Below are positions 1-35,556 of a DNA stretch of 35,556 nucleotides, one piece after another. Positions within the stretch are counted from its first letter, which is position 1. Every line of letters starts with the position of its first letter. The DNA is taken from IMG/VR virus record IMGVR_UViG_3300030116_003153, positions 1 through 35,556 of that record; one strand, written 5' to 3'. Both the position numbers and the translations under genes were made by a program. The DNA is from a virus. The notes beneath the pieces are model-generated. The model did no database searches and was not told the DNA's origin. It worked only from the letters and a program-made list of their open reading frames with translations.

Positions 1-542
1 TTAATGCTAACGGTGCTGACTATGCAGAGTTTTTTGAAACCAATGATGGCAATGCCATTGCTGTTGGTAAAACAGTTGTGCTTGATAACAATAAAGTTAG
101 AGCATCTACAGCATCAGATGATGCTGCAACAATCATCGGAGTTGTTAGACCAAAAGTTGACGGTATTAACTCTATGATGATTGGTAATACTGCATGGAAC
201 GCCTGGACGAATAAATATATGCATGATGATTTTGGGTGTTTTATTATGGAAGATTATACTGTCACTGAATGGCAGGATGGTGAAACTGTTAGTTATGAAA
301 CCGATAAAATACCATCAGACGTTGAAGTGCCAAATGATGCAGTAGTAAAGACACAACAAAGAAAAAAACTTAATCCTGATTATGATCAAAGTATAGAATA
401 TAAACCACGTTCTGAAAGAGATGAGTGGGTTATTATAGGTATGCTTGGACAGATACAAATTGAGAAAGGTCAAAAGACTGGAGACAGATGGATTAAAATG
501 AAAGACATTTCAGACACAGTAGAGGAGTGGTTAGTAAGATGA
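1..542 (+). CDS. Tail fibre/appendage protein, 3' part (peptidase G2-like autoprocessing domain)
   Basis: The frame is open from base 3, so this is the C-terminal part of a longer protein. The first visible residues, ANGADYAEFFE, followed by VGKTVVLDN and IIGVVRPK, match the pattern of the peptidase G2 / intramolecular chaperone domain (PF11962) of phage neck appendages and tail spikes, which helps the trimer fold and then cleaves itself. The GTG at 78 is only an internal codon. The truncated gene at 35130-35556 ends with one base of a codon and this segment starts with two, so the halves would join in frame into a protein of about 322 aa. The gene ends in an ATGA overlap with the next fibre gene. 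The family is likely; the exact cleavage residue was not identified. Confidence 0.75.
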   Translation, partial: NANGADYAEFFETNDGNAIAVGKTVVLDNNKVRASTASDDAATIIGVVRPKVDGINSMMIGNTAWNAWTNKYMHDDFGCFIMEDYTVTEWQDGETVSYETDKIPSDVEVPNDAVVKTQQRKKLNPDYDQSIEYKPRSERDEWVIIGMLGQIQIEKGQKTGDRWIKMKDISDTVEEWLVR

Positions 543-1681
543 CAAGTGAAATCAAAGTAGACACTATTAGTGAACAAACCAGTGCAAATGGTGTAGCCAT
601 TGATAGTGTAACACTAAAAGATGGTGGAGTTACAGCAACTGCTGCAAGTACAATTACAGTTGCTGACAACTCAGATAACCTAACACTTACATCGACAGAT
701 GCTGATGCAAACTCTGGGCCTAACTTAAACCTATATCGTAATTCTGCTAGTCCTGCAGATAGTGACCACGCAGGAGAAATTGCTTTTAATGCAAAAAATG
801 ATGCTGGAGAAGTTATTAAATATGGAAAAATAAGGATGCAAACAGATGATGTATCTGATGGTGCTGAAACAGGTAGATTTGATATATCCACTATGTTTGC
901 TGGTTCTGAAATAAGTAGGTTCATGATTAAAAACGATGAAATAGTCGTGAATCAAAATGGAGTAGATTTTGATTTCAGAGTTGAGGGTAATAATTATGCA
1001 AACAATTTAAAAGTAGATGCTGGTTCTGATGTTGTTTTGATGGGAGATGGAACAGATTATGCATCATCACAACTACAAGTAACTTGGGCAGATGGAAGAG
1101 CAGACTCAACAGCAGTAGCTTATTTTAAAAATGAAAAGAGCAGCGGAACACTTTTTGGAATAACTGTTCAATTTAGAAACTTAGCACCAGATAACCAAAC
1201 TTCTATTTTGCAAAGTTGGCAAGATACTTCAGCTATAAGAGCAAGATGTTTTGCAGATGGAGATTTTCAAAATCACGACAATGCTTATGGGTCACTATCT
1301 GACGAAAGAATTAAACAAGATATACGAGATAGTAATTCACAATGGGATGATATTAAGGCACTGAAGGTAAGAAACTTTAAGAAGAAGGATGATATTCGTC
1401 AATATGGTGATAATGCCTGGGAGCAAATCGGTGTGATTGCTCAAGAGTTAGAAGATGCAGGTATGGATAAATTAGTAAGACATTCAGATCCGACCGAAGC
1501 CGATATTGCTTCTGACCCATCTTTTGGAACAATAGATGAAGATGGAAATATAACAGTAAATGAACAAGTAAAGGGTGTTAATTATTCAGTATTATACATG
1601 AAAGCCATTAAAGCATTACAAGAAGCTATGGCAAAAATAGAAACACTAGAGACAAAAGTAAAAGCATTGGAGGACGCATAA
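539..1681 (+). CDS. Tail fibre protein with C-terminal peptidase S74 chaperone
   Basis: About 380 aa starting at ATG 539, inside the ATGA overlap with the preceding stop; an upstream in-frame GTG at 527 is less likely because homologous N-termini begin at (M)SEI. Three parts are visible: an adaptor (EIKVDTISEQTSANGVAIDS), a middle part with LNLYRNSASPADSD shared with the gene at 35130, and a C-terminal peptidase S74 / endosialidase chaperone domain from about residue 250 with the signature SLSDERIKQDI, followed by IGVIAQELEDAG and a final coiled coil. S74 domains trimerise the fibre and are released by self-cleavage at the serine of this signature. Role inferred: a receptor-binding fibre or tip. 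The family call is strong; the receptor is unknown. Confidence 0.85.
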   Translation: MTSEIKVDTISEQTSANGVAIDSVTLKDGGVTATAASTITVADNSDNLTLTSTDADANSGPNLNLYRNSASPADSDHAGEIAFNAKNDAGEVIKYGKIRMQTDDVSDGAETGRFDISTMFAGSEISRFMIKNDEIVVNQNGVDFDFRVEGNNYANNLKVDAGSDVVLMGDGTDYASSQLQVTWADGRADSTAVAYFKNEKSSGTLFGITVQFRNLAPDNQTSILQSWQDTSAIRARCFADGDFQNHDNAYGSLSDERIKQDIRDSNSQWDDIKALKVRNFKKKDDIRQYGDNAWEQIGVIAQELEDAGMDKLVRHSDPTEADIASDPSFGTIDEDGNITVNEQVKGVNYSVLYMKAIKALQEAMAKIETLETKVKALEDA

Positions 1682-1682
1682 G

Positions 1683-2243
1683 ATGAGTGAAATAAGAGTA
1701 GATACAATATCAGAGAAGACATCAGCTAATGGTGTTGCTATTGATAGTGTGACATTAAAAGATGGGGATGTTAGTTCAACAACAATAACAATGGACGGAC
1801 TTACAACTAAAGTTGCATCAGGTGATGTTATATTTCAAGGTGGCATAGTTGGAAACGTTACACTTAGTAATGGAACAAATAAATTATTAGAATTTTCAAC
1901 TGAAAGTTATGATAGAGGTAATAATTTTGCAAGTGGTGCATTTACTGCTCCTAAAGATGGAGTTTATATGTTTCATTGTTGTTATAGACCAAATAACTTT
2001 GCTTTTGATAGAATTATTACAAAGGTATTTAAAAACGATTCTGACATTGGTGGCACAGCAATAAGTAATACTGGAGAAGTTAGTAATACTAATACTAATG
2101 AGTATCCCCTTGTTCAAGTCACGAATTTGCTTAGTCTTTCACAAAACGACACAATCAAACATTATGGTTATCAAAACACTGGTGGAGATCAAACTATTTT
2201 TCAACAAACATTATTTGTAATAAGGGTGGGGACATTTGATTAA
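1683..2243 (+). CDS. Tail fibre tip protein with C1q/TNF-like head domain
   Basis: 186 aa. Its first 27 residues nearly repeat the start of the preceding fibre protein (SEIRVDTISEKTSANGVAID), so the two share an attachment module. The rest looks like a C1q-type jelly roll: FASGAFTAPKDGVYMFHCC at about residues 80-98, then alternating beta-strand-like segments ending FVIRVGTFD. C1q-like domains in phage fibres form trimeric heads that often bind glycans. The gene starts 2 nt after the previous stop and its own stop overlaps the next start (TAATG), so it is translated as part of the fibre operon. C1q is the best fold guess; another beta-sandwich is possible. Confidence 0.65.
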   Translation: MSEIRVDTISEKTSANGVAIDSVTLKDGDVSSTTITMDGLTTKVASGDVIFQGGIVGNVTLSNGTNKLLEFSTESYDRGNNFASGAFTAPKDGVYMFHCCYRPNNFAFDRIITKVFKNDSDIGGTAISNTGEVSNTNTNEYPLVQVTNLLSLSQNDTIKHYGYQNTGGDQTIFQQTLFVIRVGTFD

Positions 2244-2575
2244 TGAGTAAAATAGGAACAAAAGTTCAACTGTACTTAGCAGCAAACGGTAAAGATTACG
2301 AAACAGAGTTTGAGGCTGGAAATGTAATAGTTATGGACAATGGTGACGGTGCATTTATTCACACTTGGAATGTTGACGGTCTTACAAAACCAACAGACTC
2401 ACAATTAGATGCACTAGAAGGTGATGCAACTAAAAGTGAAAACAATTTTAAAATTAAAGCAACTCGTAAAATTTCTTATGGAGATATTGGTGATCAGCTT
2501 GATGAAATATATAAAGACATAGATGCTTGGAAAGCTCGTATCAAGTCTATCAAAGATGCAAACCCTAAAAGTTAA
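2243..2575 (+). CDS. Small virion-associated protein with XkdW-like C-terminus
   Basis: 110 aa. The C-terminal third, YGDIGDQLDEIYKDIDAW followed by KARIKSIKDANPK, has the pattern found at the end of many phage tail-fibre-associated proteins (XkdW-like, '..IGDQLDMIYWD....W...I..VK..YPK'). The N-terminal half is predicted beta-rich. It lies directly after three fibre genes with a TAATG overlap, so a role in fibre assembly or attachment is inferred. No enzymatic motif was seen. Confidence 0.5.
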   Translation: MSKIGTKVQLYLAANGKDYETEFEAGNVIVMDNGDGAFIHTWNVDGLTKPTDSQLDALEGDATKSENNFKIKATRKISYGDIGDQLDEIYKDIDAWKARIKSIKDANPKS

Positions 2576-2578
2576 AAA

Positions 2579-2776
2579 ATGGAACAAGAAAACAGAGAAG
2601 CCATTATCCGTATAGAGGGTAAGCTAGAGCTGCTTGATCAAAAGATTACTAACATGCGTGATAATCATATACATCACTTAGACCTGCAGCTGAAAAAAAC
2701 TAATCAATATATATGGGCTATCAGCTCTGTCATTTTTGCTGGACTCATAACACTATTATACAGATCATTTTTATAA
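2579..2776 (+). CDS. XhlA-like small membrane protein (holin accessory candidate)
   Basis: 65 aa: a charged N-terminal coiled-coil helix (residues 1-45, with EGKLELLDQKI) followed by one transmembrane segment near the C-terminus (about residues 46-62, YIWAISSVIFAGLITLLY). This is the layout of the haemolysin XhlA family, small phage proteins found beside holins and endolysins. It starts 3 nt after the previous stop and opens the lysis region. Function is inferred from topology and position. Confidence 0.5.
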   Translation: MEQENREAIIRIEGKLELLDQKITNMRDNHIHHLDLQLKKTNQYIWAISSVIFAGLITLLYRSFL

Positions 2777-2783
2777 AATATTT

Positions 2784-3098
2784 ATGGCCCTCTCAAATAC
2801 CAGGGGCATGGTAGCTGAGTTGCGTGCCGTTGCACACCTTGCCAATGACCCTGACATAATGACGTTCGTACCATCTGGCGGTCTTGGGCCAATAGATATT
2901 ATTACGATTAATAAAAAAACAGGTGAGCATAGATACTATGACGTAAAGTTTGCATCTATGCGTAAGACTGTCAAAAAAACACACAACCCAAGAATAAACA
3001 GATCACTAAATAATTTACAAAGATCATTTAGTAAAAATTTAAGACCAATAAGGATAGAAATAATATATGTCGATGATAACGGACGAGTCACACTTTGA
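2784..3098 (+). CDS. Small PD-(D/E)XK nuclease-like protein
   Basis: 104 aa. The core of a restriction-endonuclease-like fold can be read: Glu12 in AELRAVAHLA, Asp38 in GPIDII and Asp53-Val-Lys55 in YYDVKFAS, followed by a basic C-terminal half (RKTVKKTHNPRINRSL) that could bind DNA. This spacing suits a minimal Holliday-junction-resolvase-type or nicking nuclease. The gene sits among lysis genes and its 3' end overlaps the endolysin by 32 nt. Possible roles are resolving DNA branches before packaging or degrading host DNA; neither is shown by the sequence. Confidence 0.6.
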   Translation: MALSNTRGMVAELRAVAHLANDPDIMTFVPSGGLGPIDIITINKKTGEHRYYDVKFASMRKTVKKTHNPRINRSLNNLQRSFSKNLRPIRIEIIYVDDNGRVTL

Positions 3099-3450
3099 GG
3101 CAGGTCAAACAAACTGGCCGTCTTTTTCTTACAAAGAATTAGCATGTCAGCACTGCGGCTCTATAGCCCTGGAGGAAAGTTTTCTAGTAGCTCTGCAAGA
3201 GCTGCGGGATGCGTATGGTAAACCAATGAGAATTACATCTGGTTATAGATGTCCACAACATCCCATAGAACTTAAAAAGTCCAGCCCAGGATACCATTCG
3301 GTCGGGGCATGTGATGTGGCCGTGAGTGGTGAAGATGCAATAAAGTTATTGAGACTGGCATTAAATCTTGGCTGGACAGGCATTGGTATAAACACACCAT
3401 CGTTTATACACCTAGATCGTAGATCACAACCAACAATATGGAAATATTAA
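3067..3450 (+). CDS. Endolysin, peptidase M15 family (D-Ala-D-Ala peptidase)
   Basis: 127 aa, matching the M15A zinc peptidase family (PF08291). Zinc ligands are visible as His77 and Asp83 in YHSVGACDVA and His115 in FIHLDRR; ITSGYRCPQHP is the conserved turn before them. An N-terminal part with C-x2-C (ACQHCG) precedes the catalytic domain. Such enzymes cut peptide cross-links in peptidoglycan. ATG 3067 was chosen because AGGA lies 12 nt upstream, though ATG 3073 is possible. There is no signal peptide, so release would need the holin encoded directly downstream. Confidence 0.88.
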   Translation: MSMITDESHFEAGQTNWPSFSYKELACQHCGSIALEESFLVALQELRDAYGKPMRITSGYRCPQHPIELKKSSPGYHSVGACDVAVSGEDAIKLLRLALNLGWTGIGINTPSFIHLDRRSQPTIWKY

Positions 3451-3451
3451 A

Positions 3452-3859
3452 ATGAACCCGTTGATGTTAATAAAACCACTTATGGGTTTAGCTGGTGGCC
3501 TAATAAAAAATCCTGTGGTGGATCTTGTAATTAATAAAACCACTTCAGCAATTTCTCATAAACTAGAAAAAGATAAAATTATAAAAGCAAAAGAGATTGA
3601 AGCTGCTAAGCAGGTGGACGTTGCCAAGATTGGTGTACAGTTAGAACAAGTCAAGCAGCAGGAGAATAGCTGGAAAGACGAGTGGCTCACTTTATTTTTT
3701 ACAGGAATAATTTTAATGCATTTTTTACCCTGGACGCAGCCCTGGATGGCAGCAGGATGGGAGATACTTAAATCAGCAAACGATTACTTTTGGATAATTA
3801 TACTAACGATTGTTGGAGGTAGCTTTGGTGTCACAACACTTAACAAGTTTAAAAAATGA
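3452..3859 (+). CDS. Holin-like protein, 3TM GTA-release type
   Basis: 135 aa: an N-terminal hydrophobic stretch (GLAGGLIKNPVVDLVI), a long charged helix, the motif NSWKDEWLTLFF, then two further transmembrane segments (about residues 78-98 and 110-128) and a basic tail. This matches the pattern of the three-TM holin family described for gene-transfer-agent release (PF11351). The gene follows the endolysin by 1 nt. Role inferred: membrane permeabilisation that lets the M15 endolysin reach the wall. Confidence 0.7.
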   Translation: MNPLMLIKPLMGLAGGLIKNPVVDLVINKTTSAISHKLEKDKIIKAKEIEAAKQVDVAKIGVQLEQVKQQENSWKDEWLTLFFTGIILMHFLPWTQPWMAAGWEILKSANDYFWIIILTIVGGSFGVTTLNKFKK

Positions 3860-4083
3860 TTTGGGTTATAACTGCAATGCTATGGCATCACGACATAACA
3901 GGCCCAACGTATAGCCAGTACAAAGATGAGACCTTTACATCTAAAGTTGAGTGTCTAGATCATATATTTTGGAATAGAGGAGAGCTGGTGTACAAACTTG
4001 TAGAAGTACACGGCACAAGAGAAGGAAAAACATTAAAGACCTGGGCTTTCTTTTGTGAAGGCACACAGTTAGAGGAAGTATGA
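3856..4083 (+). CDS. Small protein of unknown function in lysis cassette
   Basis: 75 aa, starting in an ATGA overlap with the holin stop and itself overlapped by the next gene. It has two cysteines (KVECLDH and AFFCEGTQ) that could form a disulfide, and its first ten residues are hydrophobic and could act as a short export signal. No family was recognised. Overlaps on both sides support translation as part of the lysis operon. Confidence 0.5.
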   Translation: MIWVITAMLWHHDITGPTYSQYKDETFTSKVECLDHIFWNRGELVYKLVEVHGTREGKTLKTWAFFCEGTQLEEV

Positions 4084-4439
4084 AAGTAAGTGATAACACG
4101 TCAATATCAATGCCTGTACGCAACCTGCTATCTATTATCGGTGCAGTTGCAGTAGGGGTATGGGCGTATTTTGGCATCGAGCAAAGATTAAATATAGTGG
4201 AAACTGAAATACAATTAATGAACGCTGATCTGCTAAAAGCAGCAGCTCAAACCCCAATAGATCAAGAACAATACATGCTGCTAGAATTTTTAAGCAAAGA
4301 ACACGACAAACTCAAGGAAGATGTAGAAGAAAAACTACCAATGATAGACGCTGTAGACATGCACTCACAATTCCTAGAGGACAGGGTTATAGACCTAGAA
4401 ACACTTACAGATAAACTAAGAGGCAACGGCCATGATTGA
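4080..4439 (+). CDS. TM plus coiled-coil protein, i-spanin-like candidate
   Basis: 119 aa with one N-terminal transmembrane segment (about residues 15-32, LLSIIGAVAVGVWAYFGI) followed by a long charged helical region ending at the C-terminus. An N-in anchor with a periplasmic coiled coil is the layout of inner-membrane spanins, but no sequence family was recognised. It lies in the lysis cassette with 4-nt and 8-nt overlaps to its neighbours. Another structural membrane role is possible. Confidence 0.5.
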   Translation: MKVSDNTSISMPVRNLLSIIGAVAVGVWAYFGIEQRLNIVETEIQLMNADLLKAAAQTPIDQEQYMLLEFLSKEHDKLKEDVEEKLPMIDAVDMHSQFLEDRVIDLETLTDKLRGNGHD

Positions 4440-4650
4440 GGTCGTATTTGCTATTCTAATGATACAGAATGGAGCTGTTATAGAGTATGTACCTACTAGC
4501 GGTATGGCTGACTGCCTGGAACAGAAACGCATTGTTACAAGGCAGATCGGTGAGAATCAAGAAGGCATCTCAATGCAATGCCAACAGGTTAAAGCCGAGG
4601 TCGAGATCGACATCGGTGACAGAAAAAGGATCATCAAAATCATTGAATAA
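4432..4650 (+). CDS. Small cysteine-containing protein, unknown
   Basis: 72 aa; the start lies within the end of the TM/coiled-coil gene (8-nt overlap). The first 17 residues are hydrophobic (IEVVFAILMIQNGAVIEY). Two cysteines, in ADCLEQKR and MQCQQVKAEVE, are spaced as if disulfide-linked in an exported protein. There is no lipobox, so it is not an obvious outer-membrane spanin. It closes the rightward fibre-lysis operon; the next 319 nt are non-coding. Confidence 0.5.
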   Translation: MIEVVFAILMIQNGAVIEYVPTSGMADCLEQKRIVTRQIGENQEGISMQCQQVKAEVEIDIGDRKRIIKIIE

Positions 4651-4662
4651 GGGTTCAATACA

Positions 4663-4678
4663 TTACTCCAAAAGTACT
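4663..4678 (+). repeat. 16-nt direct repeat, copy 1 (integrase arm-site candidate)
   Basis: TTACTCCAAAAGTACT. A second copy with one mismatch (TTACTCTAAAAGTACT) lies at 4918-4933, 255 nt downstream and 37 nt before the tRNA. Repeats in this position can be arm-type integrase sites. Confidence 0.5.
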
Positions 4679-4884
4679 TTTTCAAAAAATAAATAATTAA
4701 TAGAGGTGCAATCAGGGTGCAGCTATTTATGTAACCCAAGCATATCAACAAAAACCTTACGTGTGGGTACTACTCGAACACGTGTCCGACCCCAGAAAAT
4801 CCCCAAAAAACAAGATATATCAATTTTGTCACACCAATAAATTTATCCCAAAAAACCAACAAAAATATTATTACTGTTTTGCAT

Positions 4885-4908
4885 CAGGTGCAGGTACAGG
4901 TGCAGGTT
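4885..4908 (+). repeat. Tandem 12-nt repeat in attP-side region
   Basis: Two adjacent units, CAGGTGCAGGTA and CAGGTGCAGGTT, differ only in the last base. Related AGGTGCA and AGGGTGCAG words occur at 4704-4722, so the motif recurs across the non-coding stretch and may bind a protein. Confidence 0.5.
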
Positions 4909-4917
4909 CTTGCATTG

Positions 4918-4933
4918 TTACTCTAAAAGTACT
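4918..4933 (+). repeat. 16-nt direct repeat, copy 2
   Basis: TTACTCTAAAAGTACT, 15 of 16 bases identical to the copy at 4663-4678. It ends 36 nt before the tRNA-Asp gene and just upstream of two TATAAT hexamers. Confidence 0.5.
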
Positions 4934-4947
4934 ATATGTTTATTATG

Positions 4948-4959
4948 TATAATTATAAT
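4948..4959 (+). promoter_or_regulatory. Putative -10 elements for tRNA/integrase
   Basis: Two exact TATAAT hexamers lie back to back (4948-4953 and 4954-4959), 10-16 nt before the tRNA 5' end. No good -35 element is seen at the proper distance, so this is only a candidate promoter in A+T-rich DNA. Confidence 0.3.
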
Positions 4960-4969
4960 ATAAACATGT

Positions 4970-5047
4970 GGTGGCGTAGTTCAGCCTGGTTAGAACGCTT
5001 GCCTGTCACGCAAGAGGTCGAGGGTTCAAATCCCTTCGTCACCGCCA
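4970..5047 (+). tRNA. tRNA-Asp (GTC anticodon)
   Basis: A full cloverleaf can be folded. The acceptor stem GGTGGCG pairs with CGTCACC (one G-U); the D arm is GTTC/GAAC; the anticodon arm CTTGC/GCAAG encloses loop CTGTCAC with anticodon GTC; the variable loop is AGGTC; the T arm GAGGG/CCCTT encloses TTCAAAT. Discriminator G73 and an encoded CCA follow. It is 78 nt long and directly precedes the integrase gene. It may be a working tRNA, the integration core copied from a host tRNA-Asp gene, or both. Confidence 0.95.
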
Positions 5048-5065
5048 CAAAAGAAAGAAGTAATA
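4970..5065 (+). other. Attachment site (attP core) candidate within tRNA-Asp
   Basis: Tyrosine integrases of marine podoviruses and many temperate phages use the 3' part of a host tRNA gene as the crossover core, with attP beside int. Here a complete tRNA-Asp ends 18 nt before the integrase start codon, and repeat-rich DNA lies on its other side. The exact core cannot be set without a host junction. Confidence 0.5.
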
Positions 5066-6244
5066 ATGATAACAGTACAAGAAGTTAAATCACGAAACGT
5101 TTTTCGTGTGCGTGGTCCACAAGGGACAAAATCGTTTAACATTAGTAAGCTTGGCAAACGACTAGCTCGAGTCCAAGCACAGGCTTATGCCGATGAAATC
5201 AATCATGCTATACACACTAAAGCTGTAGGATTCTTTTACAGTGAGTGGACCTTACTACAAGCAGTAGAAGAATTTTATGTAGATTTTGCTAGATTAAAAA
5301 GAGCTAACGGTTCATTAGGTAGATACAAAAATGAACTGAAAAGAATAGTTGGTACAGATGGCAACAAAACACCGTTTTCAGATGTATTGATCAAAACCTT
5401 TAAATTAAAAGATGCAGACAAGATAGTTGATTATTTGTACAGCCAAGATTGGAGCAGCAAAGCTGTCAAACGTACACTTAAAAGTTTGAAGTTTGCATTT
5501 AGATTAGCTGTCAAAAGAGATTGGCTAAAAATAAATCCTATGTCTGAATGGAAATGGGATGCAGGTACTGATGAAGCAGATACAGCTATAAGAGAAGAAG
5601 GTGAAGTTATAATACCTGCAAAATCCGAGGTTGCTAAATTGATACGAGAAACCAAAGATCCAAAATTTAAATTACTATATCAGGTGGCTGCTACAACAGG
5701 ACTAAGACCATCTGAGCTTTGTGGTCTTGCATGGTCTAATATTGATTTTGCAAACAACTTTATTTATGTAAAGCAGCAACGTGACCAGGATAATAATTTA
5801 ACAACACGTCTTAAAACTAAAAACTCTGATAGAAGAATACCTTTAGTCAGAGAAACAAAAGAAGCTTTGCTTAAATATCAATCTTTGCAAACAGTAAGAT
5901 CATGGTTGGGTCACAATGGTGGGCCTGGCATAAAAACAGATTTAGTGTTTGTAACAGTAAATGGCAACAGTTATGCACGTCAAAGAGTGTGGGAAAACTT
6001 CCAAAGACATAAAAGACTAGCTAATGTGGATATTGCTAAAAGCTTGTACACCTTTAGACACTTTTATGCATCTAACCTGATTGATGCTCATAAAAAAGGC
6101 AACATAAGTTTCTTAGAAATATCAAGATACATGGGTCATCGTAGTTATGAGTTTACTGAAACGATCTATGGTCACTTGATACGTGACATGGAAGCTGACC
6201 AACAGGTCGTTGATGATCTTTCACAAACACTGTCTTTTGCCTAA
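5066..6244 (+). CDS. int: Tyrosine site-specific integrase
   Basis: 392 aa. An N-terminal arm-binding-like part (to about residue 60) and a core-binding SAM-like domain (about 60-165) precede the catalytic domain. Active-site residues are readable: Arg in TTGLRPSELCG (about 215), Lys in RLKTKNSDRRIP (about 253), Arg-His in YTFRHFYAS (about 330), His in YMGHRS (about 357) and the nucleophile Tyr in ETIYGHL (about 368). The first His of the usual HxxR box is Tyr here. ATG 5066 is preceded by AAGAAAGAAG. The gene directly follows tRNA-Asp, as expected for a tRNA-targeting integrase, and implies the phage can be temperate. Confidence 0.95.
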   Translation: MITVQEVKSRNVFRVRGPQGTKSFNISKLGKRLARVQAQAYADEINHAIHTKAVGFFYSEWTLLQAVEEFYVDFARLKRANGSLGRYKNELKRIVGTDGNKTPFSDVLIKTFKLKDADKIVDYLYSQDWSSKAVKRTLKSLKFAFRLAVKRDWLKINPMSEWKWDAGTDEADTAIREEGEVIIPAKSEVAKLIRETKDPKFKLLYQVAATTGLRPSELCGLAWSNIDFANNFIYVKQQRDQDNNLTTRLKTKNSDRRIPLVRETKEALLKYQSLQTVRSWLGHNGGPGIKTDLVFVTVNGNSYARQRVWENFQRHKRLANVDIAKSLYTFRHFYASNLIDAHKKGNISFLEISRYMGHRSYEFTETIYGHLIRDMEADQQVVDDLSQTLSFA

Positions 6245-6437
6245 TTTTAGGGGGGTGCTGTGGTATCAGTGCCTCCCGTTTCGTCAATCCTCGTGCATCC
6301 TGGAGCTTTTTTTTCGAGCAACTTACACAAAAAACTTGCTCTAAACCGTATTCATTATACTCCCACGTAAACGCTGCATGTATTAAAACACTGAAACGTT
6401 TCTTGCAGCAATCACATTTTAATTGATCATCTCTCAT
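6153..6437 (-). CDS. Small zinc-finger-like protein
   Basis: 94 aa, last gene of the leftward operon. Residues 1-50 hold two cysteine pairs, KCDCCKKRF and FCVSCSKKK, a likely four-Cys zinc site; the rest is basic and less ordered. The start overlaps the upstream stop (ATGA). The 3' 92 nt overlap the integrase 3' end on the other strand, so the last 30 residues may be unconserved. Role unknown; a small DNA- or protein-binding regulator is plausible. Confidence 0.55.
   Translation of the reverse strand: MRDDQLKCDCCKKRFSVLIHAAFTWEYNEYGLEQVFCVSCSKKKLQDARGLTKREALIPQHPPKIRQKTVFVKDHQRPVGQLPCHVSSDHRSFQ
6250..6277 (+). terminator. Hairpin after integrase (possible terminator)
   Basis: GGGGGGTGCTG pairs with CAGTGCCTCCC over 11 positions (three G-U wobbles) around a 6-nt loop, 6 nt after the integrase stop. 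The wobbles favour the rightward transcript. The tail GTTTCG is only weakly T-rich, so termination efficiency is doubtful. The hairpin lies inside the opposing zinc-finger gene. Confidence 0.4.
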
Positions 6438-6784
6438 TCTTCTAAATACGGATCTCTAAATAAACGGTCAATCACTGCTCCTCTAATTGTTGTTGGTGTG
6501 CCATCTTGCTTACGCCTTACAGATGAGTGCATCCTTGCCAGTGCATCACCTGGTTCTTTGTAACATTGTAATCTAAAAGTTAAATCCTCAGACACTTCTT
6601 TTAGTAACTCGTGATAGTCTGTGCCGTACTTTAACTTAGGAAACAGTTTAATAACACGTAAGTTGCCTTTGCTATCGTATTGTGCATTAAGGTGTGTACT
6701 GACGTTGTTGTAAACAAACCTAACCGTAATACCGTTACGTCTATTTTCATCTATCTCAAACATATCAGGTTCACTGTTACTCAT
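6434..6784 (-). CDS. TSCPD-like small protein (tentative)
   Basis: 116 aa. The pattern of a beta-rich start (THLNAQYDSKGNLRVIKLFP), a helix (YHELLKEVSEDLTFRL) and an end with DGTPTTIRGAVIDRLF resembles the TSCPD domain (PF12637) found at the end of B12-dependent ribonucleotide reductases and as free-standing phage proteins. The usual cysteines are not evident, so the link is tentative. It has 4-nt overlaps with both neighbours in the leftward early operon. Confidence 0.5.
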   Translation of the reverse strand: MSNSEPDMFEIDENRRNGITVRFVYNNVSTHLNAQYDSKGNLRVIKLFPKLKYGTDYHELLKEVSEDLTFRLQCYKEPGDALARMHSSVRRKQDGTPTTIRGAVIDRLFRDPYLEE

Positions 6785-6984
6785 ACTAATGGCTCAACCG
6801 ATCTTGTTTTGCCAGGTATGGTCTTTACCTTGCCTCGTTCTGTCAAACTTTTTACTACGTAATGAGCTTGACTTGCAGCTTTCCAATCCATGTGATGTGC
6901 AATCTCATTAAGAGATGGGCTATAACCTTTATCAAGCCAAAACTTTTTTATAAATTTTAATACTTGTGCCTGGTCTTTTGTCAT
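6781..6984 (-). CDS. LexA-type winged-helix DNA-binding protein
   Basis: 67 aa covering only a winged helix-turn-helix: QAQVLKFIKKFWLDKGYSPS, then LNEIAHHMDW, then YVVKSLTERGKVKTIPG and RSVEPLV. This follows the LexA N-terminal domain pattern (PF01726) closely. The S24 self-cleaving peptidase domain of LexA or CI is absent, so the protein cannot undergo RecA-stimulated cleavage. Inferred role: a regulator of the divergent control region. It has 4-nt overlaps with neighbouring genes. Confidence 0.7.
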   Translation of the reverse strand: MTKDQAQVLKFIKKFWLDKGYSPSLNEIAHHMDWKAASQAHYVVKSLTERGKVKTIPGKTRSVEPLV

Positions 6985-7259
6985 TTTATTGGTCGTATCT
7001 TTGTGTGTTTTTCTTCTTTTTGTAATGAGTCTGCCATGGCAGCATAATTAATTATATCTATCCAATTATCCTCAATGTAGTTGTCGTGTGACCTGCTTAA
7101 TTTTTCAACAATCATAATTTTACAAATGTCAGAACCAGACACAGGAGCTTTTATAAGGTTTGACAAGCTCTGTGCTGTTCTTTGGAAACGAGTTGCAAAA
7201 TCACCGTATTGCGTTCCTCGTTCCTCAAAGGTCTTTATTGCTTTTTCTAATATTTTCAT
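6981..7259 (-). CDS. DUF6378-like early protein
   Basis: 92 aa. The N-terminal ERGTQYGDFATRFQRTAQ, the middle SGSDICKIMIVEKLSRS and the end DNWIDIINYAAMADSLQ match the DUF6378 pattern of small helical phage proteins, sometimes compared with MazG-like folds. No catalytic activity is established for the family. It lies between the SSB-tail protein and the LexA-like regulator with 1-nt and 4-nt overlaps. Confidence 0.65.
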   Translation of the reverse strand: MKILEKAIKTFEERGTQYGDFATRFQRTAQSLSNLIKAPVSGSDICKIMIVEKLSRSHDNYIEDNWIDIINYAAMADSLQKEEKHTKIRPIK

Positions 7260-7513
7260 TAGAACGGCACTTCATCTTCTAGGTCAGCGTTTGTGCTGTA
7301 ACTAGCTGCTTCTGGTTTTTTGTCCTCATTTTTAGAAACACTTACAGATAAATGCTGCACACCTTTTTTATCAGGTTGCATCCATGCAGCAGCTCTGTAA
7401 TTAGAGTCACCCATCACAGTTGCAGGTCCTGAGTATTTAGGCGGGTTTGATTTGTATTTACTCGGATCAGCTGGGTACAGCTTAATCGTTGTTTTTTTAT
7501 TGTTATCATCCAT
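7259..7513 (-). CDS. Small protein with SSB-like acidic C-terminal tail
   Basis: 84 aa. A short predicted beta-rich core (YRAAAWMQPDKKGVQHLSVS) ends in a flexible linker and the acidic tail DLEDEVPF, very like the DDDIPF tip by which single-strand-binding proteins recruit repair enzymes. The core is too short for a full OB fold; the W-Q-P-D-K-K-G part resembles DUF736-type proteins. Position just after the annealing protein (8-nt overlap) suggests a role in recombination or replication on ssDNA. Confidence 0.55.
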   Translation of the reverse strand: MDDNNKKTTIKLYPADPSKYKSNPPKYSGPATVMGDSNYRAAAWMQPDKKGVQHLSVSVSKNEDKKPEAASYSTNADLEDEVPF

Positions 7514-8144
7514 TGTTTTCTATGCTCCCTTCAAGCAGTTGTTTAGAAATTTTTGCATAAGTTTGACGTAGCTCTTTATCAAGCTTAGGAAAATTTTGTT
7601 TGACATCATTTAAAAAAGGTTGGTGTGACTCTGCTAAAGCTTCTAATGCAGCTACTTGTGATGCACCCTCAAACTCTCTCATAATAGACTCTGCCTGCAT
7701 TTTATACTCCATAGACTCATCGTCAGTTGGCAGCTGTTGACCATCTCTAAACCATAAATGCAGCCCTAAACCATGCATAGCTAAACACTTAACCAAACAA
7801 CGTTGTTTTGTATTTGCTATATAAGTTGATGCAGGATTTTTAATTGAGTTGTTTCTATTGTCAGTTACAGCTAACCACATCTCTCTTGTAATACCATCTA
7901 TAGTCATTTCACAGGCTACAGATGCAGTCTCATCTTTGTAATACAAACAATCAACACCATCCCACGTTTTAAAATGGTACTTAGCGTCAGGATATTTTTC
8001 TACAGTAAGTTTCCATGCATAGGACCAGGCTAAATAACGCAAACCGTTTTTGTCCTCTACATAATCATCTATATTTATTTTCGATAATGTTTCCCAAACG
8101 TTCATTTTTTTCTTTTTTGATTGGGCCTGTTCTCTAGTTTGCAT
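7506..8144 (-). CDS. ssDNA annealing protein, Sak3/DUF1071 family
   Basis: 212 aa. The N-terminal half follows the DUF1071 (Sak3) annealing-protein pattern: NVWETLSKINIDDYVEDKNG, LRYLAWSYAWKL, YPDAKYHFKT and the block NTKQRCLVKCLAMHGLGLHL. These proteins anneal complementary single strands in phage recombination and form rings of the Rad52-like group. The start is set at 8144 because the mRNA reads AGGAGG-ATCA-ATG there; the ATG seven codons upstream would place that Shine-Dalgarno inside the gene. It follows the exonuclease with an 11-nt overlap, giving an exonuclease-annealase pair. Confidence 0.88.
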   Translation of the reverse strand: MQTREQAQSKKKKMNVWETLSKINIDDYVEDKNGLRYLAWSYAWKLTVEKYPDAKYHFKTWDGVDCLYYKDETASVACEMTIDGITREMWLAVTDNRNNSIKNPASTYIANTKQRCLVKCLAMHGLGLHLWFRDGQQLPTDDESMEYKMQAESIMREFEGASQVAALEALAESHQPFLNDVKQNFPKLDKELRQTYAKISKQLLEGSIENNG

Positions 8145-9075
8145 TGATCCTCCTGTTTGCTTCATTAAAATCTTTTATTGCCATGTCCTTAAATTTATCT
8201 CCAATGTTCCATAGATAACTATCAAATTTTGGTTCAACTAAACTAAGCAACATATCAACGTTGCCCTCTGATATGCGTAATAGTTGTTCTCTGCGTCTTG
8301 CTATTTGTTTGTAGTGTTCAAGGTGATCTTGCATAGCTGCAACAGTTAGTAAGTCACAGTTGCCTGGTTCAAACACATAGTTTCGTTCCTCGTTTACATA
8401 AACTAAAAAAGGTTTTTTATTTGTTGCTGCCCAGTAAAAACTGAGCTGTCTTGCGTGTGCAAGTTTTGGTGAATTGATTTTTTGTGTAGAGACAGAACGT
8501 GTGCCGTCTTTTTTTTCAGCATTGATTTTTGGGGGAAGTGTTTTGATCTCAACGACACACGTCTTGTTCTCCAGGTCAGTTCTACCAAGAGTATCTATTT
8601 CACAATCAAAGTTGTAATATCTGTTAGCCTCAGCAACTATCTCACCCTCTAGTGCAAGACTTTTGATTGCTTTGTTTAAATTAACAAGCATATCATTAGC
8701 AACATTTTTGTATTTGTTGTGTGTTGCCAGTTGCTTGTCAGTGTAATCTAAATCTGCTTTTTTTAATTCTTTTTGCATGTCACATGCAGACTCAAGCAGT
8801 GTTTGTTTTTTATTAATTATTTTTTTTGAATGGAAGGTCCACAATATATCTGCCCATGTACGACTGATGGCGTTACCTACACTTGCTCCAAGTATTGCCT
8901 GTGGTCCTACCTCAAACTGCCTACGCATTTGTTGGTTGCATTTAAAATACCTCCATGCCCAAACATCGTCAGATAAAAAATACTGTGATGGACTATGATG
9001 ATTGTACTGGAGTTCTTTAAGGCTATAACTTTTTTTCTTTTCTACAATTTCATCAAAAGATTTTATTTTAGTCAC
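8134..9075 (-). CDS. PD-(D/E)XK exonuclease (Cas4/RecB-like)
   Basis: 313 aa. Catalytic residues are visible: Asp167 in GRTDLENK, Glu176 and Lys178 in CVVEIKTLPP, and Gln210 in HARQLSFYW, the QxxxY motif of RecB/Cas4-type nucleases (PDDEXK_1). Expected role: resecting DNA ends to leave single strands for the annealing protein encoded next, as lambda Exo does for Beta. It starts with GTG (9075) and is the first gene of the leftward operon, about 90 nt after a good promoter. Confidence 0.85.
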   Translation of the reverse strand: MTKIKSFDEIVEKKKSYSLKELQYNHHSPSQYFLSDDVWAWRYFKCNQQMRRQFEVGPQAILGASVGNAISRTWADILWTFHSKKIINKKQTLLESACDMQKELKKADLDYTDKQLATHNKYKNVANDMLVNLNKAIKSLALEGEIVAEANRYYNFDCEIDTLGRTDLENKTCVVEIKTLPPKINAEKKDGTRSVSTQKINSPKLAHARQLSFYWAATNKKPFLVYVNEERNYVFEPGNCDLLTVAAMQDHLEHYKQIARRREQLLRISEGNVDMLLSLVEPKFDSYLWNIGDKFKDMAIKDFNEANRRINAN

Positions 9076-9167
9076 TTTTCGGGTCTCAGGTTAAAATAAT
9101 CTTAATCGAACCCACCATGCCTTTCTGAAAAGAAAGAGCATGATGAATTAAATTGTCTTACATGAAA

Positions 9168-9254
9168 AAAATTTTATGAAAGCATATAGATAACGTCAAG
9201 ATTATTTCTTATACACTTTTATTTTTTTAGAAGGTTTTTATAAAATTTTATGAA
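9168..9254. repeat. 13-nt direct repeat pair in control region
   Basis: AAAATTTTATGAA occurs exactly at 9168-9180 and 9242-9254, 74 nt apart (about seven helical turns). One copy covers the -10 of the leftward promoter. A+T-rich DNA makes chance matches easier, so operator function is only suggested. Confidence 0.45.
9171..9199 (-). promoter_or_regulatory. Leftward sigma-70-type promoter
   Basis: On the minus strand TTGACG (9199-9194), a 17-nt spacer and TAAAAT (9176-9171) match the bacterial consensus well; transcription would start near 9164. It points at the exonuclease gene and so at the whole leftward operon. Its -10 lies in one copy of the 13-nt direct repeat, so a bound repressor could block it. 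Confidence 0.65.
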
Positions 9255-9266
9255 CAGCCTGTTAAT

Positions 9267-9294
9267 AAAACTTTAGTGAAGTTTACAAAACTTT
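9267..9294. promoter_or_regulatory. Dyad AAACTT-N5-AAGTTT plus third half-site (operator candidate)
   Basis: AAACTT at 9268-9273 and AAGTTT at 9279-9284 form a perfect inverted repeat, and AAAACTTT recurs at 9267-9274 and 9287-9294, exactly 20 nt apart or about two helical turns. It lies 40-65 nt before the Cro-like gene. Confidence 0.4.
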
Positions 9295-9332
9295 TCTAAT
9301 GCAAATATTGCACATCATAATAATTTTATAAA

Positions 9333-9542
9333 ATGTTTCTAAAGGATTACCGCCAACTCAAAAATTTATCATACAAAAAATTAGCAAACGAATTGGGTAT
9401 TTCTAGTGGTGTTGAGGTCATGTATTATTGCAAGGGACAACGATTTCCATCACTTAAAAATCTCATTGCTATAGAAACTAAAACCAACGGTGCTGTAACG
9501 GCAAATGATTTTGTAAAGTACGTTAGAGAAAATTGTGCCTAA
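9333..9542 (+). CDS. Cro-like helix-turn-helix regulator
   Basis: 69 aa. YRQLKNLSYKKLANELGISS, then the recognition region and GQRFPSLKNLIAIETKTNGAVTANDF, fit small Cro/YdaS-type repressors; the ending 'T.GAVTANDF' is typical. It is the first rightward gene, facing the control region, as Cro is in lambdoid phages. No clear Shine-Dalgarno precedes ATG 9333, and a TTTTATAAAAT palindrome overlaps the start, so a leaderless or self-repressed message is possible. Confidence 0.7.
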   Translation: MFLKDYRQLKNLSYKKLANELGISSGVEVMYYCKGQRFPSLKNLIAIETKTNGAVTANDFVKYVRENCA

Positions 9543-9810
9543 AAAGTTTGACCATACTAAATATAGATTGGTCAAAATTAACTGGTTAGACGCACAAGAC
9601 TACGACAATGGGTGGCATGATCTAAAAAAAATACAGGCTGCACCAACAGAGCCTGTGCAAAGTATCGGATGGCTGGTGACTGACAAACCTGATCGTATTG
9701 TTTTGGCTGCTGATTTTTGCAGTGATGGTGTATCTGGTCGAGCTATAGCAATACCAAAAACCTGGTGTATTAAAATAACTGAGCTGCAAGAGGTCAAAGA
9801 TGATAGTTGA
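9535..9810 (+). CDS. Small phage protein, unknown
   Basis: 91 aa starting at GTG 9535 inside the end of the Cro-like gene (8-nt overlap). The sequence holds VKINWLDAQDYDNGWHD, VQSIGWLVTDKPDRIVLAAD and IAIPKTWCIKI, a pattern seen in small early proteins of many marine and enteric phages, but no function is known to me. It is predicted to be a compact beta-rich protein. Confidence 0.6.
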   Translation: MPKKFDHTKYRLVKINWLDAQDYDNGWHDLKKIQAAPTEPVQSIGWLVTDKPDRIVLAADFCSDGVSGRAIAIPKTWCIKITELQEVKDDS

Positions 9811-10303
9811 ACTAGAATGGTACGAGTGGCAAGCAGCAGCTGAGGTCGGTATCAGACGTAAGTCTGAGTCTATACGCCATGGTCACAAAGACAGGTACGG
9901 TGTAAATTTTACACCAATTACTGATCCAGGTTGGCAAGTTATTTCTGCATGTGCCGAAGCTGCGGTATGTAAAGGATTAAATATCTACTACGACAGCTCT
10001 GTAAACACGTTTGACCGTGCTGATGTGCTGCTTAAAAATCATAAAATCGAAATCAAGTCACAACTACATCACATGATTGATGAAAATAAACACAAAAATT
10101 ATTTAGTGGCCCGTCCTAATTATGACTCAGACACGAAGTATTTGCTGGTCCTGGTGCATAGTCTTACACGATATGAGTTGTGTGGCTTTATGACGGGATA
10201 TGAGTGTAAACAGGATAAATGGTTAGGTAGTGTTGGTAATCGTCCTGCTATTTTTCGTGTCCCGTTGGATGTGTTGCATGATGTGAGGATACTAATGACA
10301 TGA
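9800..10303 (+). CDS. PD-(D/E)XK nuclease-like protein
   Basis: 167 aa. Likely catalytic residues are Glu53 (SACAEAAVCKGLN), Asp75 (FDRADVLL) and Glu84-Ile-Lys86 (KIEIKSQ), the order E...D...ExK of restriction-like nucleases. It overlaps the previous gene by 11 nt and the next by 4. It may cut DNA during replication or recombination; specificity cannot be read from the sequence. It is distinct from the exonuclease at 8134 and the small nuclease at 2784. Confidence 0.6.
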   Translation: MIVELEWYEWQAAAEVGIRRKSESIRHGHKDRYGVNFTPITDPGWQVISACAEAAVCKGLNIYYDSSVNTFDRADVLLKNHKIEIKSQLHHMIDENKHKNYLVARPNYDSDTKYLLVLVHSLTRYELCGFMTGYECKQDKWLGSVGNRPAIFRVPLDVLHDVRILMT

Positions 10304-10470
10304 GAGTTTTTGATATGTTTATGTTGCTAGTCCACTTTTCATTAATGATTTACGTGGTCTATGTACACTGGCAGCTGTTCCATCAGATTGAGGGTATATG
10401 GAATGAGATTGACATAGCTCGACACGGTATTGAGTTGTTGTGTGCGGAGGTTGGCTGTCAGTATGAATAG
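10300..10470 (+). CDS. 56-aa small membrane protein
   Basis: Starts in an ATGA overlap with the nuclease stop and ends 8 nt inside the next gene, so it fills an otherwise empty gap. Residues 3-24 are hydrophobic (VFDMFMLLVHFSLMIYVVYV), followed by an amphipathic segment with two cysteines near the end. One TM helix, N-out or N-in uncertain. No family was recognised; overlaps on both sides are the main support. Confidence 0.55.
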   Translation: MRVFDMFMLLVHFSLMIYVVYVHWQLFHQIEGIWNEIDIARHGIELLCAEVGCQYE

Positions 10471-10981
10471 TCTTGAGAAGTTTATACGTGAGGACATATC
10501 ACCTGCTGCAAAGCTTGTGTATTTATATCTTGAAGGGCATTTTTATACACACGGTAAATGTTATCCACGGCATCAAACTATTGCGTCAGATTTGCACATG
10601 TCACGGAGGACTGTGATTAGATGTATTAACGAATTAAAAGAACATAAGTTCTTGAAATCTAAAAGGTTGCGGAGTAGCTGTGCATATCTCCCAATCAATG
10701 ATGTGTCAAAAAGTATATACATTAGTAAACCCTCTATATCTAATAAAGATATATCTAGAACGATAGCCCATGTTGGTAAGAACCTTAAATCTAATTACAG
10801 GCAGAAGGTCCAAGCTATCAAGAAGGGCCATGCTCTATCAAATGCAGATCAGGAGAAGGTCGACAACTTCCTAAAAAAGTTTGATAAATACGACAGGCCC
10901 ACTCTGCTGCAGTTGATATTTGAAGATAAAATCAAATTACCAGACGGAGTAAAACCATTATGGTTACAGCAGAAACCTTAG
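10463..10981 (+). CDS. HTH_36 replication-initiator-like protein
   Basis: 172 aa from ATG 10463, which has GCGGAGG 12 nt upstream. A winged helix of the HTH_36 type is clear: KLVYLYLEGHFYTHGKCYPR, HQTIASDLHMSRRTVIRCI and NELKEHKFLKSKRL. This N-terminal domain is shared by phage O-type and plasmid replication initiators. The C-terminal part is basic, then mixed. With no polymerase or helicase in the window, this is the best candidate for recruiting host replication proteins. AT-rich dyads inside the gene could be its binding site, as in lambda O. Confidence 0.6.
   Translation: MNSLEKFIREDISPAAKLVYLYLEGHFYTHGKCYPRHQTIASDLHMSRRTVIRCINELKEHKFLKSKRLRSSCAYLPINDVSKSIYISKPSISNKDISRTIAHVGKNLKSNYRQKVQAIKKGHALSNADQEKVDNFLKKFDKYDRPTLLQLIFEDKIKLPDGVKPLWLQQKP
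10735..10756. other. AT-rich dyads inside the initiator-like gene (origin candidate)
   Basis: TATATCT (10735-10741) and AGATATA (10747-10753) form a perfect inverted repeat with a 5-nt spacer, and AGATATATCT (10747-10756) is itself a palindrome. Lambda keeps its origin inside gene O, so an intragenic origin here is a reasonable analogy. Iterons are not clearly repeated more than this. Confidence 0.3.
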
Positions 10982-11364
10982 TAGATTGGTTTGAAGAAGC
11001 TATACAAACTGACAGAAAACTGCCACCTGCATACAGAAAAGGCTACTCTGCTATGCGTTTTGACATCAAGCATGACACTACAGAACATGGAGCAGCAGTC
11101 ACAAAAAAGCCTAAAATAGCAGCGTCTAGCAAACAAATAGCACGGTATGAGTTTCTGTTATTTGACATCACACCAATGTTATCAAAGCAGGAACGAAAGA
11201 TTGTATGGTTGCGTGGTTTGCGTGTTCCTTATGTGCGTATTGGTCGTAAAATGGGTATGCATCGTCATACTGTTAAGAAGAAATACATCGAGGCTTTGGT
11301 GTTTATAAAACTGCTCGTTGCACTCGATAAAAAACTGTTTGCCAAAATCGACAAAATCAAGTAA
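10960..11364 (+). CDS. Sigma-like HTH regulator, DUF6362-like
   Basis: 134 aa. The C-terminal half holds LSKQERKIVWLRGLRVPYVRI-type spacing followed by GRKMGMHRHTVKKKYIEAL, an HTH like sigma-factor region 4 and like DUF6362 proteins. It starts 22 nt inside the initiator-like gene. Its place at the end of the early operon, just before the terminase genes, suggests a late-gene activator, which is an inference; no sigma region 2 is present. Confidence 0.6.
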   Translation: MVTAETLVDWFEEAIQTDRKLPPAYRKGYSAMRFDIKHDTTEHGAAVTKKPKIAASSKQIARYEFLLFDITPMLSKQERKIVWLRGLRVPYVRIGRKMGMHRHTVKKKYIEALVFIKLLVALDKKLFAKIDKIK

Positions 11365-11373
11365 GGCTTGAAG

Positions 11374-11391
11374 CATACTAGAACAAGTATG
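11374..11391. promoter_or_regulatory. Perfect dyad CATACT-N6-AGTATG
   Basis: The only gap between the HTH gene and the packaging genes carries this 6+6 bp inverted repeat, 10 nt after the stop codon. It can be an operator for the late operon or a weak hairpin terminator; the tail GTTCGTTTAATAATTTT is only partly T-rich. Confidence 0.4.
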
Positions 11392-11414
11392 TTCGTTTAA
11401 TAATTTTCATAGAT

Positions 11415-11711
11415 ATGGTAGGACGACCACTGCACAGTAAACGTTGTGGTGCTTACGCACGTTCAACGAAATTACCATGTAAAGCCAAAGCTTTAAAGAA
11501 TGGTCGGTGTCGTAATCATGGTGGTTTAAGTGATTGGAACGCTAAGACGGCACTAGGTAAATACAAAGCAATATTAAATTTAAAAAATGTTAAAAGAGAA
11601 ACTATCGAGCATTATCGAAAGATTGCAGAAGGGGGAAGCTCTCTCCAAGATATGCAAGGACAAGGACATGCCAGCAGTGACGACAGTCTACAGTTGGATG
11701 AAAGACGATGA
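11415..11711 (+). CDS. HGG-motif small protein upstream of terminase
   Basis: 98 aa. The first 50 residues follow a widespread phage pattern: RCGAYARSTKLPCKAKALKN, then GRCRNHGGLSDWNAKTALGK, with three cysteines and a His that could bind zinc. Such proteins usually sit next to terminase genes; function is unknown. The last 41 codons overlap the small terminase in another frame (125 nt), and this part is low in recognisable features, so the functional protein may be only the first 55-60 residues. Confidence 0.65.
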   Translation: MVGRPLHSKRCGAYARSTKLPCKAKALKNGRCRNHGGLSDWNAKTALGKYKAILNLKNVKRETIEHYRKIAEGGSSLQDMQGQGHASSDDSLQLDERR

Positions 11712-11964
11712 TGATATTAAGAAAGATATAATGGATGCACGACAGCTGGGTGCATGGTCATTGATTGACCAGATGAACGAGCTGTTGCAGACTGATGTCG
11801 AACCACAAAAGGTACAGTGGCAACGAGAGAAGCTGCATCACTTTAGGTGGTTAGCGTCTAAGTTATTGGTTGGTACGTTTGGTGATAAGCTGCAGTCAGA
11901 AGTCAAGCAAGATACCAACATGACAATTAGTTGGGGAGTTCCTGCTGACAATAAAGCTGGGTAG
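11587..11964 (+). CDS. Terminase small subunit
   Basis: 125 aa. An N-terminal HTH (IIERLQKGEALSKICKDKDM, then PAVTTVYSWMKDDDDI) is followed by the oligomerisation part (REKLHHFRWLASKLLVGTFG, then DKLQSEV), the pattern of Sf6 gp1-like small terminases. It recognises viral DNA for packaging and regulates the large subunit. ATG 11587 gives a complete N-terminus although it lies 125 nt inside the upstream gene. It is unusual that 454 nt separate it from the large-subunit start. Confidence 0.82.
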   Translation: MLKEKLSSIIERLQKGEALSKICKDKDMPAVTTVYSWMKDDDDIKKDIMDARQLGAWSLIDQMNELLQTDVEPQKVQWQREKLHHFRWLASKLLVGTFGDKLQSEVKQDTNMTISWGVPADNKAG

Positions 11965-12037
11965 TCTCCCGTATATAACATAGGGCTGCACGGTTACGCA
12001 CACGTGTCATGGGGTTCGTACCAACTGCAAGGTGCAA

Positions 12038-12078
12038 TGCCAGGTACTTTGTTTTATTTTTTGTTGGTATGCCTGGCA
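12038..12078. repeat. Inverted repeat TGCCAGG/CCTGGCA
   Basis: Perfect 7-bp arms at 12038-12044 and 12072-12078 with a 27-nt T-rich loop; GCCAGG recurs at 12116-12121. Repeated dyads beside terS are candidates for small-terminase binding. Confidence 0.45.
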
Positions 12079-12128
12079 ACAGGACACGACCAATAGTTTT
12101 GTAATTAATATAAACGCCAGGAAAACTG

Positions 12129-12170
12129 CGGTGTCGGGTCGTTGCAAAAATTTTGACTCCCGAAACACCG
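12129..12170. repeat. Stem-loop CGGTGT-CGGG ... CCCG-ACACCG
   Basis: CGGTGT (12129-12134) pairs with ACACCG (12165-12170), and CGGG with CCCG just inside, leaving an AA bulge; GTC/GAC can extend it. The loop contains AAAATTTT. It is the strongest fold in the terS-terL gap. No T-run follows, so it is not a standard terminator. Confidence 0.5.
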
Positions 12171-12206
12171 ATACCCCGAAAAAACGGTCTGCGTTAGATA
12201 TATATA

Positions 12207-12217
12207 TATAATAGGAG
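12207..12217 (+). promoter_or_regulatory. TATAAT box and AGGAG before small ORF/terL
   Basis: TATAAT (12207-12212) ends an alternating AT tract, and AGGAG (12213-12217) follows at once. No good -35 lies upstream. The AT tract could be a promoter -10 or simply melting-prone DNA; AAGG at 12221 is the better ribosome site for ATG 12234. Confidence 0.3.
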
Positions 12218-12233
12218 TTCAAGGTATCTTTGG

Positions 12234-12419
12234 ATGGATGAGGATTTAAAAGATTTATTAGCAATGGTGTTTTACGACCCACAGTCGAAAAGCATCTTAA
12301 TAAACATTTGCGGTTTCAGAAATGATCTACACGGCAAAAATGTATCTGACTGGGTACTGGACCGATTAGAAATCGAGTCACTTGACCTGTATTCTGACAA
12401 ACCACCTACTCTACATTAA
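12234..12419 (+). CDS. Small unknown protein upstream of terL
   Basis: 61 aa, acidic. Its stop overlaps the large terminase start (TAATG), which supports translation. The sequence includes MVFYDPQSKSILINICGFRN and SDWVLDRLEIESLDLYSDKP. No family was recognised. It may be a packaging accessory protein by position only. Confidence 0.5.
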   Translation: MDEDLKDLLAMVFYDPQSKSILINICGFRNDLHGKNVSDWVLDRLEIESLDLYSDKPPTLH

Positions 12420-13714
12420 TGCATATAAACATCCCTTACGAGCCACGAGAGCTGCAATCGGAAATCCATCAAAACCTATCCAAATATAGATGGGCTTTGC
12501 TTTCGATACATAGACGTGCAGGCAAGTCTGTTTTGTGCATAAATGAGCTAATTAAGCGTGCTATAACAAATTCTAAATGGAATCCTAGATATGCATACAT
12601 CGGCCCAACTTATAAACAAACTAAGTCAATTATTTTTGACTATTTAAAATTTTATGCTGGTGTCATTCCTGGAGTCAAATTTAACGAACAAGAATTAAGT
12701 TGCACGTTTCCCAATGGTGCAAAAATTACACTACTGGGATCAGAAAATCCTGATAGCCTTCGTGGTTCATACTACGATGGTATTATTTGTGATGAGTATG
12801 CACAGGTCAATCCGAGATTGTTTCCTGAGATTATTCGACCTGCACTATCAGACCGTAAAGGTTTTTGTTATCTGGTTGGTACACCCCAGGGCATGAGTAA
12901 TGATTTTTATGCCAAGTACCAGCACGGTCTTAAAAACAAAGATTGGTATGTCAAGGTAGCAAAAGCATCAGAAACAAACATTGTTGACCAAGAAGAACTT
13001 GATGCTGCCCTGGACCTGATGGGCAAAAAGAAATACAGGCAAGAGTTTGAATGTGATTGGGTTGCAGCCTTAGAGGGTGCTATCTATGGAGACATTTTAG
13101 AAAAGATAGAAAACAAGGGCCAGGTAGGACGTGTACCCCACGATCCGACCCACCGTGTATCTACAGCCTGGGATATAGGTATCTCAGACAAAACAGCTAT
13201 AATATTTTTTCAAATAATTAATAGATCAATAAATATTATAGATTATTACGAAAACAGTAACGAGGGACTACCCCACTACATAAATGTTATAAACAACAAG
13301 GAGTACATTTACGAAGATCATTATGGACCTCACGACTTAGAACAGCGTGAGTTTACCAACGGCAAGTCCAGGCGTGAGATTGCTTACGAGCTAGGATTGC
13401 GTTTTAAGATTGTGCCTAAACTTAGTATCGAGGATGGTATCCATTATACACAGCTTTTGCTAAATCGTTGTTGGATTGATGCCGATGCATGTAAAAAATT
13501 GATTGATAGCTTAAGAGGTTATCATCGTAAGTACAATGAGAACTTACAAATCTTTCATTCAAAACCTGTACACGACCACACATCACATGCTTGTGATGCG
13601 TTGCGTTGCTTGTCCGTAGGTCTTGAAGAACTTAAAGGAGATCAGCAAGCTCCACAAAAATTTGCTGACAGTAACTACAACCCATTAGGAAGAAACTATG
13701 AGCAGATTATTTAG
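12419..13714 (+). CDS. Terminase large subunit
   Basis: 431 aa. The ATPase domain has a Walker A-type HRRAGKS at residues 31-37 and a Walker B GIICDEYA at about 121-128. The nuclease domain has acidic residues in TAWDIGISDKTAI (about 251) and near SHACDALRC (about 388-396). The protein pumps DNA into the prohead and cuts it. Its length is normal for a small podovirus. The start is in a TAATG overlap; the 3' end overlaps the next small gene by 17 nt. Confidence 0.93.
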   Translation: MHINIPYEPRELQSEIHQNLSKYRWALLSIHRRAGKSVLCINELIKRAITNSKWNPRYAYIGPTYKQTKSIIFDYLKFYAGVIPGVKFNEQELSCTFPNGAKITLLGSENPDSLRGSYYDGIICDEYAQVNPRLFPEIIRPALSDRKGFCYLVGTPQGMSNDFYAKYQHGLKNKDWYVKVAKASETNIVDQEELDAALDLMGKKKYRQEFECDWVAALEGAIYGDILEKIENKGQVGRVPHDPTHRVSTAWDIGISDKTAIIFFQIINRSINIIDYYENSNEGLPHYINVINNKEYIYEDHYGPHDLEQREFTNGKSRREIAYELGLRFKIVPKLSIEDGIHYTQLLLNRCWIDADACKKLIDSLRGYHRKYNENLQIFHSKPVHDHTSHACDALRCLSVGLEELKGDQQAPQKFADSNYNPLGRNYEQII

Positions 13715-13934
13715 ACCAAAAATTAGTATGCCTGCACCTCCACCAGTTCAACAGCGTGTGGAATACAAGCCACCAACTATGGAGCTGCCATCAGAAAAAG
13801 AAAAGCAACCTGATATTGATACACAAGAAGAAACAATGAAAAGGAAAAAGCTTGGACGTAAACAAACTATAATGACCTCAGCACAAGGTTTGACTACAGA
13901 TGCTGATATTTATACACCAACATTATTGGGATAA
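13698..13934 (+). CDS. Small protein with C-terminal TLLG, copy 1
   Basis: 78 aa. A proline-rich start (MPAPPPVQQRVEYKPPT) and a charged middle lead to a C-terminal block KLGRKQTIMTSAQGL ... YTPTLLG. The same block type ends the protein at 15169 (KGRRNLIATTSQGL ... YKATLLG). The gene overlaps terL by 17 nt. Such proteins occur between terminase and portal in many marine podoviruses and have no assigned function; a virion or assembly role is inferred. Confidence 0.65.
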   Translation: MSRLFRPKISMPAPPPVQQRVEYKPPTMELPSEKEKQPDIDTQEETMKRKKLGRKQTIMTSAQGLTTDADIYTPTLLG

Positions 13935-13938
13935 TATT

Positions 13939-14217
13939 ATGGGAGCAATGGCAGGAAAAGCTATAAAGTTTGCAGAACTTTCAGGCATAATTAAAAAAGT
14001 TGGAGAAGAAAATAGACAAAGAATGTTTAGTGCAGGACAAAAACCAGAAGATTACCAACAAGGGCCAACAATGAGTCAGAACTTCGGTGTAAAAGCCATG
14101 GGTGTTGCATCTCCTAACATGCAAGACCAGTATCAAAGATACTTAGCAGAAGAAGAAGTTAGGAAAAAAAAACGTAAACAATCAGCAGATACTGCTGGTA
14201 CAACTTTATTAGGATAA
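13939..14217 (+). CDS. Small protein with C-terminal TLLG, copy 2
   Basis: 92 aa from ATG 13939, 4 nt after the previous stop; the longer frame from 13900 would run back through the previous gene. It starts MGAMAGKAIKFAELSGIIKK (an amphipathic helix), has a Gln-rich middle and ends RKKKRKQSADTAGTTLLG. Apart from the last residues it is unlike its neighbours, so the TLLG end is the shared part. Confidence 0.6.
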   Translation: MGAMAGKAIKFAELSGIIKKVGEENRQRMFSAGQKPEDYQQGPTMSQNFGVKAMGVASPNMQDQYQRYLAEEEVRKKKRKQSADTAGTTLLG

Positions 14218-14221
14218 AAAT

Positions 14222-14374
14222 ATGTCACTTTATGAAAACATAAACAAAAGAAAAAAGGCAGGTACGTCCAGACCAAAATCTAAATCAACTATTAGTGCAA
14301 AATCTTATGCTGATATGAAAGCAGGTTTTCCTAATTCAAAAAAAAATAAAAAGAAAAAAACATTAATGGGGTAA
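14222..14374 (+). CDS. 50-aa basic protein with C-terminal TLMG
   Basis: Starts 4 nt after the previous stop. It is rich in Lys and Ser with almost no acidic residues, includes ISAKSYADMKAGFPNS, and ends NKKKKTLMG. High charge suggests nucleic-acid contact or an unfolded tail. Support comes from tight spacing on both sides and the shared ending with four neighbouring genes. No family was recognised. Confidence 0.6.
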   Translation: MSLYENINKRKKAGTSRPKSKSTISAKSYADMKAGFPNSKKNKKKKTLMG

Positions 14375-14377
14375 ATT

Positions 14378-14518
14378 ATGGCTTACGGACCAAGTAAAAA
14401 AACAAAAAACAAATCAAACAAAAATCTAGCAGCCATGTACGGTGATAAGAAAAAGATCACTCGTGGTGATATAATCACAGCTGCAAAGAAAAATAAGAAA
14501 AAAACCTTGATGGGTTAA
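14378..14518 (+). CDS. 46-aa basic protein with C-terminal TLMG
   Basis: Starts 3 nt after the previous stop; its own stop overlaps the next ATG (TAATG). MAYGPSKKTKNKSNKNLAAM is followed by KKKITRGDIITAAKKNKK and the end KKTLMG. The codons for the last four residues differ from those of the previous gene (ACC TTG ATG GGT against ACA TTA ATG GGG), so the ending is conserved as protein. Function unknown. Confidence 0.6.
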   Translation: MAYGPSKKTKNKSNKNLAAMYGDKKKITRGDIITAAKKNKKKTLMG

Positions 14519-14775
14519 TGGCGTTAAAAAAACACCAGAGTCCATCAGGAGGTCTAAACGCAGCAGGCAGAAAACATTACGGAGTCAAAGCTCCTGTACG
14601 TAAAGGGACAAACCCAAGACGGGTAAGTTTTGCTGCACGTTTTGCAGGCATGAAAGGACCAATGAAAGATGAAAAAGGCAGACCCACACGCAAAGCTTTA
14701 GCTTTGAAGAAGTGGGGTTTTGGATCAGTTGCAGCTGCAAGAAATTTTGCTAATAGAAACAAAAAGAGTGCCTGA
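14518..14775 (+). CDS. DUF6321-like basic protein
   Basis: 85 aa. SPSGGLNAAGRKHYGVKAPV, NPRRVSFAARFAGMKGPMKD and EKGRPTRKALALKKWGFGS match the conserved line of DUF6321, small basic proteins found in phages of marine bacteria near packaging and portal genes. It is Arg/Lys/Gly-rich, so DNA contact or a virion role is plausible. It lacks the TL(L/M)G end that flanking genes carry. Confidence 0.7.
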   Translation: MALKKHQSPSGGLNAAGRKHYGVKAPVRKGTNPRRVSFAARFAGMKGPMKDEKGRPTRKALALKKWGFGSVAAARNFANRNKKSA

Positions 14776-15181
14776 TTTAGAGTTTACTTTAGAATATCAA
14801 TCTTTGCTTAATTTTTTAATAAAAGAAAAATATAGATACCTGCCTGATCATAAAGACAATCTACGATATGCTTTGATATTTAGAATAGTAAAAGACAACG
14901 CAACACTCGGTTATGTGTGGTTGTATGAACTAGAAGAAGCAGAAAACAAGTTTGTTACGCACATGTGTGTAGCAGAAAAACATAAAGGTCGTGTCTTTAC
15001 CCGACACACTGTAAATAAATTTTATTTAATGAGTCATTATCTTGGAGCTGTAGAGTTACAAACAGATACTATAGATGATGAGCTTGTTAAATTATACAAA
15101 CGAATTGGTTGGTCAGAACAAAATGATCAAACATTATTTATCAAACTACCCTTTGAATGGAGAAAAAAATGGGAGCAGTAA
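14768..15181 (+). CDS. GNAT-like acetyltransferase-fold protein
   Basis: 137 aa from GTG 14768, overlapping the previous stop by 8 nt; the TTG at 14720 is unlikely. YVWLYELEEAENKFVTHMCV, AEKHKGRVFTRHTVNKFYL and ELVKLYKRIGWSEQNDQTLF follow the GNAT layout: central strand, acetyl-CoA loop region and a late helix with the 'Y.r.Gw' motif. The Q/RxxGxG/A acetyl-CoA signature is weak (KHKGRV), so activity is uncertain. A substrate among phage or host proteins is unknown. Confidence 0.55.
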   Translation: MPDLEFTLEYQSLLNFLIKEKYRYLPDHKDNLRYALIFRIVKDNATLGYVWLYELEEAENKFVTHMCVAEKHKGRVFTRHTVNKFYLMSHYLGAVELQTDTIDDELVKLYKRIGWSEQNDQTLFIKLPFEWRKKWEQ

Positions 15182-15474
15182 AAAAAATTATAAGAAAAAT
15201 AATCAAACCACCTTCACCACCACCGCCACCGCCAGAACCAGTAGCACCTCCCCCGCCACGTGTTGCACCAACACCAACACCAGCTCCAGTAGCACAAGCA
15301 CCTGTAGTGACATCTACAGCACCAGCAGCAGCACCAGCTGAACCTACAAAAGCTACTGAGGATATGGCTCAATCAGTTCAACGTAAGAAAAAAGGTAGAA
15401 GAAATTTAATTGCCACAACCAGTCAAGGTTTAGGTGGTGAACCGACAACATACAAAGCAACACTACTAGGTTAA
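15169..15474 (+). CDS. Proline-rich small protein with C-terminal TLLG, copy 5
   Basis: 101 aa. ATG 15169 is preferred over 15157 because GGAG lies 6 nt upstream and related proteins start MG. An amphipathic basic start (MGAVKKIIRKIIK) precedes a Pro/Ala-rich region (residues about 15-60), then KGRRNLIATTSQGL and the end YKATLLG. It ends 1 nt before the portal gene. Possibly a flexible virion component whose C-terminus docks to a head or portal site; not shown by the sequence. Confidence 0.65.
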   Translation: MGAVKKIIRKIIKPPSPPPPPPEPVAPPPPRVAPTPTPAPVAQAPVVTSTAPAAAPAEPTKATEDMAQSVQRKKKGRRNLIATTSQGLGGEPTTYKATLLG

Positions 15475-15475
15475 T

Positions 15476-17068
15476 ATGGAAAACAAACAAGCAGCCATGC
15501 TGGTTGAACGGTTTGCCTCATTGAAAAGTTTGAGATCGAATTGGGAATCCCACTGGCAAGAAATCGGTGACTACATGTTGCCACGTAAGGCTGACATTGT
15601 GCAGCAACGTACTCGTGGTGACAAAAGAACTGAACTTATATTTGACGGCACTGCCTTACATGCATTAGAGCTGTTAGCTTCTAGTTTGCATGGCATGATG
15701 ACTAATGCCTCAACACCATGGTTTACATTAGGCTATAAAGAAAATTCTTTAGCAGAAGATGACGCAGCTCGTGAGTGGCTTGATAGTGTTACTAACGATA
15801 TGTACATAGCTTTCAATCGTTCTAACTTTCAACAAGAAATACAAGAGCTGTATCAAGATTTAATATCATTTGGTACATCAGCTATGTTTGTAGCTTCTGA
15901 TGAAAAAAGCTTAGTGCGTTTTAACACCAGGCATATAAAAGAAATTTACATACAAGAAAACGAAAAAGGTATTGTTGATACAGTTTTTAGAAGTTTTCAT
16001 ATTACAGCTAGGTCAGCTATAAATTTATTTGGTGAAGATAAGGTTAGTAAAAATATTTTAGACAAGGCAAAAAAAGATCCCTACTCAGATGTGTTGTTGT
16101 TACATGCTGTAATGCCAAGAGACAACTATAACACAGGTAAACAAGATTCAATGAACATGCCTTTTAAGTCGTGTTATGTTGATCCAGAAGATGTGCATCT
16201 AATCAATGAAGGTGGCTTCAAAGAATTTCCATACGTTGTACCAAGATACTTGAAAGCATCGTTTGAAACGTATGGTCGATCACCTGCTATGAACGCACTG
16301 CCTGATGTTAAAATGTTAAACAAAATGTCAGAAGTTGCTATCAAAGCTGCACAAAAACAAATTGATCCACCTTTGATGATACCTGATGATGGATTTATGT
16401 TGCCTGTTAGAACTGTACCTGGAGGATTAAATTTTTATCGTGCAGGTAGCCGAGATCGTATTGAGCCTTTATCGACTGGAGCAAACAATCCTATTACCTT
16501 AAACATGATACAAGATAGACAGTTGGCTATACAAAAAACTTTTTATGTTGATCAGTTGTTAATGTCTCAGGGTGGTAACATGACAGCTACAGAGGTTTTA
16601 CAACGAAACGAAGAAAAAATGAGATTGTTAGGCCCAGTATTAGGTCGATTACAATCAGAGTTATTACAGCCATTAATAGAAAGAGTATTTAATATATTGA
16701 TGAGAGCAAACGTTTTCCAACCTGCTCCTGAAATATTACAAGGTATGACTATTGATATTGAATATGTGTCACCACTTGCTAAGGCACAAAAATCTGGTGA
16801 TCTAAATTCTGTAATGCGTGGTGTAGAAATATTTGGATCACTATCACAGTTTGCACCAGTCTTAGATTATTTAGATAGTGACGGATTAGTTAAATACGTA
16901 CAAAAAACTTTAGGACTTCCTGCACGTATAATCCGTTCTGATGTTGAAGTAGCACAAGTTAGACAGCAACGTCAACGTCAAGAAGCAGCGGTCCAACAAC
17001 AACAAGAACAAATGCAACAAGCAGAGGCTGCACAAAAAGTTGCACCTCTAGTCAAAGCTACATCATAG
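15476..17068 (+). CDS. Portal (head-to-tail connecting) protein
   Basis: 530 aa, matching the T7-type head-tail connector family (PF12236): WESHWQEIGDYMLPRKADI near the start, FDGTALHALELLASSLHGMM, YVVPRYLKASFETYGRSPAM, then PDVKMLNKMSEVAIKAAQKQ. A Gln-rich helix ends the protein. It forms the dodecameric ring at one vertex through which DNA enters and leaves. Length is close to T7 gp8 (536 aa). Confidence 0.95.
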   Translation: MENKQAAMLVERFASLKSLRSNWESHWQEIGDYMLPRKADIVQQRTRGDKRTELIFDGTALHALELLASSLHGMMTNASTPWFTLGYKENSLAEDDAAREWLDSVTNDMYIAFNRSNFQQEIQELYQDLISFGTSAMFVASDEKSLVRFNTRHIKEIYIQENEKGIVDTVFRSFHITARSAINLFGEDKVSKNILDKAKKDPYSDVLLLHAVMPRDNYNTGKQDSMNMPFKSCYVDPEDVHLINEGGFKEFPYVVPRYLKASFETYGRSPAMNALPDVKMLNKMSEVAIKAAQKQIDPPLMIPDDGFMLPVRTVPGGLNFYRAGSRDRIEPLSTGANNPITLNMIQDRQLAIQKTFYVDQLLMSQGGNMTATEVLQRNEEKMRLLGPVLGRLQSELLQPLIERVFNILMRANVFQPAPEILQGMTIDIEYVSPLAKAQKSGDLNSVMRGVEIFGSLSQFAPVLDYLDSDGLVKYVQKTLGLPARIIRSDVEVAQVRQQRQRQEAAVQQQQEQMQQAEAAQKVAPLVKATS

Positions 17069-17078
17069 AAAGGCAAAT

Positions 17079-17309
17079 ATGAGTGAGGAGCAAGACAAAC
17101 AACAACAAGAAAAAGTTAAACAATTAATCCAAGATTACAAAATTACTTTTGGGCAAGAAGCAGGACAACGAGTATTAGGTGATTTACAAAACCGCTGCCA
17201 TTTTTTGACAACAACAAATGTCAAAGGTGATGCACATGAAAGTGCATTTATGGAAGGACAACGTTCTGCTTTGTTATTTATACTAAACATGGTTAATAAA
17301 AAAATATGA
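17079..17309 (+). CDS. Bbp19-like small protein
   Basis: 76 aa. YKITFGQEAGQRVLGDLQNR, CHF and FMEGQRSALLFILNMV fit the Bbp19-like domain found after portal genes in many podoviruses. AAAGG lies just before the ATG. Function is unknown; position between portal and scaffold suggests head assembly. Confidence 0.65.
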   Translation: MSEEQDKQQQEKVKQLIQDYKITFGQEAGQRVLGDLQNRCHFLTTTNVKGDAHESAFMEGQRSALLFILNMVNKKI

Positions 17310-17413
17310 AATATCTAGAAAAAGCTTACGAGATTTGGTCATCATTAAAGACTGAATATAAAATTGCTAGTGCAGTAGTGCTGGCAGTTTTGATTACTTT
17401 AATAATAACATAA
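17306..17413 (+). CDS. 35-aa single-TM peptide
   Basis: Starts in an ATGA overlap with the Bbp19-like gene and ends at TAAGGAG, which supplies the ribosome site of the scaffold gene. A charged start (MKYLEKAYEIWSSLKTEY) is followed by one hydrophobic helix (IASAVVLAVLITLIIT). It may be a virion membrane peptide or only couple translation. Support is the overlap and the clear TM pattern. Confidence 0.5.
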   Translation: MKYLEKAYEIWSSLKTEYKIASAVVLAVLITLIIT

Positions 17414-17425
17414 GGAGAAAAACCT

Positions 17426-18250
17426 ATGGCAGAAGAACAGGTAACGGCTGTCGAAGAACAAAGCCAACCGTCTGAACAAACTGCAACATCTGAACCAGTT
17501 GAAACATCCTGGAGAGATAGTTTACCAGACGATTTAAAAGCAAATGCATCACTAGAAAAATTTAGTGATGTATCAACTCTTGCAAAAAGCTATATCAATG
17601 CCGAGCAAATGATTGGCAAAGATAAAATGGTTGTGCCAGGAGATAACACCACTGAGGATGAATGGAACGACATTTACAATAAATTAGGTCGTCCAGAAGA
17701 ACCTGACGGTTATGAACTACAAATGAACCTGCAAGAAGGTGAAGCTGTTGATGAACAATTATATGCAGCATTTAAAAACGCAGCACATGCAAATGGTTTA
17801 TCACCAAAACAAGCACAAGGTTTATTAAATTTTTATAACGATATAAGCACAGAAGCATTAAATGAACAATCCAACGCAGGTGTACTAGCACAAGAGCAAA
17901 GCTCTCGTGAGCTGCGGGAGGAATGGGGTCGTAATTACGAAACCAATTTGAACGCTGCATCTAATGTAGCAAAGCAATTTTTAGGTGAAGAAGTATTTCA
18001 AATAGAATTGTCTGATGGTTCACTACTTGGAGATAATGCCACGCTGATACGTGGTTTATCAAAAATAGCTTCTATTGTTTCTGAGGATACTTTAGTTGGT
18101 GACAAGAATGATGTTGTTAGTAATGCAGGTATTCAAGAGCAATTAAATAGTTTGACTGCACAAGGCACAGCATATTGGAACAAACAAGATCCCAATCACG
18201 ATGCTACAGTTAAAAAAGTTTTAGATTTAAGAGAACTCTTAACTCAATAA
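17426..18250 (+). CDS. Scaffolding (capsid assembly) protein
   Basis: 274 aa, acidic and Gln/Glu-rich, beginning with a flexible segment and SWRDSLPDDLKANASLEKFS, DVSTLAKSYINAEQMIGKDK and LGRPEEPDGYEL, the usual start of marine podovirus scaffold proteins. Helical, with few hydrophobic strands. It lies just before the major capsid gene, as in T7 (gp9). AAGGAG precedes ATG 17426. Confidence 0.85.
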   Translation: MAEEQVTAVEEQSQPSEQTATSEPVETSWRDSLPDDLKANASLEKFSDVSTLAKSYINAEQMIGKDKMVVPGDNTTEDEWNDIYNKLGRPEEPDGYELQMNLQEGEAVDEQLYAAFKNAAHANGLSPKQAQGLLNFYNDISTEALNEQSNAGVLAQEQSSRELREEWGRNYETNLNAASNVAKQFLGEEVFQIELSDGSLLGDNATLIRGLSKIASIVSEDTLVGDKNDVVSNAGIQEQLNSLTAQGTAYWNKQDPNHDATVKKVLDLRELLTQ

Positions 18251-18382
18251 TATTTAGAATAACTGGTTTACCAGCTCTAAAAGACTATAGGATAGACTAT
18301 CACCTACCAGGTGTAAAATGTAAGCCAACCCCTTTGGGATAATTGACTGTTTATTTTTATAAACTTAACACAGGAGGACTCT
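18251..18382 (+). promoter_or_regulatory. Major capsid gene leader with hairpins and possible promoter
   Basis: 132 nt without a gene. Dyads follow one another: CTGGTTTACCAG (18263-18274), GATAGACTATC (18291-18301), CACCTACCAGGTG (18301-18313) and GTTTAT-TTTT-ATAAAC (18349-18364). A possible promoter, TTGGGA (18334-18339)-N18-TATAAA (18358-18363), lies within it. AGGAGG (18372-18377) sits 5 nt before ATG 18383. The layout suits high capsid expression through an extra promoter or a stabilised 5' end. Confidence 0.5.
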
Positions 18383-19255
18383 ATGAGTTCACAAATAACA
18401 ACTGCGTTTGTAGAACAATATTCATCAAACGTAAGTATGCTAGCACAACAGATGGGTAGCCGTCTGCGTGCAGCTGTGGATGTAGAAACTGTGGTTGGTA
18501 AAAACGCTTTCTTTGATCAAATCGGTGTAACAGCTGCTGTTCAAAGAACATCAAGACATGCGGATACCCCACAAATTGATACTCCGCACAGCAGAAGAAG
18601 GGTTAGTCTATCGGATTACGAATGGGCGGACCTTATAGACGAGCAGGACAAAGTTCGTACTTTGATTGATCCTACAAGCAACTATGCTAAAGCTGCAGCA
18701 GCAGCTCTTGGTAGATCAATGGACGATGTAATTATCACTGCTCTAGGTGGAACAGCTGCTACTGGTGTAGCTGGTGCAACATCAACTGCACTACCGTCAG
18801 GTAGTAAGTTTGCAACATCTGACCAATCAGACGGACTAACTATTGCAAAATTAATTGCAGCTAAGAAGTTCTTTGATCTTGGTGACGTTGATCCATCAAT
18901 CCCTAGATACATTGTATGTGGGGCTACACAAATTGCTGATTTACTAAACACAACGCAAGTAACATCAAGTGATTTTAACACAGTTAAAGCTCTAGCAGCA
19001 GGTGACGTTGATTCTTTTATGGGTTTCAAATTCATTATGTCTAACAGATTAAGCTTTGACGCAACCAACACGGATGACAGGCTCATTTTTGCTTTCAGCC
19101 AAGATGCTATTAAACTAGCTATCGGTAAAGACATTACATCTAAAATTGATGTAAGACCTGACAAATCGTATGCTACTCAAGTTTACACTTGTATGACTTT
19201 GGGTGCTGTACGTATGCAGGAAAGCAAAGTGTTTCAAATTCCGTGCAACGAATAA
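18383..19255 (+). CDS. Major capsid protein
   Basis: 290 aa. The pattern TTAFVEQYSSNVSMLAQQMG, VDVETVVGKNAFFDQIG, RRRVSLSDYEWADLIDEQDK and LGRSMDDVIITALGG fits HK97-fold capsid proteins of marine podoviruses, with a short N-arm. It carries the strongest Shine-Dalgarno of the head genes, as expected for the most abundant virion protein. The preceding scaffold and following decoration-like gene confirm the position. Confidence 0.92.
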   Translation: MSSQITTAFVEQYSSNVSMLAQQMGSRLRAAVDVETVVGKNAFFDQIGVTAAVQRTSRHADTPQIDTPHSRRRVSLSDYEWADLIDEQDKVRTLIDPTSNYAKAAAAALGRSMDDVIITALGGTAATGVAGATSTALPSGSKFATSDQSDGLTIAKLIAAKKFFDLGDVDPSIPRYIVCGATQIADLLNTTQVTSSDFNTVKALAAGDVDSFMGFKFIMSNRLSFDATNTDDRLIFAFSQDAIKLAIGKDITSKIDVRPDKSYATQVYTCMTLGAVRMQESKVFQIPCNE

Positions 19256-19270
19256 CATTAGGAGGTTATT

Positions 19271-19750
19271 ATGGGTACTAAAAACTCAGACTTAGTAGCT
19301 AATTTTGAAGCTACACCACAAGTTGCCAATAGTGCTGGACTTCTACACGGTGTTGTTCGTGTAGCACAAGGCACTATAGCACTTGCTACTGGTGACAGTG
19401 ATAACGATGATGTTGTTATGCTAGCACCAATTCCAAGCAACGCTGTTGTATCTCAGTTATTTATTGGCTCAGATACATTAGGCGGTTCGTGTACATTCAA
19501 CGTTGGAATTTACACAACAGCTGGAGTAGTTAAAGACGAAGATGCATTTGCATCAGCTGTAGCCGATGAGGCTGCTATGGCAGATGTTCGTTTTGAAGCT
19601 GCTAATATAAACACAGCTGGTCAACAAATGTATGAACTTGCTGGAGACAGTACAGATCCAGGTGGGTACTATTATATTGCTGCAACTATGGCAGCAGCTG
19701 GTGGTACTGCTGGTGACATGTCTTTCAACATTCAATACGTTGTTAACTAA
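19271..19750 (+). CDS. Probable head decoration protein
   Basis: 159 aa, beta-rich and Ala/Gly/Asp-rich: GLLHGVVRVAQGTIALATGD, IPSNAVVSQLFIGSDTLGG and YYYIAATMAAAGG. It follows the major capsid gene by 15 nt with AGGAGG before its ATG, and a terminator comes directly after, so it is expressed with the capsid. Position and composition fit a capsid-decorating protein; it could also be a head completion protein. Confidence 0.6.
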   Translation: MGTKNSDLVANFEATPQVANSAGLLHGVVRVAQGTIALATGDSDNDDVVMLAPIPSNAVVSQLFIGSDTLGGSCTFNVGIYTTAGVVKDEDAFASAVADEAAMADVRFEAANINTAGQQMYELAGDSTDPGGYYYIAATMAAAGGTAGDMSFNIQYVVN

Positions 19751-19763
19751 GCACTAATTATGA

Positions 19764-19790
19764 GGGCAGGTTTCGGCCTGCCTTCATTTA
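19764..19790 (+). terminator. Rho-independent-type terminator after capsid genes
   Basis: GGCAGG (19765-19770) and CCTGCC (19777-19782) form a perfect stem, extended by one G-U, around TTTCGG and followed by TTCATTTA. It lies 15 nt after the decoration gene stop and 17 nt before the tail gene, so it would separate heavy capsid transcription from tail genes. Confidence 0.72.
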
Positions 19791-19806
19791 ATCAAGAAAA
19801 ATATTT

Positions 19807-20391
19807 ATGGCATCACAAGTAGAAATATGTAACGGAGCTTTGAATCAGCTCGGAGCAACAACAATTTTAAATTTAAGTGAAGATTCTAAAAATGCACGTA
19901 TTCTTAATCAGCGGTACAACGCTGTAAGAGATCGTGTTTTTAGAGAGCATCCTTGGAACTGTTTGACTAAAAGAGCTAAACTTGCACAAGACACGACAGC
20001 TCCAACTTACGAGTTTACTTACGCCTACACGTTGCCGTCAGACAATCTAAGAGTTTTAAAGTTTGCTGATATAGCAACTTCGTACGCAGTAAGTAACGAT
20101 ATTAATTTTAAAATAGAAAATGGAAAATTATTAACAGACTCAGGTGAGGTTTATATTTTATACATAGCTCGTATTACAGATACTTCTGTATATGATACTT
20201 CATTGTCTGAAACATTATCGGCAGCTCTTGCTGCTGATATTGCTTACTCTATAACAGGTTCGACAACTGTTTTAGAATTGATGGAAGCAAAATATAAAGA
20301 CAAACTTAAAGATGCTCGATTTGCAGATGCTACTGAGGGCATGCCAGACGAGATTGACTCAGATTATCCATTTATTGCATCGAGGTATTAA
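19807..20391 (+). CDS. Tail tubular protein A (T7 gp11-like)
   Basis: 194 aa. MASQVEICNGALNQLGATTI, RDRVFREHPWNCLTKRAKLA and TYAYTLPSDNLRVLKFADI are the conserved features of tail tubular protein A, which forms the upper ring between portal and nozzle. The stop overlaps the start of tubular protein B (TAATG), matching the usual pair. Confidence 0.9.
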   Translation: MASQVEICNGALNQLGATTILNLSEDSKNARILNQRYNAVRDRVFREHPWNCLTKRAKLAQDTTAPTYEFTYAYTLPSDNLRVLKFADIATSYAVSNDINFKIENGKLLTDSGEVYILYIARITDTSVYDTSLSETLSAALAADIAYSITGSTTVLELMEAKYKDKLKDARFADATEGMPDEIDSDYPFIASRY

Positions 20392-22919
20392 TGGCCCGTT
20401 CATCTTATGCTTTTACAAGTTTTGTAGCTGGAGAGGTATCACCTAAATTAGATGGACGTACTGATTTAGAAAAATATTTTAAAGCCTGTAAAACTTTAGA
20501 AAACATGATCGTACATGCACATGGCACTGCATCAAGACGACCAGGCACAAGATATATATCAGAAGTAAAAACAAGTTCAGCTAAAACTAGACTGATACCT
20601 TTTGAGTTTTCTACAACACAAACTTACATGTTAGAGTTTGGTAATCAGTACATACGTTTTTATAAAGATAATGGAATTATAACTGAAACAGGTAAAACTA
20701 TTACAGCTATTACAAAAGCTAATCCAGGAGTTGTTACAGCATCATCCCACGGGTATAGTAACGGAGACTACGTTATCATTACTGGCGTTGTTGGCATGAC
20801 AGAATTAAACGGCCGACAATTTAAGGTGGCTAATAAAACAACCAATACATTTGAGCTGCAGGATATGGATGGTGACAATTTTGATACCTCATCACTAACA
20901 ACGTATGCGTCAGCTGGTACTGCTTTCAGAATTTACACAATAGCAACCACTTACGCTACAGCCGATTTGTTTGAATTAAAATTTGCACAATCAGCAGACA
21001 CTATGTACATAACTCATCCAAGCTATGCTATACGAAAAATAACTCGTACTGGTCATACATCGTGGAGTTTATCTACAGTATCTATATCAGGTTCACCTAG
21101 TCCTGCCTTAAACACTGGATCTAATAACTATCCATCATGTGTTACTTTTTTTGAACAACGTTTAGTTTTTGCTAATACAAACGACAATCCGCAAACTTTA
21201 TGGTTTTCTAAATCAGGTGACTATGAAAACTTTACTGCTGGTACAGACGCTGACGATGCTATGATATTTACTATAGCATCAAACCAGGTAAACGCTATTC
21301 GTTACTTGTCTGCCTCCAGGTCATTACTTGTCGGGACAGTTGGTGGTGAGTTCTTAGTAACTGGTTCTGATACTGTTGATGGTTTGTCACCAACAAATAT
21401 AAATATTCGTAAACAATCAACGTATGGGTCTGCAAACAAAGATGCAATATCTGTTGGCAATGTTACTTTGTTTTTACAACGTGCAAAAAGAAAAGTAAGA
21501 GAGCTGGTCTACAATTATGACAGTGATAACTATGTAGCACCTGATCTAACAATTCTATCAGAACATATAAGTAAAAGCACAATCGTAGATATGGCATATC
21601 AGCAAGAGCCTGATAGTATTTTATGGGCCTGTCGTGATGACGGCATATTAGTTGGCATGACTTACCAGCGTACTGAAAATGTAGTTGCCTGGCATAGACA
21701 CATTATTGGTGGTAAATCTGATACAGGCAAATCAGTAGTGACTGACAAATTAAGTTTTTCTGCATCGTCAACGACCGTATCAACAACTAACAATACAATA
21801 ACGTTATCATCACACGGAATGTCAACTGGTGATGTTGTATCTTATAATGCTGACTCGAATGATATTGGTGGATTAAAACAAGGTATATTTTATTTTGTTA
21901 TTGCTACCGACAGCAACACAATAAAATTAGCTTTGACAGCAAGTGATGCAACAGCAGGTACAGCTGTATCATTAACGTCTGCTCCTGGCACTGCAACGAC
22001 ACAATATATTTATAAAGGTGTAAATGTAAGAAATGGCACTTTTTATGTAAGTAGTCACGGCTTTGGTAATGATACTTTTTTATATTATTATCCACCCAAC
22101 GAATCTGACGCATTGGGTGGCATATCCATAAATACAAAATATTATGTTGACGTTATAACTGACAATACATTTAAAATATCAACAAAAAAAGATTTAAGTT
22201 CTTACGCAAGTATTACAAGTGTCAGCACAACAGCTGCCACTCATAAATGGTTGACACATGCAAAGGTAGAATCTGTTGCAGTTATACCCACTGACGAAAA
22301 CGAAGATCAACTTTATATGATTGTAAATCGTTTTATTAATGGTTCGACACGCAGGTATGTAGAATATCTAACACCGATAGATTATGGTGACAGTCAAATG
22401 GATGCATTTTATGTTGACAGTGGCCTAACGTACTCTGGTGATGCTGATGCTACAATATCAGGTGTAGATCATTTAGAGGGTGAGGTTGTAAATATTTTAG
22501 TTAACGGTGCAACACACGTAAATAAAACAGTTAGCTCTGGTAACGTTACACTTAATACAGCTGCTGAAAAAGCTACCATGGGTTTAAATTACGAGTCTAT
22601 TTTACAAACAATGAGATTAGAAGCTGGCTCAGATGATGGTGCAGCTCAGGGTAAAATAAAAAGAATACACGATGTAACTATAAGATTAGAAAGATCATTA
22701 GGTTGTGAAGTTGGTGGTGATCTTGACAATATGGAAACTATACCATTTCGTGATTCATCAATGTTGATGGGCCGAGCAGTTGGATTATTTACAGGTGATA
22801 AAGATGCAGAGTTTCGTGGTGATTATAACAAAGATGGTTTTGTTGTAATACGACAAGCATCACCGTTACCTTTAAATGTCGTAGCTATTTATGCACGTTC
22901 AAACACATTTGATGGATAA
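20391..22919 (+). CDS. Tail tubular protein B (T7 gp12-like nozzle)
   Basis: 842 aa. The start FTSFVAGEVSPKLDGRTDLE, KYFKACKTLENMIVHAHGTA and SRRPGTRYISEVK are diagnostic of podovirus tubular protein B / stabilisation-type proteins, and VTFFEQRLVFANTNDNPQTL recurs in the family. Two Ser/Thr-rich inserts with SSHGYSNGDYV and LSSHGMSTGDVV resemble each other and may be repeated surface domains. It forms the tail nozzle. Confidence 0.92.
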   Translation: MARSSYAFTSFVAGEVSPKLDGRTDLEKYFKACKTLENMIVHAHGTASRRPGTRYISEVKTSSAKTRLIPFEFSTTQTYMLEFGNQYIRFYKDNGIITETGKTITAITKANPGVVTASSHGYSNGDYVIITGVVGMTELNGRQFKVANKTTNTFELQDMDGDNFDTSSLTTYASAGTAFRIYTIATTYATADLFELKFAQSADTMYITHPSYAIRKITRTGHTSWSLSTVSISGSPSPALNTGSNNYPSCVTFFEQRLVFANTNDNPQTLWFSKSGDYENFTAGTDADDAMIFTIASNQVNAIRYLSASRSLLVGTVGGEFLVTGSDTVDGLSPTNINIRKQSTYGSANKDAISVGNVTLFLQRAKRKVRELVYNYDSDNYVAPDLTILSEHISKSTIVDMAYQQEPDSILWACRDDGILVGMTYQRTENVVAWHRHIIGGKSDTGKSVVTDKLSFSASSTTVSTTNNTITLSSHGMSTGDVVSYNADSNDIGGLKQGIFYFVIATDSNTIKLALTASDATAGTAVSLTSAPGTATTQYIYKGVNVRNGTFYVSSHGFGNDTFLYYYPPNESDALGGISINTKYYVDVITDNTFKISTKKDLSSYASITSVSTTAATHKWLTHAKVESVAVIPTDENEDQLYMIVNRFINGSTRRYVEYLTPIDYGDSQMDAFYVDSGLTYSGDADATISGVDHLEGEVVNILVNGATHVNKTVSSGNVTLNTAAEKATMGLNYESILQTMRLEAGSDDGAAQGKIKRIHDVTIRLERSLGCEVGGDLDNMETIPFRDSSMLMGRAVGLFTGDKDAEFRGDYNKDGFVVIRQASPLPLNVVAIYARSNTFDG

Positions 22920-23343
22920 ATATACAATAAAGAAATTTCAACCAGCTGACGCTAACACAATTTTAAGTTACGGTGAAGTTGAAGATTTTAGAGATGAATT
23001 TGCTACACAACAATTAATGTGTGAAGATTCTTGGACTGGTTTTTATTTAGGAGATCCTATTGTATGTGGTGGGATTTATCCTTTGTGGAACGGTGTTGCT
23101 GAGGTTTGGATTATTATGAAACAAGGCATGAACCGTCACAAATTTTTTATGTTAAAAAATATAAAAATAAAGTTAGAGGACACAATACAAAAAAATAATT
23201 ATCACCGTATCCAAGCTGGTGTTGCTTGTGATTTTACAGCTGGTCAGCAATTTGCTGAATGGTTTGGTTTAGTCAAAGAAAGCACAATGTATAAATACGG
23301 ACCTGATAAAAAAAATTATTATAGATATGTGAGGATTATTTAA
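22912..23343 (+). CDS. gp13-like internal/assembly protein with GNAT-like fold
   Basis: 143 aa from ATG 22912, overlapping the tubular B stop by 8 nt; the upstream start at 22891 is less likely. YTIKKFQPADANTI, TGFYLGDPIVCGGIYPLWNG, VAEVWIIMKQGMNRHKFFML and FAEWFGLVKESTMYKYGPD follow the GNAT-like layout seen for T7 gp13-type proteins. In T7 this gene lies just before the core proteins, as here. Acetyltransferase activity is not implied. Confidence 0.7.
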   Translation: MDKYTIKKFQPADANTILSYGEVEDFRDEFATQQLMCEDSWTGFYLGDPIVCGGIYPLWNGVAEVWIIMKQGMNRHKFFMLKNIKIKLEDTIQKNNYHRIQAGVACDFTAGQQFAEWFGLVKESTMYKYGPDKKNYYRYVRII

Positions 23344-23843
23344 TGGAAGCAGCAATTATAGGAGCTATGGTTGGTTCGTCAGTGATGTCAGCCTCAGCTT
23401 CATACAATCAAGGTAAACAAGCAGAAGCAAATGCTAAATTTAATCAGCAGATGTATGAACGTGATGCTGAAATGGCAGAGCAAGAAGCACAGACTGTTTT
23501 AGAAAAAGCTCAACATCAAAAAAATAATTTTAGACGACAAATAAAAACTTTACAAAGTGACGTTGTACATGGCTATGCTTTTCGTGGTGTAGAAATAAGT
23601 GAAGGCTCACCAATGGAAGTCTTGGCACAAAACTATAGATTAGCTAAAGATGACGAATATATAATACAATACAACGCTGACGTAGAAGCTGCAGCTTTAC
23701 GCAACCAGGCAGACACAGATCGTTTTCGTGGTCAAGCTGAGGTACAAATGGCCAAGTACACTAAGTTTGGTAAAAAAATGGAAGCAGCTGGTACATTGTT
23801 AAGTGGTGGGGCAAGAGCTGGTGAATTTGCTATGATAACTTAG
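23343..23843 (+). CDS. Internal virion protein (gp14-like)
   Basis: 166 aa. An N-terminal hydrophobic Ala/Ser segment (AAIIGAMVGSSVMSASASY) and a long helical region (AEANAKFNQQMYERDAEMAE) with VVHGYAFRGVEISEGSPMEV match gp14-like ejection proteins of podoviruses, which are ejected first and form a channel in the outer membrane. The start overlaps the previous stop (TAATG). Confidence 0.8.
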   Translation: MEAAIIGAMVGSSVMSASASYNQGKQAEANAKFNQQMYERDAEMAEQEAQTVLEKAQHQKNNFRRQIKTLQSDVVHGYAFRGVEISEGSPMEVLAQNYRLAKDDEYIIQYNADVEAAALRNQADTDRFRGQAEVQMAKYTKFGKKMEAAGTLLSGGARAGEFAMIT

Positions 23844-23854
23844 GAATAATTATT

Positions 23855-25675
23855 ATGGCTATAAAAATATATGAAACACAAAAACAAGCAACTAATCAAA
23901 GCTCGTTTGTCAAAACACCAAAGTTAGATCGTAATTTTGGTCAAGATGCTTTTGAGGGCATAAAAGCTTTTGCAGAAGGCGTTAATGATGTTGGTGAATT
24001 TTTTGCAAAAAAATTAGAACTTAACAATAAAAATAAACGAGATGAAGCTATTGTTAAATCGAAAGAAGAACTTATACAATTTGAGTCTTTGTTAAATGAT
24101 CCAAATGGTGAGTATGCAGGTGTTGATGAAAACGAAAAAACTGAAATATTTTTAAAAAAACGACAAGATATTATTGAACAAAATACTTTAGGTTTTAGTA
24201 ATAATTTAAAATTATCAACTCAAAATTTGTATAACGCTAATACACTTCAAGACGTAAGCAGAGTAACTAATAATTTTGATAAAATTATAATTGAAAAAGC
24301 ATTAGGTTCATCTTTACGAAATATTAATACAGCAATAGAAGAAATAAATTACACAGATACAAAGAGTGTTTTATTTAATATTGATTCTATAAATAATGAA
24401 ATTGGTTTTATTGAAGATAACATGTTGATGACTGCACAGGATTTATTAGTCCTGACGCAAGACACATCAAAAAAAATGTTATTAAAAGCATTAGAAACAA
24501 TAGCACCTTACGAAAATAGTATTACAACAACATCAACAAGAATAGTTGATGGAGAAGAAGTCAGTACAGAAAAAACACAATCCTCAATAAATTTTGTTGC
24601 TGATGAAATATCTATAGATGATTTTAATAACTTGTTAGCTGGTACAACAGAACACGATATAGTATCACCTATTCTTAATTTATTAAATAATGATGACGAG
24701 GCTTATGCTGTTTATCACAGTTATATTAAAAGAAAAATTGACGAAGAAACAAGACAAAGAGACTTAATACAAAGCACACAACAAACATGGTTATTTGATA
24801 ATAAAGATCTAATAAATGATCTAAATAGTAATGATTATGCAACACGAGTTGACGCATTTAAAGAAATAGAAAAAAGTTACTATCAAGGTTACGTATCACA
24901 AACTGATTTTGATGCATATAAGAAAAAATTTACTGATCCAGGAGTGTTTGCTGTACAGAGTGATACTGAATTGTTATTTGCTTTAGAAAATGAATTTGCA
25001 AACTCACAACTTACACATGCTGATTTAGAAAACAAAGAGTTCCAGTTTTTTGATCGAGATGGTGTCCCTAAAACAATTAATATAAAAGAATCATTAACCA
25101 AAGGTGACTATGATGATTTTTATAATAGGATTTCTAATCAACAAAATAGAAATCTAGCACGAGCAAAAAAAGAATTATATAACTCATTTAATATTGAGGT
25201 TGGATTATTAGACAAAGATGATTTACGTCATGTTGCTATAAGTTCAACTATCAGAGAAACTGAAAATGATATGATTGCTTATCTCAATGAAGATTTTGAT
25301 GAATTAAAAATTAAATATGGTGAAGATGTAGAAAATTTAGGTTTTGCAAGTTTTAAATCTTTAGCAATAAAAAAAGCAAAAGAAGATAGCGTATCTATAA
25401 GACAAATTGCTTTTATTGAATTTGTTGATTTAAAAAGAGACACTATACCTGCTGGATCACAAGCTCATCCTGATTACATTAATGTTTTACTTAACAATCA
25501 AAATGGAGAATATGATTTTGATGTTAACAATGTTAATGAATGGTACAAAAAAGCACAAAGTGCAGCAGAAGAATTAAGAAATATCAATCCAGCAAAAGCA
25601 CAGGAGATTATGAGGACTGCTAATACTATTATGAGATACATGGGTGATTATAAAGAATTTTTTGAAGGCTTCTAA
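23855..25675 (+). CDS. Internal virion protein (gp15-like)
   Basis: 606 aa, mostly helical and charged. The start (TQKQATNQSSFVKTPKLDRN, then FGQDAFEGIKAFAEGVNDVG) is typical of the second ejection protein. Size and position between the gp14-like and giant proteins fit T7 gp15, which builds the periplasmic tube. No enzyme motif is visible. The stop overlaps the next start (TAATG). Confidence 0.75.
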   Translation: MAIKIYETQKQATNQSSFVKTPKLDRNFGQDAFEGIKAFAEGVNDVGEFFAKKLELNNKNKRDEAIVKSKEELIQFESLLNDPNGEYAGVDENEKTEIFLKKRQDIIEQNTLGFSNNLKLSTQNLYNANTLQDVSRVTNNFDKIIIEKALGSSLRNINTAIEEINYTDTKSVLFNIDSINNEIGFIEDNMLMTAQDLLVLTQDTSKKMLLKALETIAPYENSITTTSTRIVDGEEVSTEKTQSSINFVADEISIDDFNNLLAGTTEHDIVSPILNLLNNDDEAYAVYHSYIKRKIDEETRQRDLIQSTQQTWLFDNKDLINDLNSNDYATRVDAFKEIEKSYYQGYVSQTDFDAYKKKFTDPGVFAVQSDTELLFALENEFANSQLTHADLENKEFQFFDRDGVPKTINIKESLTKGDYDDFYNRISNQQNRNLARAKKELYNSFNIEVGLLDKDDLRHVAISSTIRETENDMIAYLNEDFDELKIKYGEDVENLGFASFKSLAIKKAKEDSVSIRQIAFIEFVDLKRDTIPAGSQAHPDYINVLLNNQNGEYDFDVNNVNEWYKKAQSAAEELRNINPAKAQEIMRTANTIMRYMGDYKEFFEGF

Positions 25676-28600
25676 TGCAGCTTGATACTTCTTATTATTA
25701 CACTGAACCTAGCAGTGATCAGCCAGGATATGTTGAAAAAATAAACAAAGCTAATAAAACTAAAACGAAACAAAATGTAGTTATTTTTGGTGACAATCGT
25801 GATGAAGCTATCAATTACGAAATACAAAATCCTGATAGAGATGCAGAAACTATAAAAAGAGATATTAGAGTAGCAGGTGATATTATAACAGGCACGCCTA
25901 CTGTAGCAGCAGATATTGCTTATGAAACTGTAGAGGCAGCTGCTAGATTTGTAGATAATACGTTTGGTTATATAAATAAATACAATCCAACCAATCGGTT
26001 ATATACCGACAACTTTGTCCTGCCTGATGAAAACAATTTTTATTTTAATGCAGGTGGTTCTGGCAAAGGCCCATTACGTTATGCTTGGGATCAATATCGT
26101 GCATTAGGCAGGTTGTTAGATGAAGAACCTGTATCAGTTGATGAATATATAGAACGCACGAAACCTGTTAGTTTGGGTGGTCAAGTTGTATCAGAAGTTG
26201 GTCAAGTTTTAGTGCCGTTCTTAGGTGCTATGAAAGTAGTACAAGCTCCACAAAAATTAAAACAATATGGAGATGTAGTTGAACAAATGTATCGTTGGAC
26301 TATTGCAGGATTTGGAACAGATTTTGTTTTTGGTGATGCTAACCCAAAAGAATATGATTTTTTAAGTTTTAAACCTACAGAAGATATTTTAGGTATTGAA
26401 GATAGTAACAATAGGTTGCGTGATATTTTAGAATATAGTTTTTTAGACGATGATGACGCAGAAATATTTGCTAACAAATTAGATCACGCTTTTAATACTG
26501 GCATTGTTGACGGTATGTTTGGTGGTGTGTTTAGTTCTTTGTATCATTCATATAAAAGCCTTTATAAATTTTTTGGCGGCAGCAAACGTTTCAACGAAAA
26601 ATATATAAGCAAAGCTTTCATGCGTCAACATGGTGCAAAATTTTATAATTTTAAACAGGCTTACAAAACAGATGCTGAGGCTTTTGCAGCTTACATGAAA
26701 TTACCTGAAGTGCGTGAATTTATAAAAATTCAACTACGTTCAGGTTTTCTTGGCACAGCTCCAAGTAATTTTAATAAAAGATACGATGCTTACATTAAGG
26801 CATTAGATGACCAAATATTTGGCAAACAAGGACAAGTATTAGATCCATTACAAATAAGTAATCCAAAAAATTATGGGCCATATTCTGATATTATAAACGA
26901 AACAAGAACTGATTATACCAAAGCAAAAAATTTATTAGTTGATGTTTACAAAAGAATGTTGGCTAACAAAACAGCACTAAGACTATTTATTGGTGGTGGT
27001 GCAGCGTACACGTTGTTGCAGTCTGGTGAAGCCGAAGCTGGCGTACTAGATAAATCATTACAAAAAATATTTGAAAACGGTGGTCAAAAACTCTATTCTG
27101 TAGCTAAAGACGGAAAACTTATTTCTATAACTGCAGATGATTTAGTTAAAATGCCGATTGATAAAAAGATTTTAATTAAGCGTGATGATGAGCCTAATTC
27201 GTGGAAAGTGTACGAAGATAAAGATGAGTTTCTTAAAAGTGACGATTACTTTCCTGCAAACCCAATAGATTTATTACCAAATCAAAAGTACATTTATTAT
27301 GATACTTTGGCTCAAAAAATATCTGAGATGAATTTTAAAGAAATGCCTAAAGAGCAGTTTGTTAATACCATTAACAATATGCAGGGTGTTAAAAAAGATG
27401 AAATAGAAGCAACCGAGCTGTTATCGTTTGTAAGTCAATTTGATGGTGACAAGATTACTAAGAGTGCTTTGTTACAAGAATGGTATCCAAACTCACAAAT
27501 TAAAATGAGAACAAGAACCATGGGATCAGATACTGGTTCTGGTGAAATGGAAGAAGCTTACGGTCGTTATGAACAATATATTACTCCAGGTGATTACGAT
27601 AAGTATAAAGAACACTTAATTACATTTACCCCACGAAAAAATCCACAGATTGAATTAGAATATGAAAAAAGAAAACTTACCCTTGGAATAGATGAAGTTG
27701 ATATTCGTTTTGTTGACACGTATGGTGATGTTATTAAATATGAAAATTTGGATGAAAGTGGTAGTGCAGACCTTTTTATAGGGGGGGCGTTTAAAGAAGA
27801 ATTACCTTTAAATATATTTTTAGAATATGAAGGTGACGTTGCTGTTGCTCGTAATTTTCCTGTTAATGAAACAGAAGCAAAAATAAAACTTATAGACGAA
27901 TATAATAAAAAAATATTAGAAGAAATCAAAATTGATTTTCCTCAAAATTTTGAATCTTCACATTTTCGTGAGCCAAATATTTTAGTACACACTCGTTCAA
28001 CAGAACGACAAATTGATAATACACCTACTTTCTTTATAGAAGAAGTACAGTCAGACTGGCATCAATTAGGTTTAAAAAAAGGTTACGTAAATGATGCAAA
28101 CTATAAGTTAGAAGTAGAGGATATTAATAAACAGTTAAGCATTATATCAGATCAATTAGATCAAATAAGGTACGCAGGTGATACTGCATCATCAAGACGA
28201 GGGCTAGTAGCAAAGCCTGAAGCGGAACTTGCTGTTGATTCAGAATATAATAAGCTAAGAGTTCAATATCAGAATTTACTAACACAACGAGAAAACCTTG
28301 TAGCACAAAACCAAGGCAAACTTCCTGATGCACCATTTAAAAACGAAAAAGACTGGGCAGCACTTGGCCTAAAAGAAATGGTAAATTTTGCTGCAAAAAA
28401 AGGTTACACACAAATTGCTTGGACCTCTGGTCGTATTCAAAATGAACGTTATAATATTGGTAACTATATTGATGAATTACAGGTAAAACCAGCAAATGAT
28501 CCAGATTACAAAGATGCATACATTTTAAAAGGTATTGAAGGTGGTACCGTATTTTTTAATGAAACTATTATAAGTCAAAATGAATATAGAGATGTTTTAG

Positions 28601-29355
28601 AAGAAACTGTTGGTAAACAATTAGCTGATAAAATTAGGTTAGCTGAAAAAGAGGCACCAGAAGAATTTCAAAAATTTGGATTAAGTTTTACAGGACTAGA
28701 TTTAAATTTAGGCAGTGGTAAAAAAATGGATAAGTTTTACGACAAACTCATTCCATCATTATTAGAAAAATTGTATAAAAACGATGGAGTACAATTTTAT
28801 CAATCTCAATTAATAACAACTAAGGAAGCACAACCAGCTCCGTTTGAAGAAGTGCAAATGGAAATGTACGAAGAAGCTTATGAAAGAGTTGAAATAAGAG
28901 AATTAACAAGAAGTGAATTAAATGAGTATAATGAACGTAACCCTGATAATCAAATTATTGAAACAGAAGGTTATGAAATACACGGCTTAATTCAAGATGA
29001 ATTTGTTGTTGATGCTCAATTATTTGAAATTATAGATGAACGTCAAATAGAAGCACCTTTAGTAAAGCTATATGCAGTTGGTATGGGAGAAGTACCGCCA
29101 CGCTTAGAGGGTAGTACGGAAGAGCGTGCTAAAGAGTATTTTAATGATCAACACTACGATGCTGTTAGTGAAGTAGCAGAATCAGCTTATGAGAAATACG
29201 TTGAAGATTTTATGAAAGAGCAAGAAGAAGTAGGTCCTGTAATGAGGACAATTAATATAATGACTATACCTGAGTCATTAAAAGATAGAGTTCTAAAACT
29301 AGGTCAGCCATTGTTTGGTACGAACCCAAGTAAATTAGGAACTTATGAAAAATAA
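25675..29355 (+). CDS. Giant internal virion/ejection protein with polyvalent-protein-like domain
   Basis: 1226 aa. Residues about 1-470 look like an ejection protein (helical, with a hydrophobic stretch ALRLFIGGGAAYTLLQSGEA). Residues about 760-1040 carry a block known from large polyvalent proteins of phages and conjugative elements: SHFREPNILVHTRSTER, FFIEEVQSDWHQLGLKKGY, AALGLKEMVNFAAKKGYTQI, AWTSGRIQNERYN and KKMDKFYDKLIPSLLEKL, with MTIPESLKDRVLKLGQPLFG near the end. Its activity is not established. No lysozyme-like transglycosylase motif, as in T7 gp16, was found. Probably injected with the DNA. Confidence 0.75.
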   Translation: MQLDTSYYYTEPSSDQPGYVEKINKANKTKTKQNVVIFGDNRDEAINYEIQNPDRDAETIKRDIRVAGDIITGTPTVAADIAYETVEAAARFVDNTFGYINKYNPTNRLYTDNFVLPDENNFYFNAGGSGKGPLRYAWDQYRALGRLLDEEPVSVDEYIERTKPVSLGGQVVSEVGQVLVPFLGAMKVVQAPQKLKQYGDVVEQMYRWTIAGFGTDFVFGDANPKEYDFLSFKPTEDILGIEDSNNRLRDILEYSFLDDDDAEIFANKLDHAFNTGIVDGMFGGVFSSLYHSYKSLYKFFGGSKRFNEKYISKAFMRQHGAKFYNFKQAYKTDAEAFAAYMKLPEVREFIKIQLRSGFLGTAPSNFNKRYDAYIKALDDQIFGKQGQVLDPLQISNPKNYGPYSDIINETRTDYTKAKNLLVDVYKRMLANKTALRLFIGGGAAYTLLQSGEAEAGVLDKSLQKIFENGGQKLYSVAKDGKLISITADDLVKMPIDKKILIKRDDEPNSWKVYEDKDEFLKSDDYFPANPIDLLPNQKYIYYDTLAQKISEMNFKEMPKEQFVNTINNMQGVKKDEIEATELLSFVSQFDGDKITKSALLQEWYPNSQIKMRTRTMGSDTGSGEMEEAYGRYEQYITPGDYDKYKEHLITFTPRKNPQIELEYEKRKLTLGIDEVDIRFVDTYGDVIKYENLDESGSADLFIGGAFKEELPLNIFLEYEGDVAVARNFPVNETEAKIKLIDEYNKKILEEIKIDFPQNFESSHFREPNILVHTRSTERQIDNTPTFFIEEVQSDWHQLGLKKGYVNDANYKLEVEDINKQLSIISDQLDQIRYAGDTASSRRGLVAKPEAELAVDSEYNKLRVQYQNLLTQRENLVAQNQGKLPDAPFKNEKDWAALGLKEMVNFAAKKGYTQIAWTSGRIQNERYNIGNYIDELQVKPANDPDYKDAYILKGIEGGTVFFNETIISQNEYRDVLEETVGKQLADKIRLAEKEAPEEFQKFGLSFTGLDLNLGSGKKMDKFYDKLIPSLLEKLYKNDGVQFYQSQLITTKEAQPAPFEEVQMEMYEEAYERVEIRELTRSELNEYNERNPDNQIIETEGYEIHGLIQDEFVVDAQLFEIIDERQIEAPLVKLYAVGMGEVPPRLEGSTEERAKEYFNDQHYDAVSEVAESAYEKYVEDFMKEQEEVGPVMRTINIMTIPESLKDRVLKLGQPLFGTNPSKLGTYEK

Positions 29356-29431
29356 AGCTACACAATATACAACAAATCAATTATAGAAATATATAATAGG
29401 CTATCTATGTGTAGCCAGGAGTTTTCCCTAC
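29356..29431 (+). promoter_or_regulatory. Leader with two alternative hairpins before the 1114-aa gene
   Basis: GCTACACA (29357-29364) can pair with TGTGTAGC (29408-29415), while GGCTA (29399-29403) can instead pair with TAGCC (29412-29416); the two folds exclude each other. TATAAT (29392-29397) lies between, without a good -35. The ribosome site AGGAG (29417-29421) begins directly after both stems, so the fold may affect translation. A late promoter is also possible. Confidence 0.4.
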
Positions 29432-32400
29432 ATGGTAATAAAAGCAAAGATAGTAAAGCCTATTGTTGAGGCAACAAAGGCTGTTGACGAGGTTGCAAAG
29501 TCTGCACTTGGACCTGCATATAAAGAGGCTATAGAAAAAGCACCTGCGGTCAAAGAAGCTGTAGAAACTGAACGTCAGGCTATAGAAGAAACGGTAGCTG
29601 CTGAAATAATAAAAAAAACAGAAGAACAAGTACAGCCACAAATAGAGCCAGAAGTTACACCTACTGCTGAACCAGAGACTGTCCCGTCACCAGTTGTTAA
29701 TCCTAGGGAAGAAACTAAAATTGACGAAATCAGTGCAGAACCTGTAGCGTCACAAACATCATTAGAACCTGCACCAACAATAGTTGCAGATATAAAAAAA
29801 CAAGTTGAAGCTGCAGCAAATCAACCAAAAGTAATTTCTCAAATGCAATTTGATAGTGCAAAAGAGTTAGATACTTTTTTACAAAAAAATGCTGGTATTA
29901 ATATTAACAAGCCAGGACCTGTATCAAATGTAGAAACAGATCGTGAAGCTGTAAAAATGTTAGCTGATGGTATGGATGTTCCTGCCACTGTTTTAGCACA
30001 AAACGGTATATTAAATGCAGCACAGGTAAGAGCTGCTGCTGAAATAATGAAAGCTATACAGGATGAAAATTATCGTTTGTCACTGTTATTAGAAGATCCA
30101 GCAAAACGTACACCTGCTTTAGAATTGCAACTACGTGAAGGCTTAATGAAAGAAGCAGCTATCCGTAATTATTTTATGGGAGCAAGATCAGAAGTTGGTC
30201 GTACTTTACAAATATTTAAACAACTGAAAAAAACTTTAGAAGCAGATACTTCTTTATATACGAGCAACCGTATAGGACAAGAGTTTGGTGGTGAAACTGG
30301 CAACATAAGCAAAGGCTATATCAATGCTTACAACAACTCTAAAACACAGCCAGGCAATCGTTTTGCAGAAACACAAAAATTTGCTGAGGCATCTTATGGG
30401 CAAAGATTGTGGGCAGGTTTTAAAACAGTTTACTATGCCTCAATGTTGTCAAACCCTGCTACGCAGATGGTTAACTTACTAGGTAATCTTGGCTTTCAAA
30501 GTATATCACCCATTGAATACACTATTGCTGGTTTGATAAATACAATAGAAAAAAAAACATTAGGACAAGTTAATAATCTTTTAGCACTAACTAACATGCC
30601 TGGTAAAAAATTAATTGGTGGCATGTTAAAAGAAATGGAAGGTAGCATACAAGCTCGTGAAGGAGCTACACGTTTGTACGGTATGGTATCAGCAATACCA
30701 GCAGCTTTTCGTGTAGCGTATCATGCTATGAAAACTGGTGAACGTTCAGGTTCTGGCAGAAGTAGAATAGGTTTAGATGAATCTGAATTCATTATGAGGC
30801 CACCAGTACAAAAAAGTGAAATGGATGCTTTTACTGGTGATAAATTATTACCAGAACGTGTCAAAGGTTTACCTGGCAGTAATGTTGTTTCTATGATTAT
30901 AGATGCTATCGGCAAGGTTTTAAATATTCCTGGTATGGGATTATTAGGAGGAGATGAATTTTTTAAAACAATAGCTCGTCATGCTGAACTGCATAGTTTG
31001 GCAGCACGAGAAATGTCAAATGTTTTAGAACAAGGTGGATCAAAAGAACAAGCTATAGAAAAAGCAGCTTTTGTTTTAGCAAACCCAAATGCAAAATTTG
31101 ATAAAGATTTAGACGAAGCTGCAGATTTTTTTACATTTCAATCTATGCTTGATCCTGCAGGTCAATCAACAAAGGGAATACAACGCATACCTGGCATGAT
31201 TTTAGTTGTGCCATTTTTTGACACTATTTGGAACATAATGAAAGTAACTGGTACTTATACTCCAGGAGTAAATTTAGTACCGTTAGCAATAGAAGAAAGT
31301 AAATTTTTAAAAGATTCACTTATATCTGCATACCCTGAATACTATGCAAGTTGGCAACGATCAAAAAGAGATCCTGAACAATTAGGTAAACTAAAAGCAA
31401 GAGTGTTAATGAGTTCAGCTGTTGGTTTGATGGTTTGGCACATGTTAGAAGATGGTCACATGATAGGAGCTGCACCGAGAGATCCTGCAGAACGAACAGC
31501 TTTTTATGACGCTGGTAAAAAACCATTTTCTTTTGTATTCAAAGATGGTGATTGGGAAGGACCAAAGTTTGATGAAAATGGTGTGCCTAATGGACCACTT
31601 GTTTATAGAAGTTTTGCACGAATAGAACCGTTTTCAGGAGCATTAGGTATTACTGCTGCTGCTTGGGAAAATATAGTTTACTACAGCAAACAAGATCCTA
31701 GTGGGTACATGGTTAAATATATACCGATGGCTTATGCTGCTGCAGTGCAAGAGTACGCTACGGATCAACCGTTTTTAAAAGGTATTGCAACGTTGTCTAA
31801 TTTATTTACTGGACCGCCACGCACACGTTATCAAGATGATCCTGTATCTATTTTTGATAGAGACTTTGGTGAGATTATTGGTAATCCTATAAATGCAATT
31901 ATGGGAGCAGGTGTAACTAAAAGTATATTAAATTCACTTGACCCAGAATTAAAAGTTTCTGATCCTGATTATGATCAAGATTTAGAAATTTGGTCAGAGC
32001 CTCCTAGTGCTGAAAATAATTTTCAGGGTACATTAAATCCTGAGTTTGGTAAATTTAATCCAAACAGTGCTTACAATCAGTTTGATCGTATAATATTTAA
32101 TGCATTTAAAGTTTATAATAAGGATGTGCCAAAACGTATAGATTTATTTGGTAAAACAATAACTAAAGATAGCTACCGTGGTAAATGGAATAACGTACGA
32201 AATGTTTTATTACCAATGCCTATTTATGATGCTGAACAACCTGATCCTGTTAGATTAGAATTGTTGAGACTACATGCAACTATTGGTTGGAATGGAATGG
32301 TAACTGATAAAAATGCAACGTTGTTTAGCACGATACGTTTAAATCAATCACAAACAATTAATTTTTATAGCATGCAAGCCAACAACAATGGAGAGCTGGC

Positions 32401-32776
32401 ACAGTTTGGTTTGACTATGCCATTAGAAGATTATTTAGGTATGGTGATGAATAGCTTGTCTTATCAAGAGCCTCTAGCCTCTAAATCGTTTGAGGCCTGG
32501 CAGCCTAATTTTAATTATAGAAATGAGGTTGCATCTGCTCCTGATGAATACCGAAAATATGTTTTAGAAACAGCTTTATTAAAATATAAAAAAGCTGCAC
32601 AAATAGCTTTTTATCAAAACGAAGTTTTCAATGGAAGTGAATTAGCAAAAGCATTACAGGAGTATGCTATGGTTTCACAATTTAACTTTCCTACTTACAC
32701 AAAAGATGATGGAACAGAAGTAAGTAAAAATTTTACAAAACAAATTAATGCATTTGAAAGGGATATAAACAGATGA
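29432..32776 (+). CDS. Giant internal virion/ejection protein (gp16-like position)
   Basis: 1114 aa. The first 130 residues are Glu/Pro/Ala-rich and likely flexible. A helical block follows (REGLMKEAAIRNYFMGARSE, then VGRTLQIFKQLKKTL), then FKTVYYASMLSNPATQMVNL and LGNLGF, and later long helical stretches with several hydrophobic segments (around GLLGGDEFF and LMVWHMLEDGHMIGA). The pattern fits internal core proteins of marine podoviruses that enter the cell with DNA. No catalytic motif was found. The end overlaps the fibre gene by 4 nt (ATGA). Confidence 0.72.
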   Translation: MVIKAKIVKPIVEATKAVDEVAKSALGPAYKEAIEKAPAVKEAVETERQAIEETVAAEIIKKTEEQVQPQIEPEVTPTAEPETVPSPVVNPREETKIDEISAEPVASQTSLEPAPTIVADIKKQVEAAANQPKVISQMQFDSAKELDTFLQKNAGININKPGPVSNVETDREAVKMLADGMDVPATVLAQNGILNAAQVRAAAEIMKAIQDENYRLSLLLEDPAKRTPALELQLREGLMKEAAIRNYFMGARSEVGRTLQIFKQLKKTLEADTSLYTSNRIGQEFGGETGNISKGYINAYNNSKTQPGNRFAETQKFAEASYGQRLWAGFKTVYYASMLSNPATQMVNLLGNLGFQSISPIEYTIAGLINTIEKKTLGQVNNLLALTNMPGKKLIGGMLKEMEGSIQAREGATRLYGMVSAIPAAFRVAYHAMKTGERSGSGRSRIGLDESEFIMRPPVQKSEMDAFTGDKLLPERVKGLPGSNVVSMIIDAIGKVLNIPGMGLLGGDEFFKTIARHAELHSLAAREMSNVLEQGGSKEQAIEKAAFVLANPNAKFDKDLDEAADFFTFQSMLDPAGQSTKGIQRIPGMILVVPFFDTIWNIMKVTGTYTPGVNLVPLAIEESKFLKDSLISAYPEYYASWQRSKRDPEQLGKLKARVLMSSAVGLMVWHMLEDGHMIGAAPRDPAERTAFYDAGKKPFSFVFKDGDWEGPKFDENGVPNGPLVYRSFARIEPFSGALGITAAAWENIVYYSKQDPSGYMVKYIPMAYAAAVQEYATDQPFLKGIATLSNLFTGPPRTRYQDDPVSIFDRDFGEIIGNPINAIMGAGVTKSILNSLDPELKVSDPDYDQDLEIWSEPPSAENNFQGTLNPEFGKFNPNSAYNQFDRIIFNAFKVYNKDVPKRIDLFGKTITKDSYRGKWNNVRNVLLPMPIYDAEQPDPVRLELLRLHATIGWNGMVTDKNATLFSTIRLNQSQTINFYSMQANNNGELAQFGLTMPLEDYLGMVMNSLSYQEPLASKSFEAWQPNFNYRNEVASAPDEYRKYVLETALLKYKKAAQIAFYQNEVFNGSELAKALQEYAMVSQFNFPTYTKDDGTEVSKNFTKQINAFERDINR

Positions 32777-34602
32777 CAATAAGCACAACTACAGTATCAC
32801 AAAGTTATAGTGGAGATGGCAGCACTACTGCATTTACGTATTCATTTCCTATAAACTCTACATCAGAAATAAAAGTTATTGAACGTTCTGCATTAGGTAC
32901 TGAAACTGTAAAAAGTGAAGGCACAGGTTCTACTAATTATGGTATCGTAGATAACGGAGCATCAGGCGGTACTGTAACTATGGTTACTGCTCCTGCTTCT
33001 GGCACAACTTTAGTTCTTATTCGTGATACTAGCCTTACACAAGGCACTGACTATGTAGAAAATGATCCCTTCCCTGCTGAGTCACACGAGTCTGCATTAG
33101 ACAAAGTGCAAATGCAAATACAAGAGATTCAAGAAGAAGTTGATCGTAGTATAAAATTGTCTCGTACAAATACGATGACTTCAACACAGTTTACTGAAAA
33201 TGCTGCAAGTCGTGCATCTAAGGTTTTATCTTTTGACAGCTCAGGTGAGTTGTCAGTTACAAATGAATTAGGTAATTTTAGAGGTAACTGGGCTACATCA
33301 ACAGCCTTTGTGTTGCGTGATATTGTTGTGCAAAATTCAACATCCGATGGCACAACTTATAAAAACGTTTACATTTGTACCACAGCTCACACAAGCACAG
33401 GTTCATACCTTACACAAAATGATACATCTAACTGGGGTCTTTTAGTAGAAGTAGCTGCCTTTGATACCCTAGCTGAATTAGGTGATACAAACATTTCAAG
33501 TTTGTCGTCTGGTCATGTTCTTGTTTACGATGGCACAGATACCTTTGACAACGTAGCCATTAGTGGTGATGCAACTCTTGCTGCAAACGGAGCATTAACG
33601 ATTGCTAGTGGTGCTGTTGAAACTTCAATGATTGCAGCTGATGCTATCACAGGAGCTAAGATTGCAGATGATGCAATAAATTCTGAACACTATACAGACG
33701 GTAGTATTGATACAGCTCATATTGCTGACTTAAATGTAACTACAGCAAAGATTGCAGCTGATGCTATTACATCAGCAAAAATTGCTGATGACGCAATCAA
33801 CAGTGAACATTATACAGACGGGTCAATAGATACGGCCCACATAGCTGATTTACAAGTGACTACAGCTAAAATAGCTGCTGACGCAATCACCGGTGCAAAG
33901 ATAGCTGATGATGCCATAAATAGTGAACATTATACTGATGGCTCAATCGACACAGCTCATATTGCAGACTCACAAGTCACAACAGCAAAGATTGCAGCTG
34001 ATGCAATAACTGGAGCAAAGATAGCTGACGATGCTATTAATAGTGAGCATTATACTGATGGTAGTATTGATACAGCACATATTGCAGATGACCAAGTTAC
34101 CCAAGCCAAAATTGCAGACGATGCCGTTGGTGCTGACCAGTTAGCAGCCAGTGCTGTTGTTACAGCATCTATAGTAGATGATAATGTTACTCAGGCAAAA
34201 ATTGCAGATGATGCAGTTGGTGCAGATCAACTAGCAGCAAGTGCTGTAGTTACTGCTTCTATTGTTGACGATGCAGTCACTCAAGCCAAGATAGCAGATG
34301 ATGCAGTTGGTGCAGATCAATTAGCTGCTAATGCAGTTGTCAATGCAAGTGTAGCGTCTGGTGCTGCAATAGCTGACAGTAAGTTAGCAACAATATCTAC
34401 TGCAGACAAAGTAAGTATAGCAGCTCTTGATATAGATGGAGCAACAGAATTAGGTGCTGACATTGTAGATGCAGACGTATTTATAATTGACGATGGTGCA
34501 GGAGGCACAAATAGAAAAGTCCTGGCATCAAGAATTAAATCATACGCAGCAAGCAGCGGAGCTACAGCAGGCTTTGCAGTTGCTATGGCAATAGCTTTAT
34601 AA
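32773..34602 (+). CDS. Tail fibre protein with T7 gp17-like N-terminus and tandem repeats
   Basis: 609 aa. Residues 1-140 match the T7 tail-fibre N-terminal domain (PF03906) that docks on the tail: SYSGDGSTTAFTYSFPINST, DTSLTQGTDYVENDPFPAES and ESALDKVQMQIQEIQEEVDR. After a linker, residues about 288-447 are four 40-aa repeats (AADAITGAKIADDAINSEHY, TDGSIDTAHIAD...), and 448-527 are 30-aa repeats (DDAVGADQLAASAVVTASIV...). These likely form a long trimeric shaft. No receptor-binding tip is evident here, so tip proteins from following genes may attach to it. Confidence 0.9.
   Translation: MTISTTTVSQSYSGDGSTTAFTYSFPINSTSEIKVIERSALGTETVKSEGTGSTNYGIVDNGASGGTVTMVTAPASGTTLVLIRDTSLTQGTDYVENDPFPAESHESALDKVQMQIQEIQEEVDRSIKLSRTNTMTSTQFTENAASRASKVLSFDSSGELSVTNELGNFRGNWATSTAFVLRDIVVQNSTSDGTTYKNVYICTTAHTSTGSYLTQNDTSNWGLLVEVAAFDTLAELGDTNISSLSSGHVLVYDGTDTFDNVAISGDATLAANGALTIASGAVETSMIAADAITGAKIADDAINSEHYTDGSIDTAHIADLNVTTAKIAADAITSAKIADDAINSEHYTDGSIDTAHIADLQVTTAKIAADAITGAKIADDAINSEHYTDGSIDTAHIADSQVTTAKIAADAITGAKIADDAINSEHYTDGSIDTAHIADDQVTQAKIADDAVGADQLAASAVVTASIVDDNVTQAKIADDAVGADQLAASAVVTASIVDDAVTQAKIADDAVGADQLAANAVVNASVASGAAIADSKLATISTADKVSIAALDIDGATELGADIVDADVFIIDDGAGGTNRKVLASRIKSYAASSGATAGFAVAMAIAL
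33634..34113 (+). repeat. Four 120-bp tandem repeats in fibre gene
   Basis: Four in-frame units of 40 codons start at 33634, 33754, 33874 and 33994. The protein is nearly identical between units, but codons differ widely, for example Ser in NSEHY is TCT in unit 1 and AGT in later units. The last unit ends ADDQVTQAKI and leads into the next repeat set. Confidence 0.9.
34114..34353 (+). repeat. 90-bp tandem repeats in fibre gene
   Basis: Two full units of 30 codons (34114-34203 and 34204-34293) and a partial third (34294-34353) encode DDAVGADQLAASAVVTASIV and DDNVTQAKIA. They share the QAKIADDA word with the 120-bp set, so both may come from one ancestral unit. Confidence 0.88.
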
Positions 34603-34611
34603 GGAGGGCAA

Positions 34612-34944
34612 ATGGCACAAGACTTTGAATCAAATGGGGCAAGAATTACAAACTCTGCCACAACCATATTTACAGCTGATAGTGATGATGCTGTTGTAGG
34701 TTTACGGTTTGCAAACATTTTAACAACCACAGATACACTTGACGTGTTTATTACGGATGCTGGTGACAGTAACAACGCCAGGTATCTAATCAAAGGTGTA
34801 AGCGTACCTGCTTCATCATCTATAGAAGTAGTACAAGGTGGTTCTAAAATTGTAATGCAAAACGGTGATGTTTTAAAAGCTCAAAGTGGCACAGCTAATG
34901 GTTTTGACTGTTGGGTGAGCCGAGTAGACTCAATTAGTACATAA
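34612..34944 (+). CDS. Small structural protein, unknown
   Basis: 110 aa, beta-rich: MAQDFESNGARITNSATTIF, AVVGLRFANILTTTDTLDVF and SVPASSSIEVVQGGSKIVMQ. AAGGAGGG precedes ATG 34612. Position between fibre genes and composition suggest a tail or head-fibre accessory protein, similar in style to small beta-sandwich virion proteins of marine phages. No firm family. Confidence 0.55.
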   Translation: MAQDFESNGARITNSATTIFTADSDDAVVGLRFANILTTTDTLDVFITDAGDSNNARYLIKGVSVPASSSIEVVQGGSKIVMQNGDVLKAQSGTANGFDCWVSRVDSIST

Positions 34945-34953
34945 GGAGATATT

Positions 34954-35130
34954 ATGGCACAACAAGAAGTAGGAGGCCCACTATTTGTAGGATCAGGGCC
35001 TGCATCAGAACAGATACCTGAACACGATGCTACAATAGATGAAAATCAAGTAGTAGGTCATGCGGTATTAGCAGGGCCAATAACATTTAACGCAGTGGTC
35101 ACGGTCACTGGCGTAGTGGTGGTGATGTAA
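34954..35130 (+). CDS. 58-aa small structural protein
   Basis: Short frame with AAGGAG 5 nt before ATG 34954 and a stop overlapping the next ATG (TAATG). MAQQEVGGPLFVGSGPASEQ is followed by HAVLAGPITFNAVVTVTGVV, whose end resembles the beta-strand motif 'AGPITINGTVTVTGTVTVI' seen in fibre-associated proteins. The first residues (MAQ) recall the previous gene. A fibre or tail decoration role is inferred. Confidence 0.6.
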   Translation: MAQQEVGGPLFVGSGPASEQIPEHDATIDENQVVGHAVLAGPITFNAVVTVTGVVVVM

Positions 35131-35556
35131 TGGCAGGAGTACAAATAGACGGAGTCAATAACAAGATTGATTTTGATGATGATCAAGATACATCAATTTC
35201 AAGCTCGACTGATGATACCTTAATTGTAGAGGTGGGCGGTGCTACAAAAGCAACAATAACAGGTTCACAAGCTAAGTTTACACAAACAGGTGACACTGAT
35301 GTATTTATGATTGAAAGCACTTCTGCTACAGCAGAAACATCTCCAGATTTAGTTTTATATAGAAACTCTAGTAGCCCTGCTGATGATGATACAGGAGGCA
35401 ATATAATATTTAGAGGTCGTAATGATAATTCACAAGATGTTGAGTATGCTTCAATCACAGGTGCAATGCCTGATGTTTCAGATGGTTCAGAAGATGGTAA
35501 AGTAGAATTTGCAGTGATGACTGCAGGAACATCAAGAGAGTATATGAAATTTCATG
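35130..35556 (+). CDS. Tail fibre/appendage protein, 5' part (cut by window end)
   Basis: 142 codons plus one base are visible, open at the window end. MAGVQIDGVNNKIDFDDDQD starts the protein; PDLVLYRNSSSPADDD, GGNIIFRGRNDN and MPDVSDGSEDG match the middle of the S74 fibre at 539-1681 (LNLYRNSASPADSD, VSDGAETG), so the two are paralogous there. The final G joins the TT at window start as a Val codon, giving EYMKFHV then NANGADYAEFF, a peptidase G2-like end. The combined protein would be 322 aa. Confidence 0.8.
   Translation, partial: MAGVQIDGVNNKIDFDDDQDTSISSSTDDTLIVEVGGATKATITGSQAKFTQTGDTDVFMIESTSATAETSPDLVLYRNSSSPADDDTGGNIIFRGRNDNSQDVEYASITGAMPDVSDGSEDGKVEFAVMTAGTSREYMKFH

Follow-up and report, generated by a model that had tools for sequence, protein, structure and literature searches.

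Close described systems include two proteins of phage T7. There, the minor virion protein gp7.3 is present in six copies, a pair of adjacent nozzle subunits anchors its C-terminal loop (residues 84–98, KKSLSVARSSGGGIN), K84 and K85 touch the DNA end, and the basic N-terminus is assigned to the channel (PMC11784390). Residues 2–15 of gp6.7 surround the portal barrel (PMC11784390). Among T7 relatives, gp6.7 and gp7.3 have a GGKKSL block in common (GGKKSLKV in gp6.7), so this sharing of one block between two different virion proteins may be ancient. Another described group is PHROG 831, made up of epsilon15 gp3 and its relatives. We found no assigned role for epsilon15 gp3 or BPP-1 Bbp22, and the available text of the papers on BPP-1, P-SCSP1u, Peru-2, PhiGT1 and JG068 gives no function for the protein family analyzed here. 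Our literature search returned no paper naming 8CK0, 8CK1 or 9EFK. An initial reading of the sequence (the first-pass annotation) held that the proteins had no assigned function; this is right for PHROG 831 itself, and the related class in T7 has a known place.

Pelagiphages of the HTVC010P type occur in high abundance in the ocean. The virus record that we analyzed (the window, 35,556 bases) is of the HTVC010P kind, and its portal shows 59–64% identity to those of Pelagibacter phages. Pfam and PHROG profile searches identified the terminase, adaptor, nozzle, capsid and a gp14-like protein. Among the proteins of this region, the capsid protein alone carries a structural label in the HTVC010P record, which counts against the channel-anchor reading given below. 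The terL gene ends at 13714 and the portal gene starts at 15476, with seven small genes between. The relevant features are:

13698–13934, + strand: gene 1, 78 aa, ending YTPTLLG; N-terminus LFRPKISMP, linker, long C-terminal block RKKLGRKQTIMTSAQGL...TPTLLG (PHROG 831, E 2.7e-10, residues 2–78 of 78 covered; A2 profile of the long block, E 2.5e-17)
13830–13931, + strand: long C-terminal block of gene 1, putative anchor (A2 profile)
13939–14217, + strand: gene 2, 92 aa, amphipathic/basic body, short ending SADTAGTTLLG (a start at 13939 is likelier than at 13900)
14222–14374, + strand: gene 3, 50 aa, Lys-rich body (PHROG 25774, E 1.4e-21, residues 1–41 on a profile of 42 positions), ending KKKKTLMG
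14378–14518, + strand: gene 4, 46 aa, Lys-rich, ending NKKKTLMG; no match among annotated phages
14518–14775, + strand: untagged basic protein, DUF6321 (Pfam PF19846, E 6.7e-18)
about 14768–15181, + strand: untagged GNAT-like acetyltransferase (weak Pfam GNAT match, E 0.048)
15169–15474 (or from 15157), + strand: last gene, 101 aa, ending YKATLLG, T7 gp7.3-like; N-terminus MGAVKKIIRKIIK, Pro/Ala linker, long C-terminal block RKKKGRRNLIATTSQGLGG...KATLLG (A2 profile, E 3.7e-15)
15373–15471, + strand: long C-terminal block of the last gene, putative anchor (A2 profile)
15476–17068, + strand: portal, epsilon15-type (PF12236, E 5.8e-151)
19807–20391, + strand: tail adaptor, T7 gp11-type, possible part of the docking site (PHROG 394 "tail protein", E 1.2e-51; PHROG 9239 "tail tubular protein")
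20391–22919, + strand: tail nozzle, T7 gp12-type, proposed docking partner (PHROG 376, E 7.8e-203; PDB 8ck1 "Tail Nozzle", E 2.2e-100)

Five of the seven small genes end in TL[LM]G, as the first-pass annotation had reported, and the codons it quoted for the five endings are correct. Given the amino-acid composition of the window, [TS]L[LM]G is expected at about 6e-5 of C-termini, and five in seven would arise by chance at about 1.7e-20. The motif is absent from all other listed genes of the window. In most of 80 related loci, one to six genes ahead of the portal have the ending. When small ORFs between terL and portal were examined in relatives picked by gene position and not by ending, their C-termini were not random: [TS]L[LM]G was present in 64/76 genes that end where the portal starts and in 61/64 genes right after terL, and most of those without it had TLLS or SLLS. 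As a control, 2 of 2984 opposite-strand ORFs match the motif. An unannotated ORF of CP2, which had seemed motif-poor, ends ...STILAGNTDPSATPTAPVKTALGV, relatives at a gene 2-like place end KKLTSVADTTGAGSTLLG, and the corresponding genes of a sister lineage have a variant of the ending (SLLGMS, SMLGMS or SILGMV). As judged from sequence, this is a real, modular C-terminal motif acting at the protein level and broadly conserved in epsilon15-type podoviruses.

Selection had been proposed to act on the protein and not on a DNA or RNA site. Our codon table bears this out: Ser is encoded by both AGT and TCN, Gly by all four codons and Leu by five, where the Leu and Gly columns are fixed by construction as the sequences were selected by their ending, and the evidence lies in the codon variety and in the mixture of Ser AGT and TCN. 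A nucleic-acid constraint would instead have the final GGN and the stop serve as the Shine-Dalgarno site of the next gene, whose start lies −1 to +4 nt after the stop. Most tagged genes do have the next start within this distance, and TTA-GGA or CTA-GGT yields a well-placed AGGA or AGGT. However, T-L-L and the first block, 15–20 residues upstream, would be left unexplained, few other tightly packed genes of the record end in Gly, and about half of the endings have an extra residue after the Gly, all of which makes this constraint very improbable.

The ending is not always terminal. In most cases 0–2 residues follow the Gly, with one or two in 71 of 137 unique endings, and Baldr has more (...SSLLGGKKV). 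The motif thus does not keep to the extreme C-terminus as a free-C-terminus tag of the PDZ ligand or C-degron type would. With further residues allowed after the Gly, recognition would involve an element near the C-terminus and not at it. The same observation bears on a C-terminal degron or anti-degron read by a host protease, which would fit with the degradation of T7 gp6.7 and gp7.3 after ejection (PMC11784390). Typical free-C-terminus degrons, however, do not share this tolerance of trailing residues, and the same motif occurs in phages of very different hosts; we find this reading scarcely credible.

The five proteins had been described as unrelated apart from their ending. This does not hold for the first and last genes, whose C-terminal ~44 columns are common (hhalign 98.6%, E 1e-15), while the other three are alike in their final residues only. 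Comparison of the sequences indicates that the first and last genes share the long C-terminal block by descent. In the window, the A2 profile matches this block of about 35 residues (RKKKGRxSTILTGxxGL…TLLG) in the first and last genes and nowhere else. Relatives have one or two matches per genome, adjacent to the portal in the genomes inspected. The block is also present in epsilon15 gp3 (...GRSSTLLTGAQGDTSTANTSGKTLLGQ), in BPP-1 Bbp22 (...GTMLTGPQGVDQSALTLGKSTLLGQ) and in phages that infect Pseudomonas, Caulobacter, Limnohabitans, Klebsiella and Vibrio. The ending itself also occurs in AF, Shamal, Jess A, DC33 and others, within a few genes of the portal on its upstream side. PHROG 831 is like gene 1 in having the same C-terminal block and the same gene position; unlike the set described here, it does not include the short-ending proteins. 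Both tagged proteins of HTVC010P match PHROG 831. The last gene has no match to it below E 1, and its positional counterpart in HTVC010P matches at E 3.4e-19. Among solved structures, no chain with the block was found and none for gene 1, and the last gene gave only a low-complexity match.

Genes 2, 3 and 4 have the short form, limited to the final residues. Genes 3 and 4 have the tail NKKKTLMG in common, and their DNA is similar there. More body types with the short ending, one of them EF-hand-like, occur in relatives. The shared columns of the first and last genes and the common tail of genes 3 and 4 are what one would expect from ordinary descent, in which a 3' gene end was recombined or duplicated and kept by inertia with no common function. 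But the residues have been kept despite codon variety, with Ser in both codon families, and in very divergent phages and hosts, so that continuing selection is needed. We consider descent without a common function an improbable explanation of the ending.

The long form allows a comparison with T7. Like the last gene, gp7.3 (PHROG 1320) is small, with a basic MGxxVKK N-terminus, a variable Ala/Pro linker and a conserved basic-Gly C-terminus, and is encoded shortly upstream of the portal; the last gene ends at 15474 and the portal starts at 15476, whereas T7 has gene 7.7 between. Unlike the last gene, gp7.3 ends GGGINI, without TLLG. The hhalign score of the last-gene family against the gp7.3 family was 31.3, full-length and collinear, and above every global and regional column shuffle (regional mean 12.3, maximum 26.2), with the proviso that such profile scores are less reliable than usual because the sequences are short, biased and of low complexity. 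The C-terminus alone scored above 200/200 shuffles, and the N-terminus alone was equalled by 3/200. The N-terminus and putative C-terminal anchor may be in register with those of gp7.3 (hhalign probability 66–74%), and "ETAQAVQRKKKGRKSLINTSSTGLGG" of last-gene relatives aligns with "DDAQTESGKKKARAGGKKSLSVARSSGGGLNI" of gp7.3. The last gene itself does not match the gp7.3 family profile phrog_1320 significantly (E 0.19), and AF matches the gp7.3 family at E 0.0088 only. The long-block profile found nothing in T7, and the TLLG part is absent from T7, SP6, P-SSP7, HTVC019P and phiKMV; the parallel with gp7.3 therefore covers the first block only. Our claim is that the last gene probably works like gp7.3, not that it is gp7.3.

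A similar protein, phiKMV gp29 (PHROG 3112/4893), is annotated as a virion structural protein. It is like the last gene in its MGKKVKK N-terminus, its Arg-rich C-terminus and its position after a GNAT gene and before the portal, and unlike it in ending SQTLGINY, with no second block. It matches phrog_4893 (1.8e-8), which also matches the tagged AF (7.6e-17) and Shamal (8.5e-20) proteins, and these match phrog_831 too. This chain from phiKMV gp29 through PHROG 4893 to PHROG 831 supports the gp7.3 link.

At the other end of the interval, the N-terminus of gene 1, LFRPKISMP, resembles loop I of T7 gp6.7, CFSPKIKTPK. The N-terminus of the gene 1 family scored 20.4 over 12 columns against the gp6.7 family, compared with a shuffle maximum of 18.0 (0/60). 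Like gene 1, gp6.7 (PHROG 1391) has an N-terminal (C)FxPKIxxP segment and is the first of the small genes; the likeness ends at about 12 N-terminal columns, and gp6.7 lacks TLLG.

The first-pass annotation had also suggested a C-terminal docking tag recognised by portal, scaffold or another head component. Two body families bear on this. The gene 3 family (PHROG 25774) is also found in HTVC019P, Syn5, P60 and others, with untagged homologues in other marine phages. After de-duplication, it is tagged in 7/13 cases upstream of an epsilon15-type portal and in 0/67 otherwise (Fisher 5.4e-7), and the LYANIH family is tagged in 10/10 cases next to such a portal and in 0/77 otherwise (Fisher 2.5e-13), although both P values overstate independence because the cases are related by descent. 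One LYANIH case counted as untagged ends in TLIG, a near variant. Since both families are tagged only upstream of an epsilon15-type portal, the ending behaves, as far as these sequences go, as a transferable add-on. The docking idea thus gains partial support from this transferability, and is amended on two points: a longer block is common to two of the five proteins by descent, and a free C-terminus is not needed.

Among the 37 records holding the gene 3 family, the long-block profile matched 8/9 with a strong epsilon15-type portal match versus 0/28 others. This co-occurrence does not name a partner, because portal, adaptor and nozzle travel together. The profile found nothing in ZP6, VP2, Vibrio 237E40 and Rhodobacteraceae MD07, all of which have epsilon15-type portals. 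We discarded an attempt to read the partner from the divergence of portal versus nozzle: ZP6, VP2 and 237E40, without a match, have divergent nozzles, and the nozzle of the motif-less MD07 is not unusually divergent. As for the head component, the closest functional parallel is T7 gp7.3, which favours the nozzle/adaptor channel of the tail over scaffold or capsid, with the portal still a candidate.

A prohead cargo signal, by which tagged proteins would bind the portal, the scaffold or the inside of the capsid while the head assembles and so be packaged, with no role in the tail channel, would also account for the co-occurrence with the portal type and for one ending on many different bodies. 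Bbp22, DC33 and zth2-2 have a hydrophobic N-terminus and a coiled-coil-like body resembling ejection proteins, and the N-terminus of the first gene resembles the portal-binding segment of gp6.7. On the other hand, the large putative internal virion proteins of the same record lack the ending, and the closest characterised relative has its anchorage in the nozzle instead of the head. We consider such a signal unlikely, while giving it real weight.

By analogy with T7, the motif is most likely the channel anchor of gp7.3/gp6.7-like minor virion proteins. That the tagged proteins are minor virion proteins whose common module anchors them in the portal-adaptor-nozzle channel at the DNA end is, in our estimate, an evenly balanced proposition. 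They would be small, probably mostly unstructured proteins that have a docking module in common, placed at the C-terminus or close to it. In full, this module would consist of the basic-Gly block (RKKKGRxSTILTGxxGL) and the final [TS]L[LM][GS]. This module would hold each protein inside the channel of the short tail, and its basic residues may contact the DNA end, as in T7 gp7.3. The shared block would serve as channel anchor, with TLLG as a second half that is specific to tails of the epsilon15 type. The N-termini would differ, gp6.7-like in gene 1 (PKIxMP, at the portal barrel in T7) and gp7.3-like in the last gene (MGxVKKIIKK). In this clade, at least three other small basic proteins appear to have acquired the final residues as well, and several proteins may therefore use equivalent sites. 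More tentatively, the module could be a reusable docking address, recognised at a repeated channel site and captured by unrelated small basic proteins, with a variable set loaded at the DNA end. On this view, neighbouring subunits may each bind one of the two blocks (xTILTG and xTLLG) as a half-site.

The range of the motif extends to the well-studied phages epsilon15 and BPP-1. If the channel-anchor reading is true, the PHROG 831-type family gains a place, a testable function and a link to T7 gp6.7/gp7.3. It would also provide a sequence handle for small channel-bound or ejected proteins missed by annotation, and a docking tag would be seen spreading onto unrelated proteins.

The neighbouring GNAT-like gene has a similar place in phiKMV, SP6, AF, BPP-1 and Baldr according to their annotations (Bbp24, GNAT E 6.5e-07). 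A role as counterpart of T7 gp7 was rejected, the comparison not rising above shuffles. The window shares the order GNAT-like gene, small protein, portal with phiKMV and SP6. Small unassigned ORFs upstream of the portal are also reported in the available text of the Peru-2 paper.

In the related locus G033:C1, a single small protein (1439-1633, QTTLMGTPRNTDVSAIRKNTLMGV) carries the TLMG element twice. Judging from the sequence, it looks as if the two blocks of the long C-terminal module in the first and last small genes, the basic-Gly block (xTILTG) and the final xTLLG, were repeats of one element. In Xanthomonas phage CP2, we found a small ORF with a tag-like ending at 3568-3760 of the locus, in another frame and overlapping the start of the annotated portal ORF. 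The small-gene class bearing this ending is easily missed by annotation.

The GNAT-like gene at 14768-15181 has counterparts in phiKMV, SP6, AF, BPP-1 and Baldr, where they are similarly placed, ahead of a small-protein gene and the portal gene. T7 gp7 weakly matched the phiKMV gp28 family (phrog_3986; E 0.025).

Residues 99-164 of the tail nozzle (20391-22919), the proposed docking partner of the tagged proteins, matched PDB chains of ubiquitin-activating enzyme E1 (E 3.5e-05). On this similarity, the stretch is probably an inserted domain resembling part of E1. Several near-identical repeats of DDAINSEHYTDGSIDTAHIAD were also observed in the tail protein at 32773-34602.

Two further features lie next to each other:

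4970-5047, complete tRNA-Asp gene
5066-6244, integrase-like ORF, 392 aa

The tRNA gene lies directly upstream of the integrase-like ORF, an arrangement that suggests a temperate phage, which may integrate at a tRNA.
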